Below are positions 1-64,000 of a stretch of 64,000 nt of DNA, in pieces. Positions within the stretch are counted from its first letter, which is position 1; every line of letters begins with the position of its first letter. Location of the stretch: contig NZ_JSEP01000003.1 of assembly GCF_001624695.1 (NCBI RefSeq), forward strand, positions 372,001 to 436,000, written 5' to 3'. This stretch comes from Labrenzia sp. OB1. GTDB lineage: Bacteria > Pseudomonadota > Alphaproteobacteria > Rhizobiales > Stappiaceae. Position numbers and translations under genes: made by a program. The notes under the pieces were generated by a model that searched no databases, was not told the origin of the DNA, and saw nothing but the letters and a program-made list of their open reading frames with translations.

Positions 1-694
1 GCTGCTGGGTGAGCGTCGATCCGCCCTGTGACAGCCGCCTTGCCGTCAGATTGGTGTAGACCGCGCGCATCAGGCCAATCGGATCGACACCGAAATGCGA
101 CCGGAACCGCCGGTCCTCGATCGAGATGACGGCATTCGGCAGGTAAGGCGGCAACTGTTCCAGACGGACCGCTTCACCGCCCGTGTCACCCCGGTTGGCG
201 ATGAGCTGACCGTTTGCCGCTACGATTTTCACGTTCGGCGGGCGGGCGGGCACCTGCCATTCGGACGTCGGCGGAAGATAGGCGGCGTAATAGCCGACGA
301 TGCAAACGGCGGCGACAACGCCCCAGATGCCCAGAACCGCGCTCCAGTAGAGGCCGCGTTTGACCAGTCTGCCGAGTGCGGCCGGGATGAAAACGCGGCT
401 TTTCCGTTTCTGGCTGCGCCGTTTTGCACCGGACCGGCTTCCCTTGCGGGCGCGGGGCGCGCTTTTCGTCTTTGTGGACTTCGGCTTGGTCGGCTTTTTG
501 GTGGCCGGTCTTTTGGCTGCAGGTTTTTTCGCACCGCCGGATCCGGCGGCTTTGCGGGGCTTTCTCTTGGATGTTGACTTTGCCGCAGGCGCAGCCGGTC
601 TGTCCTGCGGGCTGAGGCGCAGGTCCAGCAGGCTACTGCCAGAGTCTCCAAATGTCGGTTCAATCCGCGCCTGGCGTTTCGCCCGTTGCGCCAT
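1..694 (-). CDS. Class A penicillin-binding protein (PBP1 type), N-terminal part, runs off the left edge
   Basis: Bifunctional peptidoglycan synthase of the inner membrane (GT51 glycosyltransferase plus transpeptidase). Only about 231 residues are in the window. I read the frame from the ATG at 694 (MAQRAKRQARIEP) to the window edge without a stop. The first 110 or so residues form a Lys/Arg/Ala/Pro-rich cytoplasmic tail. One membrane helix follows (near residues 113-133), then the start of GT51 with the catalytic-Glu motif EDRRF and GGSTLTQQ at the very edge. The basic tail is common in rhizobial PBP1 proteins. The transpeptidase half lies outside the window. It is on the same strand as olsB, 167 bp downstream of it. 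Confidence 0.88.
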   Translation of the reverse strand, partial: MAQRAKRQARIEPTFGDSGSSLLDLRLSPQDRPAAPAAKSTSKRKPRKAAGSGGAKKPAAKRPATKKPTKPKSTKTKSAPRARKGSRSGAKRRSQKRKSRVFIPAALGRLVKRGLYWSAVLGIWGVVAAVCIVGYYAAYLPPTSEWQVPARPPNVKIVAANGQLIANRGDTGGEAVRLEQLPPYLPNAVISIEDRRFRSHFGVDPIGLMRAVYTNLTARRLSQGGSTLTQQ

Positions 695-861
695 AGATCA
701 TCCGTCCCGTACTTGTCCGGCAAATTGCCGGGTTCCCCGGGACGATCCTAGAGTAGACCACTTTAAGGGGGTGTTAAGGCTATTGCGCTTTGGCGCCCCC
801 GCCTTGCCATTTTGAAAAATTTCTGCGGCCGGACATCTTATTGCCCCATCGAGGGGGAGCG

Positions 862-1809
862 TTAGCTGGAATAGCGGCCTGCGTCTGCGCCGTAGTAGTT
901 GACATAGCGCGTATTAAGTTCGGAGACGGGCATGATGATCAACACGTCGGTGGTGCCGAACTGGTGGTCCACCACCGCGCCATCTCCGATAAAGGCACCG
1001 AGGCGCAGGTAGCCTTTCACCAGCGGTGGCAGGGCGCGGAGTGCGTCCTTCGCGTTTATGGCATCGGCGGGCAGGCGGTTCATGTCCACATGCCTGTCTT
1101 CCACCGCACGCACGCGCCATTCTTCCGGAGCGCGGGCATTGTGATGCAGGAAGGAGAGTTGACCGGCAATCGCATCCGGATTGGTGCCCTCTATGGAAGC
1201 GCAGCCGAGCATCACGTCGATCTTGTGGCGCAGCACATAGGACCAGATGCCGTGCCACAGAAGTTCAACGGTTTTCTTGTTGCGGTAGGGCTTGAGAACG
1301 CATGAACGCCCCAGCTCCATGAAGCGCTTGCCGGGGTTGGCGTCGATCAGGGCCTGAATATTGTATTCGCCGGCAGTATAAAACCCGCCGTGCCGGTCCG
1401 CGATTTCCTGACGCAGAATGCGGTACGTGCCGACGATTTCCGGCTGTAGACGGCCGAGCTTGTTGCGTTTCATCGAGGCATGGTCGACGACCAGCAGATG
1501 ATCGCAATAGGCATCGTAGGGATCGGCGTCCCGGCGTGACGCCTGGGTATGCGCGTCCGCGATGGCCGACATTTCCTCGTAGAAAACATCGTAGCGGAGG
1601 CGCTGGGCCTTTTTGACTTCCTTGAAGTTGCGCGCCATGCGGACTTCCAGGCTGCCGATGCGGCCAAGGGTTTCACCTGTCTTGACGGGTGTGCGGATGG
1701 GATGAACCGGACGCGCCACATTCACCATGGCCGCACCGGACCGCGTGACCGGTGTAAACCTGCGGACCAGATTCCTTGGAGAAAACAGCCCTTGCCGCAT
1801 AATGGACAT
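862..1809 (-). CDS. olsB: L-ornithine N-alpha-acyltransferase (GNAT family), ornithine lipid synthesis
   Basis: OlsB transfers a 3-hydroxyacyl chain from acyl-ACP to the alpha-amino group of ornithine, giving lyso-ornithine lipid at the inner membrane. The 315-residue protein has a poorly conserved N-terminal extension of about 55 residues, then the acyltransferase core (FKEVKKAQRLRYDVFYEEM, the family's R-Y-x-V-F-x-E signature, and MELGRSCVLKPYRNKKTV). The length fits the family. The ATG at 1809 is preceded by AGAGGGTGG. No olsA acyltransferase is adjacent, as is frequent in this order. In Sinorhizobium, ornithine lipids are induced by phosphate limitation through PhoB. I see no clear Pho box here, but there is a nested dyad upstream. 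Family assignment is firm; the substrate is inferred. Confidence 0.87.
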   Translation of the reverse strand: MSIMRQGLFSPRNLVRRFTPVTRSGAAMVNVARPVHPIRTPVKTGETLGRIGSLEVRMARNFKEVKKAQRLRYDVFYEEMSAIADAHTQASRRDADPYDAYCDHLLVVDHASMKRNKLGRLQPEIVGTYRILRQEIADRHGGFYTAGEYNIQALIDANPGKRFMELGRSCVLKPYRNKKTVELLWHGIWSYVLRHKIDVMLGCASIEGTNPDAIAGQLSFLHHNARAPEEWRVRAVEDRHVDMNRLPADAINAKDALRALPPLVKGYLRLGAFIGDGAVVDHQFGTTDVLIIMPVSELNTRYVNYYGADAGRYSS

Positions 1810-2199
1810 TCCACCCTCTTGATTCTTATAGGCATATTGTCAGATGTCACAGACGAGTGTCTGATCAAACTGACATATTACCTTCGTCGGAATATTGGCT
1901 CCGCTCTCGGTAAGTGTACGTTGATTCCGCCGTAGAACACAGTAATCCGACAACTGGATGACAATCGTCACGATAGCCTTGAACTCTCCACCGGCGGAAC
2001 GGCGCGAGCTTAGCTTAGTCTATTGTGTTTGTGAAACGTGTCATGGGGATATATGCCAGCAGATCAGCAGATCATCAGATCCCGCAGCCCGGTCCTGCGG
2101 GTGAGGAGCGACGCGGAAAAAACCAGGCAGGCGGCAAGACACCGCAAAGCTGCGCCGCCGCTAGGCGCATTTTTTCCAATGCCGTGCGCACCGAGCCAT
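1810..2199. other. Intergenic region between the hybrid kinase and olsB (390 bp)
   Basis: Apart from the nested dyad at 1838-1875, I find no convincing gene here. Short open frames entering from 2025-2040 on the plus strand overlap the kinase gene and have no coding character. CAGATCA-like repeats occur around 2056-2080. The stretch 2117-2160 could form a GC hairpin next to an A tract (a terminator for the kinase on the minus strand), but the spacing is poor. Confidence 0.5.
1838..1875. promoter_or_regulatory. Nested dyad upstream of olsB, candidate operator
   Basis: Two inverted repeats share one axis at 1856/1857: inner arms CAGAC (1850-1854) and GTCTG (1859-1863), outer arms TGTCAG (1838-1843) and CTGACA (1870-1875). 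The centre is about 47 bp upstream of the olsB ATG, a usual place for an operator. The protein that binds it is unknown. Confidence 0.4.
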
Positions 2200-4656
<2,457 letters not shown>

Positions 4657-4778
4657 TACTCTCTACAAGATCCAGTTGGAGAGAGTGTGCAGCTTAAACT
4701 TTTAGAAACCGTTTCCTTTGCCCAACTGTTGACGGCACGCGGTTGCCGTGGCCGTGCTGGATAGCCCCGCCCGGACGC

Positions 4779-5273
4779 TCAGACGCTGGTCTCGTCAAAC
4801 CAGCTCTGCAGGTAAGTTTCCACGTCGGGTGTTCCCAAATCGTCGGTTACCGGCATCATCGTCTTCTGCCAGACGGTCCGTTCATGGTTGATCAGGGCCA
4901 GCTCCCAGATGCATCCGACCACATGGGGCCGAATGCCGGCGATCGGGTCTTCTCCATGATAGGGAAGGCGAAGAAGATCCTGACACAGGATGCACCCTTC
5001 AACCCACCAGTGGCTGGCGAGTGTCATTCCCTCGCCTCCCATATGGACAATCACGAAGCCGGGATATTCCTGTCCCGGTGCGACCTCGATATCCGCGACC
5101 CGCGCGGCGATCAGAGCCTGCGCTTCTGCAACGTCATCGCCGCCGAGAGCACGTCCCTGGTCGCTCAATCCGTATACCTTGAAAGTGAACGGCGGAACTG
5201 GCCAGAGACCTAGCGGAACCACTGTCCGCGGATGATATCGCGCGATTGTAATTTCGCGTCCGGGCAAAGACAT
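4779..5273 (-). CDS. Conserved hypothetical protein, 164 residues
   Basis: I do not recognise this family. The protein is soluble, with no signal peptide or membrane segment. It is rich in Trp, His and Gly, with a segment VHMGGEGMTLASHWW followed by EGCILCQD (a C-x-x-C motif) and a WELALINHE segment. The CxxC and the His residues could bind metal, but that is only a guess. The ATG at 5273 is the only good start. It lies 48 bp upstream of the trpS stop's far side on the same strand, so it may be read with trpS or separately. Codon use matches the neighbours, so it looks like a real gene. Confidence 0.6.
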   Translation of the reverse strand: MSLPGREITIARYHPRTVVPLGLWPVPPFTFKVYGLSDQGRALGGDDVAEAQALIAARVADIEVAPGQEYPGFVIVHMGGEGMTLASHWWVEGCILCQDLLRLPYHGEDPIAGIRPHVVGCIWELALINHERTVWQKTMMPVTDDLGTPDVETYLQSWFDETSV

Positions 5274-5321
5274 GGGTCCGGTCCAATCCGTTTGTTGTGC
5301 TGGACCGGACCCTGTCCGATG

Positions 5322-6401
5322 TCAGCGGACGTCTAGGAAACCGATGATCCTGCGGACATCTTTCAGAACGGGCGCGGCGATGGCGGAGGCCTTTTCCGCG
5401 CCTTCCTTCAGGACGGCATCGATCTGCGTCCTGTCGTCCATAAGCCGGCGCATTTCGTCGGTCATCGGCGACAGTTTGGCGACCGCCAGATCGGACAGCG
5501 CCGGTTTGAAGGCGGAGAATTGCTGGCCGCCGAATTCCGCGAGGACGGCCTCCTTTGTGGTTCCGCTCAAGGCCGCATAGATCCCGACTAGATTGTCCGC
5601 TTCGGGCCGTCCGTCCAGTCCGTCCGTTTCGCCCGGCAGGGCGTCGGGGTCGGTCTTGGCCTTTTTCACCTTCCGGGCGATTGTGTCCGCATCGTCCGTC
5701 AGGTTGATGCGCGACAGGTCTGACGGATCGGATTTGGACATCTTCTTGGTGCCGTCGCGCAGCGACATGATCCGTGTCGCCGGTCCGGCGATCATCGGTT
5801 CGGTCATTGGAAAATAGAGTTCTTCCGGCAGTTCCGGCGACGGATCGGGGTTCGGCACGCCGATTCCCAGGTCCTTGATCCGGTCCCCGAAATCATTGTT
5901 GAATTTCGCGGCGATGTCGCGGGTCAGTTCCAGATGCTGTTTCTGGTCGTCACCGACCGGCACATGGGTCGCGCGGTAGGCGAGAATGTCGGCCGCCATC
6001 AGGTTCGGATAGGCGAACAGGCCGACGGAGGCGTTTTCCCTGTTCTTGCCAGCCTTTTCCTTGAACTGGGTCATGCGGCTGAGCCAGCCCATCCGCGCCA
6101 CGCAGTTGAAGATCCAGGCCAGTTCCGTGTGTTCGCGAACCTGCGACTGGTTGAATATGATGGATTTCTTCGGATCGATGCCGGCGGCCATATAGGCGGC
6201 GGTCACTTCGCGCGTTGCGTTGGTCAGTTCGCTCGGATCCGGAAAGCCGGCGGTAATGGCATGGGAGTCGACGACACAGAAGATGGTCGGCATCTGATCC
6301 TGCAGCGGCACCCAGCGCGAGACGGCGCCGAGGTAGTTTCCGAGATGCAGGTTGCCTGTCGGCTGGACGCCGGAAAAGACACGGGGCTGGAACTCCGTCA
6401 T
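5322..6401 (-). CDS. trpS: Tryptophanyl-tRNA synthetase
   Basis: Class I aminoacyl-tRNA synthetase charging tRNA-Trp in the cytoplasm. The HIGH-type signature is [10 protein letters not shown] (residues 16-25) and the KMSKS loop is intact as KKMSKSDPS near residue 220. The chosen start ([12 protein letters not shown] at 6401) gives 359 residues, typical for the family, and is preceded by AAAGGGA. An in-frame start 48 bp further upstream would add a non-conserved tail. The order glnD-murJ-trpS on one strand is the conserved Rhizobiales arrangement. Confidence 0.96.
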
Positions 6402-6522
6402 CACTAATCCCTTTATTGGTGCGGCCGGTTGGAAGGGCGCTGTGAACATTTGGGCGCGCCGGGTGTAAGCCGCGGACAGTCGCTATGCAAGCAACAATGG
6501 GCTGCTGCCGGGCGTTTCGCTG

Positions 6523-8085
6523 TCAGGTGTTGCGCCGTGTCAACGCTTTCAGCATTCCGGCAAGGTCCGCGCCGCCGCTGAGCTGGGTGAAGAGCGCGAA
6601 GGTGACCATGCCGAGCAGGATCAGCAGCGCGAGGCTCGCCGCCCGTATGATCAACCAGCCGTCAGTGAGGTAAGGCGCAAGATAAAGTGCTGCGAAGTGA
6701 AGGATCGCGCCCATGAACAGGCTCGCCAGCAGGACCAGAACGAGTCTGCGGAGCAACTTGAAGTCCGGTGCGAAATGGCCGCGCCGGGCCAGAACGTAGA
6801 TGAGCAGTCCCGTGTTCACCCATCCGGCGATGGATGTCGCAAGGGCGATGCCGACATGTTGCAGGAACGGAAACAGGGCAATGGACAATGCGACATTCAC
6901 CACCATGCCTATCGCGGCGAAGATCATCGGTGTCTTGGTGTCCTCCCGGGAGAAATAGCCGGGCGAGAACACCTTGTTGAGCACGAAAGCCGGCAGTCCG
7001 AAGGAAAAGGCGGTGAGCGCGGCGGCGGTTCCCTCAACGGCGGCAGCATCGAACCGCACCCGCTGAAACAGCACCGAGACGATCTCCTGGGGAAGCACGG
7101 CAAGCGCCACGGCGGCAGGCAGGGTCAGGACGAGGGAAAATTCCAGCGCCCGGTTCAGGCTGTGCTGATAGGCGACCATATGGCCGGAGCGCAACTGCCT
7201 GGTCAGGCTCGGCAGAAGCACCACGCCGATGGCGATGCCGATCACGCCCAGCGGTAGCTGGTAAAGCCGGTCGGCGTAATAGAGCAGGGCATTCGCGCCT
7301 TCCTGCAGCGAGGCGATGATCTGTCCGACAGCGATATTGATCTGCGTGACACCGCCTGCGACGACCCCGGGGATGCCGAGCGTCAGCAGGCGTTTCGCCG
7401 ATTTGGTGTAGCGGGGACGAAAGACCGGAATGCGGAATCCGAGCCGTTTGAGGTCGGCGATCACCACAACAAGCTGCACGATGCCGCCCACCGTCACGCC
7501 GACCGCCAGAATGATGCCGAGTGTCATGCTGTCCTCGATCCCCACCATCAGAACCGTTCCGAGCACGGCGCTCATCACCACGTTGAGCATGACCGGTGCG
7601 AAGGCAGCCGCCGCGAAGCGTTGATAGGTGTTCAGGATTCCGCCGATAAAGGCCAGCAGGGAGATGAAGATCAGATAGGGAAACGCGATCCGGGACATCA
7701 GGACAGTCAGATCGAATTTCTCTGCGTCTCCGGCAAATCCCGGCGCCAGGGCCCAGACCACGAATGGCATGAAGATCTGCGCGAGTGCAGTCAGGGCAAG
7801 CAGGCAGAAGAGCAGCGCCGCGCCGATCTCGCCGGCAAATTTTCGGGCGCTTTCATCGCCCTCTTCCTCAACCGTCCTTCCGAAAAGCGGTATGAAGGCC
7901 GAGTTGAAAGCCCCTTCGGCCAGCAGTCGGCGGAAGAGGTTCGGCAGACGGAATGCCACCACGAAGGCATCGGCCACCGGTCCGGCGCCAACGGCCGCCG
8001 CCAGCAGCACGTCGCGCACGAACCCGAGCAGACGGCTCAGAAGCGTTGCGCCACCCACCGTGGCGAAGTTGCGGACAAGGCTCAT
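6523..8085 (-). CDS. murJ: Lipid II flippase MurJ (MviN)
   Basis: A polytopic inner-membrane protein of the MOP superfamily that exports lipid II for peptidoglycan synthesis. It has 520 residues and about 14 hydrophobic segments. The N-terminus MSLVRNFATVGGATLLSRLLGF and the segment FRLPNLFRRLLAEGAFNSAFIP are diagnostic of MviN. The start ATG at 8085 lies 33 bp downstream of the glnD stop, so the two are probably co-transcribed. trpS follows after 121 bp. Confidence 0.96.
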   Translation of the reverse strand: MSLVRNFATVGGATLLSRLLGFVRDVLLAAAVGAGPVADAFVVAFRLPNLFRRLLAEGAFNSAFIPLFGRTVEEEGDESARKFAGEIGAALLFCLLALTALAQIFMPFVVWALAPGFAGDAEKFDLTVLMSRIAFPYLIFISLLAFIGGILNTYQRFAAAAFAPVMLNVVMSAVLGTVLMVGIEDSMTLGIILAVGVTVGGIVQLVVVIADLKRLGFRIPVFRPRYTKSAKRLLTLGIPGVVAGGVTQINIAVGQIIASLQEGANALLYYADRLYQLPLGVIGIAIGVVLLPSLTRQLRSGHMVAYQHSLNRALEFSLVLTLPAAVALAVLPQEIVSVLFQRVRFDAAAVEGTAAALTAFSFGLPAFVLNKVFSPGYFSREDTKTPMIFAAIGMVVNVALSIALFPFLQHVGIALATSIAGWVNTGLLIYVLARRGHFAPDFKLLRRLVLVLLASLFMGAILHFAALYLAPYLTDGWLIIRAASLALLILLGMVTFALFTQLSGGADLAGMLKALTRRNT

Positions 8086-8118
8086 GCCAGTAGGGCTCCG
8101 GTTGGAGGTTTGAACGGT

Positions 8119-10953
8119 TCAGGAAGCCTGGCGCTGACCTTTGCGGGCGACCGGCGCAGCCGGATCCAGTTCCACCTGACCTTCGACCGCATTGACCAGC
8201 CGTTCGCGAATGATTTCCTGACGGCCGATATTAGCGATCTTTTGTCCGGTGAGGTCGGTGACGTAAATAACATCGACGACTTTCTCGCCGAATGTCGAGA
8301 TATGGGCGGAGCCGATATTGAGGTTGAGCGTGGCAATGCACCGGGTCAGGTCGTAGAGCAGGCCGGGCCGATCCAGACCGGTAATTTCCAGAACGGTATA
8401 GACGTCGGAAAGAGAATTGTTGATCAGCACTTCCGAGGCGACCTTGAATGCCTTCATCCGGCCTTTCACGGTGCCCTTTTTGGTCACCGGCTCGGGCAGA
8501 CGCTCTTCGCCGCGCAGGGCGGTTTCGATGAGCCGGGTGATCCGCTCACCGCGCCGGAGCTCATCCTCGTCATCGGGCAGTTCCCGCCCGATGAAGACCG
8601 TATCGAGCGCGAAACCGTCGGTGGTCGTGTCGATCTGCGCATCGACGATGTTGGCGCCGGTGGAATAGCACGAGCCCGCGATGATGGAGAGCAGACGAGG
8701 ATGGTCGGGTGCGACGATCGTCAGTTCGGTGACCCCTTCGAACGCGCGCGGTGTGACCTGGAAGGCCAGGTGCCGGTTTTCCAGATCCGCCTTGTGAAAC
8801 AGTTCGGCGTGCGCCGCGAGGCGTTCGGCTTCCGTCCTCAGCCAGTAGGCCGGATAATGGCGATTGAGATAGGCCTTTTTTTCCTTGTCCTTCCAGTGGC
8901 CGATCTTGCCGGAGAGCTCATCCTTGGCGTCGCGGATCGTCTGGCTGTGGGACAATTTCGTGTGGCCACCGGACAAGTGCGGTTCGGTGGCGTAGTAGAG
9001 AGTTCTGAGCAGCTGGCCTTTCCAGCCGTTGAACACACCCGGCCCGACGGCGCGAATGTCCGCCACCGTCAGGATCAGCAGCAGTTTCAGCCGTTCCAGG
9101 GATTGTACGGTCTGCGCGAAATCGGTGATGGTCTTGCGGTCCGAGAGATCGCGCGACTGGGCAATCATGCTCATGTCCAGATGATGCTCGATAAGCCAGG
9201 CAACCGTTCCCGTCTCCGCTTCGTTCAGCCCGAAGCGGGGGCACAGTTTGCGGGCGACCCTGGCGCCGGCGATGGAATGGTCTTCCGGGCGGCCCTTGGC
9301 GATATCGTGCAGGAACATGGCCACATAAAGCAGCTTGCGGTTCTGCAGCGTGCGGATCAGATCCGTGGCCAGGGGATGATCGTCACCGGAGTTGCCCCGT
9401 TCGATGTCCGCCAGAACGCCTATCGACCGGATCAGATGCTCATCGACCGTATAGTGATGGTACATGCTGAACTGCATCATCGCGACGACCTTGCCGAATT
9501 CCGGCACGAACCGGCCGAGAACGCCGGTTTCATTCATCTTCCGGATCGTTCTCTCCGGATAGTTGCGCGATGTCAGCACCGAAAGGAACAGGCGGTTGGC
9601 TTCCGGATCGTTCCGGAGTTTGGAATCCACGAGTTTCAGAGACTGCTGTATCAGCCGGGTGAGCCGCGGATGCATGTTGTAATTATTCTTGCCCGAGATC
9701 TGGAACACCCGCAGGAGATTGGTCGGATCGGTTTCAAATATCGATTCGCTCGCGGCATTGAGGCGGTTGTGTTCAACCACGAATCCCGGGGCGCCCTCTA
9801 CCGGTTTGGACGCATATGACCCCCGGCTGCCACGCAGCCGCCGCACCATGCCGGAGATGCCCTTGCCCTCCGGCTCCTTGACATGTTCTTCCTCGAGCGC
9901 GGCGCAGATGATGCGGGTCAGGTCACCCACCTCCTTGGCAACCAGGAAGTAGTGCTTCATGAAGCGTTCCACATCCTTCATGCCGGGATGCTGGGTGTAG
10001 CCAAGACGGATCGCGATTTCACGCTGCACGTCGAAGGACAGGCGTTCCTCCGGCCTGCCGGCCAGGAAATGAAGGTGGCACCGTACCGCCCACAGGAAAT
10101 CTTCGGTCTTCTTGAACCGCAGATATTCGGAACGGGTCAGGACGCCCTTCTTTACGAGTTCCGACTGCCTGTTGACCCGGTAATGATATTTGGCGATCCA
10201 GAACAGCGTATTGAGGTCGCGCAAGCCGCCCTTGCCCTCCTTGATGTTCGGCTCGACAAGGTAACGGGACATGCCCTGGCGCTTGTGGCGTTCGTCCCTT
10301 TCCTCAAGTTTCGCGGCGATGAATTCCGAGCTCGTGCCCTCCACCACTTCGGTGTCGAAGCGTTTCACCAGCTCTTCGTAGAGCGGTTCGTCACCCCAGA
10401 TATAGCGGGCTTCGAGAACCGCTGTCCGGATGGTCATGTCGGAACGCGCCAGCCGGATGCATTCGTCGATATTTCGCGTGGCGTGACCCACCTTGAAGCC
10501 GAGATCCCAGAGCATGTAGAGGATGTATTCCACCACCTGCTCGCCCCAGGGCGTCTGCTTGTAGGGAAGGATGAACAGAAGGTCGATGTCCGATCCCGGC
10601 GCCAGTGTCCCGCGCCCGTACCCGCCGACCGCCGCGACGGCCATGCGCTCGGCGGCAGAAGGGTTCTTGACGCGGTAGACATGGTGAAGGGCGAAATCGT
10701 AGATCACGCGGATCAGTTCATCCTGAAGGAACGACAGCCGCCGCGCGCAGGACAACCCGCCGCCATCCTCGTTCAGCAGCGTTTGAACCTTGTCACGCCC
10801 GGTCTTCACGGTTGTTTTCAGTTCGGCCAGAACAGCCGCCCGGACCTTGCTGTCGGAGCCGTCCCCGTCACTGTCCGACGTCAGTGCCGTCAGACGGGCC
10901 CGCAGGGCCGCCGAGTCGAAAATTCCGGCGATTTCTTCCTGGGAAAGTTTCAT
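8119..10953 (-). CDS. glnD: Bifunctional PII uridylyltransferase/uridylyl-removing enzyme
   Basis: GlnD senses glutamine and modifies or demodifies PII proteins (GlnB/GlnK), which sets the nitrogen status signal. The 944-residue protein contains a nucleotidyltransferase domain (GGYGRGTLAPGSDIDLLF), the GlnD linker domain, an HD domain (FLHDIAKGRPEDHS) that removes UMP, and two C-terminal ACT domains (ELTIVAPDHPRLL and VLEITGLDRPGLLYDLT) that bind glutamine. All catalytic motifs look intact. It heads the glnD-murJ-trpS run. In many relatives mutS precedes glnD; here the upstream neighbour is an XRE regulator instead. Confidence 0.96.
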   Translation of the reverse strand: MKLSQEEIAGIFDSAALRARLTALTSDSDGDGSDSKVRAAVLAELKTTVKTGRDKVQTLLNEDGGGLSCARRLSFLQDELIRVIYDFALHHVYRVKNPSAAERMAVAAVGGYGRGTLAPGSDIDLLFILPYKQTPWGEQVVEYILYMLWDLGFKVGHATRNIDECIRLARSDMTIRTAVLEARYIWGDEPLYEELVKRFDTEVVEGTSSEFIAAKLEERDERHKRQGMSRYLVEPNIKEGKGGLRDLNTLFWIAKYHYRVNRQSELVKKGVLTRSEYLRFKKTEDFLWAVRCHLHFLAGRPEERLSFDVQREIAIRLGYTQHPGMKDVERFMKHYFLVAKEVGDLTRIICAALEEEHVKEPEGKGISGMVRRLRGSRGSYASKPVEGAPGFVVEHNRLNAASESIFETDPTNLLRVFQISGKNNYNMHPRLTRLIQQSLKLVDSKLRNDPEANRLFLSVLTSRNYPERTIRKMNETGVLGRFVPEFGKVVAMMQFSMYHHYTVDEHLIRSIGVLADIERGNSGDDHPLATDLIRTLQNRKLLYVAMFLHDIAKGRPEDHSIAGARVARKLCPRFGLNEAETGTVAWLIEHHLDMSMIAQSRDLSDRKTITDFAQTVQSLERLKLLLILTVADIRAVGPGVFNGWKGQLLRTLYYATEPHLSGGHTKLSHSQTIRDAKDELSGKIGHWKDKEKKAYLNRHYPAYWLRTEAERLAAHAELFHKADLENRHLAFQVTPRAFEGVTELTIVAPDHPRLLSIIAGSCYSTGANIVDAQIDTTTDGFALDTVFIGRELPDDEDELRRGERITRLIETALRGEERLPEPVTKKGTVKGRMKAFKVASEVLINNSLSDVYTVLEITGLDRPGLLYDLTRCIATLNLNIGSAHISTFGEKVVDVIYVTDLTGQKIANIGRQEIIRERLVNAVEGQVELDPAAPVARKGQRQAS

Positions 10954-11171
10954 ACTGATCTAGAATTCCATACCACAGACGCAAGTCAGTTGCCGTTTAT
11001 ATAGATGCGGCAGGATAAGGACACGTAAATCTGTTTCATGAGTGCACGGTGGCGCGGTCCCGGGCCCTGCCGGTCCGTAGGTTGATACGCCGGGGCAGGG
11101 AGTAAAAGATCAGGTCCGGCCCCGACCGGAAAAGAACAGTTGCCGACCCCGGAGACAGCGACGCAACACCC

Positions 11172-11543
11172 TCAGATATCGTCCTTAGCCGCAGCGACCC
11201 GCAATTGATGCAGAAGCGCCGCGAGCGAGTCATCCGACAACCCGCCAATCTTCTTTGCAAGCTGGTTGGCCAGTTCGGTGGCCTTCGGGCTCAGTCCCGC
11301 CGTATCGATGGTGACGCGAGGGTCGGACAACTCGGCGAGCCGCTGAATTTCTTCCGCTTCGTCCCAGATGACATTGAAATAGGTGATGATCCGCTGCACC
11401 AGGAACCAGGTGGGCTTGCCGCGCTTGCCGTGTTCCAGTGCGGACAGATAGGCGCTGGAGACGGAGAGTGCCGCGGCCATTTCCTTCAGCGAAACGCCTC
11501 GTTTCGTCCTGAGTTCCCGGATTTTCGCGCCAAGCGGTGTCAC
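11172..11543 (-). CDS. XRE-family helix-turn-helix regulator
   Basis: A small DNA-binding protein (about 123 residues). The HTH spans roughly residues 5-60 (IRELRTKRGVSLKEMAAALSVSS, then AYLSALEHGKRGKP), followed by a helical C-terminal part. I choose the GTG at 11543, preceded by AAAGGTAGGA, because it sits 4 bp after the smr stop; a start at 11603 would overlap smr by 56 bp. It is the last gene of the timA-mltA-smr-xre operon, a conserved Rhizobiales order. The target is unknown. Confidence 0.85.
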   Translation of the reverse strand: MTPLGAKIRELRTKRGVSLKEMAAALSVSSAYLSALEHGKRGKPTWFLVQRIITYFNVIWDEAEEIQRLAELSDPRVTIDTAGLSPKATELANQLAKKIGGLSDDSLAALLHQLRVAAAKDDI

Positions 11544-11547
11544 TGTC

Positions 11548-12120
11548 CTACCTTTTTCTTCGAACGCGGACGTACAGAGCGCCAGCTCCGCCATGGCTGG
11601 CATGCGCTTCCTCGTATCCGATTACGACGGAACGCAGGTCTGGCAGGGAAAGCCACTGGGGGACCATTCTGCGCAAAATTCCCCGTTCGTCCATATAGGC
11701 CCGTTCCGGGCCTCCCCCTTTTCCGGTAATCACCAGAACGACTTTATGCTGGCGGGCCTGCGCCTGATACAAAAATCCGCGCAGCCGCTCATGAGCCTGG
11801 TGCTGGGTGAGACCGTGAAGGTCGATCCGGGAATCGATGGCCTGAACGCCCCGGACGATTTTCCTGCGGAAGCGGTGTTCCAGCTGGTGCAGGGGCTGTG
11901 GCGGAGCCGGTTGCTTTTCCGCAGGTGGCGGCTTGATCGCCGTGGCGGTTTTCGCTGTCTTGCCGCTGCCGGACGCTGCCGCGGCCTCAAGGGATTTTGC
12001 CAGTTCTTTTTCAAGCTCGGAGGCGCGCTCGGGATGCATGGGTGTCAGCGTGCGGGTAACCTTGCCCCACAGGTCCCGGTCCTCCGGCGAAAGTGTCCCC
12101 TTTTTGCCGCGCTTCGACAT
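11548..12120 (-). CDS. Smr/MutS2-type endonuclease-domain protein
   Basis: A 190-residue protein with a charged, Pro/Ala-rich N-terminal half and a C-terminal Smr domain (about 95-188). Its signature is IDLHGLTQHQAHERLRGFL, followed by VLVITGKGGG. Smr domains bind or nick nucleic acids; stand-alone bacterial members have been tied to mRNA or ribosome-rescue roles, but the role of this alphaproteobacterial form is not established. It lies 3 bp from mltA and 4 bp from xre in one operon. Confidence 0.88.
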   Translation of the reverse strand: MSKRGKKGTLSPEDRDLWGKVTRTLTPMHPERASELEKELAKSLEAAAASGSGKTAKTATAIKPPPAEKQPAPPQPLHQLEHRFRRKIVRGVQAIDSRIDLHGLTQHQAHERLRGFLYQAQARQHKVVLVITGKGGGPERAYMDERGILRRMVPQWLSLPDLRSVVIGYEEAHASHGGAGALYVRVRRKR

Positions 12121-12123
12121 CCT

Positions 12124-13353
12124 TCAGTCCGTCGCCGCCGTGCCGCCGGACAGCATTGAATTGGGCACCAATACCGTGAATTCAGCCTTGTGACGGATAG
12201 CGCCGGCTATTTGTCCGGCAGTATCGCCCGAACCGGTAAAGAGGTCGCCGCGCGCCCTTCCCCTGATCGCGGAGCCTGTGTCGTCAGCCACCACGAGCCG
12301 CGCGAAGTCCTTGCCAGGCCTGAGAGGGTCTTCAAATCCGGATGCAACGAACACCAGTGCGCCGTAAGCAAAGTGTTCGGGATCGATCGCCAGGCTGCGA
12401 CCGGCCACCAGGGGAAGACCCGTGGCCCCGACCGGACCTTGATCCGGCCCGGCTTCCGTCACTTCCCGGAAGAAGACGTAGGAACGGTTCTCCCGGAAGA
12501 GGTCATCGCGCCGGTCCGGATGGTCCGCCAGCCAGGCGCGCAGGCCGGCCATGGTGAAATCTTCCGGCGTGCCCTCGCCGCGCGTTACCAGAAGGCGTCC
12601 GATGCCGGTGTAGGGATGGCCGGTCTTTCCGGCGTATCCGACCCGCATCACCGTTCCGTCGGTCATGCGCAGGCGGGCGGATCCCTGCACGTGAATGAAA
12701 TACGCATCGACCGGATCCGCCAGCCAAACCAGCTCCAGCTGCTCGTCATCGAGGGCGCCGTCCATGATCGCGCCCCGGTCTGGCAGTTCGCTCAGCGTTT
12801 CTCCCGTGCGGCGGCCGTGGCTCAGATGCGCCGGCCAGTTTCCCGGCCGGGTTTCCTCCAAGACAGGCTCAAGGCCGGCGGGTTTCTTGTGCAGCGGTAC
12901 GGAAAACGTCTTGGTTCTGTGGCGGGATGCGGCGACTTCCGGCTCATAATATCCAGTGACAAAGCCGGGTTCGGTGATACGAAACGGGGTGAAGCGGCTT
13001 TCGAAAAACTGCCGTGCCGAAGCGGTGGATCCGTCGTAGGCGATCCGTGCGGCCGAACATAGCCGGGTCAGATCGTCCGGCTGTGGCCGAAGGAATTGCG
13101 GGCCTGCCGGGAGGGTGACGGCTGGATCGCAGAACCGCAGGAAACTGACCAGGGCCGCCGAATGATCGTCCTGTTGCCAATCGGGAAGGCGGGCGAAGGA
13201 GATTTCCTGGAAATGTTCCGGCAAATGCGGGCCTGGCTGCATGGCTGTGGCCGCTCCTGCAAACGAAAGCGGCGCGGTCAGGACCGCGCCAGTCAAAAAA
13301 ACGGCGAGCAGGGGAGCCAGCGGCGGCCGCATGGTCCATCCCCTGCGCGTCAT
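12124..13353 (-). CDS. mltA: Membrane-bound lytic murein transglycosylase A
   Basis: MltA cleaves the glycan strands of peptidoglycan with formation of 1,6-anhydroMurNAc in the periplasm. A signal peptide is visible at residues 8-36 (RPPLAPLLAVFLTGAVLT, cleavage near FAGAA), but there is no lipobox Cys, so it may be soluble rather than a lipoprotein. The MltA barrel motifs include FVTGYYEPEV, the 3D domain GDTAGQ and LVVADDTGSAIRG with the catalytic Asp region. The length of 409 residues is normal. It starts 2 bp after the timA stop. An internal ATG (residue 8) is a possible alternative start. Confidence 0.93.
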   Translation of the reverse strand: MTRRGWTMRPPLAPLLAVFLTGAVLTAPLSFAGAATAMQPGPHLPEHFQEISFARLPDWQQDDHSAALVSFLRFCDPAVTLPAGPQFLRPQPDDLTRLCSAARIAYDGSTASARQFFESRFTPFRITEPGFVTGYYEPEVAASRHRTKTFSVPLHKKPAGLEPVLEETRPGNWPAHLSHGRRTGETLSELPDRGAIMDGALDDEQLELVWLADPVDAYFIHVQGSARLRMTDGTVMRVGYAGKTGHPYTGIGRLLVTRGEGTPEDFTMAGLRAWLADHPDRRDDLFRENRSYVFFREVTEAGPDQGPVGATGLPLVAGRSLAIDPEHFAYGALVFVASGFEDPLRPGKDFARLVVADDTGSAIRGRARGDLFTGSGDTAGQIAGAIRHKAEFTVLVPNSMLSGGTAATD

Positions 13354-13355
13354 GA

Positions 13356-14078
13356 TTACTCTGCGGATTCGGTCGCGACCAGTTTCCAGTTCGGATCGCG
13401 GGTAGCGGTGTCCCGCGCGAAAGTCCAGATATCGACCACTTCGGTCACCTTGGCGGGATCGCCGTCCACGACTTCTCCCGCCTTGTCCCGTGTTGCGGAG
13501 ATCAACTGGCTGTGGATTTTCACGGTGACCTGAGCCGTCGAACCCTTGAGGGCCGCTTCGACGATCTCTGCCTTGTCGATACCGACAAAGGTTGATTCGA
13601 TGGTTTCACCGCGTTTCTCGCGGTCGTCTATCGCGGATACGAAACCTTCGTAGACATCGCCCGAAAGCAGGTTCTTGAGGGCTTTCTTGTCACCGTCGGC
13701 GAAGGCCATGACGATCATTTCATACGCGGCGCGCGCGCCCTGCAGAAATGGTTCAGGCTCGAAACTGCGGTCGGCGGACAGAATCTGCTTCAGCGCGCTG
13801 TTGAGCGCCGTTCCGGCGGGCGCCATCTTGTCGATGACAACATCCCCGCCCGGGCCTTCCGCTTCCAGGCCTTCCGGCTGGTCGGACGTCTGGTTCGGCA
13901 GCGGGATCACGTTATCCGGGCCGTTTGGCTGGCCTTTGGGCTGTTCCGGCTTCGAATAGGGATCGAAGGGAGGACGTTCATTGCCCGTGCGCTTGCCCAA
14001 AACCGAGCGCAGCTTGAACAGAATGAAAACCGCTAGTCCCATGAGGAGGAGCGTTACTGGATCAAATATCTCATTCAT
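13356..14078 (-). CDS. timA: Tim44-domain protein (TimA type)
   Basis: A bacterial relative of mitochondrial Tim44. One N-terminal membrane anchor (VTLLLMGLAVFILFKL, residues 8-23) is followed by a Pro/Gly-rich linker and the Tim44/NTF2-like domain (about 105-238, ending IWTFARDTATRDPNWKLVAT). In alphaproteobacteria such proteins sit at the inner membrane, and a role in protein export or membrane-complex assembly has been proposed. It is first in the timA-mltA-smr-xre operon. Its divergent neighbour is fxsA, so both promoters lie in 14079-14314. Confidence 0.87.
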   Translation of the reverse strand: MNEIFDPVTLLLMGLAVFILFKLRSVLGKRTGNERPPFDPYSKPEQPKGQPNGPDNVIPLPNQTSDQPEGLEAEGPGGDVVIDKMAPAGTALNSALKQILSADRSFEPEPFLQGARAAYEMIVMAFADGDKKALKNLLSGDVYEGFVSAIDDREKRGETIESTFVGIDKAEIVEAALKGSTAQVTVKIHSQLISATRDKAGEVVDGDPAKVTEVVDIWTFARDTATRDPNWKLVATESAE

Positions 14079-14314
14079 TTTTTTGTTCCGGCTACCCTTC
14101 TAAGGCCTAGAAGCCGCCCCTTGTTTGATCAGGTGAGCGCCGCCCAACGCTCATTGCCTACTGTGTTCATAATTTAGGGGCCGTTGAACCAGCATCCAGA
14201 CCCAAGAGCAAGACTGAATCTGGCTAAGATCGTCTTTCCTGGAACGCCTGCTCGCATTTTTGTGACCGAATGTCTACCTTAAGGACTAACAGACTATCAG
14301 AGGATGGAGGTCCC

Positions 14315-14836
14315 GTGGGACTTTATATCATTGCCGGCATACTTCTTCTGCCGTTGATCGAGATTGCGGTCTTTATCTGGGTGGGCGGCCTGATCGGCGT
14401 TCTCCCGACGATTTTGCTGACGGTAATCACCGCCGTGGCCGGAACTCTTATGCTGCGCCAGCAAGGGTTGTCGCTGCTCATGCGCATGCAGAAGGAGCTC
14501 GACGCCGGTCGCTCGCCCGGAAGCGAGGTGATGCAGGGCGCAATGATTGTCGTGGCGAGTATTTTGCTTCTGATTCCGGGCTTTGTGACCGATGCCATAG
14601 GCCTTCTGCTGTTTATTCCGCCGATTCGCGAGGCACTCGTCCGCTTCATTCTCTCACGGTCGAACGTCGTCATCGTTCAGGGCGGCACGGTCGCCCGCAG
14701 GCCGGGCGACGGTATCGTCGACCTGGACGCTGAGGACTGGTCGGAAAAGAATGGCGGCGGGCCCGAAGGTGCCGCGGGATCCGGCCCGCCGAGGATCAGC
14801 CCGTGGAAAGACGACCCGGGCAAGCCCGGATCCTGA
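14315..14836 (+). CDS. fxsA: FxsA family inner-membrane protein
   Basis: A small membrane protein with an N-terminal hydrophobic core (LYIIAGILLLPLIEIAVFIWVG), a second hairpin (PTILLTVITAVAGTLMLRQQG), a third segment (AMIVVASILLLIPGFVTDAIG) and a soluble Gly/Pro-rich tail. E. coli FxsA is known for relieving phage F exclusion; its normal role is unclear. I choose the GTG at 14315 because it follows a strong GGATGGAGGT site and removes a polar 15-residue extension that the family lacks. Confidence 0.88.
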   Translation: MGLYIIAGILLLPLIEIAVFIWVGGLIGVLPTILLTVITAVAGTLMLRQQGLSLLMRMQKELDAGRSPGSEVMQGAMIVVASILLLIPGFVTDAIGLLLFIPPIREALVRFILSRSNVVIVQGGTVARRPGDGIVDLDAEDWSEKNGGGPEGAAGSGPPRISPWKDDPGKPGS

Positions 14837-14977
14837 AGATTCCTGCCCATCCGGTCACCAAATCGTGACCGGACCTGTATGCGTAATTTTAACCGCCGCA
14901 GTTTACATCCTGCGCGAGCGGCATGCATCCGACCTGAATCGCATGGCATGCCCCGGTTAAAACAGGGCAGCGAGAAG

Positions 14978-16009
14978 ATGGGCACAAGTCGCGTTGACTG
15001 GGTCGATACGGCCAAGGGCATCTGCATCATCTTCGTGGTGATGATGCATTCGGTGCTCGGTGTGGAGGCCGCCGCCGGCGAGACCGGCTGGATGCACGCC
15101 GTCGTCGCTTTCGCCGCGCCGTTCCGCATGCCGGATTTCTTCCTGATTTCCGGCCTCTTTCTCGCCAATGTCATCGCAAGAGACTGGAAGCTCTATCTCG
15201 ACCGCAAGGTCGTTCATTTCGCTTACTTTTACGTGCTCTGGATGACGATCCAGTTCGCTGTCAAGGCGCCGGTCTTTGTCGGTGACATGGGCGCTGGCGG
15301 CACACTGGAGTTTTATCTGCTCAGTTTCATCCAGCCGTTCGGCACCTTGTGGTTCATCTACATGCTGCCGGTCTTCTTCGTCGTCTCAAAACTTGCCCAT
15401 GACTGGCGTGTGCCCTGGCAGGTGATGCTCGCCGCCGGCGCGCTGTTGCAGATAGCTCCCATCCACACCGATTGGCTTCTCATCGATGAATTCGCTTCGC
15501 GTTTCGTCTTCTTTTACGCTGGCTATATTTTCGCACCGCAGATTTTTGCTCTTGCCGCCTGGGCGCGGGAGCGGATCGGGGTCAGCCTCGGTTATCTGCT
15601 GATCTGGGGGCTCGTGAACGGCGGTCTGGTTGCGCTCGGCTGGTCGGAAAAGCCCGGGGTTGCGCTGGCCCTCGGTGCGGCAGGTGCCGGCGCCATCATT
15701 CTTACCAGTGCACTGCTGGTAAAGGCGGCCCGGCTCGATATCCTGCGCCATTGCGGCGAGAACTCCATCGTCATCTATCTTGCGTTCTTCTTCCCGATGG
15801 GTGTCACCAGGGTGATTCTCCTCAAACTCGGCCTTCTGGATATCGGCACCACCTCGCTGATCGTGACGGCGGTGGCCACCGTCAGCCCGATGGTTCTCTT
15901 CTGGCTGATCCGCAGAACGAACATGGGCTGGTTCCTGTTCCGGCGGCCCGAATGGGCCTATCTGAACGGGACTTTCGGCAAGAAATCTCAGGCCCAGGCG
16001 GCGGAGTGA
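14978..16009 (+). CDS. Acyltransferase-3 family membrane protein
   Basis: An integral membrane O-acyltransferase-like protein of about 343 residues with roughly ten hydrophobic segments. The N-terminus RVDWVDTAKGICIIFVVMMHS carries the family's first helix with its catalytic-type His. The segment MPDFFLISGLFLA is the conserved F-x-x-S-G loop. Family members acetylate polysaccharides, peptidoglycan or lipids; the substrate here is unknown. The start MGTSRVDW (ATG at 14978) is chosen over one at 14879, which adds a charged tail. The downstream neighbour is polA on the same strand. Confidence 0.85.
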   Translation: MGTSRVDWVDTAKGICIIFVVMMHSVLGVEAAAGETGWMHAVVAFAAPFRMPDFFLISGLFLANVIARDWKLYLDRKVVHFAYFYVLWMTIQFAVKAPVFVGDMGAGGTLEFYLLSFIQPFGTLWFIYMLPVFFVVSKLAHDWRVPWQVMLAAGALLQIAPIHTDWLLIDEFASRFVFFYAGYIFAPQIFALAAWARERIGVSLGYLLIWGLVNGGLVALGWSEKPGVALALGAAGAGAIILTSALLVKAARLDILRHCGENSIVIYLAFFFPMGVTRVILLKLGLLDIGTTSLIVTAVATVSPMVLFWLIRRTNMGWFLFRRPEWAYLNGTFGKKSQAQAAE

Positions 16010-16065
16010 AGGAGCCGGTGCGGAAATTTTCTCTTTAGGACTTTTCTCATGCTCCGGGTGCGGGC

Positions 16066-19062
16066 ATGATCCGCGCCATGTCGACCCAAGAATCCTCCCC
16101 CGCCCTCACCGCTGACGACCATCTCATTCTGGTCGACGGTTCCACCTTCATTTTCCGCGCCTACCACGCGCTGCCACCGCTGACACGCAAGCCGGACGGC
16201 CTGCCGGTTGGCGCCGTCTCCGGGTTCTGCAACATGCTGTGGAAGCTGCTGCAGGAGGGCCCTTCTCCGGAAAAAGGTGATGAGCCGACGCATTTCGCGG
16301 TGATCTTCGATCATTCCGCAAAAACGTTCCGCAATGACATCTACCCGGAATACAAGGCGCACCGTCCCGATCCGCCCGAGGATCTGGTGCCGCAATTCGG
16401 CCTGATCCGCGAGGCGACCCGCGCCTTTTCCGTGCATTGCGTCGAGCAGGAAGGCTTTGAGGCCGACGACCTGATTGCGACTTATGCCCGTCAGGCTGCC
16501 AACATGGGCGCGCGGGTAACAATCGTGTCCGGCGACAAGGACCTGATGCAGCTGATCGGGCCGCATGTGAGCATGATCGACACGATGAAGAACAAGACCT
16601 TCGGCGAGGTGGAAGTCTTTGAAAAATTCGGGGTCGGTCCGGACAAGGTCATCGAGGTCCAGTCCCTGGCCGGCGACAGTGTCGACAACGTTCCCGGTGT
16701 GCCCGGCATCGGTCTCAAGACCGCTGCGCTGCTGATCAACGAGTTCGGCGATCTGGAAACCCTGCTGGCGGAAGCGGGAACCATCAAGCAGAACAAGCGC
16801 CGGGAAAACCTCATCGAATTCGCAGATCAGGCCCGCGTCTCGCGGCAGCTCGTCACGCTGAAGCAGGATGTGCCGGTGGAAGTGCCGGTGACCGATCTTT
16901 CCGTGACCGCGCTGGATGGACCGAAGGCTGTCGGTTTTCTGAAAGCCATGGGTTTCACCACACTGACAAGGCGTGTCGCGGAGACCGCCGGAGCGGAAGC
17001 GGAGACCGTTGAGGCGGCGGCGTTCGAGGTGCCCGGCTGGGATGTTCCGGACCACAAGGGCCGCATTCTGGAACGCAGCGCCTCAAGTGCCGGCACAGCG
17101 GCAGTTGGACCTGGAGGAACCGGTGCGGACAAGGCCGGAGCGGGACCCGACGGCATGATGGTGCCGCAGACACTCGTTGAAACCCGCGCCCATGGCATCA
17201 GGGCGATCCCGGTCGATTCCAGCACCTATGAGACTGTCACAAGCCTCGACCGGCTGAAGGAATGGTGCGCGGCTGCCTATGAGAAGGGCTATGTGGCCTT
17301 CGACACGGAAACCACATCCCTTGACGCCATGCAGGCGGAGCTCGTTGGCCTGTCGCTGGCGACCGAACCGGGCAAGGCCTGTTACGTGCCGCTCGCCCAT
17401 GTGGACGGCGAGGGCGATCTTCTCGGCGGCGGCGGCCTGCTTCCCGGTCAGATCCCGCTGAAAGAAGCGCTGGAGGTTCTCAAGCCGATGCTGGAGGACC
17501 GATCTGTCCTCAAGATCGCGCAGAACCTGAAATACGACTGGCTGGTGATGACCCGTTACGGCATCGACATCGCCCCCTATGACGACACGATGCTGTTGTC
17601 CTATACGGTCGATGCGGGCAAGGGTGGCAACGGCATGGACGAGCTGTCCGAGCGCTGGCTCGGTCACAAGCCGATCCCCTTCAAGGAGGTCTGCGGCTCC
17701 GGCAAGTCGATGATCACCTTCGACAAGGTTCCCATCGACAAGGCGTCCGCCTATGCGGCGGAGGATGCCGACGTGACCCTGCGCCTGTGGCTGATCCTCA
17801 AGCCGCGCCTTGCCGCCGATCACATGGCGACCGTTTATGAAACGCTGGAACGGCCCATGGTGCCTGTGCTGGCGCGCATGGAAAAGCGCGGTATTTCCGT
17901 CGACCGGCAGATGTTGTCGCGGCTTTCCGGCGATTTCGCCCAAGGGATGGCGGCACTGGAGGCTGAAATCCATGAGCTTGCCGGCCAGAGCTTCAATATC
18001 GGTTCGCCCAAGCAGCTCGGCGACATTCTCTTCGGCAAGATGAACCTGCCGGGAGGCAAGAAGACCAAGACCGGCGCCTGGTCGACATCCGTTCAGGTGT
18101 TGGATGACCTGGCCGCCGAAGGTCACGAACTGCCGTCGAAGATTGTCGCCTGGCGCCAGCTTTCCAAGCTGAAATCAACCTATTCCGACGCCCTGCCCGG
18201 ATATATCAACCCGGAAACCAACCGGGTTCATACGTCCTACGCACTGGCGGCGACCACGACGGGCCGCCTGTCGTCCTCCGAACCGAACCTGCAGAATATT
18301 CCCGTCAGGACGGAAGAGGGCCGCAAGATCCGCAAGGCGTTCATCGCCGAAAAGGGGCACAAGCTGGTTTCGGCCGACTACAGCCAGATCGAGCTCAGGG
18401 TGCTGGCGCATATGGCTGACATCCCGCAGTTGAAGAAGGCGTTCGATGACGGCCTCGACATTCACGCCATGACGGCCAGCGAAATGTTCGGCACACCGAT
18501 CGAGGGCATGGACCCGATGGTCCGCCGACGGGCGAAGGCGATCAATTTCGGCATCATCTACGGAATTTCCGCTTTCGGCCTTGCCAACCAGCTCGGCATC
18601 GGCCGCGGCGAGGCGGGGGACTATATCAAGACCTATTTCGAACGCTTCCCGGGCATCAAGGAGTATATGGAGGCGATCAAGAAACAGGTTCATGCGGACG
18701 GTTTCGTCACCACGATCTTCGGCCGCAAGGCCCACTATCCGGAGGTCAACACCAACAACCCCAACCATCGCGCCTTTTACGAAAGGGCCGCTATCAACGC
18801 ACCGATCCAGGGCTCGGCCGCCGACATCCTGCGCCGCGCCATGGTGCGCATGGAGGAGAGGCTGGACAACTCGAAGCTGAACGCGCAGATGCTGCTGCAG
18901 GTGCATGACGAATTGATCTTCGAAGTGCCCGACGACGAAGTGGATACCGCCATCCCTGTGATCCGGGAGGTTATGGAAAACGCCTGCGAGCCGGTGCTGA
19001 AACTCTCCGTCCCGCTTCAGGTCGATGCCCGCGCTGCCCTTAACTGGGACGAGGCGCATTAG
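16066..19062 (+). CDS. polA: DNA polymerase I
   Basis: Repair polymerase of 998 residues: 5'-nuclease domain (about 20-290, ILVDGSTFIFRAYHALPP), a Gly/Ala-rich variable linker (about 315-390), a 3'-5' exonuclease domain whose acidic residues are present (YVAFDTETTSLD and the later YDDTMLLSYTVD), and a family A polymerase (motif A SADYSQIELRVLAH, motif B RRRAKAINFGIIYG, motif C LQVHDELIFE). It therefore looks proofreading-competent. An ATG at 16078 (MSTQESS) is an equally possible start. The linker is longer than in E. coli PolA, which is common in this order. Confidence 0.96.
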   Translation: MIRAMSTQESSPALTADDHLILVDGSTFIFRAYHALPPLTRKPDGLPVGAVSGFCNMLWKLLQEGPSPEKGDEPTHFAVIFDHSAKTFRNDIYPEYKAHRPDPPEDLVPQFGLIREATRAFSVHCVEQEGFEADDLIATYARQAANMGARVTIVSGDKDLMQLIGPHVSMIDTMKNKTFGEVEVFEKFGVGPDKVIEVQSLAGDSVDNVPGVPGIGLKTAALLINEFGDLETLLAEAGTIKQNKRRENLIEFADQARVSRQLVTLKQDVPVEVPVTDLSVTALDGPKAVGFLKAMGFTTLTRRVAETAGAEAETVEAAAFEVPGWDVPDHKGRILERSASSAGTAAVGPGGTGADKAGAGPDGMMVPQTLVETRAHGIRAIPVDSSTYETVTSLDRLKEWCAAAYEKGYVAFDTETTSLDAMQAELVGLSLATEPGKACYVPLAHVDGEGDLLGGGGLLPGQIPLKEALEVLKPMLEDRSVLKIAQNLKYDWLVMTRYGIDIAPYDDTMLLSYTVDAGKGGNGMDELSERWLGHKPIPFKEVCGSGKSMITFDKVPIDKASAYAAEDADVTLRLWLILKPRLAADHMATVYETLERPMVPVLARMEKRGISVDRQMLSRLSGDFAQGMAALEAEIHELAGQSFNIGSPKQLGDILFGKMNLPGGKKTKTGAWSTSVQVLDDLAAEGHELPSKIVAWRQLSKLKSTYSDALPGYINPETNRVHTSYALAATTTGRLSSSEPNLQNIPVRTEEGRKIRKAFIAEKGHKLVSADYSQIELRVLAHMADIPQLKKAFDDGLDIHAMTASEMFGTPIEGMDPMVRRRAKAINFGIIYGISAFGLANQLGIGRGEAGDYIKTYFERFPGIKEYMEAIKKQVHADGFVTTIFGRKAHYPEVNTNNPNHRAFYERAAINAPIQGSAADILRRAMVRMEERLDNSKLNAQMLLQVHDELIFEVPDDEVDTAIPVIREVMENACEPVLKLSVPLQVDARAALNWDEAH

Positions 19063-19220
19063 GCGGCAGGCAGGTTGTTGCGCTGATCATATGGATGCAG
19101 TCGCGGGAAGTTGGCATCTGGCCGGATTCAGCCTGGGAAAACCCGGTTGACGGATCGTATCTTCAATGCGCCCGGGAGCCGGGTGGGTGTTGCTGCCGCT
19201 GATCGGCAGCCGCAGGAAGA

Positions 19221-20129
19221 CTACACCACCCGCAGGTCCGGCTGTAGTTTGCCGGCCAGTGGCGAGCGCGGTGCAATCGCGTTTTCCAGCAGCTCGTTGA
19301 GGTGCTTCTCGAGATAGTCGACGATGGGCGATTGTGTTTTCGACTGGGTGTAGATCGCCAGTTCCGTCGAGGGCAGGCTCGGGAAGCCGTTGTGTTCCTT
19401 GAGAATCTTGAACCCGTCGAGAATGGCTCCCGAGGGCAGGCAGCTGATGCCGGCTCCCGACAGCACGGCCACCTGGGCGGCGGCGACACTTGTTGTCGTG
19501 ATCCGCTCGTACCATTGCTTGCCGGTACGGGCGAGAGCGGTGAACACCAGCTCACGGAAAGGACATGGCTCGGGGAACAGGATCAGCGGCAGCGGGTCTG
19601 TCAGTGAACAGGATTCGCCCACCGCCCAATGCAGGGGCTCCTCGACGACACCACCGGGTCTGGCTCTGGATGGCGAAACCAGCGCGATTGCGAGATTGAT
19701 CTCGTTGTTGGCAAGCATTTCATGCAGCGTCGCGCTGTCGGCGACCGTCATTTCCAGCTTCACATTCGGGTGGATCTTCACGAAATTGCAGAATATCGAT
19801 TGCAGTTGACCGGTCGCGTACCACTCCGGCAAACCGACATGGACGGTTCCTGTCAATTCGGGCGCCGACAGGCGCAGACGAGCCTCGTCGTGGGATTTGA
19901 GAATGTCTGTCGCGTGCTGATACAGGATTCGTCCGGCCGCAGTCAGATTCATGGTGCGGGCGTTGCGTTCGATCAACGGTTTGCCCACTCGTTCTTCCAG
20001 ACGTCTGAGCTGGGTGCTGACACAGGGCTGCGTTCGGTTGAGCTTGGAGCCGGCATGGGTGACATTGCCGGCCTCGGCAACGGCGACAAAAGCTTCCAGC
20101 AACTCGATACTAAATCGGCCGGTGGTCAT
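19221..20129 (-). CDS. LysR-family regulator of the adjacent methyltransferase/MFS cassette
   Basis: A 302-residue LTTR. The winged HTH is at residues 6-65 (LLEAFVAVAEAGNVTHAGSKL, then NRTQPCVSTQLRRLEERVG), followed by a LysR substrate-binding domain from about 90 (TGTVHVGLPEWYA). It is divergent from the EgtD-like gene with 150 AT-rich bases between them, the classic layout for an LTTR controlling its neighbour. A CATAA-N7-TTATG dyad containing a T-N11-A motif lies in that gap. The inducer is unknown. Confidence 0.9.
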   Translation of the reverse strand: MTTGRFSIELLEAFVAVAEAGNVTHAGSKLNRTQPCVSTQLRRLEERVGKPLIERNARTMNLTAAGRILYQHATDILKSHDEARLRLSAPELTGTVHVGLPEWYATGQLQSIFCNFVKIHPNVKLEMTVADSATLHEMLANNEINLAIALVSPSRARPGGVVEEPLHWAVGESCSLTDPLPLILFPEPCPFRELVFTALARTGKQWYERITTTSVAAAQVAVLSGAGISCLPSGAILDGFKILKEHNGFPSLPSTELAIYTQSKTQSPIVDYLEKHLNELLENAIAPRSPLAGKLQPDLRVV

Positions 20130-20197
20130 GGTTCAGTGTCTCCGTTTCGACGAAAAACCGCAGTTTGGCTGAACTCTGCAATCCAAGTAAGTTTAAG

Positions 20198-20214
20198 CAT
20201 AACGTTCTATTATG
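20198..20214. promoter_or_regulatory. CATAA-N7-TTATG dyad, candidate LysR operator (copy 1)
   Basis: A perfect 5-bp inverted repeat with a 7-bp spacer. It contains the LTTR-type T-N11-A core and lies 66 bp upstream of the EgtD-like gene and 69 bp upstream of the divergent LysR gene. The same element, with identical flanking GC and G, recurs at 22478-22494. Confidence 0.6.
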
Positions 20215-20279
20215 GGGCGCTGCAATTATAAATTTATATCTCGAAAAAAAATCCCGTAATCCGGGAGTCCCTTTCGTCA

Positions 20280-21329
20280 ATGTGGGTATTCGATATGACT
20301 CTAGCGCTTTCAGCCGGCCAAACGGACTATCGGGAAGCAACCGAACCCCTCCTGTCGCTGCAGCAAAGAGTGCATCGAACGATTGCCTGTCACACGGAGT
20401 TCAGCCTCGACCGCATCGTTACTCAGGACAACAGGGTGAAATACACCAATGCCGGCCGGCGGGAGAGCGCCACCGATCATCTTGACGAAGTCTTCAGGCT
20501 CATGCGGGAACTGAACCTGACCGGCGTCGGCTCCCCGACACTGGGCTGCCTGAGCGAAGACGGCACGTCCTTCCGGGAAGCTCTCCTGCAGATCTGCGCG
20601 CAAATCGCCGGGACGGTCGGCTCGGGACCGCTGGTCTATGTCGAACTTGGACCGGAACCGGTGAAGACCGGCTTCATACTCAGGACACTCATGGAACTGG
20701 GCGTCGTCATAGACCGGTACATCGCGGTCGACATCAACCCGATGTCGGTGTCGCATATGCGGCCGGCGCTGCAGGAAATTCTGCCCGAAACGCCTCTGGA
20801 ATTCATCACGACAAGCTTTGACGCCTTCCGGCTGAGCGATGCCGTCGAGGCCAGTGGCCCAGCCGCACTTGTTACCATGCTGGGCTTTCAGGAAGGCAAC
20901 GACGATCCCTACACGGTGAACGGCTGGCTGCGCGACATCGTGCGTCCGGGCGATTTACTCCTGTCGGAAAGCCAGCTTCATGCCGCTCCGCAGATCGGGA
21001 AGATACCGGAATTCTACGCCCATCCGGCCATGCAGCGGTTCTCGCGCATCGCCTTTGAACAGGCTATCGACGCCACGTCTCCGACCTTGAACAGGTTCTT
21101 TCTGCTGCCGGTTGCCTTCCAGGATGGCCAGACAGCCAAGGTCGCCATCCTCGGCGAAGAATTTTCCAGCGCAATCAATGGAAGAAACTTGCACGTTTCC
21201 AACTTCTGCCTGAAACTCACACTCGAGCAGTATCGCTATTACAGGCGGCACGGCGGATATTTCGAGATTGTCGGCGAGACCCTGACTGATGACGAAACAC
21301 TTCATTTTCAGCTCTCGCGCCGGAAATAA
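20280..21329 (+). CDS. EgtD-like SAM-dependent methyltransferase, substrate unknown
   Basis: A 349-residue class I methyltransferase that resembles the histidine-N-alpha-methyltransferase (EgtD, Methyltransf_33) fold. Visible are a SAM-binding motif I in VYVELGPEPVKTGFILRTL, the acidic motif II in YIAVDINPMSVSHMRPAL, and a post-motif LVTMLGFQEGNDDPY where EgtD has its G-S-x-x-G-N loop. The C-terminal region (FFLLPVAFQDGQTAKVAIL, FEIVGETLTDD) replaces the usual EgtD end. No egtB sulfoxide synthase is in the window, so ergothioneine synthesis is not implied. An ATG at 20295 is an alternative start. It is followed 13 bp later by an MFS gene, suggesting that a methylated small molecule is made and exported. 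The fold is fairly sure, the substrate is not. Confidence 0.65.
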   Translation: MWVFDMTLALSAGQTDYREATEPLLSLQQRVHRTIACHTEFSLDRIVTQDNRVKYTNAGRRESATDHLDEVFRLMRELNLTGVGSPTLGCLSEDGTSFREALLQICAQIAGTVGSGPLVYVELGPEPVKTGFILRTLMELGVVIDRYIAVDINPMSVSHMRPALQEILPETPLEFITTSFDAFRLSDAVEASGPAALVTMLGFQEGNDDPYTVNGWLRDIVRPGDLLLSESQLHAAPQIGKIPEFYAHPAMQRFSRIAFEQAIDATSPTLNRFFLLPVAFQDGQTAKVAILGEEFSSAINGRNLHVSNFCLKLTLEQYRYYRRHGGYFEIVGETLTDDETLHFQLSRRK

Positions 21330-21342
21330 CGGGGACGCCGCA

Positions 21343-22464
21343 ATGACCCGCAGTGTAACCGCCGCGGGTCTCGCGATGGTGGCCGTGACATACGGTCTGG
21401 CGCGCTATTGCTTCGGACTTTTCCTTCCGGAAATTCGACTGGAATTCGGCCTGTCTCCGGAGATGATCGGGCTGATCGCCGGTGCGTCCTACATGGGGTA
21501 CCTGGCCGCGACCTTTGCCGGATCCTGGTTGTCCACTGCCGTCGGACCCCGTTTACCCATCCTTCTGGGCGGCTTTGCCGCAGCTTCAGGCATGGCGATC
21601 ATCGGCGTTGCTCCGGACCCCTGGACCCTCGCGCTCGGCGTCTTCATCGCCGGAACCAGCCCGGGTCTCTCCTACCCGCCCTTCTCGGATGTCATCGTCC
21701 GTTACACCGAGCAGCGCCGGCAGAACTCCGTCTATGCCTGGATCAATTCCGGCACCGGTTTCGGTGTGGCCTTTGCCGGGCCGCTGGCGCTCTACGCGGG
21801 CGAAAACTGGCGTCTGGCCTGGCTGATCTTCGCCGCCGTTGCGCTGGCCGTCACCTTCTGGAACATGGCCACGCTGCCGAAGCGCACCATCTTGCCGGGA
21901 AAGACGGCGATGAGGGGATCGCTCGCCTTTCTGTTTCACAGGGCCGCCAGACCGCTGTTTGTCGCGGCGCTTCTTTTCGGGGTCATCACGGCGGTTTTCT
22001 GGACCTATGCCGTCGAACTGTTATGGACTCTCACCGGCAACCCCCGCGACTCGGTCCTGTTCTGGATCGTGCTCGGGATTGCCGGTGTGACAGGCTGTTT
22101 TGCCGGTGGGTTCGTCGACAGATGGGGGCTGCGCCGCACTTTTCTGGTGTTGGCGCTGGCGGTCGGAGCGGCCATCGGAGCATTGCCACTGCTGATCGGC
22201 ACCAGGCTTGGGATTTATCTGTCGGCGGCCAGCTTCGGCACCGGCTTCATTGTGATGACCGCTCTGTTTGGCATGTGGAGCATGCGGATATTCCGGGAAA
22301 CCCCGTCCATCGGCTTCGGCTTCACCTTCTTCCTGCTGTCTCTTGGCCAGGGGGTCGGTCCGGTCGTCGGCGGTTTCATGATACCGGTGATCGGTCATTC
22401 GGCGCTCTTCGTGGCGGCCGGTGCGCTGTGTTGCGGATTGACACTGTTCAAAATACCGGAATAA
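21343..22464 (+). CDS. MFS transporter partner of the EgtD-like methyltransferase
   Basis: A 12-helix major facilitator of about 373 residues (first helix MTRSVTAAGLAMVAVTYGLAR, conserved YPPFSDVIVRY loop, and the inter-domain motif GFVDRWGLRRTF). It resembles the CynX/YbfB-like branch. I choose the ATG at 21343, preceded by CGGGGACG, since the open frame upstream overlaps the methyltransferase gene and adds a polar tail. The 13-bp gap implies one transcript under the LysR regulator. Direction of transport (export of a product or import of a substrate) cannot be told from sequence. Confidence 0.87.
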   Translation: MTRSVTAAGLAMVAVTYGLARYCFGLFLPEIRLEFGLSPEMIGLIAGASYMGYLAATFAGSWLSTAVGPRLPILLGGFAAASGMAIIGVAPDPWTLALGVFIAGTSPGLSYPPFSDVIVRYTEQRRQNSVYAWINSGTGFGVAFAGPLALYAGENWRLAWLIFAAVALAVTFWNMATLPKRTILPGKTAMRGSLAFLFHRAARPLFVAALLFGVITAVFWTYAVELLWTLTGNPRDSVLFWIVLGIAGVTGCFAGGFVDRWGLRRTFLVLALAVGAAIGALPLLIGTRLGIYLSAASFGTGFIVMTALFGMWSMRIFRETPSIGFGFTFFLLSLGQGVGPVVGGFMIPVIGHSALFVAAGALCCGLTLFKIPE

Positions 22465-22477
22465 GCAGAAAGTAGGG

Positions 22478-22494
22478 CATAACACCGCATTATG
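22478..22494. promoter_or_regulatory. CATAA-N7-TTATG dyad, candidate LysR operator (copy 2)
   Basis: The same 5-bp arms and 7-bp spacer as at 20198-20214, with the shared context GCATAAC-N6-TTATGG. It lies 14 bp after the MFS stop and 70 bp before a small ORF on the plus strand, close to the distance seen in copy 1 (66 bp). This suggests that the small ORF belongs to the same regulon. Confidence 0.6.
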
Positions 22495-22563
22495 GTGGCG
22501 ACCATCCGTATAACCGCTATTTGCTGGCATTCCTGATGATTGTAGGGTTCATTCAGGCACGCA

Positions 22564-22818
22564 ATGATTGATAAGGAAGTCACGGTTGAACCCATGATCG
22601 TATCCTCTAAGAGAAAAAAAGACGTTCAACTCGACATGGCGCTTTGCCGCGCGATGTTCGAAAAGGACCCGGACAGGATGATCGAACTTGTTTCTGAATG
22701 GTTGGAAGTCAATCGGCTCACCACAAGCGACAGATTCTGCGTTCCCCGGTATCTGGAAGACGTGCTTGCTCGCGCCAATGGCTACACAGGAAACTGGCGC
22801 CGCAATCTGGCGTCCTGA
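22564..22818 (+). CDS. Small protein of 84 residues, function unknown
   Basis: I do not recognise this family. It is charged and soluble, with no signal or membrane segment: a basic N-terminal part (SSKRKKD), then a helical body (DPDRMIELVSEWLEVNRL) and a Trp/Arg-rich end (GNWRRNLAS). A second in-frame ATG (22594, MIVSSKRKK) could be the real start. The operator-like dyad 70 bp upstream, identical in its arms to the one before the methyltransferase, is the main reason to believe it is expressed. Confidence 0.5.
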   Translation: MIDKEVTVEPMIVSSKRKKDVQLDMALCRAMFEKDPDRMIELVSEWLEVNRLTTSDRFCVPRYLEDVLARANGYTGNWRRNLAS

Positions 22819-22910
22819 AGACAGCGCAAAACAGGTGGCTGGCTTTCTTTGAAGGCCTGCTGAACTGTCGGACCTATGCAATGCCTCGAGCGCCGGTGAG
22901 GACGCATATC

Positions 22911-22930
22911 GGGCACCAGCTATGGTGCCC
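22911..22930. terminator. GC-rich hairpin between the small ORF and yifB
   Basis: Perfect 8-bp arms GGGCACCA and TGGTGCCC around a 4-base loop, 92 bp after the small ORF. No T run follows on either strand, so it is at best a weak or Rho-assisted terminator or an RNA-stabilising stem. Confidence 0.4.
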
Positions 22931-23094
22931 GTAGCCCAAACGGACAGGCCACGTTTCCGGCGGTGCGCGGTGCCGCTGCCGGAGGCTCAAACCTCCCTGA
23001 AAATTCATTCGTTCCACATTTGTTCTTGCGCCTTTTGTCCTTGTGTGCTTGTTTTGGATACACTTTCAAGTAGAGCGTGTTGAAGAACCCACAC

Positions 23095-24621
23095 ATGGTC
23101 AGCAAGGTAACAACGGTCGCGTTTCAGGGAATTGAGGCAGTGCCTGTGGATGTACAGGTGCATGTCGGTCCGGGCATGGTGGCCTTCACCATTGTCGGCC
23201 TGCCGGACAAGGCGGTGGCCGAAAGCCGCGAACGTGTTCGTGCCGCCCTGTCAGCTTCCGGCCTGGCGCTGCCGGCCAAACGGGTGACGGTCAATCTGGC
23301 TCCTGCCGACCTGCCCAAGGAAGGCTCGCATTACGACCTGCCGATCGCGCTGGGCGTCATGGCGGCTATCGGTGCGATCCCGGCGGAGTTCCTGACTGGC
23401 TTCGTTGTGCTCGGGGAACTCGGCCTCGATGGCACGCTGGCGCCCGTCGCCGGCGTTCTGCCCGCCGCCATGGGCGCAAATGGGCTCGGCAAGGGCCTGA
23501 TCTGTCCCGAGGCGAGCGGTGGTGAGGCCGCCTGGGCCGATCCCGATATGGATATTCTGGCACCCCGCTCTCTCATTCAGCTCGCCAACCATTTCAAGGG
23601 CACGCAGGTCCTTTCCCGCCCCGCGGCGAAACTTCAGGGACGCGCGGGCGACATGCCGGATCTCGCCGAGGTGAGGGGACAGGAAAGCGCCCGCCGGGCT
23701 TTGGAAATCGCCGCTTCCGGTGGCCACAATCTTTTGATGACCGGTCCTCCGGGCTCCGGCAAGTCGATGCTGGCCAGCAGATTGCCTTCGATCCTTCCGC
23801 CGCTGACCCCGCGCGAGCTTCTGGAAGTCTCGATGATCGCCTCGCTGGCCGGAGAGTTGGCCGAAGGCAAGCTGACCGACCGCAGGCCGTTCCGCGCACC
23901 GCATCATTCCGCCTCCATGGCGGCCCTTGTCGGCGGCGGTCTGAAGGCCCGGCCGGGGGAAGTCTCGCTCGCCCATAATGGCGTGCTGTTTCTGGACGAA
24001 TTGCCGGAGTTCAATCCGCAGGTGCTCGACAGCCTGCGCCAGCCGCTGGAATCCGGCGAGGCGGTGATCGCCCGCGCCAATCACCGGGTCACCTACCCGG
24101 CGCGGATCCAGCTGATTGCCGCGATGAACCCCTGCCGCTGCGGCCATGCCGGTGAACCCGGCCATCAGTGCCGCCGGGGCGAGCGCTGCGTGACCGACTA
24201 TCAGACCCGCGTTTCCGGGCCGTTCCTCGACCGGGTAGACCTGAGGATAGACGTCCCGGCCGTGACTGCCGCCGATCTGATCGGTCCGGCGGAGGCCGAG
24301 CCTTCCGCCGTGGTTGCGCAGCGTGTTGCCGAGGCGCGCAAGATTCAGGAACAGCGCTTTCTGGAATTCGGTGTTTCCTGCCGGACCAATGCCCAGGCCC
24401 CGGCTGCCATCGTCGAGACCATGGCAAAGACCGACGATCAGGGCCTCGTCTTTCTGCGCCAGGCCGCCGAAACGCTGCAGCTCAGCGCCCGAGGCTATCA
24501 TCGCGTTCTGAAACTGGCCCGCACCCTGGCCGATCTCGACGGCCAGGACAGCGTCAGCCGCATCCATCTTGCCGAAGCAATGAGTTTTCGCGGCCAGGAT
24601 TTGTCACGCCGGGCGGCATAG
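23095..24621 (+). CDS. comM: YifB/ComM family Mg-chelatase-like AAA ATPase
   Basis: A hexameric helicase of the YifB family; in naturally competent bacteria its member ComM drives branch migration during transformation. Of about 508 residues, the N-terminal Lon-S5-like domain holds FTIVGLPDKAVAESRERVRAAL. The Mg-chelatase AAA domain has Walker A (GPPGSGKSM), Walker B (VLFLDELPEF) and the family's AAMNPCRCG motif, and the C-terminal domain ends with the usual SARGYHRVLKLARTLADL. The ATG at 23095 is chosen; a GTG at 23077 is possible. In many relatives this gene lies next to gshB, which is here 10 kb away. Confidence 0.93.
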   Translation: MVSKVTTVAFQGIEAVPVDVQVHVGPGMVAFTIVGLPDKAVAESRERVRAALSASGLALPAKRVTVNLAPADLPKEGSHYDLPIALGVMAAIGAIPAEFLTGFVVLGELGLDGTLAPVAGVLPAAMGANGLGKGLICPEASGGEAAWADPDMDILAPRSLIQLANHFKGTQVLSRPAAKLQGRAGDMPDLAEVRGQESARRALEIAASGGHNLLMTGPPGSGKSMLASRLPSILPPLTPRELLEVSMIASLAGELAEGKLTDRRPFRAPHHSASMAALVGGGLKARPGEVSLAHNGVLFLDELPEFNPQVLDSLRQPLESGEAVIARANHRVTYPARIQLIAAMNPCRCGHAGEPGHQCRRGERCVTDYQTRVSGPFLDRVDLRIDVPAVTAADLIGPAEAEPSAVVAQRVAEARKIQEQRFLEFGVSCRTNAQAPAAIVETMAKTDDQGLVFLRQAAETLQLSARGYHRVLKLARTLADLDGQDSVSRIHLAEAMSFRGQDLSRRAA

Positions 24622-24864
24622 GCGGTCCTGTCAGGCGCTTTCTTTTTCTGGATCATGTAGCGTTTAACGGGATTCATGGTTTCAGCAAGTTGCTCGCGGC
24701 AGCGTTTGCGCCGCAAATGCGTTCGGGCGACGTCCTGGGCCCAGTTTCATGCGACATGCTCTGACGGCAGGACCACCACGGCCCAGTGACAGCATATTAG
24801 AGTCCGTGCCCGTGATTTTTCCGGCTATGCTGGGCGCCACTCCCTCAAGCATTGGAACCACATC

Positions 24865-25104
24865 ATGGCTCATCCGCCCCGCCGTCATACCAGCGCCATC
24901 GAAAGGGCCGAATCCCTTTTCAAGTCGGCGACGACAAAGCCGGTCGCGGAAGCGCCGAAAGCCGCCGGAACGGCATTGCCCGTGGGAAAGGAAACCGTGT
25001 CCCTGCGTCTCGACCGGGATGTCCTGGCCCATTTTCAGGAAGACGGCCCCGGCTGGCAGGACCGTATCAACGCAGCCCTCAGAAAAGCCGCAGGTCTGAA
25101 CTAG
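24865..25104 (+). CDS. BrnA/DUF4415-type antitoxin-like protein without a visible toxin
   Basis: A 79-residue protein. Its second half (VSLRLDRDVLAHFQEDGPG, then WQDRINAALRKAAG) has the ribbon-helix-helix pattern of BrnA/DUF4415 antitoxins. BrnA normally represses its own operon and blocks the BrnT RNase encoded just upstream. No BrnT-like frame is present in the 243 bp upstream or 176 bp downstream. It may be an orphan DNA-binding protein. Confidence 0.7.
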   Translation: MAHPPRRHTSAIERAESLFKSATTKPVAEAPKAAGTALPVGKETVSLRLDRDVLAHFQEDGPGWQDRINAALRKAAGLN

Positions 25105-25280
25105 GGCGTGTCGCGTTCAGGCGGGTTCCTGAACTCAGTTTACCGCGACATGTTCTGGAAAGGTGGGCTGCGGACGAGCACGCATGCGGCATCCGCGCCG
25201 GTTTGAACGGAGCCGCACTTTCCCGCGCGGCGGATCGGTGCTGTAGTGGCGCTTCGATTCAAGTCAGGAAAGTGCGCGGT

Positions 25281-26252
25281 ATGTCTTCGGATGGAGTGTC
25301 TCACGGCTATGAGGGCGGGCGGCTGAATCTGCCCTTTGTCGGCATATGCACCTTTGGAAAATACCCTTATCAACCGGATTGGGATGCCATTGATGCGGAT
25401 GTCGCGGTGATGGGGGCGCCTTTCGATATGGGCACCCAGTGGCGTTCCGGCGCCCGTATGGGGCCGAGGGCCATCCGCGAAGCCTCGACGCTGTTTTCCT
25501 TCGGCCATGGTGGCGCTTACGATTTCGAGGACGACATCACCTATCTGCCCGCGGAAACAACGCGCATCGTCGATATCGGCGACGCGGACATCGTCCACAC
25601 CGACACGGTGGAAAGCCACAGGCGGATCGAATTCGGTGTCCGCAAGATCCTGGAGGCCGGCGCCCTGCCGGTGGTCCTGGGTGGCGATCACTCGGTGAAC
25701 ATTCCCTGCATCAACGCCTTCGACGGGCAGGAACCCGTGCATGTGGTGCAGATCGACGCGCATCTGGACTTTGTCGACGAGCGCCACGGCGTGCGTTACG
25801 GCCACGGCAATCCCATGCGCCGCGCGGCGGAAAAAACCTATGTGACCGGGCTTTCCCAGATCGGCATCCGCAACGTTTCGTCAACGGCGCGAGAAGGCTA
25901 TGAGGATGCCCGCCGCATGGGGTCCGACATCAAGTCGGTGCGCCACGTGCGCAAGCTCGGGATCGAAGGGATGCTGGCCCGTATTCCGGAAGGTGCCCGC
26001 TACTACCTGACCATCGATATCGACGCCTTCGATCCCTCCATAGCCCCGGGCACGGGAACGCCCAGTCATGGAGGGTTCCTGTATTACGAGGTGCTGGAAC
26101 TGATCGACGGTCTTGCCAGACGCGGAACGATCGCGGGCCTGGATCTGGTGGAGGTCGCGCCGGATTACGATCCGACCGGCTCCACCAGCACCCTTGCGGC
26201 GCAACTGCTCATGAACACCATCGGAAGGGTTCTGCACCATCGGCAAGGATAA
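25281..26252 (+). CDS. Ureohydrolase, agmatinase/arginase family
   Basis: A manganese-dependent hydrolase of about 323 residues that releases urea or a similar group from a guanidino or related substrate. The metal ligands are visible in order: GGDHS, DAHLDF (with a following H), and DIDAFDPSIAPGTGTPSHGG. The family is certain. The substrate (agmatine, guanidinobutyrate or another) cannot be decided. The ATG at 25281 follows AGGAAAG; the longer open frame from 24852 overlaps the antitoxin-like gene and lacks similarity. It converges on cysK. Confidence 0.9.
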   Translation: MSSDGVSHGYEGGRLNLPFVGICTFGKYPYQPDWDAIDADVAVMGAPFDMGTQWRSGARMGPRAIREASTLFSFGHGGAYDFEDDITYLPAETTRIVDIGDADIVHTDTVESHRRIEFGVRKILEAGALPVVLGGDHSVNIPCINAFDGQEPVHVVQIDAHLDFVDERHGVRYGHGNPMRRAAEKTYVTGLSQIGIRNVSSTAREGYEDARRMGSDIKSVRHVRKLGIEGMLARIPEGARYYLTIDIDAFDPSIAPGTGTPSHGGFLYYEVLELIDGLARRGTIAGLDLVEVAPDYDPTGSTSTLAAQLLMNTIGRVLHHRQG

Positions 26253-26287
26253 CCGGCTGACGTCGTCCCCGCTCCGGTCCGCCTGCT

Positions 26288-27247
26288 CTACAGCCCTTCG
26301 AACAGCGCCGTCGACAGATAGCGTTCTGCGAAGGAAGGGATGATCACGACGATATTCTTGCCGGCCATCTCGTCCCGCTGACCGACCCGGATTGCGGCGG
26401 TCAGGGCCGCGCCGGAGGAAATACCGACCGGTACGCCTTCGGTCCTGGCGACCTCGCGGGCCATGGCGAAGGCATCCTCGTTGGCGATGGTCTGCACTTC
26501 ATCATAGACGGATGTGTCCAGAATGGACGGGATGAAACCCGCGCCAATGCCCTGGATCTTGTGCGGCCCCGGCTGTCCGCCGGACAGGATCGGGCTGTCC
26601 GCCGGTTCCACCGCAACCACATGCACATCGGGTTTGCGCGTCTTGAGCACCTGGGACACGCCGGTGATGGTGCCGCCGGTGCCGATGCCGGAAACGAAGA
26701 CGTCCACCTTGCCGTCCGTGTCGTTCCAGATTTCTTCCGCCGTGGTGTTGCGGTGAACTTCCGGGTTGGCCGGATTTTCGAACTGCTGCGGCATCACCGA
26801 GCCCTCGATCTCGCCCAGCAGCTCCTCGGCGCGGGCGATCGCGCCCTTCATGCCTTTCGGGCCTTCGGTCAACTCCAGTTCCGCGCCCATGATCTTGAAC
26901 ATCTTGCGCCGCTCGACGGACATTGTCTCCGGCATCACAAGGATCAGGCGGTAACCCTTGGCGGCGGCAACGAAGGCGAGAGCGATACCGGTATTGCCGG
27001 ATGTCGGCTCCACCAGTGTGGTCTTGCCAGGAACGATCCTGCCGCCAGCTTCCATCGCCTCGATCATGGCGACACCGATACGATCCTTGACGCTGGAGAT
27101 CGGATTGAAGAATTCCAGCTTGGCCAGCAGATTGCCCTTCACGCCATGAGTCTTCGCGAGACGGTCCAGTCTGACAATCGGCGTGTCGCCGATGGTATCC
27201 GTGATGGAGGAATAGATTTTTCCCCGGCCGCTGGTCTTGATGGTCAT
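26288..27247 (-). CDS. cysK: Cysteine synthase A (O-acetylserine sulfhydrylase)
   Basis: A PLP enzyme that makes cysteine from O-acetylserine and sulfide. The PLP lysine is in [11 protein letters not shown], the substrate loop is [11 protein letters not shown] and the phosphate-binding loop is [10 protein letters not shown]. The start at 27247 ([10 protein letters not shown]) has AGGGAG upstream and gives a 319-residue protein, typical for CysK; the longer frame to 27301 is not conserved. It is a monocistronic gene. Confidence 0.95.
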
Positions 27248-27404
27248 CGATGTCTCCCTGGAGCAACCTGTTCGCGTTGGCAGCACAGGAAAGCCGTGCA
27301 ACCCTGATTGGTTGGTGGGCTAAGATAATACGGCCATTGGAAACTTTTAAGGGGTTTGAGATCCCTTTACCGCCGCGCGGGTAAAACCTTTTTTCCTGAA
27401 AAGC

Positions 27405-28064
27405 TCATGTTTTGGAAAACAGCAGGTCCGGAAGCTCCGTCATGGTCTCGAAAAGCACCGCGCCCGCCGCCCGCATCGCATTCCGGTCGCAGGCCGGATC
27501 CTCGACAAAGGCGAAGGCGCTCATGCCGGCGGCTCCGGCAGCCAGGACGCCCGGCACGCTGTCCTCGATGACGGCGCAGGTGTCCGGCCGGTGGCCCATC
27601 ATCCGGGCGGCAAGCAGAAAGACATCCGGTGCGGGTTTGCCTTTTTCGCACTCCTCGGCCGAAAACAATTTGTCGCTCAAGCGCGGCAACAGACCGGAGC
27701 TGCCGAGCGTCGTTTGCATTTTCCGGTATTTTCCCGAAGAAGCGACGCAATAGGGCACCTTGCGCCGGTCCAGATCGTCCAGAACCGCCTCGATGCCGTC
27801 AATGGCGGCCACACCGGCCTTGAAGGCCTCCAGATCCCGGACGCGCACCTGGTCCGGCCAGTCTGACGGCAGGGCCAGGCCGGTCAGCTCCTCGACAAGC
27901 GCCTGCACGTCTTCCAGTGTCCGGCCCATGAACTGTTGCTGGCATTCCGGTCCGGTCATCGGATAGCCGAGTTCCGTAACGATGGCGGCCATGTTCATGT
28001 TCGCCATGCGTTCGGTATCGACGAGAACGCCGTCGCAATCAAAAATGACAAGACTTGGCTTCAT
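27405..28064 (-). CDS. HAD-IA family phosphatase
   Basis: A HAD-superfamily hydrolase of 219 residues, phosphoglycolate phosphatase/GPH-like. Motif I is FDCDGVLVDTE, with the nucleophile and acid/base Asp; motif II is VASSGKY; motif III Lys is in EKGKPAPDVF; motif IV is VIEDSVPG. Substrates of such proteins cannot be read from sequence. The ATG at 28064 has GGGGAG upstream and lies 17 bp after the dut stop, so it is co-transcribed with dut. Confidence 0.9.
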   Translation of the reverse strand: MKPSLVIFDCDGVLVDTERMANMNMAAIVTELGYPMTGPECQQQFMGRTLEDVQALVEELTGLALPSDWPDQVRVRDLEAFKAGVAAIDGIEAVLDDLDRRKVPYCVASSGKYRKMQTTLGSSGLLPRLSDKLFSAEECEKGKPAPDVFLLAARMMGHRPDTCAVIEDSVPGVLAAGAAGMSAFAFVEDPACDRNAMRAAGAVLFETMTELPDLLFSKT

Positions 28065-28081
28065 GAGAGCTCCCCGGCGGT

Positions 28082-28531
28082 TCAGCTTCGGCCGGTCGAA
28101 CCGAAACCGCCGGTTCCGCGCGCGGTATCCGTCAGGTCGGCGACTTCCTGAATGTGCGCCTGAAGCACGGGTGCGATCACCATCTGTGCAATCCTGTCGC
28201 CGCGGCTGATTTCGAACGGCGCGTCGCCGTGATTGATCAGAATGACTTTCACCTCGCCGCGATAATCCGCGTCGATCGTTCCGGGCGTGTTCAAAACGGT
28301 GACGCCGTGTTTGGCGGCAAGGCCGGAGCGCGGCCGGACCTGTGCCTCGAAGCCGGCCGGCAGGGCCATGGCGAGTCCGGTGGGAACCAGCGCTCTCGCT
28401 CCCGGAGCAAGAATCAGTGATTCGCCGACGGCGGCGAGAAGATCGAGTCCCGCAGCCAGATCGGACTGATAGGCGGGAAGAGGCAGGTCCTTGCCGTGGT
28501 CAAGGCGCTTCAGTTCCAGGGAAATTTGCAT
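28082..28531 (-). CDS. dut: Deoxyuridine 5'-triphosphate nucleotidohydrolase
   Basis: A trimeric dUTPase that keeps uracil out of DNA and supplies dUMP. All five motifs are visible in 149 residues: [41 protein letters not shown] and the C-terminal [11 protein letters not shown]. In relatives dut directly follows coaBC; here three plus-strand genes (Cys-rich protein, OmpA-like, dioxygenase) separate them. Confidence 0.96.
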
Positions 28532-28725
28532 CGTCGGTTTCCGGCTGTGAGGTACCGGCTGAGTGACGATATTCGGCGCGTGCTGTCAAGAAGCGGACAG
28601 TAATTGCGGTAAGCATAATGATTGAAGAAATAGCCATACCTACTTGCAGTCGCGGCGTTCTCCTGAAACACTCCGGCGCATCACGATAGTGCCACGGCTG
28701 CGGGCCGTTTTGGGAGACAATCAAT

Positions 28726-29142
28726 ATGAGACAATTGATATTTGCGATTATGGCCTTTGCGATGCTTGCATCGGCGCCGGCCGTCGCACAGACCGTCGGC
28801 TTCGCCGAAGCCATCAAGATGCTGGGCGCGAGTTGCGGCAAGGACATCGAGACCTATTGCAAGTCCGCTTCCCTTGCCAACAACGGGATCACCAACTGTC
28901 TTGAAGAAAACAAGGCTAAGGTCTCTGCGCAGTGCAATGCCGACCGGGTGACTGTCCTGTCGTTGATCCGGGAACGCCTGGCAGCCCAGGCATCGGTCGC
29001 CAAGATCTGCAGCCGCGACTCCGCGCAATATTGCAAGGGTGTCAAGGAAGGCGCCGGACATATTCTTCGCTGCCTGTTGAAAGCCAAACCTTCCGTCAGC
29101 GCGAAATGCAACACCGCCATCGATATGGCCGGTTACCGCTAA
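28726..29142 (+). CDS. Secreted cysteine-rich repeat protein
   Basis: A 138-residue exported protein. A signal peptide (about residues 1-22, ending PAVAQ) is followed by two Cys-rich repeats that resemble the Cys-rich (GLG1/FGFR-type) repeat family: SCGKDIETYC with NCLEENKAKVSAQC, then ICSRDSAQYC with RCLLKAKPSVSAKC. The eight Cys probably form disulfides in the periplasm. It lies 22 bp upstream of an OmpA-like gene, probably in one transcript. The function is not known. Confidence 0.75.
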   Translation: MRQLIFAIMAFAMLASAPAVAQTVGFAEAIKMLGASCGKDIETYCKSASLANNGITNCLEENKAKVSAQCNADRVTVLSLIRERLAAQASVAKICSRDSAQYCKGVKEGAGHILRCLLKAKPSVSAKCNTAIDMAGYR

Positions 29143-29164
29143 CACCGGTTTTTGGAGAATACCT

Positions 29165-29746
29165 ATGAGAACATATCTTCTGGCCGGTCTTTCGGCGGCA
29201 ATACTCGCCGTTTCCAGCGTCGGCGTTGCCGCACAAACCAAACTGAACCGCAATGAAATCATCAACTCCCTTCAGGGTGCGCAGCAGGAGGTGGACCTGA
29301 CCGCCGACCAGATGCAGAAGGCGGCGATCGAGAATATCCGGAAATATCCCGGAGCCAATTCTCCGCACGACATGCCTCTGTCGGCCAAGTTGGCGACTTT
29401 GCGCCAGTTCAATGTCGAAATCACCTTTGACTTCGATTCCGCCCGCATCCGCCCGGAATCATACGAGACGGTCGGGGTGATCGCCGACGCGCTCCACACG
29501 CCATATCTGCAGGGACAGACCTTCGTCATCGTCGGTCATACCGACGCGAAAGGCCCGCGCCAATATAACCTGGACCTCTCCATCAAACGCGCGCAAGCAG
29601 TGCGCGAGGCGCTGGTGACAACCTTCCAGGTCCCGGCGCAGTATCTGTTTGCCGTGGGTCTTGGCGAGGAACAGCTACGCGATCCGTCCAAGCCTGATGC
29701 GGCAATCAACCGGCGCGTCCAGTTGATCAACCTGGGCTATAAATAA
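29165..29746 (+). CDS. OmpA-family peptidoglycan-binding protein
   Basis: A 193-residue exported protein: signal peptide (about 1-23, ending GVAAQ), a short linker, then an OmpA_C domain (about 75-190) with VEITFDFDSARIRPESY, the peptidoglycan-binding loop VGHTDAKGPRQYN, LSIKRAQAVREAL and NRRVQL. It has no beta-barrel and no lipobox Cys, so it is probably a soluble periplasmic protein. Its partner is the upstream Cys-rich gene. A weak hairpin (CAGGCT/AGCCTG, 29764-29781) follows. Confidence 0.85.
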   Translation: MRTYLLAGLSAAILAVSSVGVAAQTKLNRNEIINSLQGAQQEVDLTADQMQKAAIENIRKYPGANSPHDMPLSAKLATLRQFNVEITFDFDSARIRPESYETVGVIADALHTPYLQGQTFVIVGHTDAKGPRQYNLDLSIKRAQAVREALVTTFQVPAQYLFAVGLGEEQLRDPSKPDAAINRRVQLINLGYK

Positions 29747-29911
29747 ACAGCTCAGGGCAAGGCAGGCTCAAAGAAGCCTGAACGATGCCATGGTTTCCCG
29801 GTTGATTGTTCAAAAATCCGGAACAAATAATCTCCGGAATACGATCTACCGGGAACCGCCGAACTCTCTATCTTCTAAAGACAATAAGATGGAGATCCGG
29901 GGAGTGGCACG

Positions 29912-30706
29912 GTGACAGACATGCAATCCGGCGGCGGCGCGATGTTTTTTGCGCACGGCGCGCCGACGCTCGCGCTGGAAGACACGGCGGCGAGCCGCTT
30001 CCTGAAGTCCTTCGCCGCCGGCCGTCCGGAGCCGAAGGCGATCCTCATTCTTTCTCCGCACTGGGAAACAGACGGGCTGAAGCTGTCCGCGCCTGGACCG
30101 TTGCGCACCTATCACGACTTCCGCGGCTTTCCTCGGTCCCTCTACCAGATTTCCTACCCTGCCGTGGCAGGTGAGGATCAGGTCGGCGAGGTCGCGCGCC
30201 TGCTGAAAGCCGGCGGCCACGAGTTTGATCCGGACAACAGCTGGGGTCTGGATCACGGCGCCTGGGTGCCTCTTTCGCTTGCCTACCCGGCGGCCGATAT
30301 CCCTGTGAGCGCCTTGTCCCTGCCCCACGACAGCACTCCGGCTACGCTTTTTGCCCTTGGGCAGACCCTTGCTCCTCTCAAGGAACAGGGCGTTCTGATT
30401 GTAGGTTCCGGCAGCACGACCCACAATCTCGGTGAGATCCAGCCGCAAGGCTCGGCGGTGCCGGACTGGGCGACAAAATTCGACCTCTGGCTGGACGACG
30501 GGCTGCAAACCGGCTCTATCGACAGTTTCAGCGCTCTCAACTCCGGACCGGAATTCCGCCGCAACCACCCGACGGAAGAACACCTCCTGCCGCTTTTCTT
30601 TGCCTTCGGAGCGGGAGGACCGGATCGAAAATCGAACCTCCTGCACCGCAGCTATGAATACGGCACGATCAGCATGAGCTATTTCGAGTTCGCCGGGCAG
30701 GCCTGA
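29912..30706 (+). CDS. Extradiol ring-cleavage dioxygenase, DODA/LigB family
   Basis: A class III extradiol dioxygenase of 264 residues, similar to 4,5-DOPA dioxygenase (YgiD). Likely iron or zinc ligands are the His in FFAHGAP, SPHWET, DHGAWVPL and the C-terminal region. The start is GTG at 29912, preceded by GGGGAG. The physiological substrate is unknown; YgiD-like proteins open DOPA in vitro. It converges on coaBC and stands alone. Confidence 0.88.
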   Translation: MTDMQSGGGAMFFAHGAPTLALEDTAASRFLKSFAAGRPEPKAILILSPHWETDGLKLSAPGPLRTYHDFRGFPRSLYQISYPAVAGEDQVGEVARLLKAGGHEFDPDNSWGLDHGAWVPLSLAYPAADIPVSALSLPHDSTPATLFALGQTLAPLKEQGVLIVGSGSTTHNLGEIQPQGSAVPDWATKFDLWLDDGLQTGSIDSFSALNSGPEFRRNHPTEEHLLPLFFAFGAGGPDRKSNLLHRSYEYGTISMSYFEFAGQA

Positions 30707-30757
30707 CAGCCATCTTCTCCCGCTGCTTCATCAACTCACGTGTGGATCGCTTCAGGA

Positions 30758-31987
30758 TTACGAAAGGTCTTTCAGAGATTCAGCCGCCCGGGCGATGATC
30801 CGCCGAGCAACCTCGGCCTTGGACATCTGCGGCCAATCGTCAACGCCGCTGCGGCTGACGACGTGGATGGTGTTGGCGTCCCCACCCATGATGCCGGTCG
30901 CCGGGCTGACGTCATTGGCGACGATCCAGTCGGCATTCTTTCGTTCCAGCTTGCCACGGGCGTTGCCGATCAGATCCGTTGTTTCGGCGGCAAAGCCGAT
31001 CAGCAGCTTTGGCCGCAGGCTTTCATGGTGACCGATGGTGGCCAGGATGTCCGGATTTTCCGTGAGCTCCAGTGCCGGGGGCCTGCCACTTCCGTCCTTC
31101 TTGATCTTCTGCGTGCCTTCGCTCGCCATGCGCCAGTCGGCGACGGCGGCGGCCATGATGGCGATATCCGCCGGCAGCGCGGCCTCCACCGCTTTCAGCA
31201 TCTCGGCGGCCGATTCAACCTGAGTCACAGCCACATTGGCCGGGGCGGGTTGAGTGACCGGTCCCGACACCAGTGTCACCCGCGCGCCGGCCGCGTAAGC
31301 CGCCGCCACCAGGGCGTGTCCTTGCTTGCCGGAGGACCGGTTGGCGATATACCGCACCGGATCGATCGGCTCGTGGGTCGGACCGGAGGTGATCAGCACA
31401 TGCTTTCCGGCAAGCGGCAGACGTCCGGCTTCCAGATCCCTGTCCCGCAGCACGTCCTGCACGGCTGCGACAATGTCCAGCGGCTCACTCATCCGGCCTG
31501 TTCCGGCCTCGCCTTTTTCCGCCATTTCGCCTGCGGCAGGCCCGCAGAAGCGGAGGCCACGGTCTTCAAGAACCGCCAGATTGTGCCGGGTTGCCGGGTT
31601 CTGCCACATTTTCGGGTTCATGGCTGGGGCGGCCAGAACAGGCTTGTCTGTCGCAAGCAGCACCGCTGTCGCCAGATCGTCGACGATGCCATGGGCCACC
31701 TTGGCCATCAGGTTCGCAGTCGCCGGGGCGACCAGGATCAGGTCGTGATCCCGCGCCAGGCGGATATGGCCGACGTCATGTTCGGCTTCCCGGTCGAACA
31801 GGCCCGTGAACACCTTCTCCGCCGACAGCGCGCCGACCGCCAGGGGGGTGATGAATTCCTGCGCGCCACTGGTCATGACCGGAATGACGCGGGCACCGCG
31901 TTCCTTCAGCCGACGGATCAAATCGAGGGACTTGTAGGCCGCGATGCCGCCGCTGATGATCAGCACGATCTGTTTGCCGCTCAGCAT
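30758..31987 (-). CDS. coaBC: Bifunctional phosphopantothenoylcysteine decarboxylase / phosphopantothenate-cysteine ligase
   Basis: Carries out two steps of coenzyme A synthesis. The N-terminal CoaC flavoprotein domain (1-185) shows ISGGIAAYKSLDLIRRL, the active His in EHDVGHIRLA and APAMNPKMW. The C-terminal CoaB domain shows LITSGPTHEPIDPVRYIANRSSGK-type sequence, split here by its conserved TSGPTHEPID and NRSSGKQG motifs, and the lysine-rich AVADWRMA/KIKK segment. The length of 409 is standard. It follows the PBP-activator gene by 34 bp on the same strand. Confidence 0.96.
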   Translation of the reverse strand: MLSGKQIVLIISGGIAAYKSLDLIRRLKERGARVIPVMTSGAQEFITPLAVGALSAEKVFTGLFDREAEHDVGHIRLARDHDLILVAPATANLMAKVAHGIVDDLATAVLLATDKPVLAAPAMNPKMWQNPATRHNLAVLEDRGLRFCGPAAGEMAEKGEAGTGRMSEPLDIVAAVQDVLRDRDLEAGRLPLAGKHVLITSGPTHEPIDPVRYIANRSSGKQGHALVAAAYAAGARVTLVSGPVTQPAPANVAVTQVESAAEMLKAVEAALPADIAIMAAAVADWRMASEGTQKIKKDGSGRPPALELTENPDILATIGHHESLRPKLLIGFAAETTDLIGNARGKLERKNADWIVANDVSPATGIMGGDANTIHVVSRSGVDDWPQMSKAEVARRIIARAAESLKDLS

Positions 31988-32021
31988 CTTGACCCCTTAC
32001 TCCCGGTGATGGCGGTTAACG

Positions 32022-33233
32022 TCAGAACCCGGACCGGAAATCCCTCGGTGCCGGAGAGATCACCTGCGCGCCGCTGCCGGTGATCTGGTAGACCGCGAGG
32101 CCGCGTTGGTTGAGGCCATTGGATTGGAAGCGGAACAATCCGTCAATGCCGATGAAGCCGTCGCGGTTGGTCAGGATGTTCTGCTGAAAGCGCTGCTGCC
32201 CGGCAGAGCGGGTCAGGCCTGCGGCGAGTGTCACACCATCATAGACGAGGCTGGCGTTGCGCGGCGGAACCGATCCATAGGCACTCTGGTAGCGCTGTGC
32301 GAAGGCCTGAAAGCTCTTGTCTTCCGGACCGGCAAACCAGGCGCCGGCCAGCACAGGGTTGCTTTTTTCCTGCGCCGTATCCCACTGACCCGAACCGAGC
32401 AGCTTGACGCGGCCTAGATTGGCGTTCTGGCTGACCAGCGTCTGCACGACGAGACCCGGAACACCGCCGGCTGCCGGCACGAACAGGGCATCGATGTTGT
32501 TCAGCACCGGTTGCAGTGCCTGTGTCTTGGCGACCAGGTCGGATGTGTCGGTGCCGTTCAGTTTGTAACGCTGGATGGTGGCGATGCGGCCGCCCCCCTG
32601 ACCGACTTCCTGGCGGAACGCGGCCTCCACGACAGCGCCGTAGGAGCCTTCGGGAATGAGGGCGGCATAGGAGTTCTTCTGCTGGCTGTTGGCATAGCTG
32701 ATCGTGCGCTTCACGTCGCTCTCCGGCAGGAAGCTCAGCAGATAGACACCTCTTGCGGCGACCGATGTGTCCGTCGAAAAGGCGATTACCGGCACGCCTG
32801 TCGCACGCGCAGCGGTGGCGGCGCCGGAAACGGCGGGGGCGAACACGGGACCGAGGATGAGTTCCGCACCCTCCGAAATTGCCGCTTGCGCTGCGGCCCG
32901 GCCGCCTGCGGACGTGCCGTTGGTGTCTTTCACCAGCAACTGGACATCGGCGCTCGGGAAATTCTGCAGCGCCAGCGTGGCGGCATTCTTGAAAACCGTT
33001 CCGATGGAAGCGTTGCCGCCATTGCTCGACAGCGGCAGCAGCAATCCGACGCGGACACTGCCTGTGCCGATCACCTCGCCGGTGACCGGTGGCTGGGCTC
33101 CGGGCTGCACCTGGTCCCCCGGCAACGAGCCGAGCGTTGAGCCCATGCATCCGGCGAGCAGCATCGCACTGGCGCCCGCCAGCACCGACTTCAAAACCAA
33201 CCGTCTGTGCCGATGCACGTTTTTGCCCCGCAT
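32022..33233 (-). CDS. Lipoprotein, penicillin-binding protein activator (LpoA/LppC-like)
   Basis: A 403-residue outer-membrane or periplasmic lipoprotein with a type I periplasmic-binding fold. The lipobox is clear: SAMLLAGC, with the acylated Cys at about residue 29, after a basic start (MRGKNVHRHRR). The Peripla_BP-type body begins VRVGLLLPLSSNGGN and contains GAELILGPVFAPAV. LpoA of E. coli activates PBP1A; the alphaproteobacterial branch is assigned by fold and neighbourhood only. It is divergent from rsmI. Confidence 0.85.
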   Translation of the reverse strand: MRGKNVHRHRRLVLKSVLAGASAMLLAGCMGSTLGSLPGDQVQPGAQPPVTGEVIGTGSVRVGLLLPLSSNGGNASIGTVFKNAATLALQNFPSADVQLLVKDTNGTSAGGRAAAQAAISEGAELILGPVFAPAVSGAATAARATGVPVIAFSTDTSVAARGVYLLSFLPESDVKRTISYANSQQKNSYAALIPEGSYGAVVEAAFRQEVGQGGGRIATIQRYKLNGTDTSDLVAKTQALQPVLNNIDALFVPAAGGVPGLVVQTLVSQNANLGRVKLLGSGQWDTAQEKSNPVLAGAWFAGPEDKSFQAFAQRYQSAYGSVPPRNASLVYDGVTLAAGLTRSAGQQRFQQNILTNRDGFIGIDGLFRFQSNGLNQRGLAVYQITGSGAQVISPAPRDFRSGF

Positions 33234-33500
33234 TCCACTTGCCCTGTTCTGTCGTCACACTTACCAAAAGACTTACGTATTCACTGCAGGCATGTCCAGT
33301 TTTAGCGGTGTTTCAATGCCGTATCCGCCTGATCAGCGGTGGATTTGCCTTGCATCGGCTGCGTCCAGCAGGTAGCGCAAGGAAGAAATCTGTAACCCGG
33401 AGACCGGATTCGCCGTTTGCCGCCGTCCTGTCAGGACCGGCCTGCCTTCAGGGCTTGCGCAGGATGGCAGGAGATCCGGACCAGCGTGAAAGGACGCCCG

Positions 33501-34415
33501 ATGGGCACCGACAGTCCCCCGCCGGCGGCGGACAAGAACCGCTACAGCCTCTCCGAACACGCCTTTTCCGCGCCCAATCTGGAGCCGGCGCTCTACATCG
33601 TCTCCACCCCGATCGGCAATCTCGGCGACATCACGGTGCGGGCGCTGGAGACACTGGCCGCCAGCAGCGTCATCGCCTGCGAAGATACAAGGGTAACCGC
33701 CACTCTGACGCGGAAATTCGGTCTCAAGACGCCGCTTCTTGCCTACCACGAGCACAATGCCGACAAGCAGCGGCCGAGGATCCTGGCGGAGCTTCAGGCC
33801 GGAAGGGCCGTCGCCCTTGTTTCCGATGCAGGCACGCCGCTGGTCTCCGATCCGGGCTACCGGCTTGTCCGCGATGTGGTGGCGGAAGGTTACAACGTCA
33901 TTCCCGTTCCGGGCGCATCCGCCCCGCTCGCGGGTCTGGTCGCCTCCGGCCTGCCGAGTGACACTGTTCTCTTCGCCGGCTTCCTGCCGCAAAAAGGCGG
34001 ACCGAAAAGCAAGCGCCTGGCGGAGCTCGCCCGGGTTCCTGCAACGCTGATCTTCTTTGAATCCCCCCATCGCACCGGTGCGACCCTTGCCCTGATGGCC
34101 GAAACGCTGGGCGGGGAACGGGAGGCGGTGGTGGCGCGGGAAGTGACCAAACGCTTTGAAACCTTCGAACGCGGTTCGCTTGCCGAACTGGCGGAGCGCT
34201 TCGCGGACCGGCAGGTCAAGGGTGAGATCGTTATTCTGATCGGCCCGGCGGAGGAAAAGCCGGAAGACGAAGGCGCCGATCTGGATGCGTTGATCATGGA
34301 AGCGCTTGAGGACATGCCGGTCAGCACGGCTGCCAAGAAAGTCGCCAAGGCAACCGGACTTGACCGCAACGAGGTCTATAAACGGGCGCTGGACCTGAAA
34401 TCGGGGGACGCCTGA
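33501..34415 (+). CDS. rsmI: 16S rRNA (cytidine1402-2'-O)-methyltransferase
   Basis: RsmI methylates C1402 in the decoding centre of 16S rRNA. The tetrapyrrole-methylase fold is seen in LYIVSTPIGNLGDITVRALETL, the CEDTR motif, VSDAGTPLVSDPGYRLV and FFESPHR. The start at 33501 (MGTDSPPP) has AAAGGACG upstream; the frame open from 33417 has no support. The stop is immediately followed by the yraN ATG, so translation is coupled. The rsmI-yraN-gshB order is conserved in Rhizobiales. Confidence 0.95.
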   Translation: MGTDSPPPAADKNRYSLSEHAFSAPNLEPALYIVSTPIGNLGDITVRALETLAASSVIACEDTRVTATLTRKFGLKTPLLAYHEHNADKQRPRILAELQAGRAVALVSDAGTPLVSDPGYRLVRDVVAEGYNVIPVPGASAPLAGLVASGLPSDTVLFAGFLPQKGGPKSKRLAELARVPATLIFFESPHRTGATLALMAETLGGEREAVVAREVTKRFETFERGSLAELAERFADRQVKGEIVILIGPAEEKPEDEGADLDALIMEALEDMPVSTAAKKVAKATGLDRNEVYKRALDLKSGDA

Positions 34416-34805
34416 ATGGCGCGCGGACGCGGCGGCCCGGATACCGAACAACGCCGCCGCGCCCATGCGCTCGGCCTGTCCGCCGAAACTTTCGCTGCCT
34501 GGTATCTGCGCCTGACCGGCTGGCGGATCCTCAAGCGTCGCTACAAGACGAAGGCGGGTGAAATCGACCTGATCGCCAAGCGCCGGAAAACCGTCGCTTT
34601 CGTTGAGGTCAAGGCCAGAAAGACCCGCCGGGCGGCGGTCGAGGCCGTGTCGCCGGCAAGCCAGAAACGTATTTCGCGCGCCGCCAGGATATTCGTTGCC
34701 AAACACCCCAAAGCCGGTTTTTTCACGCTCCGCTTCGACGTGATCGTCATCCGCCCCTGGGCTCTGCCGGAGCGGATCGCGAACGCCTTCGAGGCCTGGG
34801 AATAG
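34416..34805 (+). CDS. yraN: UPF0102 family nuclease-like protein YraN
   Basis: A 129-residue protein with an endonuclease-like fold (restriction-endonuclease type). The motif TKAGEIDLIAKR, then VAFVEVKARK (E-I-D...E-V-K pattern), matches a PD-(D/E)XK active site. Its role is not settled. It starts directly after the rsmI stop. Confidence 0.92.
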   Translation: MARGRGGPDTEQRRRAHALGLSAETFAAWYLRLTGWRILKRRYKTKAGEIDLIAKRRKTVAFVEVKARKTRRAAVEAVSPASQKRISRAARIFVAKHPKAGFFTLRFDVIVIRPWALPERIANAFEAWE

Positions 34806-34913
34806 ACGCCACTCCGCGTCCTACTGGACAAAGCCGACCCCGCACCGCATATCTGGACCAACCGTTCTCATATTCCTTGGCGCATTCGCTGCGTCCCCGC
34901 CGGGAGTTGCCTC

Positions 34914-35858
34914 ATGGCTTTGAAAGTTGCGGTCCAGATGGACCATATCTCGACCATCAACATTGCCGGCGACAGCGCCTTTGCGCTGATGCTGGAAGCG
35001 CAGGCGCGGGGTCATGAGCTGTATCATTATACGCCCGACCGGCTCGCCATGCGCGGCAACGAGGTGTTCTGCACGATGGAACCTGTGAAAGTGCGCGATG
35101 AAAAAGGCAGCCATTTCACCTTCGGCGAAAGCCTACGTTTCAATATGCGCGAGATGGATGTGGTGCTGATGCGCCAGGACCCGCCCTTCGACCTTGCCTA
35201 TATCGCCGCGACGCACCTGCTTCAGAAGATCCATCCGGACACGCTGGTGGTCAACGACCCGATGGAAGTCCGCAACGCGCCGGAAAAGCTGTTCGTCACC
35301 GAATTCGCCGACCTGATGCCGCCGACCCTGGTCACGCGGGACAAGGCGGAGATCGATCTCTTCCGCGAGGAATACGGCGACATTGTCATGAAGCCGCTCT
35401 TCGGACACGGCGGCGCGGCGGTCTTCCGCATCACGCAGGACGATCTCAACTACGGCTCGCTGTATGATTTCTTCGCCGCCACCTTCCGCGAACCCTGGGT
35501 TATCCAGCAGTTTCTGCCCAACGTGAAACACGGCGACAAGCGCATCCTGCTGGTCGATGGCGAATTCGCCGGGGCGGTCAACCGCGTGCCGGCAGCAGGC
35601 GATTTGCGCTCCAACATGGTGCGCGGCGGCGCCCCCACCGACAGCGACCTGACCGACCGCGAGCGCGACATCTGCGCCCGCCTCGGCCCGTCCTTGCGCG
35701 AAAAGGGCCTCATCCTGGTCGGCATCGACGTGATCGACGGCTGGCTGACGGAAATCAACGTCACCGCCCCCACCGGCATCCGCGCCATCCGCAAGCTCGG
35801 TGGCCCGGACGTTGCAGCAATGGTGTGGGACGTGCTGGAAGCGAAGGTGAAGGTCTGA
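34914..35858 (+). CDS. gshB: Glutathione synthetase
   Basis: Joins gamma-glutamylcysteine and glycine with ATP. The 314-residue prokaryotic GshB shows the N-terminal [18 protein letters not shown], the ATP-grasp part ([17 protein letters not shown], then [12 protein letters not shown]) and the C-terminal [11 protein letters not shown]. The start ATG at 34914 agrees with family length. It ends the rsmI-yraN-gshB run; a palindromic repeat follows. Confidence 0.96.
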
Positions 35859-35928
35859 GCCGCAAGGGTCACGCGCCTCCGCGTGGAGACAGGAGTGTCA
35901 GGCACAGGTGGCAAGGCTTTCTTTCAGC

Positions 35929-35973
35929 GGCTGTCACCCCGGCCAAGCGCAGCACTGAGCCGGGATGACAGCC
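35929..35973. repeat. 45-bp intergenic palindrome between gshB and hppD
   Basis: Imperfect inverted repeat with outer arms GGCTGTCA and TGACAGCC and inner arms CCCGGC/GCCGGG around a loop with AAGCGCAGC. This pattern (TGTCATCCCGGC-like arms) is typical of short palindromes scattered between genes in many alphaproteobacteria. Lying between convergent genes, it may also act as a bidirectional terminator, although no T run follows. Confidence 0.7.
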
Positions 35974-36041
35974 GAGGGTGGTACTCAGCTATTCGGTTCA
36001 CTCAACAGAGTTGATGACACCTGAGAGGAGAACAACCGCCC

Positions 36042-37154
36042 CTACTCAGCCGCTTCCGTCTTGATCACGCCGCGGCGGATCTGGTCTTCCTCGATGGATT
36101 CGAACAGCGCGCGGAAATTGCCTTCGCCGAAGCCTTCGTCGCCTTTTCTCTGAATGAATTCAAAGAAGATCGGTCCGATGACGGTTCTGGAGAAAATCTG
36201 CAGGAGGATCTTGGTCATGCCGCCGTCGACAACGCCCTCGCCGTCGATCAGGATGCCGTGACGTTTCATGCGCTCGATCGGTTCTTCATGGTCGATGACC
36301 CGCCCGTGGGACATCTCGTAATAAGTGTCCGGCGGACCCGGCATGAATCTCAGCTCGTTCGCGGCCAGCCTGTCCGTGCTGCCGTAAATGTCGTCCGTGC
36401 CGACGGCGATATGCTGGATGCCTTCGCCGTTGTATTTCTTCAGATATTCCTCGATCTGGCTGGTGTCGTCCTTGGATTCGTTCAGCGGAATGCGGATCTT
36501 GCCGCACGGGCTGGTGATCGCCCGGCTGACGAGACCGGTGATGCGCCCGTCGATGTCGAAATAGTGGATCTGCTTGAAATTGAAGAGATCGCGGTAAAAA
36601 TCCCACCACTTGTCCATGTTGCCGCGAAAGACGTTGTGGGTCAGATGGTCGAGGTAATAGAAGCCGACACCCTTCGGTTTCGGATCGACCTCGCCCAGCC
36701 AGTCGAAGTCCTTCGAGTAGGCCGAGCCCTTTTCGCCATAGGTGTCGATGAAATAGAGCAGCGAGCCGCCGATGCCGACGATTGCCGGGACGTCCAGCGT
36801 CTTGTCGTCGCCTTCATAGGGTGTCGCGCCCTTTGAAACGGCGTGCTCGAAGGTCTTTTGGGCGTCGACCACCCGCCAGGCCATGGCCGGTGCGCAGGGA
36901 CCGTGCGTATCGACGAAACTCATGCCGTGGCTGCCTGCTTCGGCGTTCAGCACATAGGTGATGTCACCCTGACGATAGAGCGTGATGTTCTTCGTCTTGT
37001 GCTTCGCGACCGGCTCATAGCCCATCTTGCGAAACAGCGCGTCCAGCTTTTCAGGCTCCGGATGGGCGAACTCGACAAATTCGAACCCGTCCGTTCCGGC
37101 GGGATTGTCATCGGTGATTTTCGCAACCGGTGCGTCGTGCGGAAACGGTCCCAA
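36042..37154 (-). CDS. hppD: 4-hydroxyphenylpyruvate dioxygenase
   Basis: A non-heme iron enzyme of tyrosine catabolism that forms homogentisate. The 370-residue protein has two VOC/glyoxalase-like halves. The iron ligands are visible: His in YLDHLTHNVF, His in IQHIAVGTDDI and Glu in IFFEFIQRKG. The start is a TTG at 37154, supported by a strong AGAGGAGAG site at the right spacing; no ATG is available nearby. The divergent lrp-type gene is its likely regulator. No other homogentisate-pathway gene is in the window. Confidence 0.94.
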   Translation of the reverse strand: MGPFPHDAPVAKITDDNPAGTDGFEFVEFAHPEPEKLDALFRKMGYEPVAKHKTKNITLYRQGDITYVLNAEAGSHGMSFVDTHGPCAPAMAWRVVDAQKTFEHAVSKGATPYEGDDKTLDVPAIVGIGGSLLYFIDTYGEKGSAYSKDFDWLGEVDPKPKGVGFYYLDHLTHNVFRGNMDKWWDFYRDLFNFKQIHYFDIDGRITGLVSRAITSPCGKIRIPLNESKDDTSQIEEYLKKYNGEGIQHIAVGTDDIYGSTDRLAANELRFMPGPPDTYYEMSHGRVIDHEEPIERMKRHGILIDGEGVVDGGMTKILLQIFSRTVIGPIFFEFIQRKGDEGFGEGNFRALFESIEEDQIRRGVIKTEAAE

Positions 37155-37228
37155 GGCGGGCTCTCCTCTGTGTGTTCGAGTGTTGGGACAAATATGCCGT
37201 CAAAGACACGCAGCAGGTGTGCAAAGCA

Positions 37229-37258
37229 CGTGAAATTGCATAAGATGTTGCGTGAAAT
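37229..37258. promoter_or_regulatory. Two CGTGAAAT direct repeats 22 bp apart, candidate Lrp-type operator
   Basis: CGTGAAAT occurs at 37229-37236 and 37251-37258, an exact two-helical-turn spacing. It lies in the 128-bp gap between hppD and the divergent Lrp gene. Lrp/AsnC octamers bind such phased repeats, so this fits autoregulation and hppD control. Confidence 0.5.
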
Positions 37259-37282
37259 GTGTAAAAAATCAATGAGACATGC

Positions 37283-37756
37283 ATGACAATTGCATTGGAC
37301 GTTTATGACGTGAAACTTCTGACTGCCCTGCAGGAAAACGCCGCGCTCACCAATGCCGAGCTCGGCGATGTGATCCGCCTTTCCGCCAGTCAGGTGTCCC
37401 GCCGTCGTCAGAAACTTGAGGAGGCGGGGATCATCCGCCGTTACAGGGCGGCGCTCGACCCGGAGGCTCTCGGGCTGAACGTCACGGCCTATGTCGGCGT
37501 GACGCTTGGTGCGCACAGCAAGGAAAACGCCGGCAAGTTCAGGGACATGGTCAAGGCCATGCCGGAGGTTCAGGAAGCGCACACCCTGACGGGCGACGTC
37601 GACTACATGCTGAAGATCGTCGTGCCGGACCTGAAGGCCCTCAGCCGCATCATCAACGACGACCTTTTGCCCCAGGAAGCCGTCCATCACGTGCGGTCGT
37701 CAATTGCCATGGAAACGCTTAAGGACGACAACCTGCTGCCGCTTGCCCGCAGATGA
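37283..37756 (+). CDS. Lrp/AsnC-family regulator
   Basis: A 157-residue feast/famine regulator. The N-terminal HTH (LDVYDVKLLTALQENAALTN, with SASQVSRRRQKLEEAGIIRRYRA) is followed by the ligand-binding RAM/AsnC_trans_reg domain (NVTAYVGVTLGAH, LTGDVDYMLKIVVPD). It is divergent from hppD; in several proteobacteria an Lrp-type gene in this place responds to aromatic amino acids. That ligand is an inference here. Confidence 0.9.
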   Translation: MTIALDVYDVKLLTALQENAALTNAELGDVIRLSASQVSRRRQKLEEAGIIRRYRAALDPEALGLNVTAYVGVTLGAHSKENAGKFRDMVKAMPEVQEAHTLTGDVDYMLKIVVPDLKALSRIINDDLLPQEAVHHVRSSIAMETLKDDNLLPLARR

Positions 37757-37871
37757 TCTGCGCGGCATGTTTGCAGGGATTTGTATTGTGAACTTGCGGG
37801 ACTTGCAGAAAATCCCATTTGATAGGACGACAGACATTCACCCCCTTCGGGGTTATTTCAGGGAGACACTT

Positions 37872-38615
37872 ATGTTCGACGCAAAATCCTTGCTGGATCA
37901 GTTTCTGGGCGGCCAGGCTTCAGACCAGTCCGGCGGCCGGGGCGGTTCTCAGCGGGGAGGGTCCGGTGACCTTCTCTCTCAGGGCAAGGATTTCCTGTCG
38001 TCGCAAGGCGGGGGGCTGGCGCTCGGCAGTCTTGCCGGGTTGATGCTCGGCAGCAAGTCCGGCCGGAAAATCGGCAAGAAGGCGGTCACCTATGGCGGTC
38101 TCGCTTTGGTGGCGGGTCTCGCCTACAAGGCCTATCAGGGCCACAAGGCCAACCAGCAGAACACGCCGCGCCCGCAATACCCCGCCGACGCGCCGATCCC
38201 GGTGGAAGACGCGCGCGGCAGCGCTTTCGATCCGCGCGAGCAGCCGGGCGGTGAAAACCAGGTGGCTGTGGCGCTTCTGACGGCGATGATCTCCGCTGCA
38301 AAGGCGGACGGTCATATCGACCGTGAGGAACAGGACCGGATTTTCTCCAAGATCGACGAGGCCGGTCTCGACAGCGAGGCCAAGGCTTTCCTGATGGACG
38401 AGTTGCGCTCGCCGCTCGACCTAGACAAGGTCGTCGCCAGCGCCACTTGTCAGGAAACGGCGGCGGAGCTCTATGCCGCCTCCCGCCTCGCCATCGATCC
38501 GGATCATCCCGCTGAAAAGGCCTACCTGCAGATGCTGGCCGCGCGGCTGCAGCTGGATGCCGGTCTGGTTGACGAGATCGAACTTGCTGTCAGGGAAGCG
38601 GAAATGGCGCAGTGA
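37872..38615 (+). CDS. DUF533/TerB-like membrane protein
   Basis: A 247-residue protein. Residues 1-45 are Gly/Gln/Ser-rich and include SLLDQFLGG. Then come a glycine-rich hydrophobic segment (LALGSLAGLMLGSKSG and GGLALVAGLAYKAY), a Pro-rich linker, and a helical C-terminal domain (about 125-245) related to TerB, with VALLTAMISAAKADGHIDREE (acidic metal-binding-like residues). The E. coli homologue is YebE. The function is unknown. The ATG at 37872 is chosen; the open frame from 37704 overlaps the Lrp gene. Confidence 0.82.
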   Translation: MFDAKSLLDQFLGGQASDQSGGRGGSQRGGSGDLLSQGKDFLSSQGGGLALGSLAGLMLGSKSGRKIGKKAVTYGGLALVAGLAYKAYQGHKANQQNTPRPQYPADAPIPVEDARGSAFDPREQPGGENQVAVALLTAMISAAKADGHIDREEQDRIFSKIDEAGLDSEAKAFLMDELRSPLDLDKVVASATCQETAAELYAASRLAIDPDHPAEKAYLQMLAARLQLDAGLVDEIELAVREAEMAQ

Positions 38616-38744
38616 GCAGCCGGATCCCGTAGACACAGGACTTCGGGAAACGGCCGGTCACAAGGACTGCCACGAGGACGGCCGTCTCAGCTACACATAT
38701 GGGAGGCATCCGCTCCGCGCAGGAGCCGGTGCCTCCCAGGTTCG

Positions 38745-39797
38745 TTATTGTGCGGTGTTGGCCTCTATCAGCTCCAGCGCGCGTTGATAGAGACCACTGC
38801 CGTCGAGACCCCTCTCATTCATTTCGGCAATCCATTTTTCCCGTGTGGGGGTCGCTGCCTTCTTCCAGAGGGCGACTTCCTCGGGCCCGAGATCGATCAC
38901 CACTCCCCCTTTCGCGATGGCATCATCCCGGGGCGCGGCATCATCCAGTTGCATCTGTTTTCCGGCGAAGGCCGAAAACTCCAGACCGGAGTTGTTGTCG
39001 ATCACCGCCTTCAGATCGTCCGGGAGCGCATCATAAGTGGCCCGGTTCATCGCCAGGACGAAGGTTGCGGTGTAAAGGGCGTCGTCTCCGAAGCTTGTGT
39101 GATTGTCGACAAGTTCGTTGATCTTGAGCGCGCCTGTCACCTCCCACGGCACCACCGTGGCGTCGATCACTCCCTTGGAAAGCGCTTCGGGAACTGCGGG
39201 GACCGGCATGCCGACCGGGGTCGCTCCCAGGCTTGCGAACATGTCGTTGGTTACACGGGTCGGCGCCCGCAGCTTGACGCCCTTCAGGTCGTCCAGAGAA
39301 CCGATCGGTTGTTTGGAATGGATCAGCCCCGGGCCGTGAACCCACAGTCCCAGGACCTTCATGTCCTTGAAGTCCTGGTCCAGCATGGTTTCCTCCGCCA
39401 GTTGCCAGAAAGCACGCGAGACGGCCTCCGCATTGGTCATGACGAAGGGCAGTTCGAAGACTTCCGTGCGCGGGAAACGGCCGGGGGTGTAGCCGGGCAG
39501 GGTCCAGACAATATCGGCAACGCCGTCGATGGCCTGGTCGATCAGTTCCGGCGGCTTGCCGCCGAGTTGCATGGCGGGGAAATGCTGAACCTCGATCCGC
39601 CCCCCGGACTCTTCCTGGATTCGGGCCATCCACGGTTCGAGAATGTTCTTCGGGACGCTCGCCTGGGGCGGCAGCATCTGGTGGAGTCGCAGCGTGACAT
39701 CCGCGGCCATGGAAGCGCCCGTTGCGCCCGCCAGCAAAAGGCTGGCTGCCAGGATCGGTCCGGCGGCGGCCGGCATAAGGTTCCGGTAGTTCAGCAT
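38745..39797 (-). CDS. Orphan TRAP-type substrate-binding protein (DctP family)
   Basis: A 350-residue periplasmic binding protein. Signal peptide: LMPAAAGPILAASLLLAGATG, ending ASMAA. The DctP-family body begins VTLRLHQMLPPQASVPKNIL and has the carboxylate-binding region GVKLRAPTRVTNDMF, in which an Arg typically holds the ligand's carboxylate. The start at 39797 has a strong GAGGGAGGAAA site; the longer frame to 40025 overlaps the P450 gene. No dctQ or dctM lies nearby: the upstream gene is a cytochrome P450. It may use a distant permease. It clearly differs from DctP at 55968. Confidence 0.9.
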   Translation of the reverse strand: MLNYRNLMPAAAGPILAASLLLAGATGASMAADVTLRLHQMLPPQASVPKNILEPWMARIQEESGGRIEVQHFPAMQLGGKPPELIDQAIDGVADIVWTLPGYTPGRFPRTEVFELPFVMTNAEAVSRAFWQLAEETMLDQDFKDMKVLGLWVHGPGLIHSKQPIGSLDDLKGVKLRAPTRVTNDMFASLGATPVGMPVPAVPEALSKGVIDATVVPWEVTGALKINELVDNHTSFGDDALYTATFVLAMNRATYDALPDDLKAVIDNNSGLEFSAFAGKQMQLDDAAPRDDAIAKGGVVIDLGPEEVALWKKAATPTREKWIAEMNERGLDGSGLYQRALELIEANTAQ

Positions 39798-39865
39798 GAT
39801 TTCCTCCCTCTTGATTATATGGCCGGCGCTGTTGCGCCGGCCCGGTTTTGTCCTTGTTCTTTTGT

Positions 39866-41041
39866 TCAGGCCAACCTGACAGGCAGGTTCAGCGGGCCGC
39901 GGAAGCCGAACCCGCTCCAGACCACGTCTTCCGGCTTGTCCAGGCTCATGCCGGGAAAACGGTCGAACAGCATCGGCAGCATGATGTCCCCGACGGTGCG
40001 ACGTGAAACATGGACGCCCGCGCAATGGTGCGGCCCGTTGCCGAAGGCCTGGTGCGGCACCTTCCGGCGAAAGACATTGAAGGATTCGCCGTCCTCGTGA
40101 TCGTCCTCGTCGCGATTGGCCGAGGCCTGGATGGTCATCAGCGTCACGCCTTCGGGAATGTCGATGCCGTCGATTTCAAGGTCCCGCGTGGCCCGCCGCG
40201 AGGAGGCCTGAATCGGAGCGACCCAGCGCACACCTTCCTCGAACGCGTCGCCCCAGGCTTCCTGTCTCTTGACTTCCTCCAACTGGTCCGGGTTGGTCAA
40301 AAGCCCGTAGACGATGGTCGCAAGGGCGTCGCGCGGCTCGTTGATGCCGCCGCCAATGGCGATCTTGATGTTGGCGAATATCTGGCTCATCGGGATCGGG
40401 TCGCGCGCATTCAGCATCATGGACAGAGCGGAATTGTTGGGCGTTGCGCGATGACGCGGCACGAGGTTCTCGAACACGGCATCCATTTCGGCATTGGCCG
40501 CGTCCGAGCGCCGGAACGGTCCCTCGGCGAAGCCGAAATTGCCGGCCCCGTCGATCAGCACTTGCGACCAGCGTTGCATGTCGTCGTCGCCGACGTCATC
40601 GAGACCGAGGATATGCGCCAGTATCCGTGCCGCCAGCGGACCGCAAAGCTCCGTGAAAAGATCGACCGTCTCACCGCGCGGCAGCCGGTCAAGATAGTCG
40701 GCGCATATTTTCCGGTAAAGGCCGGCCCAGTCGGTGTCGATGACCTTTGGCGAATAGGCCCGCTGCATCGCCATACGTTCGCGCCGGTGTTGGTCGCCGT
40801 CCTTGCGCATCAGGGTGTGGGCGCGAAACGCTCTGCGCATGGGCGTTACCGGATCGTCCGAGCTGAACAGCACCGGATCATCCTTCACCATCCTGGTGTG
40901 TTTCGCCTTGGTCAGAAAGACCCGGTTCGCCGCCGGCACCTGCACGATGGGTGTCTCCGCCCGCATCCTTCTATAGATCGGATAGGGATCCCGTGTCAGT
41001 TGCGCGAGAGTCAGCGTCTCGTCGACGGGTGCTGTCGCCAT
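39866..41041 (-). CDS. Cytochrome P450
   Basis: A soluble class I bacterial P450 of 391 residues. The heme-thiolate loop is FGNGPHHCAGVHVSR. The I-helix reads IGGGINEPRDAL, with Asn-Glu-Pro in place of the common acid-Thr pair. The K-helix ExxR is in EGVRW, and RRATRD follows. The ATG at 41041 has GGGAGGAAG upstream. A ferredoxin or reductase gene is not adjacent. It lies 68 bp upstream of the orphan TRAP binding protein and is divergent from a LysR gene, which suggests oxidation of an imported acid. Confidence 0.92.
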   Translation of the reverse strand: MATAPVDETLTLAQLTRDPYPIYRRMRAETPIVQVPAANRVFLTKAKHTRMVKDDPVLFSSDDPVTPMRRAFRAHTLMRKDGDQHRRERMAMQRAYSPKVIDTDWAGLYRKICADYLDRLPRGETVDLFTELCGPLAARILAHILGLDDVGDDDMQRWSQVLIDGAGNFGFAEGPFRRSDAANAEMDAVFENLVPRHRATPNNSALSMMLNARDPIPMSQIFANIKIAIGGGINEPRDALATIVYGLLTNPDQLEEVKRQEAWGDAFEEGVRWVAPIQASSRRATRDLEIDGIDIPEGVTLMTIQASANRDEDDHEDGESFNVFRRKVPHQAFGNGPHHCAGVHVSRRTVGDIMLPMLFDRFPGMSLDKPEDVVWSGFGFRGPLNLPVRLA

Positions 41042-41122
41042 TCGCCATCTTCCTCCCAAATCCGGCCGATAAGCGCAGTATTTCCGCCCTGATAAAATCA
41101 ATCAATACGATTGACTTTATAG

Positions 41123-41147
41123 ATTGCATCGAATTTTTTGATGCAAT
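41123..41147. promoter_or_regulatory. Perfect inverted repeat between P450 and LysR genes, candidate operator
   Basis: Arms ATTGCATC (41123-41130) and GATGCAAT (41140-41147) with a 9-bp AT-rich spacer. A smaller dyad TCAATACGATTGA lies at 41102-41114. Both are in the 144-bp gap between the divergent P450 and LysR genes. Confidence 0.55.
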
Positions 41148-41185
41148 GGTGCAGATGGCGCTGAACCATCGACAGGAGAGGCGTG

Positions 41186-42100
41186 ATGACGATGACGGTA
41201 GATCCCATGGGGGTCGATTTTCGGGCCTTGCAGGTTCTGGTGTGCGTGCACCAGCTTCGCTCGTTCACCCGGGCGGCCGAAGAACTGGGCGTCAACCAGT
41301 CCGCCGTGAGCTATACGATCAACAAGCTCAGGCAGGTATTCCAGGATCCGCTGTTCATCCGCCAGGCGCGCCGCCTGCACGCCACGGTCCGCTGCGAGGA
41401 CATCGTCCAGCAGGCCAGGCGCCTCACCAGCGAATTCCGGCAGTTGGCCGCGCCACCCGACTTCGACCCGGCAATGGCGAGTCAGAAGTTCACCATCGCC
41501 TGCAACTTCTATGAACGGGTCCTGATCATTCCGGAAATCGTGCACACGTTGAAACGCGAAGCGCCGAATCTCGAACTGGAAATCATCGATGCGTCCGGAA
41601 TCGGACATGAGCGCCTGTTGCTCAACGAGGCAGATCTTCTGATCGGTCCGTTTGAAAGATCCGGCCCGCATTTCTACCGGCGCGACCTTTACCAGGACCG
41701 CTATGTCTGCCTTCTGGATCCTGCCCATCCCAATGCCGGAAAACCGTTGAGTCTGGACGACTATCTCGGCCTCGATCACGTGTTGGTCACCTATGGAGGT
41801 CAGTGGCGCTCCCGCTACCTGATCGAACTGGAACGTCTGGGCAAGGACCTGAAGGTAGCCCTGCGCGTGCCCAGCCCGGCCGGGCTGGAACGCCTGGTGT
41901 CGGGGTCTGATCTGGTTGCGACCGTGCCCGAACGCCTGTCAAAAGCTGTCGGCGCCGGGCTTCGGGTGGTCGATTGTCCGGTCGATACGTCGGTCACGAT
42001 CGGTCTGGTCTGGACGACCCTCAACCACCGCTTTCCGGTTCATATGTGGGTGCGCGACATGGTCTATCGCCTGAACAGCAGGGCCCGGAAGGAAGGCTAG
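41186..42100 (+). CDS. LysR-family regulator, divergent from the P450 gene
   Basis: A 304-residue LTTR with the HTH at about 8-66 (LQVLVCVHQLRSFTRAAEELG, then NQSAVSYTINKLRQVFQDP) and a NodD/LeuO-like effector domain (FTIACNFYERVLIIPEIVHTL). The ATG at 41186 (or GTG at 41183) has AGGAGAG upstream. It converges on the citrate synthase at 42141. It probably controls the P450/TRAP pair through the dyad at 41123-41147. Confidence 0.88.
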   Translation: MTMTVDPMGVDFRALQVLVCVHQLRSFTRAAEELGVNQSAVSYTINKLRQVFQDPLFIRQARRLHATVRCEDIVQQARRLTSEFRQLAAPPDFDPAMASQKFTIACNFYERVLIIPEIVHTLKREAPNLELEIIDASGIGHERLLLNEADLLIGPFERSGPHFYRRDLYQDRYVCLLDPAHPNAGKPLSLDDYLGLDHVLVTYGGQWRSRYLIELERLGKDLKVALRVPSPAGLERLVSGSDLVATVPERLSKAVGAGLRVVDCPVDTSVTIGLVWTTLNHRFPVHMWVRDMVYRLNSRARKEG

Positions 42101-42140
42101 ATCCCGGCATCCGGAACCCTGAAGACAGCCCCCCAAGGCC

Positions 42141-43244
42141 TCAGGCGGGCTGCGGCCCCACATAGTGTGAGGACGGCCGGATCAGCTTGCCTGTTTGCTG
42201 CTGTTCCAGAACATGCGCGCACCAGCCGGGCGTACGGCCTACGGCGAACAATGGGGTGAACAGGGTCCGGTCGATGCCGATCGCATCCAGAAGGACGGCT
42301 GTATAGAACTCCACATTTGTTTCCAGCGGCCGGTCCGGCTTGGCCTGTTTCAAGGCGGCCAGCGCTGCGGCTTCGATGTCTTCCGCCAGTTTCACTTTGG
42401 GATTTTCCGCTCCAAGCAGCCTCAGTCCCGCCTTCAGGACATCGGCGCGCGGATCGCGCGTCCGGTAGATCCGGTGGCCGAAGCCCATCAGCCGCTCCTT
42501 GCGGGCAAGGGCCCCGCCGATCCAGGCTTCCGCGTTTTCCGGCTGGCCGATCGCGTCGATCATGTCGAGCACCGGGCCTGGCGCGCCGCCGTGCAGCGGG
42601 CCGATCAGGGCGCCCATCGCACCCAGAACCGCCTGCTTTAGGTTGGCCTGCGTTGAGCCGATCACCCGCGCGGTAAAGGTGGAAGCGTTCAGTCCGTGAT
42701 CGAGAATGGTCACCAGATAGCGGTTCAAGGCATCAGCATGACCTTCCGGTGGCAGCGCGCCTGTCAGCATTCGCAGAAGGTCCGTGGCCGTATTCAGCGT
42801 ACTGTCCGGCGCGACCGGCGCCAGTCCCGACGCGATCCTGTGGGATGCCGCCAGAAACACCGGCAGCGCTCCGCTAATGGCGACCGCATCGGACAGACCG
42901 CGTTTCAGTGGCAGGGCGGCAAGTCCGAGCTGCATGCGCTCGAAAACCGAAAGCTCGGGCGCTGCATCTTCAAGCAGCGGAACGACTGCGAAGGCGGCGG
43001 TGCGGGCCTGTCCGAACGCCGTGCGCAGGGAGCGGTCGCCGATCGGGTTGAAATCCTTCCAAAGATGCTCGACCGCCGCCTCGAAAGGCATATTTCCGGC
43101 AAGATCCTCTATTGTCTTGCCGCGCAGGATCAGGACGCCGTTCAGGCCGTCGACATGGCTCAGCTTCGTGGTGGCGGCAACGACGCCTTCCAGTCCGGCG
43201 GTCGGATCCGGGGTCATGTGGGCGGGATTCGGCGCTTCGGTCAT
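42141..43244 (-). CDS. Citrate/2-methylcitrate synthase family enzyme
   Basis: A short-form citrate synthase of 367 residues that condenses an acyl-CoA with an oxoacid. Catalytic His residues are in LDHGLNAST (H183), GPLHGG (H218) and the signature GFGHRIYRTRDPRAD (H257). Where citrate synthases usually carry the catalytic Asp (N-x-D-F), this protein has Glu (NVEFY, E312). The ATG at 43244 follows AAGGAG. It is divergent from an HTH-fused citrate synthase and probably shares its regulation. It is unlikely to be the housekeeping GltA, which is longer. Confidence 0.85.
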   Translation of the reverse strand: MTEAPNPAHMTPDPTAGLEGVVAATTKLSHVDGLNGVLILRGKTIEDLAGNMPFEAAVEHLWKDFNPIGDRSLRTAFGQARTAAFAVVPLLEDAAPELSVFERMQLGLAALPLKRGLSDAVAISGALPVFLAASHRIASGLAPVAPDSTLNTATDLLRMLTGALPPEGHADALNRYLVTILDHGLNASTFTARVIGSTQANLKQAVLGAMGALIGPLHGGAPGPVLDMIDAIGQPENAEAWIGGALARKERLMGFGHRIYRTRDPRADVLKAGLRLLGAENPKVKLAEDIEAAALAALKQAKPDRPLETNVEFYTAVLLDAIGIDRTLFTPLFAVGRTPGWCAHVLEQQQTGKLIRPSSHYVGPQPA

Positions 43245-43285
43245 GATTATCTCCTTATTTGTTTGCGTCAGATAACGAGAACCAT

Positions 43286-43314
43286 TTGCATTGATCAATG
43301 TTGATAAATACAAT
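43286..43314 (+). promoter_or_regulatory. Promoter (TTGCAT-N17-TACAAT) with overlapping CATTGATCAATG palindrome
   Basis: A sigma-70-like -35 TTGCAT (43286-43291) and -10 TACAAT (43309-43314) with exactly 17 bp between them. Transcription would start at about 43320-43322, on the ATG of the HTH-citrate synthase. The 12-bp perfect palindrome at 43289-43300 overlaps the -35. A minus-strand TTGATC-N17-TTATCT pair could serve the divergent citrate synthase gene, with the same palindrome over its -35. Confidence 0.5.
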
Positions 43315-43320
43315 CAATGT

Positions 43321-44481
43321 ATGAGCAAACCGATCTACCTCTCAGCCCGCGAAGCTGCCGCCGAACTCGGCGTTCAACCGGCGACCCTTTATGCCTACGT
43401 CAGCCGGGGATTGATTTCTTCTGTGGCCGGTCCCGGCAAACAGCGCCGCTACGACGCGGCGGATGTCAGGCGTCTGAAAGGCCGCAAGGCGGAAGATCAG
43501 GCCGGTTTGCGGCCCTTGACGGGCGATCCGGTTCTGGAGACGGAGCTGACGCTTATTTGCGAGGAAGGCCCGGTCTACCGGGGACGGCGCGCGACCGATC
43601 TCGCGGAAAACTCCTCGCTGGAAACCGTGGCGACCCTGCTCTGGGGATCGGAGGACGATCCCTTCGCGGAAAGCGCGCCTGAAAAAGCGCCTGACCTGCC
43701 GCAGGCACTCGGCCCTCTGGACCGACTGATGATGGCGCTTGCCGCCTGGCCGCTGCAGGACAGGGCTGCCTTCACCCATGCGCCGAAACTCCTGCAGACC
43801 AAGGGCGCGGCGCTGCTGCGCTATGGAACCGCCGCACTCCTGAACAGCAAACCGGTGGCGGTACCGATCCACACCCAGTTTGCCGAAGCCTATGGCGTTT
43901 CGACCGCCGCCAGGAATGCGATCCGGGCTGCGCTGGTGCTGTCCGCCGATCACGAGCTCAACACCAGTGCCTTCGCGGTGCGCTGCGCTGCATCCACCCG
44001 CGCGCCGCTGCATGCGGCTCTGCTCTCCGGGCTCGGAGCTTTCGCCGGCCCGCGCCACGGCGCGGCGTCCGACCGGGTGACCGCCTGGCTCGCGGATCTG
44101 ACGCCGGAAACGGATATTGAGGCAGCTCTGTCCGACCGGCTGGGCCGCGGTGAAAGCCTGCCCGGTTTCGGCCATTCCGTCTACCGGGAGCGGGATCCGC
44201 GCGCCGACTGCCTGTTGGATCTGCTGATCCGCAACGAACGCAGCCACCCGTTCGTCGAGCGGCTGCCGCTGCTGATCGATGTCGCCGATGCGCTTTACGG
44301 TCGCGCGCCCAACATCGACTTCGCCTTTGCGGCAGTGCAGAAAACCTACGATCTGCCCAGGGACGCCGGTAAGATCATCTTCTGTGCGGGGCGGATCAGC
44401 GGCTGGATCGCCCATGCACTCGAACAATATTCCTCCCCCGAGCAAATCCGGCCGAGAGCCGCCTATGTCGGCGAGCGATAA
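43321..44481 (+). CDS. Citrate synthase-like protein with N-terminal MerR/excisionase-type HTH
   Basis: A 386-residue fusion. Residues 5-54 form a winged HTH (YLSAREAAAELGVQPATLY, VSRGLI, RRYDAADVRRLKG). Residues 70-386 form a citrate-synthase fold. Key residues remain: H211 (ADHELN), H246 (GPRHG), H285 in the signature GFGHSVYRERDPRAD and D333 (NIDF). It may bind DNA, catalyse, or both. The ATG at 43321 has no Shine-Dalgarno sequence and coincides with the predicted transcription start, so the mRNA may be leaderless; an in-frame TTG at 43291 is less likely. It is divergent from a second citrate synthase. The domain order is known in databases, but I know of no functional study. Confidence 0.85.
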   Translation: MSKPIYLSAREAAAELGVQPATLYAYVSRGLISSVAGPGKQRRYDAADVRRLKGRKAEDQAGLRPLTGDPVLETELTLICEEGPVYRGRRATDLAENSSLETVATLLWGSEDDPFAESAPEKAPDLPQALGPLDRLMMALAAWPLQDRAAFTHAPKLLQTKGAALLRYGTAALLNSKPVAVPIHTQFAEAYGVSTAARNAIRAALVLSADHELNTSAFAVRCAASTRAPLHAALLSGLGAFAGPRHGAASDRVTAWLADLTPETDIEAALSDRLGRGESLPGFGHSVYRERDPRADCLLDLLIRNERSHPFVERLPLLIDVADALYGRAPNIDFAFAAVQKTYDLPRDAGKIIFCAGRISGWIAHALEQYSSPEQIRPRAAYVGER

Positions 44482-44577
44482 ATCCTGAGCCAGACATCCT
44501 GCCGGCGTTGAGATTGATTTTGTGTCCTCGACAGATCTAACGTGTCCGGGAGGAATTCGGATTGGGGGGATTGGCGG

Positions 44578-45471
44578 GTGGCGGAGATTTTCACGCATGT
44601 TGTCAATGTCATGCTGCCGGTGCTGCTGTGCGTGCTGGTCGGCTACGGGCTGGCGGTTGCCAAAGCGCCTTTCGACCGGAAGATGCTCGGCGCTCTTGTG
44701 TCCTATGTCGGTTATCCGGCGCTGATCCTGTTTCATCTTGCCAAGCAGCACATCCAGCTCGACACCTTTCTGATCGTGCTGTCCGCCGCTGCCGGGTCGA
44801 TTTTCATAGGCGGGGTCGTCGGGTTCTTCGTTCTCAAACTGCTGCGGATTTCCGTGAAGGCCTACCTGTCGCCGATGATGCTGTCCAACGTCGGCAACAT
44901 CGGACTGCCGGTCACAACCCTTGCGTTCGGGCCGGAAGGAGCCGCCGTCGCCATCGGGTTTGTCATCGTTGTGCTGGTGGCGATCTTCACCATCGGCATT
45001 GCCCTGCCCATGGGCCGCCCGGACTTTGCCACGCTTGCCCGGCAACCGGTCATCTACGCGGCCTTCGGATCCATTGCCCTGATGGCCAGCGGCTGGAAAA
45101 TACCCGGTCCTATCGATCAGAGCCTTGAAATTCTGGCCGGTCTCGCGATTCCCATCATGCTGCTAACCCTCGGCTACAGTCTCGCGACGTTGAAACTCGG
45201 CGGCCTGACACGGGCGGTCCTGCTGTCCGTCATTCACATCGCGATCTCGGCTCTCACGGCATTCGTTCTGACCTGGGTTTTGAACCTCGACGGCAAGATT
45301 GAAAGCGTCGTCATCGTGCTCTGCTTCATGCCGCCATCAGTCGCCACCTATCTGGCGATTTCCCAGTATCAGCAGGAAGAAGCGCCGGGTGTGGCCGGGT
45401 TCATATTCGTTTCCACTATTCTGACGCTGGTGACGCTGCCCGTGGTGCTGACCTATTGGGCCACAGGATAG
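44578..45471 (+). CDS. AEC family (auxin efflux carrier-like) transporter
   Basis: A membrane protein of about 297 residues with ten hydrophobic segments, typical of the AEC family (VVNVMLPVLLCVLVGYGLA at the start, MLSNVGNIGLPVTTLAFG in the fourth segment). Bacterial members carry malate or other organic acids. The GTG at 44578 follows GGGGGATTGGCGG. It is downstream of the HTH-citrate synthase (96 bp) on the same strand, so an organic-acid substrate linked to that enzyme is plausible. Confidence 0.85.
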   Translation: MAEIFTHVVNVMLPVLLCVLVGYGLAVAKAPFDRKMLGALVSYVGYPALILFHLAKQHIQLDTFLIVLSAAAGSIFIGGVVGFFVLKLLRISVKAYLSPMMLSNVGNIGLPVTTLAFGPEGAAVAIGFVIVVLVAIFTIGIALPMGRPDFATLARQPVIYAAFGSIALMASGWKIPGPIDQSLEILAGLAIPIMLLTLGYSLATLKLGGLTRAVLLSVIHIAISALTAFVLTWVLNLDGKIESVVIVLCFMPPSVATYLAISQYQQEEAPGVAGFIFVSTILTLVTLPVVLTYWATG

Positions 45472-45475
45472 TCAT

Positions 45476-46309
45476 TCAGGGCCTTGATTTCAGGAAGGAT
45501 TCGAAATCGACAGCCTCACTCATGCGGTCGAAGCACCCGAAGGCTCCGCCGTCCTTGATGTCAACGGCCGCCTCGGTGAAGGCCCTGTAGGCAACCCGGG
45601 CGAGGCCGGCGCCGATGGAAACGCGGGTGACACCCATATCGCCGAGTTCCTTGCGGGTGAGATGAAAATTCGGGCGGCCGCCCAGAATGTTGAGGGGCGC
45701 TTGTACGGCGTTCAGAATTGCGACGATCTGGTCCTTTTCCTTGACCTCTGGTGCATAGACACAGTCCGCGCCGGCTTCCACGAAGGCGTTGAGCCGCTTG
45801 ATGGTTTCCGCCATCTCGTACTCTGTCTGCACCGGCCCCTCGCTGCGGGCCGTCAGTACGAAGTCGGGGGCCAGCCTGTTTTTTGTGTCGACTGCCGCCC
45901 TGATCCTTTCCACCGCCAGGTCAAGGGAATAATGGGGATGAACCGGATCGGTGGTGTAGTCTTCGATCGAGCATCCCGCCAGACCGACCTCGATGGCGCC
46001 CCTGACCGTTTCCGCCACTTCTTCCGGGCTGTCGCCGAAACCGTTCTCCAGGTCGCCGTTCACCGGCAGGCTGGTTGCGGCGATGATGTCCGCAGCATGT
46101 GCGAGTGCGGCGTCCCGGCTGATCAGACCTTCGGCGTCCCTGACCCCTTGCGTCCAGGCATAACCCGCACTGGAAGTCGCGATCGCATCGAACCGCATTC
46201 CATCCAGAATGCGTGCCGAGCCGATGTCGAACGGGTTGGGCATCAGGAAGGCCCGGCCTTTTTCATGCAAGGCCCTGAAAATTGCACGGCGGTTGGCGGC
46301 GGTCGGCAT
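45476..46309 (-). CDS. Isocitrate lyase/PEP mutase family protein
   Basis: A 277-residue TIM-barrel enzyme of the ICL/PEPM superfamily. The fold is shown by LMPNPFDIGSARIL, ATSSAGYAW, the metal-binding DLENGFGDSPEEV, and CSIEDYTTD. The catalytic loop K-K-C-G-[HR] of true isocitrate and methylisocitrate lyases is absent, so the reaction is unknown (oxaloacetate hydrolase- or PEP-mutase-like are options). It converges tightly with the AEC gene (4 bp). Its place near two citrate synthases suggests C-C lyase or hydrolase chemistry on a tricarboxylate or an oxoacid. Confidence 0.82.
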   Translation of the reverse strand: MPTAANRRAIFRALHEKGRAFLMPNPFDIGSARILDGMRFDAIATSSAGYAWTQGVRDAEGLISRDAALAHAADIIAATSLPVNGDLENGFGDSPEEVAETVRGAIEVGLAGCSIEDYTTDPVHPHYSLDLAVERIRAAVDTKNRLAPDFVLTARSEGPVQTEYEMAETIKRLNAFVEAGADCVYAPEVKEKDQIVAILNAVQAPLNILGGRPNFHLTRKELGDMGVTRVSIGAGLARVAYRAFTEAAVDIKDGGAFGCFDRMSEAVDFESFLKSRP

Positions 46310-46543
46310 GACATGACTCTCCCATAAGTAGAAATAAGAGCTAATATATATATCTAAAGTTTAAATCAGCCCATGAAATTCATGACCGGCGACAATCCCC
46401 GAGGATGGCCGCTTCCGGAAGAGCCAGTTTACCGGGAAACATGGCGCCAGTTGGGGGACGGTTCGGGGAAAGCCGGAATTTGCCGGAAGCCTTGCGGAAA
46501 GTTGGCCCGCGAACTCCCGCAGGACAGCCCCGTTGACCGGCAT

Positions 46544-47008
46544 TTACATGCCCGTGCGGGTGACTCTCGCGGCAAAGCAGCCACGGCGGGCGTAATGAAC
46601 GTGGATGTAATCGGCATCCGGGTTGGTGAAAAACCTGGCGATCAGATCCGCGGCGTTCTCCCCCTCGACAATCTCGGCATCGATGATTTCATGTCTGACG
46701 TTGAAGGCTCGCACGGACAGAAGACGGCTGGAAATGGAGTGCGGGACCGATCCCGGCTCCGGGTGGCTTTCCTTCGCGCCCTGCCTGACAAAGATGGCAT
46801 GGCTGGCACGGTAGGGCGTTCCGTTCGGCTGGTGCTCGAAATTGAGCAGGAATACCCGTTCGCCCGCTTCGGCATCGGCCAGGGACACGCGGCAGGGAAA
46901 TGCGCCGTCCGAGATATGAACCTGGATATTCCGTTCTGCGAGTTCACGCTCCGGCAGGTCGTCCAGATAGGAAAAATCGGCTGCGGGAAGCGGGTGGATC
47001 TGAAACAT
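46544..47008 (-). CDS. DUF1203 family protein
   Basis: A 154-residue soluble protein of the DUF1203 family, recognised by FPCRVSLADAEAGERVFLLNF followed by PYRASHAIFVR and the end HYARRGCFAARVTR. The start at 47008 (MFQIHPLP) matches family length; the longer frame to 47092 does not. The function is unknown. It stands alone, with 234 bp of featureless sequence between it and the ICL/PEPM gene. Confidence 0.8.
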   Translation of the reverse strand: MFQIHPLPAADFSYLDDLPERELAERNIQVHISDGAFPCRVSLADAEAGERVFLLNFEHQPNGTPYRASHAIFVRQGAKESHPEPGSVPHSISSRLLSVRAFNVRHEIIDAEIVEGENAADLIARFFTNPDADYIHVHYARRGCFAARVTRTGM

Positions 47009-47108
47009 GGACCAGGGTCTCCTCAAGTGATCTGAAGCGACCCTGGACCCGTGCGCTTTGGGAAACGACCCGATTTGCGAGCGTGGTGGCAATCTCGAGT
47101 AAAAACTT

Positions 47109-48320
47109 TTAGGCCCGCTCCTGCTGACGGTGCCAGCTGACCAGCAGGATCATGCCCATGATCACCAGATACGGCAGATAGAAACGGGTTTCGTAATGCG
47201 GAAACACCAGGTATTTGGCGCAGATCGATGCAAACACCGCATAAAGCAGGACTCTGACCCGATCATTCAGTTCCGACGGCGAAATGCATTTGGCGAAAAA
47301 CAGCACTTCCGCGAACAGAAGCGCGAGCCAGGTCTGGCTCATCAGCGATCTGACCGTCGAACGAATGAGCATCACAAGATACCCGGAAACGGAAAATGGC
47401 GGGTCGAACCCTTCAAGGGTCGGTACGTATTCCACATGGGTGAACCACATGTGGATCCACCAGCCGGGATGATCCGCGCCGCCGGTCAGCCAGAGATAGG
47501 TGGCGAAACTGACGGCGAAGCAGGCCGTCATGCTCCATCGCCCGGGGCCGTAGATCGCGGCAAAGACGAAAAACACGCCGATGAAGGCGAGATGATCCGG
47601 GCGGACAAGAAAAGCGCCGAACAGGCTGACCGCTGCCGGCAAATCGAACCGCTCGAGATAGAGATAGGCCGCAAGCGCCAGGAAGACCGTGGCGTAGAGG
47701 TCCGGCGACAGCAATTGCGCCGCATCTCCGAAGGCCGAAGTGACCAGCAGGGCCACGACAACGGGCCCGTACATCAGTGTTCCGCTTCGCGCCATCCAGA
47801 CCAGCAGAATGGCTCCGACAGCGACAGCCGAGGCCAGCGAAATCATCCGCAAAGCCTTCACCGGATCCATGAAACCGGAAAGCAGACGCGCGGTTTCCAC
47901 ATAGAGGATCTTGATCCGGTAAAAGCCGAGCATGGTGGCGAAGGCGTCCGGATCTTCCGCCTGGCGGATGCGGTAGGCGCGGTCCTGCGTCAGGGTCAGA
48001 TATTCGCCCTCGGACACATTGTCCTTCACGAAGGCATAGCTCTGCCGGTGCAGCTCCGTCGGGTCGTTCACCTCGGGTTCCAGGACCGTCGCCGTATAGG
48101 CGAACATGTCCCAGTTGGAGAGCGGAAAGACGTGAACGACTGCCGCCGTCATGGCGATGAACACGCAGAAGATGCCCGCCCCGATCCAGGACCGCAGCGG
48201 TTTGTAGATCCGGTGGAGAAGTCCGTAGACGGCAAGGAACGTTCCCTCCAGGCTGCGCTGGGCAAGATTGGGCAATGGCTGAAACTCCCCGGTTGGTTGT
48301 CCCGGGTTGTCGCATTTCAT
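47109..48320 (-). CDS. Polytopic inner-membrane protein of unknown function
   Basis: A 403-residue protein with about nine or ten hydrophobic segments and a large periplasmic-type loop after the first (SNWDMFAYTATVLEPEVND). The layout, with an Asp in the first loop and a C-terminal membrane block, resembles GT-C glycosyltransferases or GtrX-like proteins, but I see no diagnostic motif. It is alone on its strand and divergent from modA, with 118 bp between the starts. I cannot assign a function. Confidence 0.7.
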   Translation of the reverse strand: MKCDNPGQPTGEFQPLPNLAQRSLEGTFLAVYGLLHRIYKPLRSWIGAGIFCVFIAMTAAVVHVFPLSNWDMFAYTATVLEPEVNDPTELHRQSYAFVKDNVSEGEYLTLTQDRAYRIRQAEDPDAFATMLGFYRIKILYVETARLLSGFMDPVKALRMISLASAVAVGAILLVWMARSGTLMYGPVVVALLVTSAFGDAAQLLSPDLYATVFLALAAYLYLERFDLPAAVSLFGAFLVRPDHLAFIGVFFVFAAIYGPGRWSMTACFAVSFATYLWLTGGADHPGWWIHMWFTHVEYVPTLEGFDPPFSVSGYLVMLIRSTVRSLMSQTWLALLFAEVLFFAKCISPSELNDRVRVLLYAVFASICAKYLVFPHYETRFYLPYLVIMGMILLVSWHRQQERA

Positions 48321-48438
48321 TGTAAGAATTTCGTAAACAGTCGCGGATTGACCAGCCGTGATCGGTGCCCGTCCGCTCTTGAATAGATGCAGCGGCCGGA
48401 TTAGCTACAAGGGTCTGGATGCAACGCCCGGGGGATTG

Positions 48439-49215
48439 ATGTTTCAGCGCCTGTTCTTTGTCTTGTGCGTGCTCGCGGCGGCCGCTCTGCCGGCCCCCCC
48501 CGTGTCGGCCACAGACGAGAGGCCGCTGACCGTGTTTGCCGCCGCCAGCATGCGGGAAGCCATGGAAGCCATCGCGGACGCGTTTGAAGAAGAAACTGCT
48601 ACGAAAGTCGTTTTTTCCTTCGCCGGTACGGGCACCCTGGCCCGGCAGGTGGAGGCCGGAGCCCCCGCGGATCTGTTTGTCTCCGCCGACGCCGCCTGGA
48701 TGGACTACGTCCGGGACCAGGATGCAGTCAGCGCGGACACGATTGTCGAATTCGCCTCCAATGGGCTGGTTCTGGTCGGACTCGAAGAAAGCCCTGTCCT
48801 GGAACTGTCACCGGAGAACCTGCATGCGGTGCTTGAGACCGGACGGTTGGCCATGGCCGACCCTGAAACGGTTCCGGCCGGGCGCTACGGCAAGGCGGCA
48901 CTGGTAACCCTCGGCCTCTGGCCCGCAGTGTCCGCGCGGCTCGCGCCTATGGAAAACGTCAGGATCGCGCTTGCCTCCGTTGCTCGTGGAGACGCGCCGC
49001 TCGCACTGGTCTACCGGACGGACGCCATGGTCGAGCCAGCGGTCGCCGTGGTTGCGGAGTTGCCACAGCAGAGCCACCCTCCGATCCGCTATCTTGCGGC
49101 GCTGACCAGTTCCAGGACACATCCCGCTGCACCCGCCTTCCTGGAGTTCCTGAACGGACCGCGCGCACGGGAAATCTTGCACTCACTGGGGTTTCTGACC
49201 GATAAGGTGAATTAA
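48439..49215 (+). CDS. modA: Molybdate ABC transporter, periplasmic binding protein
   Basis: A 258-residue ModA: signal peptide (LFFVLCVLAAAALPAPP, cleavage near VSA), then the family core LTVFAAASMREAMEAIADAFE, VVFSFAGTGTLARQVEAGAPADLF and ALVYRTDA. These bind molybdate or tungstate. The ATG at 48439 is chosen; the frame from 48358 lacks a signal. It begins the modABC operon. I see no clear ModE dyad upstream. Confidence 0.94.
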   Translation: MFQRLFFVLCVLAAAALPAPPVSATDERPLTVFAAASMREAMEAIADAFEEETATKVVFSFAGTGTLARQVEAGAPADLFVSADAAWMDYVRDQDAVSADTIVEFASNGLVLVGLEESPVLELSPENLHAVLETGRLAMADPETVPAGRYGKAALVTLGLWPAVSARLAPMENVRIALASVARGDAPLALVYRTDAMVEPAVAVVAELPQQSHPPIRYLAALTSSRTHPAAPAFLEFLNGPRAREILHSLGFLTDKVN

Positions 49216-49305
49216 TGTACGTTGCCTGCTCATGATTTCATGTGCAGGCAGGGTGCTTTGAGCGGCCGGATTCCGGCCGGTCTGAAACCGGCAGATTGAG
49301 CGCAC

Positions 49306-50013
49306 GTGAACTTTTTTCATCTTCAACCCGCCGAATGGCAGGCTTTGGCCCTGACCGTGAAAGTAGCCGCCGCGGCGCTGCTGGTGGCGCTGCCGCTTGC
49401 CGTTCTGGTCGCCTATCTGTTGGCGCGCTACCGGTTTCCGGGACACGGCATCGTCAATGCGCTTGTGCACATGCCGCTTGTGCTGCCGCCCGTCGTGACC
49501 GGCTACCTGCTGCTTCTGGCCTTTGGCCGCAAGGGACCTGTAGGCGCATTTCTTTCCGAAACCTTCGGCATCAGCTTCGCGTTCAACTGGACCGGCGCGG
49601 CCCTCGCGGCCGGTGTCATGGCGTTTCCCCTGATGGTCCGCCCGATCCGCATTTCCTTCGAGGCGGTCGATCCCAAGCTCGAGGCGGCAGCCAAATCCCT
49701 CGGCGCCCATCGGGTGGTCGCTTTCCTTACGATAACTCTGCCCCTCGCCGTGCCGGGCATACTCGGCGGCGCGATCCTGGGATTTGCCAAGGCGATGGGC
49801 GAGTTCGGCGCGACGATCACCTTCGTCTCCAACATTCCCGGCGAAACCCGCACCCTGGCGCTTGCGCTCTACACCGCGACCCAGACACCGAGTGGTGACC
49901 TCGCCGCCTTCCGCCTGACGCTGATCGCCGCCGTCGTGGCCTTCGCCGCGCTGATCGCCTCTGAAGTTTTCGCCCGCCGTCTGCGCCGGAGAATTGGCGG
50001 CGATCATGATTGA
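49306..50013 (+). CDS. modB: Molybdate ABC transporter, permease
   Basis: A 235-residue inner-membrane permease with five or six helices and the EAA loop EAAAKSLGAHRVVAFLTITLP near the C-terminal half. It starts with GTG at 49306, 90 bp after modA; that gap holds a small GGCCGG/CCGGCC hairpin (49263-49277) that may tune expression. It overlaps modC by 8 bp. Confidence 0.95.
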   Translation: MNFFHLQPAEWQALALTVKVAAAALLVALPLAVLVAYLLARYRFPGHGIVNALVHMPLVLPPVVTGYLLLLAFGRKGPVGAFLSETFGISFAFNWTGAALAAGVMAFPLMVRPIRISFEAVDPKLEAAAKSLGAHRVVAFLTITLPLAVPGILGGAILGFAKAMGEFGATITFVSNIPGETRTLALALYTATQTPSGDLAAFRLTLIAAVVAFAALIASEVFARRLRRRIGGDHD

Positions 50014-51112
50014 CATCAATATCAGCGGCCGTGTCGGCCGGATGGACATCGTGGCCCAATTCGAGGGGCGTGGCGGTGTCACGTCCCTGTTTGGACAATC
50101 CGGTGCCGGAAAGACCACCGTAACCAACATGATCGCCGGTCTGGCGACGCCCTCCTCTGGGCGTATCTCGGTCAACGGTACGGTCCTGTTAGATGGGGAC
50201 AAAGGCATCGACTTGCCGGTTCAGGCAAGACGCATCGGCCATGTCTTCCAGGATGCACGCCTGTTTCCACACTTGAGCGTTCGCGCCAACCTCACGTATG
50301 CGCGCTGGGCGGGCCGCAGATCCGGGACGCGCGATTTCGACGAAGTCATCGATCTTCTCGGGCTGAAAGACCTGCTCGATCGCAAACCCGAAACGCTTTC
50401 CGGTGGTGAACGGCAGCGGGTTGCCATCGGCCGGGCGCTGCTGTCCGGCCCGCGGCTGTTGATCATGGACGAGCCTCTGGCGAACCTCGATCACGCCCGC
50501 CGCAATGATATCCTGCCCTATCTCGACCGGCTCTGTGTCGAAGCGGGCATTCCGATCCTCTATGTCAGCCATTCCATCGAGGAGGTGACTCGCCTCTCCA
50601 ATACGCTGGTGCTCCTGTCGGAGGGCAGGACGCAGGCTTACGGTCCGGTCGCCGAGATGCTGGCCCGCGAAGATCTGGTCCATGTGACAGGCCGCCGCGA
50701 GGCGAGTGCGCTTTTGAGCGGTACCGTCAGCAGGATCGACGCGACCTGGGACCTTGCTCATGTCGATATTGGCGGCCCGGAGCTGCAGATCCCGGGACTG
50801 GCGGCCGCAGCGGGCGACGCGGTCCGTCTGCGCATTCTCGCCCGTGACGTCGCACTCGCCGCCGTCCCGCCGGAAGGTCTTTCCATTCGCAACGCGCTCA
50901 CGGTGACAATCGAAAGCATTTCCGGAGAGACGGGACCATACGCGGAAATCCTCTGTTCCCTGGCCTGCCAGACGATCCGCGCCCGCATCACGCGGGCTTC
51001 GGTTTCGGATCTCGGACTGAAACCCGGCATGACCGTGACCGCGCTGATCAAGAGTGTTTCGATAGACCGGGGGCAGAGCACGCTGGCGCCGCCGGTATCC
51101 GTGGAGACCTGA
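50006..51112 (+). CDS. modC: Molybdate ABC transporter, ATPase
   Basis: An ATP-binding subunit of about 368 residues. Walker A is GQSGAGKTT, the ABC signature LSGGERQRVAIGRALL, Walker B LLIMDEPLANLD, and the switch His is in VSHSIEEV. The C-terminal TOBE/MOP domain (about 285-365) binds molybdate for feedback. The start ATG at 50006 overlaps the modB stop, showing translational coupling. A dctB-type gene follows after 1 bp. Confidence 0.95.
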   Translation: MIDINISGRVGRMDIVAQFEGRGGVTSLFGQSGAGKTTVTNMIAGLATPSSGRISVNGTVLLDGDKGIDLPVQARRIGHVFQDARLFPHLSVRANLTYARWAGRRSGTRDFDEVIDLLGLKDLLDRKPETLSGGERQRVAIGRALLSGPRLLIMDEPLANLDHARRNDILPYLDRLCVEAGIPILYVSHSIEEVTRLSNTLVLLSEGRTQAYGPVAEMLAREDLVHVTGRREASALLSGTVSRIDATWDLAHVDIGGPELQIPGLAAAAGDAVRLRILARDVALAAVPPEGLSIRNALTVTIESISGETGPYAEILCSLACQTIRARITRASVSDLGLKPGMTVTALIKSVSIDRGQSTLAPPVSVET

Positions 51113-51113
51113 A

Positions 51114-52934
51114 TTGCAGGCAAACAGACAGCTGCCCTATACTGCTGCGATGACACGCGGACCCCGGCGCCGAACATGGCGCAATCTGAAACTGGGGATC
51201 GGGGTGGCCATGGTGGCCGTGAGCCTGGCGATCCTTTGGCTGACCGGGCTGGCCAGCCTGCGCCTGACCCTGGCCGAAATCGAGACCCGGGCGGAGGCCA
51301 ATCTTGCGGTGCAGGCCGCCGTTCTGGAACGGCTTCTGGACAAGTTCCGGCTGCTGTCGCCGCTCCTGGCGCGCGGACCGGAAACGGGTCGTCTTGTGTC
51401 CGGCCTCGACATTGCCATGGACCGAACCATCACCGCCGTCGCGGCCGGCATGTCCGGCGCCGAGGAAGTTTGGCTGATGGACCCGCTCGGCCGCGTCATC
51501 GTCACGAGTCAGCACGGTGTCCCATTTGGAGCGATTGGCGGCGGCGCCTCCATTGCCGAAGCTTTCGGGCAGGCAAGACAGGGCCAGCTCGGGCGCCAGC
51601 TCATTCCCGGAAATCCGCAGACCGCGGCCAGCTATGTGTTCGCGTCGCCACTGCGCAACGGCGACCAGCTGATCGGCATTCTGGCCGTTCGCGTCAGTCT
51701 GGAGGATGTCGAACAGGCCTGGGCCCTGAGCAAGGATCCGATCCTGGCGCTGGACGAAGAAGGCCGCGTCGTGGTGACCAATGTGCCGGGATGGCGCGGT
51801 AAGTTCGTCTCCGAACTGGATTTCGGGCGGGATATCGCCCGCCTTTCCGGCCCGGGCCGTCTCAGCCTGATGTTGCCCTCTTCCGGAGGGGCGAACAACT
51901 ACATGCCCCTGACCACATCCCTTCCCGTTCTGGGCTGGGCTGTCAAAACCCTGGCCAGCGTCGACGATGCACGCCAGCAGTCGGCCTGGGCCATGGTCGC
52001 CGCGCTGCTTGGCTGCGTGATCGCGGCGGGCGGTCTTTGGACCGTTCTTCTGAGGCGGGAGGAATTCAGCCGCCAGATTCGCCGTGACAAGGCTGTCTCC
52101 CTGCGGCTGGAACGTCGGGTTCGAAGCCGTACAATGGAATTGCGCAAGGCGAACGAACTTCTGGAAGAGGAAGTGCGCGAGCGCGAACAGGCGGAAACCA
52201 ATCTGCGTCTGGCCCAGGCCGAACTGGTGCAGGCGGCGAAACTCGCCACCTTGGGACGGATGTCGGCGGCCCTCAGCCACGAATACAACCAGCCGCTGGC
52301 GGCCATCCGCTCGGACGCGGAAGTCGCCGGAATGCTGATCGATCGCGGCAGGGCGGAGGAAGCCCGCGCCAACCTCACCCGGATCGGCGGCATGGTCTCC
52401 CGCATGGCCGAAATCGCCAAGACCCTGAAAGGCTTCACCCGCAAGTCCGGGACGGAGATCCGGGCTGTTTCGCTTCGCAAGGTGATCGACGAGACGTTGT
52501 TGCTGCTGCAGCCGCAGATCAAGCAGAGCGCGGTCGAGGTGATCGCCGAGCTTCCCGAAACGGACATCATCGTCAGGGGCGGGCAGATCCGGCTGGAGCA
52601 GGTGATGATCAATCTGCTTTCCAACGCGCTGGACGCGGTCGGCGACCGGGAGCGGCCACAGGTTACTCTGGTGCTCCGCCGGGAGGGCAACGATGCCGTC
52701 CTGAGCATCCGGGACAATGGTTCCGGCATAGATGAGGACGTCATGCCGCAGATCTTCGATCCGTTTTTCACCACCAAGGATGTCGGCGCGGGACTTGGGC
52801 TTGGCCTGTCGATTGCCTATAAGATCGTTCATGATTTTGCCGGCTCGCTGAAAGTGGCGAACCGGGAAAGCGGCGGCGCGGAATTCACGATGCGGTTGCC
52901 GATCGCGGACAAACAGCTGCTGGCGGCGGAATAA
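51114..52934 (+). CDS. dctB: C4-dicarboxylate sensor histidine kinase DctB
   Basis: A sensor kinase of 606 residues: a membrane helix (LGIGVAMVAVSLAILWLTGLA), a periplasmic PDC/PAS double domain (about 55-300), a second helix (AALLGCVIAAGGLWTVLL), a coiled coil, HisKA with the phospho-His in ALSHEYNQPLAAIRSDAE (near 385), and HATPase with DNGSGIDEDVMPQIFDPFFTT and GLGLGLSIAY. This layout is that of DctB. The TTG at 51114 has a good GGAGACC site right after modC; an ATG at 51150 (MTRGPRRR) is the alternative. It is followed 10 bp later by dctD. Its signal is probably C4-dicarboxylates, given the dctPQM operon 3 kb away. Confidence 0.9.
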   Translation: MQANRQLPYTAAMTRGPRRRTWRNLKLGIGVAMVAVSLAILWLTGLASLRLTLAEIETRAEANLAVQAAVLERLLDKFRLLSPLLARGPETGRLVSGLDIAMDRTITAVAAGMSGAEEVWLMDPLGRVIVTSQHGVPFGAIGGGASIAEAFGQARQGQLGRQLIPGNPQTAASYVFASPLRNGDQLIGILAVRVSLEDVEQAWALSKDPILALDEEGRVVVTNVPGWRGKFVSELDFGRDIARLSGPGRLSLMLPSSGGANNYMPLTTSLPVLGWAVKTLASVDDARQQSAWAMVAALLGCVIAAGGLWTVLLRREEFSRQIRRDKAVSLRLERRVRSRTMELRKANELLEEEVREREQAETNLRLAQAELVQAAKLATLGRMSAALSHEYNQPLAAIRSDAEVAGMLIDRGRAEEARANLTRIGGMVSRMAEIAKTLKGFTRKSGTEIRAVSLRKVIDETLLLLQPQIKQSAVEVIAELPETDIIVRGGQIRLEQVMINLLSNALDAVGDRERPQVTLVLRREGNDAVLSIRDNGSGIDEDVMPQIFDPFFTTKDVGAGLGLGLSIAYKIVHDFAGSLKVANRESGGAEFTMRLPIADKQLLAAE

Positions 52935-52944
52935 GGCACACCAT

Positions 52945-54279
52945 ATGGACCAGGCGACGGTGCTTTTGGTTGACGACGAGGCGGATCTGCGCGGATCGCT
53001 TTCCCAGGGGCTGGAACTGTCCGGCCAGAAGGTTTTCGCATCGGGAACGCCGGAAGAGGCGCTGGAGTGCATCACTCGCGGGTTTTACGGAGTACTGGTG
53101 ACGGACATCCGCATGCCTGGCACGGATGGCTTTCAGGTCATGAAGCGCGCCTTCGAAATCGACCCGGCCCTTCCGGTCGTCCTGATCACCGGTCACGGCG
53201 ATGTTCCGCTGGCGGTCGAGGCGATGCGGGCAGGCGCATATGATTTCATGGAAAAGCCCTTCTCCGTGTCCCGGCTAGCTTCCGTGGTCGAGCGTGCGCT
53301 GGACAAACGCCGGCTGGTTCTGGAGAACCGCAAGCTGCGCGAAGAACTGGCCGACAGGACCGGGTTGGAAAGCCGTCTGGTCGGGCGGACGCCGGCCATG
53401 GATCTGCTGCGCCGCAACGTCATGGCGCTTGCCGCCACCGATGCGGACATATTGATCCTCGGCGAAACAGGGTCCGGCAAAGAAGTCGTTGCGCGGGCTC
53501 TGCATGACGAAGGACCGCGCCGTAAAAGACCGTTCGTTGCCCTGAACTGCGGTGCGCTTCCGGCGGAAATCATCGAATCCGAGCTCTTCGGCCACGAGAA
53601 GGGCGCCTTTACCGGTGCCAGCGGCCAGCGGATCGGCAAGCTCGAGCACGCCCATGGCGGCACGGTGTTTCTCGATGAAATTGAATCCATGCCGCTGGAA
53701 CTTCAGGTCAAGCTTCTCCGGGTGATCGAAACCCGGACGATCGAGCGGCTCGGGTCCAACCGGCCGATCGAACTGGATGTCCGCTTCATCGCGGCCACCA
53801 AGGAGGATCTGGAGACGGCCGGCAAGCAAGGCCGCTTCCGGCTGGACCTTTTCTACCGTCTCAACGTTGTGAATGTTGAAATTCCGCCGCTGCGTGAGCG
53901 TCTTGAGGACATTCCGCTGCTGTTCCGCCATCTGGCCATCGAGGCCCGGGCTCGCTACCGGCGCGAGATTCCCGATATCGACGAGGAGTTCCTAGCCGGA
54001 CTCATGACGCGCGACTGGCCCGGCAATGTCCGGGAATTGCGCAATATCGCCGACCGGTTCGTGCTTGGACTGGAGCCGGCCGGTGCGCCGCGAACGGCAG
54101 GCGGTTCATCCCTTTTCGATCAGGTCGCTTCCTATGAACGGGCGCTCATCTCCGCCGAATTGAAGCGCAACGACGGCGCCATCAAACCGACCTACGAGCA
54201 TCTCGGGATTTCCCGCAAGGCTCTCTATGAGAAGATGCGCAAATACGGGCTCGGCAGGGAGGAAGTGGCTCTCGACTAG
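52945..54279 (+). CDS. dctD: Sigma-54-dependent response regulator DctD
   Basis: A 444-residue NtrC-type activator. The receiver has its phospho-Asp in VTDIRMPGTDG (about 54). The AAA+ domain shows Walker A GETGSGKE, the sigma-54-contacting GAFTGA loop (in FGHEKGAFTGAS), Walker B VFLDEIESM and the R finger. A C-terminal Fis-type HTH (about 400-440, YEHLGISRKALYEKMRKYGL) completes it. It pairs with dctB and is expected to act at the sigma-54 promoter before dctP, which is present at 55878-55892. Confidence 0.95.
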   Translation: MDQATVLLVDDEADLRGSLSQGLELSGQKVFASGTPEEALECITRGFYGVLVTDIRMPGTDGFQVMKRAFEIDPALPVVLITGHGDVPLAVEAMRAGAYDFMEKPFSVSRLASVVERALDKRRLVLENRKLREELADRTGLESRLVGRTPAMDLLRRNVMALAATDADILILGETGSGKEVVARALHDEGPRRKRPFVALNCGALPAEIIESELFGHEKGAFTGASGQRIGKLEHAHGGTVFLDEIESMPLELQVKLLRVIETRTIERLGSNRPIELDVRFIAATKEDLETAGKQGRFRLDLFYRLNVVNVEIPPLRERLEDIPLLFRHLAIEARARYRREIPDIDEEFLAGLMTRDWPGNVRELRNIADRFVLGLEPAGAPRTAGGSSLFDQVASYERALISAELKRNDGAIKPTYEHLGISRKALYEKMRKYGLGREEVALD

Positions 54280-54307
54280 ATTTCTGAGCCCTCGATATGG
54301 ATCGGCA

Positions 54308-54334
54308 TGTCACAAACAGCGTTCGCCGTGCGTC
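54308..54334 (+). promoter_or_regulatory. ECF41-type promoter, TGTCACA-N16-CGTC
   Basis: TGTCACA at 54308-54314, 16 bases, CGTC at 54331-54334. This is the published ECF41 consensus without a mismatch. Transcription would begin near 54340 and give about 30 bases of leader before the ATG at 54371. It precedes the carboxymuconolactone-decarboxylase-like gene and the ECF41 gene itself, implying autoregulation. Confidence 0.8.
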
Positions 54335-54370
54335 TCTTGAATGTTACCCCCGAACACATGGAAGACATTC

Positions 54371-54802
54371 ATGACCAATGCGACGTCCATCAACTATCAG
54401 CAGTTCATCCCCTCGGTCTTGCAGAGTTTCGCTGCTGCAAACGGAGAAATCGGCAAGACGGACCTTGAACCGAAGCTGCGCCACCTGATCGACCTGCGGG
54501 CTTCCCAGATCAATCAATGCGCGTTTTGCGTGAAAATGCACACGAAAGAAGCGCTTGATGCCGGCGACAGTCACGAGCGCATCGAGCACCTGACCGTCTG
54601 GCGGCACGTGACGGATTTCACACCCGCGGAAAAGGCGGCATTCGCCTGGACGGAGGCCTTGACCAGCCTGGACGTTGAAACCGACTATGAAAGCCTGCGC
54701 GCTGCTTTGCGCGAGCATTTCGAAGATGCCCAGATCAGCGCCATGACGTCGGCTATCGCCATGATCAATCTCTGGAACCGTATACAGGTGTCGAACCATT
54801 GA
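54371..54802 (+). CDS. Carboxymuconolactone decarboxylase/AhpD-like protein linked to ECF41
   Basis: A 143-residue AhpD-fold protein. The redox motif is C50-A-F-C53 with His57 (INQCAFCVKMHTKEA), as in AhpD-type peroxidases. The C-terminal helices contain MTSAIAMINLWNR. I choose the ATG at 54371 with GGAAG upstream; a start at 54341 would leave almost no leader from the predicted promoter. Members of this family are a common genomic companion of ECF41 sigma factors. The stop is 1 bp before the sigma gene ATG. The in vivo substrate is unknown. Confidence 0.88.
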   Translation: MTNATSINYQQFIPSVLQSFAAANGEIGKTDLEPKLRHLIDLRASQINQCAFCVKMHTKEALDAGDSHERIEHLTVWRHVTDFTPAEKAAFAWTEALTSLDVETDYESLRAALREHFEDAQISAMTSAIAMINLWNRIQVSNH

Positions 54803-54803
54803 A

Positions 54804-55718
54804 ATGAGCGGGATTTCAGACAGCGGCCTTTTCGAAGCCGCCCGTCCGCGCCTCCTTGGCCTGGCCTATCGCATGCTGGGCTCCATGGCGGACGCGGAAG
54901 ATGCGGTTCAGGACACTTTCGTCAAATGGCAGAGCGTTGAGAAGGCGTCGATTGTCAACGCCGATGCCTTTCTGACGGCGGTCTGCACCAATCGCTGTCT
55001 GGATCTGTTGAAATCTGCTCACAGGAAGCGGGTCGACTACGTCGGCCCGTGGATCCCCGAACCGCTTCATATCGAGGCAGAGGCAACGCCGGAAGGAGAC
55101 CTGGACAGGGCGCAGTCGCTGACGACCGCCTTTTTACTCTTGCTGGAGCGTCTCAGCCCGAAGGAGCGCGCGGCCTACCTGCTTCGGGAGGTCTTCGCCA
55201 AGCCCTATGGCGAGGTCGCGGAGGCGCTGGGTATCAGCGAAACGGCCTGCCGCCAGCTCGTCTCGCGCGCCGGCAAACATATCCAGGACCCGGCGTCTCG
55301 TTTTGTGCCGTCGCCGGACCATCAGCAGCGCATGCTGGGCGCCTTCATGAAGGCACTGGAAAGCGGCTCCACCGAGCAGCTCAGCGGGCTCCTTGCGGAA
55401 TCGGTTCAGTTCCAGTCCGACGGCGGCGGCAAGGCGACGGCTCTGGGCCGTGTTCTCGAAGGTCGGGCCGGTGTTGCCAAATATGTTGCGCGGATCATGT
55501 CCAGGCTTTGGGGCGGAGGTCCCGTTAAGCCTTGCGATATCAATGGATTGAAGGGATTCCTCCTGCTGGAGGACGCGCGTATCGTGACGGCTCTGACGCT
55601 CGGCTACGACGGCGATGGGCGGATCGACCGGATCTTGATTATCCGCAATCCGGACAAGCTCAGGCGCATCACAAGCCCGCTGCGGCACGATCCCGCCAGT
55701 GGCGCGCTCTGGCAGTGA
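54804..55718 (+). CDS. ECF41-group RNA polymerase sigma factor (SigJ-like) with fused regulatory domain
   Basis: An ECF sigma factor of 304 residues. Sigma2 (ARPRLLGLAYRMLGSMADAE, VQDTFVKW) and sigma4 (LLERLSPKERAAYLLREVFAK, SETACRQLVSRA) are followed by an NTF2/SnoaL-like C-terminal domain. The three diagnostic ECF41 motifs are all present: W83-I-P-E-P87 in the linker (WLPEP type), D206-G-G-G-K210 and N282-P-D-K-L286. In this group the C-terminal extension replaces an anti-sigma factor and controls activity. It is coupled to the AhpD-like gene and has its cognate promoter upstream. It separates dctBD from dctPQM, so it was probably inserted into that locus. Confidence 0.92.
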   Translation: MSGISDSGLFEAARPRLLGLAYRMLGSMADAEDAVQDTFVKWQSVEKASIVNADAFLTAVCTNRCLDLLKSAHRKRVDYVGPWIPEPLHIEAEATPEGDLDRAQSLTTAFLLLLERLSPKERAAYLLREVFAKPYGEVAEALGISETACRQLVSRAGKHIQDPASRFVPSPDHQQRMLGAFMKALESGSTEQLSGLLAESVQFQSDGGGKATALGRVLEGRAGVAKYVARIMSRLWGGGPVKPCDINGLKGFLLLEDARIVTALTLGYDGDGRIDRILIIRNPDKLRRITSPLRHDPASGALWQ

Positions 55719-55738
55719 GGCCGCAGCTTGCGCTTCAA

Positions 55739-55760
55739 AATGTGTCGATTTCGACACATT
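55739..55760. promoter_or_regulatory. 22-bp perfect dyad, candidate DctD upstream activator site
   Basis: Arms AATGTGTCGA (55739-55748) and TCGACACATT (55751-55760) with a TT spacer. Its centre is about 130 bp upstream of the -24 element of the sigma-54 promoter, a normal distance for an NtrC-family enhancer. No T run follows, so it is not a terminator for the sigma factor gene. Confidence 0.65.
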
Positions 55761-55877
55761 GGCCCCCTGACATGCGTCGCAAACGACCCATCATCTGCGT
55801 AACGAACCGCACTAGGTCTTCAATCAACACTTTGTTAATCTGCGGAAACAGGCGCTTTTCAGGACGCTGCAAGCACT

Positions 55878-55892
55878 TGGCACGGCTATTGC
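55878..55892 (+). promoter_or_regulatory. Sigma-54 promoter of dctPQM
   Basis: TGGCAC (55878-55883), N5, TTGC (55889-55892), preceded by T: this matches the sigma-54 consensus with GG at -24 and GC at -12. Transcription would start near 55904, giving a leader of about 64 bases before the dctP ATG. Confidence 0.85.
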
Positions 55893-55967
55893 GATGATTG
55901 CGCCGACCAGCCAACGTGCTGTCCGGTCAGAACGGCCGTCATTCCGAAATGTCTGGGAGGACATCCG

Positions 55968-56975
55968 ATGAAAAAATTCGTTCTCGCCGCTGCTACTGCG
56001 GCGACTTTTGCTCTGTCGGCGAATGCCTATGCGGCCGACGCCTGCGATGATGGCGAAATCGTCATCAAGTTCAGCCACGTGGTTGCCGCGACAGGCCACC
56101 CGAAGGGTGACGCCGCTACGATGCTGGCCGATCGGGTCAACAGCGAAATGGACGGCAAGGCCTGCATGCAGGTGTTCGCCAACTCGCAGCTCTTCGATGA
56201 CGACAAGGTGATGGAAGCCCTGCTTCTGGGCGACGTTCAGCTTGCCGCACCGTCCTTGTCCAAGTTCGAGGCGTATACGCTGAAGTTCCGCCTGTTCGAC
56301 CTGCCGTTCCTGTTCCAGAACCTGGACGCTGTCGAGCGCTTCACGACTGGTCCGGACGGCAAGGAGCTTCTGGGTTCCATGACCGACTACGGCTTCCTGG
56401 GTCTCGGTTACTGGAGCTCGGGCCTGAAGCAGTTCTCGGCCAACAAACCGCTTCTTCTGCCCTCCGATGCTGAAGGCCTGAAGTTCCGCGTGCAGACTTC
56501 CGACGTCGCGGTCGCCATGATCGAAGCCATGGGCGCCAATGCTCAGAAACTGGCCTTCAAGGAAGTCTACGGCGCGCTGCAGACCGGCGTGGTGGACGGT
56601 CAGGAAAACTCCTGGTCCAACATCTATACGCAGAAGTTCTTCGAGGTTCAGGACGGCATCTCGGAAACCAACCACCAGCTGCTGGCCTATCTGCTCGTCA
56701 CCTCCGACGAGTGGCTGAACAGCCTGGAGCCTGACGTTCGCGAGCAGTTCCTGACCATCGTCGAGGAAGTCACGTCCAAGGCAAACGGCGCGGTGGCCGA
56801 AAAGGAAATGGCCAACCGGGCTCGTATCCTGGAAGCCGGTTCCACCATCCGTGAACTCAGCCCCGAACAGCGCAAGGCCTGGGTCGATTCGATGAAGCCG
56901 GTCTGGGAAAAGTTCGAAGGTGACATCGGCAAGGAGTTGATCGACTCCGCCGTCGCATCCAACAACGCCAGCTGA
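55968..56975 (+). CDS. dctP: TRAP transporter substrate-binding protein DctP
   Basis: A 335-residue periplasmic protein: signal peptide (1-22, ending AYAA), then the DctP fold with IKFSHVVAATGHPKGDAA, FDLPFLFQNLDAVERF and the carboxylate-contacting GLKFRVQTSDVAVAMIEAMGA (key Arg), and the VVDGQENSWSNIYTQKF loop. These features suit C4-dicarboxylates such as succinate, fumarate and malate. The codon use looks optimised for high expression. A sigma-54 promoter is upstream and a stem-loop follows before dctQ. Confidence 0.94.
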   Translation: MKKFVLAAATAATFALSANAYAADACDDGEIVIKFSHVVAATGHPKGDAATMLADRVNSEMDGKACMQVFANSQLFDDDKVMEALLLGDVQLAAPSLSKFEAYTLKFRLFDLPFLFQNLDAVERFTTGPDGKELLGSMTDYGFLGLGYWSSGLKQFSANKPLLLPSDAEGLKFRVQTSDVAVAMIEAMGANAQKLAFKEVYGALQTGVVDGQENSWSNIYTQKFFEVQDGISETNHQLLAYLLVTSDEWLNSLEPDVREQFLTIVEEVTSKANGAVAEKEMANRARILEAGSTIRELSPEQRKAWVDSMKPVWEKFEGDIGKELIDSAVASNNAS

Positions 56976-56999
56976 TCGCGAATCGCAATCAAACTCGGG

Positions 57000-57029
57000 A
57001 GGGCCGGCGGGAGTATCCTGTCCGGCCCT
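57000..57029 (+). terminator. Intercistronic stem-loop between dctP and dctQ
   Basis: Arms AGGGCCGG (57000-57007) and CCGGCCCT (57022-57029) around a 14-base loop, then TCTTTC. It is placed 25 bp after dctP and 79 bp before dctQ. Such stems often allow much more binding protein than permease by partial termination or by protecting the 5' mRNA segment. Confidence 0.6.
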
Positions 57030-57107
57030 TCTTTCAAGGATCCCGCCACCGCAGGAAACGCGGACACGGGGAAGCACAAGGGCCGGTAGGCCTGTTGGGG
57101 GGAACGC

Positions 57108-57728
57108 ATGCAACGCGTCGACAATTGGGTCACGCGCTTCGAGGAAGGTGTCCTGGCCTTTCTCCTGGCGGCGATGACCATCGTATCCTTCACCCAGGTG
57201 GTGGCGCGGTACGGATTCAATTCCGGCTGGACCGGGGCCCTGGAATTCACACGCATCCTCTTTGCCTGGCTGATCCTGTTCGGCATGAGCTACGGCGTGA
57301 AGATCGGATCGCATCTGGGTGTCGATGCGGTCATCCGCCTGTTTCCCAAACCGGTGTTCCGCGTGATCGCCGTTTTTGGCGCGCTGTGCGGCGCGGTTTA
57401 TGCCCTCACCCTGCTGCACTCCGAATGGCTTCATATTTTCGGACTGAACACCCGCGGCGGCGCCATCGACTACTGGCAGAAGATGTACAAGATCGGCATC
57501 GGTCTGGACGATCTGCGCTATCCGCAGGCCATCATCGACAATTTCGGAACCCAGGAACGCGTCCAGCGCTGGATCGCCTATCTGATCCTGCCCATCGGCC
57601 TGGCTCTGTTCCTGTTCCGCTGCCTTCAAGCGGCCTGGCAGATCATCACTGGTGAGCGCGAGATGATGATCGCCGCACACGAGGCGGAAGACCTCGTTGC
57701 GGAAAACAAAGACATTCTGAAGGACTGA
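57108..57728 (+). CDS. dctQ: TRAP transporter small permease DctQ
   Basis: A 206-residue membrane protein with four helices. It begins VTRFEEGVLAFLLAAMTIVSF and contains the family pattern WTGALEFTRILFAWLILFGMSYGVK, GSHLGVDAVI. The region at about 115-165 is a longer hydrophilic loop (YWQKMYKIGIGLDDLRYPQ) than in many DctQ proteins. It lies 10 bp upstream of dctM. Confidence 0.93.
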   Translation: MQRVDNWVTRFEEGVLAFLLAAMTIVSFTQVVARYGFNSGWTGALEFTRILFAWLILFGMSYGVKIGSHLGVDAVIRLFPKPVFRVIAVFGALCGAVYALTLLHSEWLHIFGLNTRGGAIDYWQKMYKIGIGLDDLRYPQAIIDNFGTQERVQRWIAYLILPIGLALFLFRCLQAAWQIITGEREMMIAAHEAEDLVAENKDILKD

Positions 57729-57738
57729 GGCCGGACCG

Positions 57739-59142
57739 ATGGAAGCTGCAATTCTCTTTATCCTCGTCCTCGGGCTTTTGTTCCTGGGCGTACCTATCGC
57801 CATTTCGCTGGGCCTTTCGAGCGTCCTGGCGATTGCCCTTTTCTCCAGTGACTCGATCTCTTCGGTGGCTCTGCAGCTGTTCACGGCGTCGCAGAACTAC
57901 ACCCTTCTGGCGATCCCGTTCTTCATCCTGGCCTCCGCCTTCATGTCAACCGGTGGTGTCGCCCGTCGCATCATCCGTTTTGCAATTGCCTGCGTCGGCC
58001 ATATTCGCGGCGGTCTGGCCATCGCCGCGGTCTTCTCCTGCATGCTGTTTGCGGCGCTGTCCGGTTCGTCTCCCGCCACCGTTGTCGCCATCGGTACGAT
58101 CGCTATCGCCGGCATGCGCCAGGTCGGCTATACGAAGGAATTCGCAGCGGGCGTCATTGCCAACGCCGGTACACTCGGCATCCTGATCCCGCCGTCCATC
58201 GTCATGGTGGTCTATTCCGCCGCGACCGATGTGTCCGTCGGCCGGATGTTCCTGGCAGGGGTGATACCGGGCATCGTGGCCGGCCTGATGCTGATGATCG
58301 CCATCTATGTCAACGCGCGCATCAAGAACATGCCGAAGCAGCCCTTTGCAGGGATGCGTGAGATCCTCGGCGCCGCCGGAGAAGCCGCCTTCGGGCTGCT
58401 GCTTATCGTGATCATTCTGGGTGGCATCTACGGGGGCATCTTCACACCGACCGAGGCTGCTGCCGTCGCAGCAGTCTACGCGTTCCTGATCGCGATTTTC
58501 ATCTATCGCGACATGGGCCCGCTCAAGGACGTGCCCATGCGCAAGGACGGCGAGACCATTGTGGCAGCGGTCGTCCGAAACGTCCTGCTGACCGCCATCT
58601 ACTTCCTGCCTGGCTGTTTCCATGCAGACACGAAGAAAGTGCTGATTGACGCAGCCAGAACGACAATCATGCTGATGTTCATCATCGTCAATGCGCTGCT
58701 CTTCGCCCACGTCCTGACGTCCGAGCGAATCCCGCAGGCGATCACCGACTGGATGATCGGTGCCGGGTTCAACTGGTTCACCTTCCTGATCGCGGTCAAC
58801 ATTCTGCTGTTGCTTGGCGGCCAGTTCATGGAGCCGTCGGGTCTGCTGCTGATCGTGGCGCCCGTGGTGTTTCCGATCGGCATGGAACTCGGCGTCGATC
58901 CGGTTCATCTCGGCATCATCATGGTGGTGAACATGGAAATCGGCATGATCACGCCACCCATCGGGCTGAACCTGTTCGTGACCTCGGGAATAACGGGAAT
59001 GAGTCTGGTGCAGGTCGTCCGGGCAGCAGCGCCCTTCGTGATGATCCTGTTCCTGTTCCTGATTCTGGTGACCTATGTCCCGGCTCTGTCCACCTGGCTG
59101 CCCTACAGTCTGATGGGACCGGAGATTGTCACAAACCGCTAG
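57739..59142 (+). CDS. dctM: TRAP transporter large permease DctM
   Basis: A 467-residue permease with about 12 helices: LGLLFLGVPIAISLGLSSVLAI at the start, AALSGSSPATVVAIGTIA, GTLGILIPPSIVMVVY and TPTEAAAVAAVYAF, all family motifs. An extra loop near residues 260-300 (HADTKKVLIDAARTT follows it) makes the protein slightly longer than typical (about 425). It ends the operon; a stem-loop follows. Confidence 0.94.
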   Translation: MEAAILFILVLGLLFLGVPIAISLGLSSVLAIALFSSDSISSVALQLFTASQNYTLLAIPFFILASAFMSTGGVARRIIRFAIACVGHIRGGLAIAAVFSCMLFAALSGSSPATVVAIGTIAIAGMRQVGYTKEFAAGVIANAGTLGILIPPSIVMVVYSAATDVSVGRMFLAGVIPGIVAGLMLMIAIYVNARIKNMPKQPFAGMREILGAAGEAAFGLLLIVIILGGIYGGIFTPTEAAAVAAVYAFLIAIFIYRDMGPLKDVPMRKDGETIVAAVVRNVLLTAIYFLPGCFHADTKKVLIDAARTTIMLMFIIVNALLFAHVLTSERIPQAITDWMIGAGFNWFTFLIAVNILLLLGGQFMEPSGLLLIVAPVVFPIGMELGVDPVHLGIIMVVNMEIGMITPPIGLNLFVTSGITGMSLVQVVRAAAPFVMILFLFLILVTYVPALSTWLPYSLMGPEIVTNR

Positions 59143-59168
59143 GGTAGCGGATCACAGGCGATGTCAAG

Positions 59169-59190
59169 CGGCGGGCCCTTGGGTCCGCCG
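59169..59190 (+). terminator. Stem-loop after dctM
   Basis: Arms CGGCGGGCC and GGTCCGCCG (one G-U pair) with a 4-base loop, followed by TTT. It is 27 bp after the dctM stop, so it probably terminates the dctPQM transcript. Confidence 0.55.
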
Positions 59191-59224
59191 TTTCCACATG
59201 TCGAGGACGCTACTTGTCGCCGAC

Positions 59225-59253
59225 AAAAAAACCGGCCCCAATCGGGGCCGGTT
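59225..59253 (-). terminator. Rho-independent terminator of the SCP2-like gene
   Basis: Perfect 10-bp arms AACCGGCCCC and GGGGCCGGTT with a 4-base loop. On the minus strand the stem is followed directly by a run of seven T. It lies 31 bp after the SCP2-like stop and is the clearest terminator in the window. Confidence 0.88.
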
Positions 59254-59283
59254 GAAACCGTCACTGCGTTTTGGCGGGAGGCC

Positions 59284-59565
59284 TTAAACGATGCTGCCGA
59301 GTTTCATGGCGACACTCATGTCACCTTCCACCTGCATCTTGCCGCCCATGAAGGCAGCCGTCGGGTTGAGGTCGCCGGACAGGAGGTCGTCCAGGTCCTC
59401 GGCGCTCATCTTGATGGTGCAGTCGGCTTCCTGGTCCTCGTTGGACACCTTGGAGCCCTGCAGATAGATGATACCGGTTTCGCCGAGATCGAACTTGACG
59501 CTTTCTTCAATGCCGCCATCCGCAACTTTCGCGCGGACACCTTCGGTAAGCTTTTCCAGGGACAT
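59284..59565 (-). CDS. SCP2 sterol-binding domain protein
   Basis: A 93-residue single-domain SCP2-like lipid carrier. It shows VKFDLGETGIIYLQG, CTIKMSAEDLDDLLSG and the end GGKMQVEGDMSVAMKLGSI, the classic SCP2 C-terminal pattern. These small proteins bind acyl-CoAs or other lipids; the ligand is unknown. The ATG at 59565 has GGGAGAAG upstream; the open frame to 59664 is non-conserved. It is monocistronic with its own terminator. Confidence 0.9.
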   Translation of the reverse strand: MSLEKLTEGVRAKVADGGIEESVKFDLGETGIIYLQGSKVSNEDQEADCTIKMSAEDLDDLLSGDLNPTAAFMGGKMQVEGDMSVAMKLGSIV

Positions 59566-59752
59566 CTGTCTTCTCCCGTTTGAATGAGGCCTACGCCCCT
59601 TGTCGCTCCCTTGAAGCATGCCGTTTACGTAATCGTCAAGTGCGAATGTCGCGCCGCCATCCACTCGCCCATGGCGAGAGGGACCCGGTATGGAGCGACG
59701 GACGTCCAGTGTTTGAACCTCTTCCCGGCCGGCTCAACACACGGGCCGGATG

Positions 59753-59785
59753 AGTGCCAGATCAGTGCCAGATCAGTGCCAGATC
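59753..59785. repeat. Three tandem copies of an 11-bp unit over the dehydratase stop
   Basis: AGTGCCAGATC is repeated three times without a mismatch, followed by AGTGA. The repeat runs from the intergenic region into the stop codon of the minus-strand dehydratase gene (stop at 59784-59786). It may be a slippage site that changes the gene's 3' end between strains. Confidence 0.85.
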
Positions 59786-61583
59786 AGTGATTGTCTCGTG
59801 GCAGTCCCCTGGTATGCGCCACATCCTGATATTTCACCGCCGGTTCCAGCACCATGCCCTTGTCGAACTGGCCGATCATGGCACGTTGGATTTCCTGCCA
59901 GGGGGTCTGGCTTTCTGCCACCTTGAATCCTCCGTCGGCCTCCAGGTCGGCGCGCCGCTGGGCCATCTCCCCGTCGGAGATCAGGATGTTGGCGGTTCCC
60001 TTGCGCAGGTCGATCCGCACCGGATCGCCGGTTTTCAGAAGCGCCAGCCCGCCCATGGCGGCAGCTTCCGGAGAGGCGTTCAGGATCGATGGCGAACCGG
60101 ATGTTCCGGACTGGCGGCCGTCGCCGATACACGGCAGCGAAGTGATGCCGCGCTTGATCAGCGCCGTTGGCGGCTGCATGTTGACGACTTCCGCCCCGCC
60201 CGGATAGCCGATCGGTCCCGTGCCGCGGATGAAAAGCATGCAGTGTTCGTCGATGCCGAGATCCGGATTGTCGATATTATGGTGATAATCCTCCGGCCCC
60301 TCGAAGACGATGGCCCGACCCTCGAAGGCCTCCGGATCGTCCGGGTTGGAAAGATAGCGGTTGCGGAATTCCTCCGAAATCACGCTGGTCTTCATGATCG
60401 CGCTGTCGAAGAGATTGCCCTTCAGGTTGATGAAGCCGGCATGCTCCTTCATCGGCTTGTCGTAAGGTTTGATCACATCCGGCAGGTCGGTGGTGATGCC
60501 CTGGCAATTCTCGCCCATCGATTTGCCGTTGGCGGTGACCGCACCGGGATGCGGCAGCTTGCCGTGGCGCATCAGTTCCGCGACAACGGCCGGCACGCCG
60601 CCGGCATGAAAATAATCCTCGCCGAGATATTCCCCGGCCGGCTGAAGATTGACCAGCAGCGGAACTTCGTGGCCCAGCCGTTGCCAGTCGTCATTGTCGA
60701 GCGCGACGCCGAGATGGCGGGCGATGCCGTTCAGGTGGATCGGCGCGTTGGTCGACCCGCCGATGGCCGAGTTGACGACGATGGCGTTTTCGAACGCCTC
60801 ACGGGTCATGATGTCCGACGGTTTTCGGTCCGCGTGAACCATGTCGACGATGCGTTTGCCGGTCTCGTAGGAGATCGCGCCGCGCTCCCGGTAAGGAGCC
60901 GGAATCGCTGCTGCGCCGGGAAGCTGCATGCCGAGCGCCTCGGCGAGCGAATTCATCGTGGTGGCCGTTCCCATGGTGTTGCAATAGCCGACGGATGGTG
61001 CCGAGGAGGCGACGAGATCCATGAAGCCTTCGTAGTCGATCTCGCCGGCGGCAAGCATCTCGCGGGCCTTCCACACGATGGTTCCCGATCCGGTGCGCTC
61101 GCCCTTGTGCCAGCCGTTCAGCATCGGGCCGACGGACAGCGCGATGGCCGGAATGTTGACGGTTGCCGCTGCCATCAGGCAGGCAGGAGTTGTCTTGTCG
61201 CAGCCGATGGTCAGCACGACACCGTCAATCGGATAGCCGTAAAGCAATTCCACAAGGCCGAGATAGGCAAGGTTCCGGTCGAGGGTCGCGGTCGGGCGCT
61301 TGCCGGTTTCCTGGATCGGATGCACCGGGAACTCGAAGGCGATGCCACCGGCCTCGCGGATGCCCTCTCGCACGCGCTTGGCAAGCTCCAGATGATGGCG
61401 GTTGCACGGGGAGAGGTCGGACCCGGTCTGGGCAATTCCGATGATGGGCTTGCCGGATTGCAGCTCTTCACGGGTGATGCCGAAATTAAGATAACGCTCG
61501 ACATAAAGCGCGGTCATGCCCGGGTTGTCCGGATTGTTGAACCAGGCCGCGGACCGCAGCTTCGGTTGTTTGGTGTCGCTCAT
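59784..61583 (-). CDS. IlvD/Edd family dehydratase, probably sugar-acid (arabonate/xylonate type)
   Basis: A 599-residue iron-sulfur dehydratase. Cluster Cys and motif residues are in [25 protein letters not shown] and [19 protein letters not shown]. The carbamylated or metal-binding lysine region is in CDKTTP, and [17 protein letters not shown] is present. The length and the [10 protein letters not shown] segment match L-arabonate/D-xylonate dehydratases better than dihydroxyacid dehydratase IlvD. The ATG at 61583 follows AGGGAAGAGG. No other sugar-pathway gene is adjacent, so the exact substrate is open. Confidence 0.87.
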
Positions 61584-61618
61584 GAAGCCTCTTCCCTCAA
61601 CTAAATCCGTTTGGGGTG

Positions 61619-61755
61619 GGGACTCATAAATGAAGATGAAATGGCTTCACTCCGGTGCCGACAGCGTGCTTGACCGGGCAGGACGTCCGCTCGGCGCACG
61701 CTTTCTGGCGGTGTCCCGCCATTCCCGATGCCACTTCACCTTCATTTATGAGTTC
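61619..61755. repeat. Long imperfect palindrome of about 135 bp upstream of the dehydratase
   Basis: Outer arms 61621-61648 and 61727-61754 pair with about four mismatches (best core ACTCATAAATGAAG against its complement). Inner arms AGCGTGC (61663-61669) and GCACGCT (61696-61702) and a central GGACGTCC (61681-61688) share roughly the same axis. The whole could form a long hairpin or cruciform. It resembles a short non-coding palindromic or MITE-like element. No target-site duplication is obvious. Confidence 0.65.
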
Positions 61756-61913
61756 ACACCCTGGGTCACGGGTTCATCGCTATTTGTAAATCCGTGACCA
61801 GAACAGCGCAGAGTGGATAAACACCAGTGTCATAGCGCTGTAAAGGCGCTGGCCGCGCAATTCTGTTCGACGGGAAATTATTCGGCTTTAAAGACCCGAG
61901 CGTCTCCAGCGAG
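61756..61913. other. Intergenic remainder after the palindrome
   Basis: With the palindrome, this makes a 330-bp gap between the dehydratase and the P-type-ATPase-like gene. I see no gene and no clear terminator in this part. Confidence 0.5.
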
Positions 61914-63467
61914 TCAGGCGATGGCAGGCCTTCTTCCGGTGTTGGCGACGGAAAATCGGGCGAAGGCCCAAAGGATCGCCAGGCAGAGTGCAAACAGCAT
62001 CGGCGCCACGGAAAAGGGCACGAGGAAGCAGGCACCGCAAAGTCCGGCCAGCGCCCAGATACCGGTCAGAAGCCGTCTGGCATGCAGCGCAAGCAGGTTG
62101 CGGCGCATGGCAAGAGACTTGAGGGCCGGAAACGCTCCGATGTCGTCGGTGTCGCTGACGGCGATCGGTACGGTGTCCTCCCGATCTCCCTCCGGAGCAG
62201 GGCAATCCCTGAGTTCAAGGGCAGTGCGGTCGGGCGAGAGTGTAAGCACGAGCGGGCTCCGCAGCCCCGCACTGGCGACGGCGTCCCGGGCGGTTTCGCC
62301 CGGCTTGGGATCATCGAGGAGTTCCAGCCCGAGCATGTCGCCAAGCGCTTTGCGGGTCTTCTGGCTGTCGCCGCTGAACAGCCAGGGAACCAGACCTTCC
62401 GCACGCAGGGCGAGGCCTGCGACACCCGCGTCCTGGCGCAGTGTTCCTTCAAGGCCGAGCACACCCACGACCCTGCCGCCGACCGCAACGCGCAGCACGG
62501 TCTTGCCGTCCGCTTCCAGGGAGCGGGCAATGGCATCGGCGGTGAAGCTGTCGATCTTGAGACGGTTGAGCAGAGCCGTGGTGCCGATCACCACCGTCTG
62601 ACCGCCCAGAAGGGCGACGACGCCAAGACCCGGCTCCGGCTCGAAACGGTCCGGCGCTCTTACCGCCACATGCCACTGGGCGGCCAGTTGGCGCAGAGCG
62701 ACGGCAACCGGGTGGCTTGACTGGGCCTCGGCCGAGGCGGCGACGGCAAGCAGGGTTTTCGGTTCGTTGTCGAAAGCCATCACATTGGTGACCATCAGAT
62801 CGGGGCCGGACATCACCGCGGATTTGTCGATAACGATGTCCCGGGCGTTTGCGATACGTGTGAATGCGCCCGGGCCGAGATCGCGCGCTCCGGCCGCCAG
62901 CGCAGCCTCATGGAACACCTTGTCCGCAAAGGCATTGATCCCATCGATAAGGTGCGGCCAGGAGAGCAGCAGTGCGGCCGCCACCGCCCCAGGCACCAGG
63001 GCGGGATCGACGATCCACCACACCCAGGCCGTTCCCGTCGTCAGCAGGAGCGACAAGACGGCTTCCCGCAGACCGTTCCTGTCACCTCGGGGAGGAAGCA
63101 GGGCAACGCCGAAGGAACGCAATGTCATCATGAATGCTGCCGAGATAGCCGGGGTGCTGGCAAGGTCGGATGGAACCCCGGCAAGCAGAAGCAGAACCGT
63201 AAATCCCAGAAGAACGGAACTCGTGGCGACAGTCATCAATGTGAGAGGGCGTCCGATCATGCAATTCATGGAAAAAGAAAGCGCAAGCAGAGAGAAAATC
63301 GAAGAGAACATGCCGAAAAACAGGACGCTGTATTTTTCAAAAATCAGGATCGGCTGGTCGGTCGCGTCGCTTCCCAGGGACATCGCGCTCATCGCAAAAA
63401 CCAGAAAGACCACTGAAGTCCCTGAGAAAAGAAACCAGAGTGAGGAAGAAAAAGATTTTTTCGGCAT
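61914..63467 (-). CDS. Degenerate P-type (P1B-like) ATPase, probable pseudoenzyme
   Basis: A 517-residue membrane protein that aligns in order with heavy-metal P-type ATPases but lacks their catalysis. About six N-terminal helices end in SWPHL (170s) where P1B pumps have the CPx metal motif. The phosphorylation loop reads D214-K-S-A-V instead of D-K-T-G-T. The nucleotide-domain His-Pro pair is kept (SSHPVAVAL, 252-253), as is GLGVVALLGGQTVVIG. The TGD motif is S365-G-D, and the GDGxND hinge is missing. Two C-terminal helices follow. Metal-binding domains are absent. The frame is intact, so it looks selected rather than decaying. Its role is unknown; sensing, a regulatory subunit or a structural part are all possible. 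The start ATG at 63467 has weak upstream support. Confidence 0.75.
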   Translation of the reverse strand: MPKKSFSSSLWFLFSGTSVVFLVFAMSAMSLGSDATDQPILIFEKYSVLFFGMFSSIFSLLALSFSMNCMIGRPLTLMTVATSSVLLGFTVLLLLAGVPSDLASTPAISAAFMMTLRSFGVALLPPRGDRNGLREAVLSLLLTTGTAWVWWIVDPALVPGAVAAALLLSWPHLIDGINAFADKVFHEAALAAGARDLGPGAFTRIANARDIVIDKSAVMSGPDLMVTNVMAFDNEPKTLLAVAASAEAQSSHPVAVALRQLAAQWHVAVRAPDRFEPEPGLGVVALLGGQTVVIGTTALLNRLKIDSFTADAIARSLEADGKTVLRVAVGGRVVGVLGLEGTLRQDAGVAGLALRAEGLVPWLFSGDSQKTRKALGDMLGLELLDDPKPGETARDAVASAGLRSPLVLTLSPDRTALELRDCPAPEGDREDTVPIAVSDTDDIGAFPALKSLAMRRNLLALHARRLLTGIWALAGLCGACFLVPFSVAPMLFALCLAILWAFARFSVANTGRRPAIA

Positions 63468-63700
63468 GGCCGGAAACTTTCGCCTTGTGGTTTTTTGCTG
63501 TGCCCCCGGTTTGCGTCAGTTGCGCCAGCTGGGGAGAAGATCGCAGGATCGCACTTAAAAATGCGGGATGGCGTTTCAGCGGGCAATGGCGTGAGGATTG
63601 GCTAACGGGTGCAATGCCGGCGCGAAATGCGGGTCCTGCGCAAAAGTGACAACCCCTTATACAGGGCGTCGATTGTTTTCTTTTTCACCTGGAGCAAGTT
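63468..63700. other. Region upstream of the P-type-ATPase-like gene
   Basis: No gene is supported. A 70-codon minus-strand frame at 63657-63869 overlaps a longer open frame in another phase and has no recognisable sequence. The region is less GC-rich than its surroundings. It should hold the promoter of the ATPase-like gene, but I cannot pick out a convincing one. Confidence 0.45.
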
Positions 63701-64000
63701 TCATATGTAAAGAAAATCGGAGCCCCGTGTATTCAACGGTCCCCCTAAAGTAGCCTGCTGGACGGACATGATTTCGAAGCTTTTTATATTGACGGGAAGG
63801 CCGGAAAGTCCTTCCTTTTTCCCAAGTCGTTGAAAGTTTGTGTCCCGATCGCGGATCTGGCCGCGCCATGAAACCAGCGGTTTGATTGCCGCTTTGCGGA
63901 AGTCCCAGAGAGTTTTTCTGAGCCAGGGAAACTGTCGGGCAGGAACGCGGAAAAATCTGCCGGGTCGGGACTCGATTGTGGTTATCGGTGTGGGGCCAAC
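63701..64000 (-). CDS. Possible C-terminal fragment of a gene entering from the right edge
   Basis: The minus-strand frame is open for 99 codons from the right edge to a TGA at 63701-63703. It has no start in the window apart from a late internal ATG. The translation (segments RFFRVPARQFPWLRKTLW and GLPVNIKSFEIM) has protein-like composition but matches no family I know. Third-position GC is only moderate, unlike most genes here, so it may be non-coding or recently acquired. Confidence 0.3.
   Translation of the reverse strand, partial: VGPTPITTIESRPGRFFRVPARQFPWLRKTLWDFRKAAIKPLVSWRGQIRDRDTNFQRLGKKEGLSGLPVNIKSFEIMSVQQATLGGPLNTRGSDFLYI

Follow-up and report, generated by a model that had tools for sequence, protein, structure and literature searches.

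Pseudoenzymes, whose catalytic motifs are lost while the fold remains under selection and may serve as a nucleotide-binding switch, are familiar from the kinases and phosphatases, and a review of the subject gives no ATPase example in its text (PMC10211241). Among P-type ATPases, the nearest precedent found is PfGCbeta from Plasmodium, a guanylate cyclase whose N-terminal P4-ATPase domain has degenerated; there the P-type ATPase fold, its signature residues mostly lost, is retained in a functional protein (PMC6592433). The literature searched, in which subscription journals are thinly covered, yielded no bacterial pseudo-P-type ATPase, so that this is weak evidence of novelty; a term search of a review of P-type ATPase enigmas returned none (PMC10654040).

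The protein described here is encoded in a 64,000-nucleotide stretch (the window) of the genome of Labrenzia sp. OB1, a member of the genus Roseibium (formerly Labrenzia). It shares descent and gene position with the P1B-1 copper exporters known as CopA (A. fulgidus, L. pneumophila; intact orthologue L053, 915 aa). Common to both are a predicted 8-TM topology, the fold of the nucleotide-binding (N) domain, and the pocket residues. In contrast to CopA, the protein lacks HMA domains, the A domain with its TGE motif, CPC, YN, MxxSS, DKTGT, and GDGxND, and its conservation is shifted towards the N domain. It also differs from PfGCbeta, which is of the eukaryotic P4 lipid-flippase lineage and fused to a cyclase, in being a stand-alone bacterial P1B descendant without an A domain. 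The isolated N domains of CopA, HMA6, HMA8, and KdpB (2voy, 5lbd, 5lbk, 1svj) superpose on that of the pseudo-ATPase at 1.1-2.3 Å over 113-123 residues, but they are fragments of active pumps. By descent the pseudo-ATPase is a P1B-ATPase, but it does not pass the tests that define an active member.

In sequence searches, residues 144-408 of the 517-residue protein matched the P1B-ATPase family, with TIGR01525 (6e-21) and a ZntA-type profile (5e-20) as the best profile matches; CopA and CopB structures were matched at 1e-17 to 1e-13. In Pfam, PF00702 (HAD) was borderline, just reaching the cut-off, and PF00122 (E1-E2, A domain) gave no match. No HMA metal-binding domain is present. A sequence-only reading of the gene had reported an intact frame, DKSAV (D214-K-S-A-V) for DKTGT, SWPH (S169-W-P-H) for CPx, SGD (S365-G-D) for TGD, the absence of GDGxND, and a retained His-Pro pair (H252-P), all of which proved correct (Table 1).

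Table 1. Features of the pseudo-ATPase locus (window positions, upstream to downstream on the minus strand)
Feature	Position	Strand	Remark
Second upstream element, clade consensus GCACAAATcaTCGGCAnnnnTG	63637..63665	-	degenerate in window genome
Promoter-like element TTGCC...CATTTTT	63554..63588	-	about 90-120 nt upstream of start; consensus only
Pseudo-P1B-ATPase gene	61914..63467	-	517 aa, frame intact
Four predicted N-terminal TM helices (MA, MB, M1, M2)	63099..63452	-	AlphaFold2; residues 6-30, 44-64, 73-95, 105-123; poorly conserved
Short loop at A-domain (TGE) site	63075..63098	-	main clade: conserved LPPRG[DE]
Predicted M3-M4 and stalk, residues 132-192	62892..63074	-	AlphaFold2
SWPH (169-172) instead of CPC metal site	62952..62963	-	W170 and P171 invariant 35/35
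DKSAV (214-218) instead of DKTGT	62814..62828	-	D214 invariant, remainder lost
N (nucleotide-binding) domain, residues 216-340	62448..62822	-	61% invariant, main clade
E247...H252, first half of ATP-pocket signature	62712..62729	-	kept
G280-x-G282, second half of ATP-pocket signature	62622..62630	-	kept 35/35
SGD (365-367) instead of TGD	62367..62375	-	variable within family
P domain second half, degenerate	62118..62447	-	without motif III lysine and GDGxND
Predicted M5-M6, residues 445-516	61920..62135	-	YN and MxxSS copper ligands lost
IlvD/Edd-type dehydratase, downstream neighbour	59784..61583	-	conserved synteny marker

These losses extend through the family. Among 35 aligned homologues, none has DKTGT, a CPx motif in M4, GDGxND, or the P1B-1 copper site (CPC, YN in M5, and MxxSS in M6), all of which site is present in the intact orthologues. 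D214 is retained in every homologue and the TGT that should follow it is lost; the residue after WP at the former CPx site is H, Y, Q, F, or others. The replacement of TGD by SGD is a mild change, at a position that elsewhere in the family reads TGD, TGE, THD, TND, or a VSG-type sequence. As to whether the DKSAV form is conserved in a clade, the homology search showed that the exact spelling is not, but that a main-clade form, D-[KR]-[ASTM]-A-[VIL]-M-S-G-P, is.

The membrane part was examined in an AlphaFold2 model (mean pLDDT 83) built with the 35-sequence alignment. Eight TM helices are predicted, six before and two after the cytosolic part, which is the P1B arrangement, and the whole-length model matches P1B structures with Z of about 20. 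The earlier description of membrane and domain order as that of P1B ATPases holds only in part, as both the A domain and HMA domains are absent. In the model, an 8-residue loop is all that separates helix 105-123 from helix 132-153. By alignment, the segment 123-132 measures 10 residues in the main clade and 16-22 in basal forms, at the site where intact CopA orthologues carry the TGES domain. The entire A domain is gone, with a loop of 10-22 residues in its place, a loss that the sequence-only reading had not mentioned.

The gene lies in a conserved order: cyclase, M20 peptidase, peptide-binding protein, two permeases, fused ABC ATPase, pseudo-ATPase, IlvD/Edd dehydratase, and SCP2 protein. 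In two genomes from other genera (G045 and G047), the same slot (c3-gene-c1) holds an intact CopA, the G045 protein being 915 aa long with three HMA domains. In a tree covering the M4-P-N-M5-M6 part, the pseudo-forms are a single clade (100/100) nested among these syntenic CopAs; synteny and the shared WP replacing CPC (35/35) also back the nesting. Placement of the G045 CopA beside the pseudo-clade has lower support (85/73), and long branches leave the exact sister in doubt, the pseudo-clade stem measuring 1.8 changes per site. The pseudo-ATPase descends from the copper exporter CopA, with a single origin. Because the gene order predates the pseudoenzyme, it points to no partner. The cluster is headed by a membrane protein with 2Fe-2S and class III cyclase domains (L063:16763-18592); the cyclase gene adjoins the pseudo-ATPase in G015 and an intact CopA in G053, and the transporter genes are absent there.

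Upstream, the TTGCC...CATTTTT element is retained across most of the main clade, and GCACAAATcaTCGGCAnnnnTG is near-perfect in many Roseibium species. The conserved upstream region suggests that the pseudo-ATPase may be transcribed separately. A pattern search for GCACAAATcaTCGGCAnnnnTG in six genomes returned this locus only, plus 2-mismatch matches near control level; a regulon built on the element was rejected, since it is confined to the pseudo-ATPase locus in the genomes searched. Downstream, a short repeat of MITE/REP-like character lies at positions 61617-61775; its ends are palindromic (ACTCATAAATGAAG...), and the genome has about 16 other copies of it, full or partial, at 70-84% identity.

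The distribution of the gene was surveyed in 87 genomes of the family, 45 from Roseibium and 42 from other genera. Of the Roseibium genomes, 37 carry a homologue; none of the 42 others does, and only intact P1B-ATPases (CopAs) match there at the threshold used. Such conservation is far beyond chance. Form A comprises 31 species at 55-91% identity, which a tree of four neighbouring genes recovers as a single, well supported clade (23 of 31 species sampled in the tree); no genome without the gene was found within it. The gene is thus present in all 31 main-clade species, with one copy frameshifted. Form B comprises 6 species of basal lineages with 26-28% identity over the whole alignment. The frame is open in 36 of the 37 genomes. 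The frameshifted copy (L052, genome G042) is disrupted at about residue 407, and either a real event or an assembly error is possible. A frameshift or sequencing artefact in the window genome is ruled out; G042 alone has a frameshifted copy. No close homologue with intact motifs was found in Roseibium, the only intact forms being the orthologues of other genera, and recent decay in one strain is ruled out by the 37 genomes and by low dN/dS.

Eight Roseibium genomes gave no homologue, and the locus was inspected in seven; in the eighth (G022), a contig break falls at the locus. Four loci (L084, L085, L087, and L089) have no trace of the gene in a short gap. In three other basal Roseibium (L086, L088, and L090), the slot is filled by a galE-like gene that runs on the opposite strand. 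At least seven basal genomes thus lack the pseudo-ATPase and retain the flanking genes, which indicates that it is dispensable there. The basal branching order of Roseibium is weakly supported, and the number of gene losses is therefore not settled.

Selection on the gene was assessed by counting (Nei-Gojobori) in 17 main-clade species pairs. Overall dN/dS is 0.06-0.26; for the N domain it is 0.01-0.18, and below 0.1 in 14 of the 17 pairs. Across 30 main-clade sequences, 61% of N-domain positions are invariant, compared with 0-20% in TM segments and 27-34% in the second half of the P domain. Ten intact orthologues show 29% invariant positions in the N domain, 62% in M5-M6, and 59% in P1. Likewise, dN is higher in N than in M5-M6 for the intact pairs L054-L055 (0.25 versus 0.10) and L057-L062 (0.32 versus 0.08), although not for the close pair L055-L056 or the wider pair L053-L054. 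It is important to note that the pseudo and intact sets differ in depth, so that the direction of the difference counts rather than the exact figures. Conservation is inverted: few parts of CopA are less conserved than its N domain, whereas in the pseudo-ATPase this domain is the most conserved of all, and selection now acts mainly on it. The gene is conserved genus-wide, is open in 36/37 genomes, has a dN/dS of about 0.06-0.26, and arose once within CopA, all of which supports the proposal of a maintained pseudoenzyme. The catalytic residues are lost and purifying selection continues, the probable lack of activity being read from sequence. The further proposal of a new role is borne out by the inverted pattern, the specific role being a matter of inference.

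The alignment and model place an N domain with E, HP, and GxG in the pseudo-ATPase. In P1B N domains, the glutamate and two glycines contact ATP. Superposition of the modelled N domain on its A. fulgidus CopA counterpart (2voy_J) gives an rmsd of 1.1 Å for 117 residues (Z 21.4); against the N domains of HMA6, HMA8, and KdpB the figure is about 2.2 Å. In alignment, E-x4-HP and GxG of the pseudo-ATPase coincide with those of 3a1c, CopA crystallised with AMPPCP-Mg. All 35 homologues share E247, G280, G282, G295, and K322, and 33 have H252, which is replaced by Glu in two species; N296 of the usual G-N is Thr in the main clade. The corresponding histidine matters for ATP use in T. maritima CopA and in ATP7B (PMC4179477). 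The pocket residues being kept, the N domain probably binds adenine nucleotide. Conservation is not confined to the pocket: the conserved stretch reaches well past it, and DSFTADAIARSLEADGKTVLRVAVGGRVVGVLGLEGTLRQDAGVA scarcely varies across the main clade.

Every catalytic and metal-binding feature tested is lost, the protein descends from CopA, and selection is centred on N. The account we favour, with somewhat more confidence than doubt, is that of an exapted CopA, a non-pumping membrane protein whose N domain acts as a nucleotide-responsive regulator or scaffold with a membrane partner. In the Roseibium ancestor, the CopA at this locus lost its HMA domains, A domain, copper sites, and the catalytic residues of the P domain, losses that the sequence shows; with these gone, the protein would neither form nor break down a phosphoenzyme nor move copper, and pumping has presumably ceased. 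What remains is a predicted eight-helix membrane anchor bearing the N domain and a degenerate P domain. The N domain may still bind ATP or ADP, and either this binding or the N-domain surface would control or dock a partner protein at the membrane, in the non-catalytic manner of a pseudokinase. Counting against this account are H252E in two species, N296T in the main clade, and dispensability in basal Roseibium. The substitutions at H252 and N296, together with conservation well beyond the pocket, speak for a scaffold that binds no nucleotide, in which the N fold would offer a protein-binding surface only and pocket residues would be kept for folding. This is nonetheless unlikely, as the classical pocket positions belong to the small set retained even in basal forms of 26-28% identity.

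Other readings are less probable still. The window genome keeps two intact P1B-ATPases elsewhere, an HMBD/YHS-type CopA and a CcoI/FixI, and inactive paralogues often regulate active ones (PMC10211241); the pseudo-ATPase might pair or compete with these copper ATPases. Such a part is improbable, given that the copper ligands and HMA domains are all lost and that no copper gene is physically linked to it at the locus. No paralogous subunit is known to be required by P1B pumps. That the two pumps are a CopA-like replacement explaining everything was considered and set aside: it is compatible with the data, yet proves nothing about role. Quite improbably, the protein may be a stand-alone adenine-nucleotide sensor controlling a signalling enzyme, for which the nearest candidate is the cluster-head 2Fe-2S membrane class III cyclase; if true, this pairing would parallel the P4-ATPase domain/cyclase fusions of protists. 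A residual or rewired HAD enzyme, with D214 as the nucleophile of a phosphatase or phosphotransferase, would accord with the invariance of D214 (35/35) and the PF00702 match at cut-off, but it is very improbable: the TGT of motif I, the motif III lysine, and the GDGxND acids are absent or variable, and conservation is lower in the P domain than in the N domain. The stem branches are fast, at 1.8-2.1 changes per site, the gene is absent from basal lineages, and the G042 copy is frameshifted, which might be read as a decaying pseudogene whose disruption is still to come. That reading is scarcely credible and already contradicted by the selection data, with dN/dS values well under 1 for pairs of close species, the N-domain invariance seen across 30 species, and the frame open nearly everywhere.

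More generally, the locus offers a clean case, with intact sisters in the same slot, a catalytic loss whose place in the tree can be given, and selection that has shifted sharply to a single domain. It lets one ask what a transport ATPase can do with its nucleotide-binding domain after pumping ends. For Roseibium, an annotation as HAD or P-type ATPase need not mean metal export.
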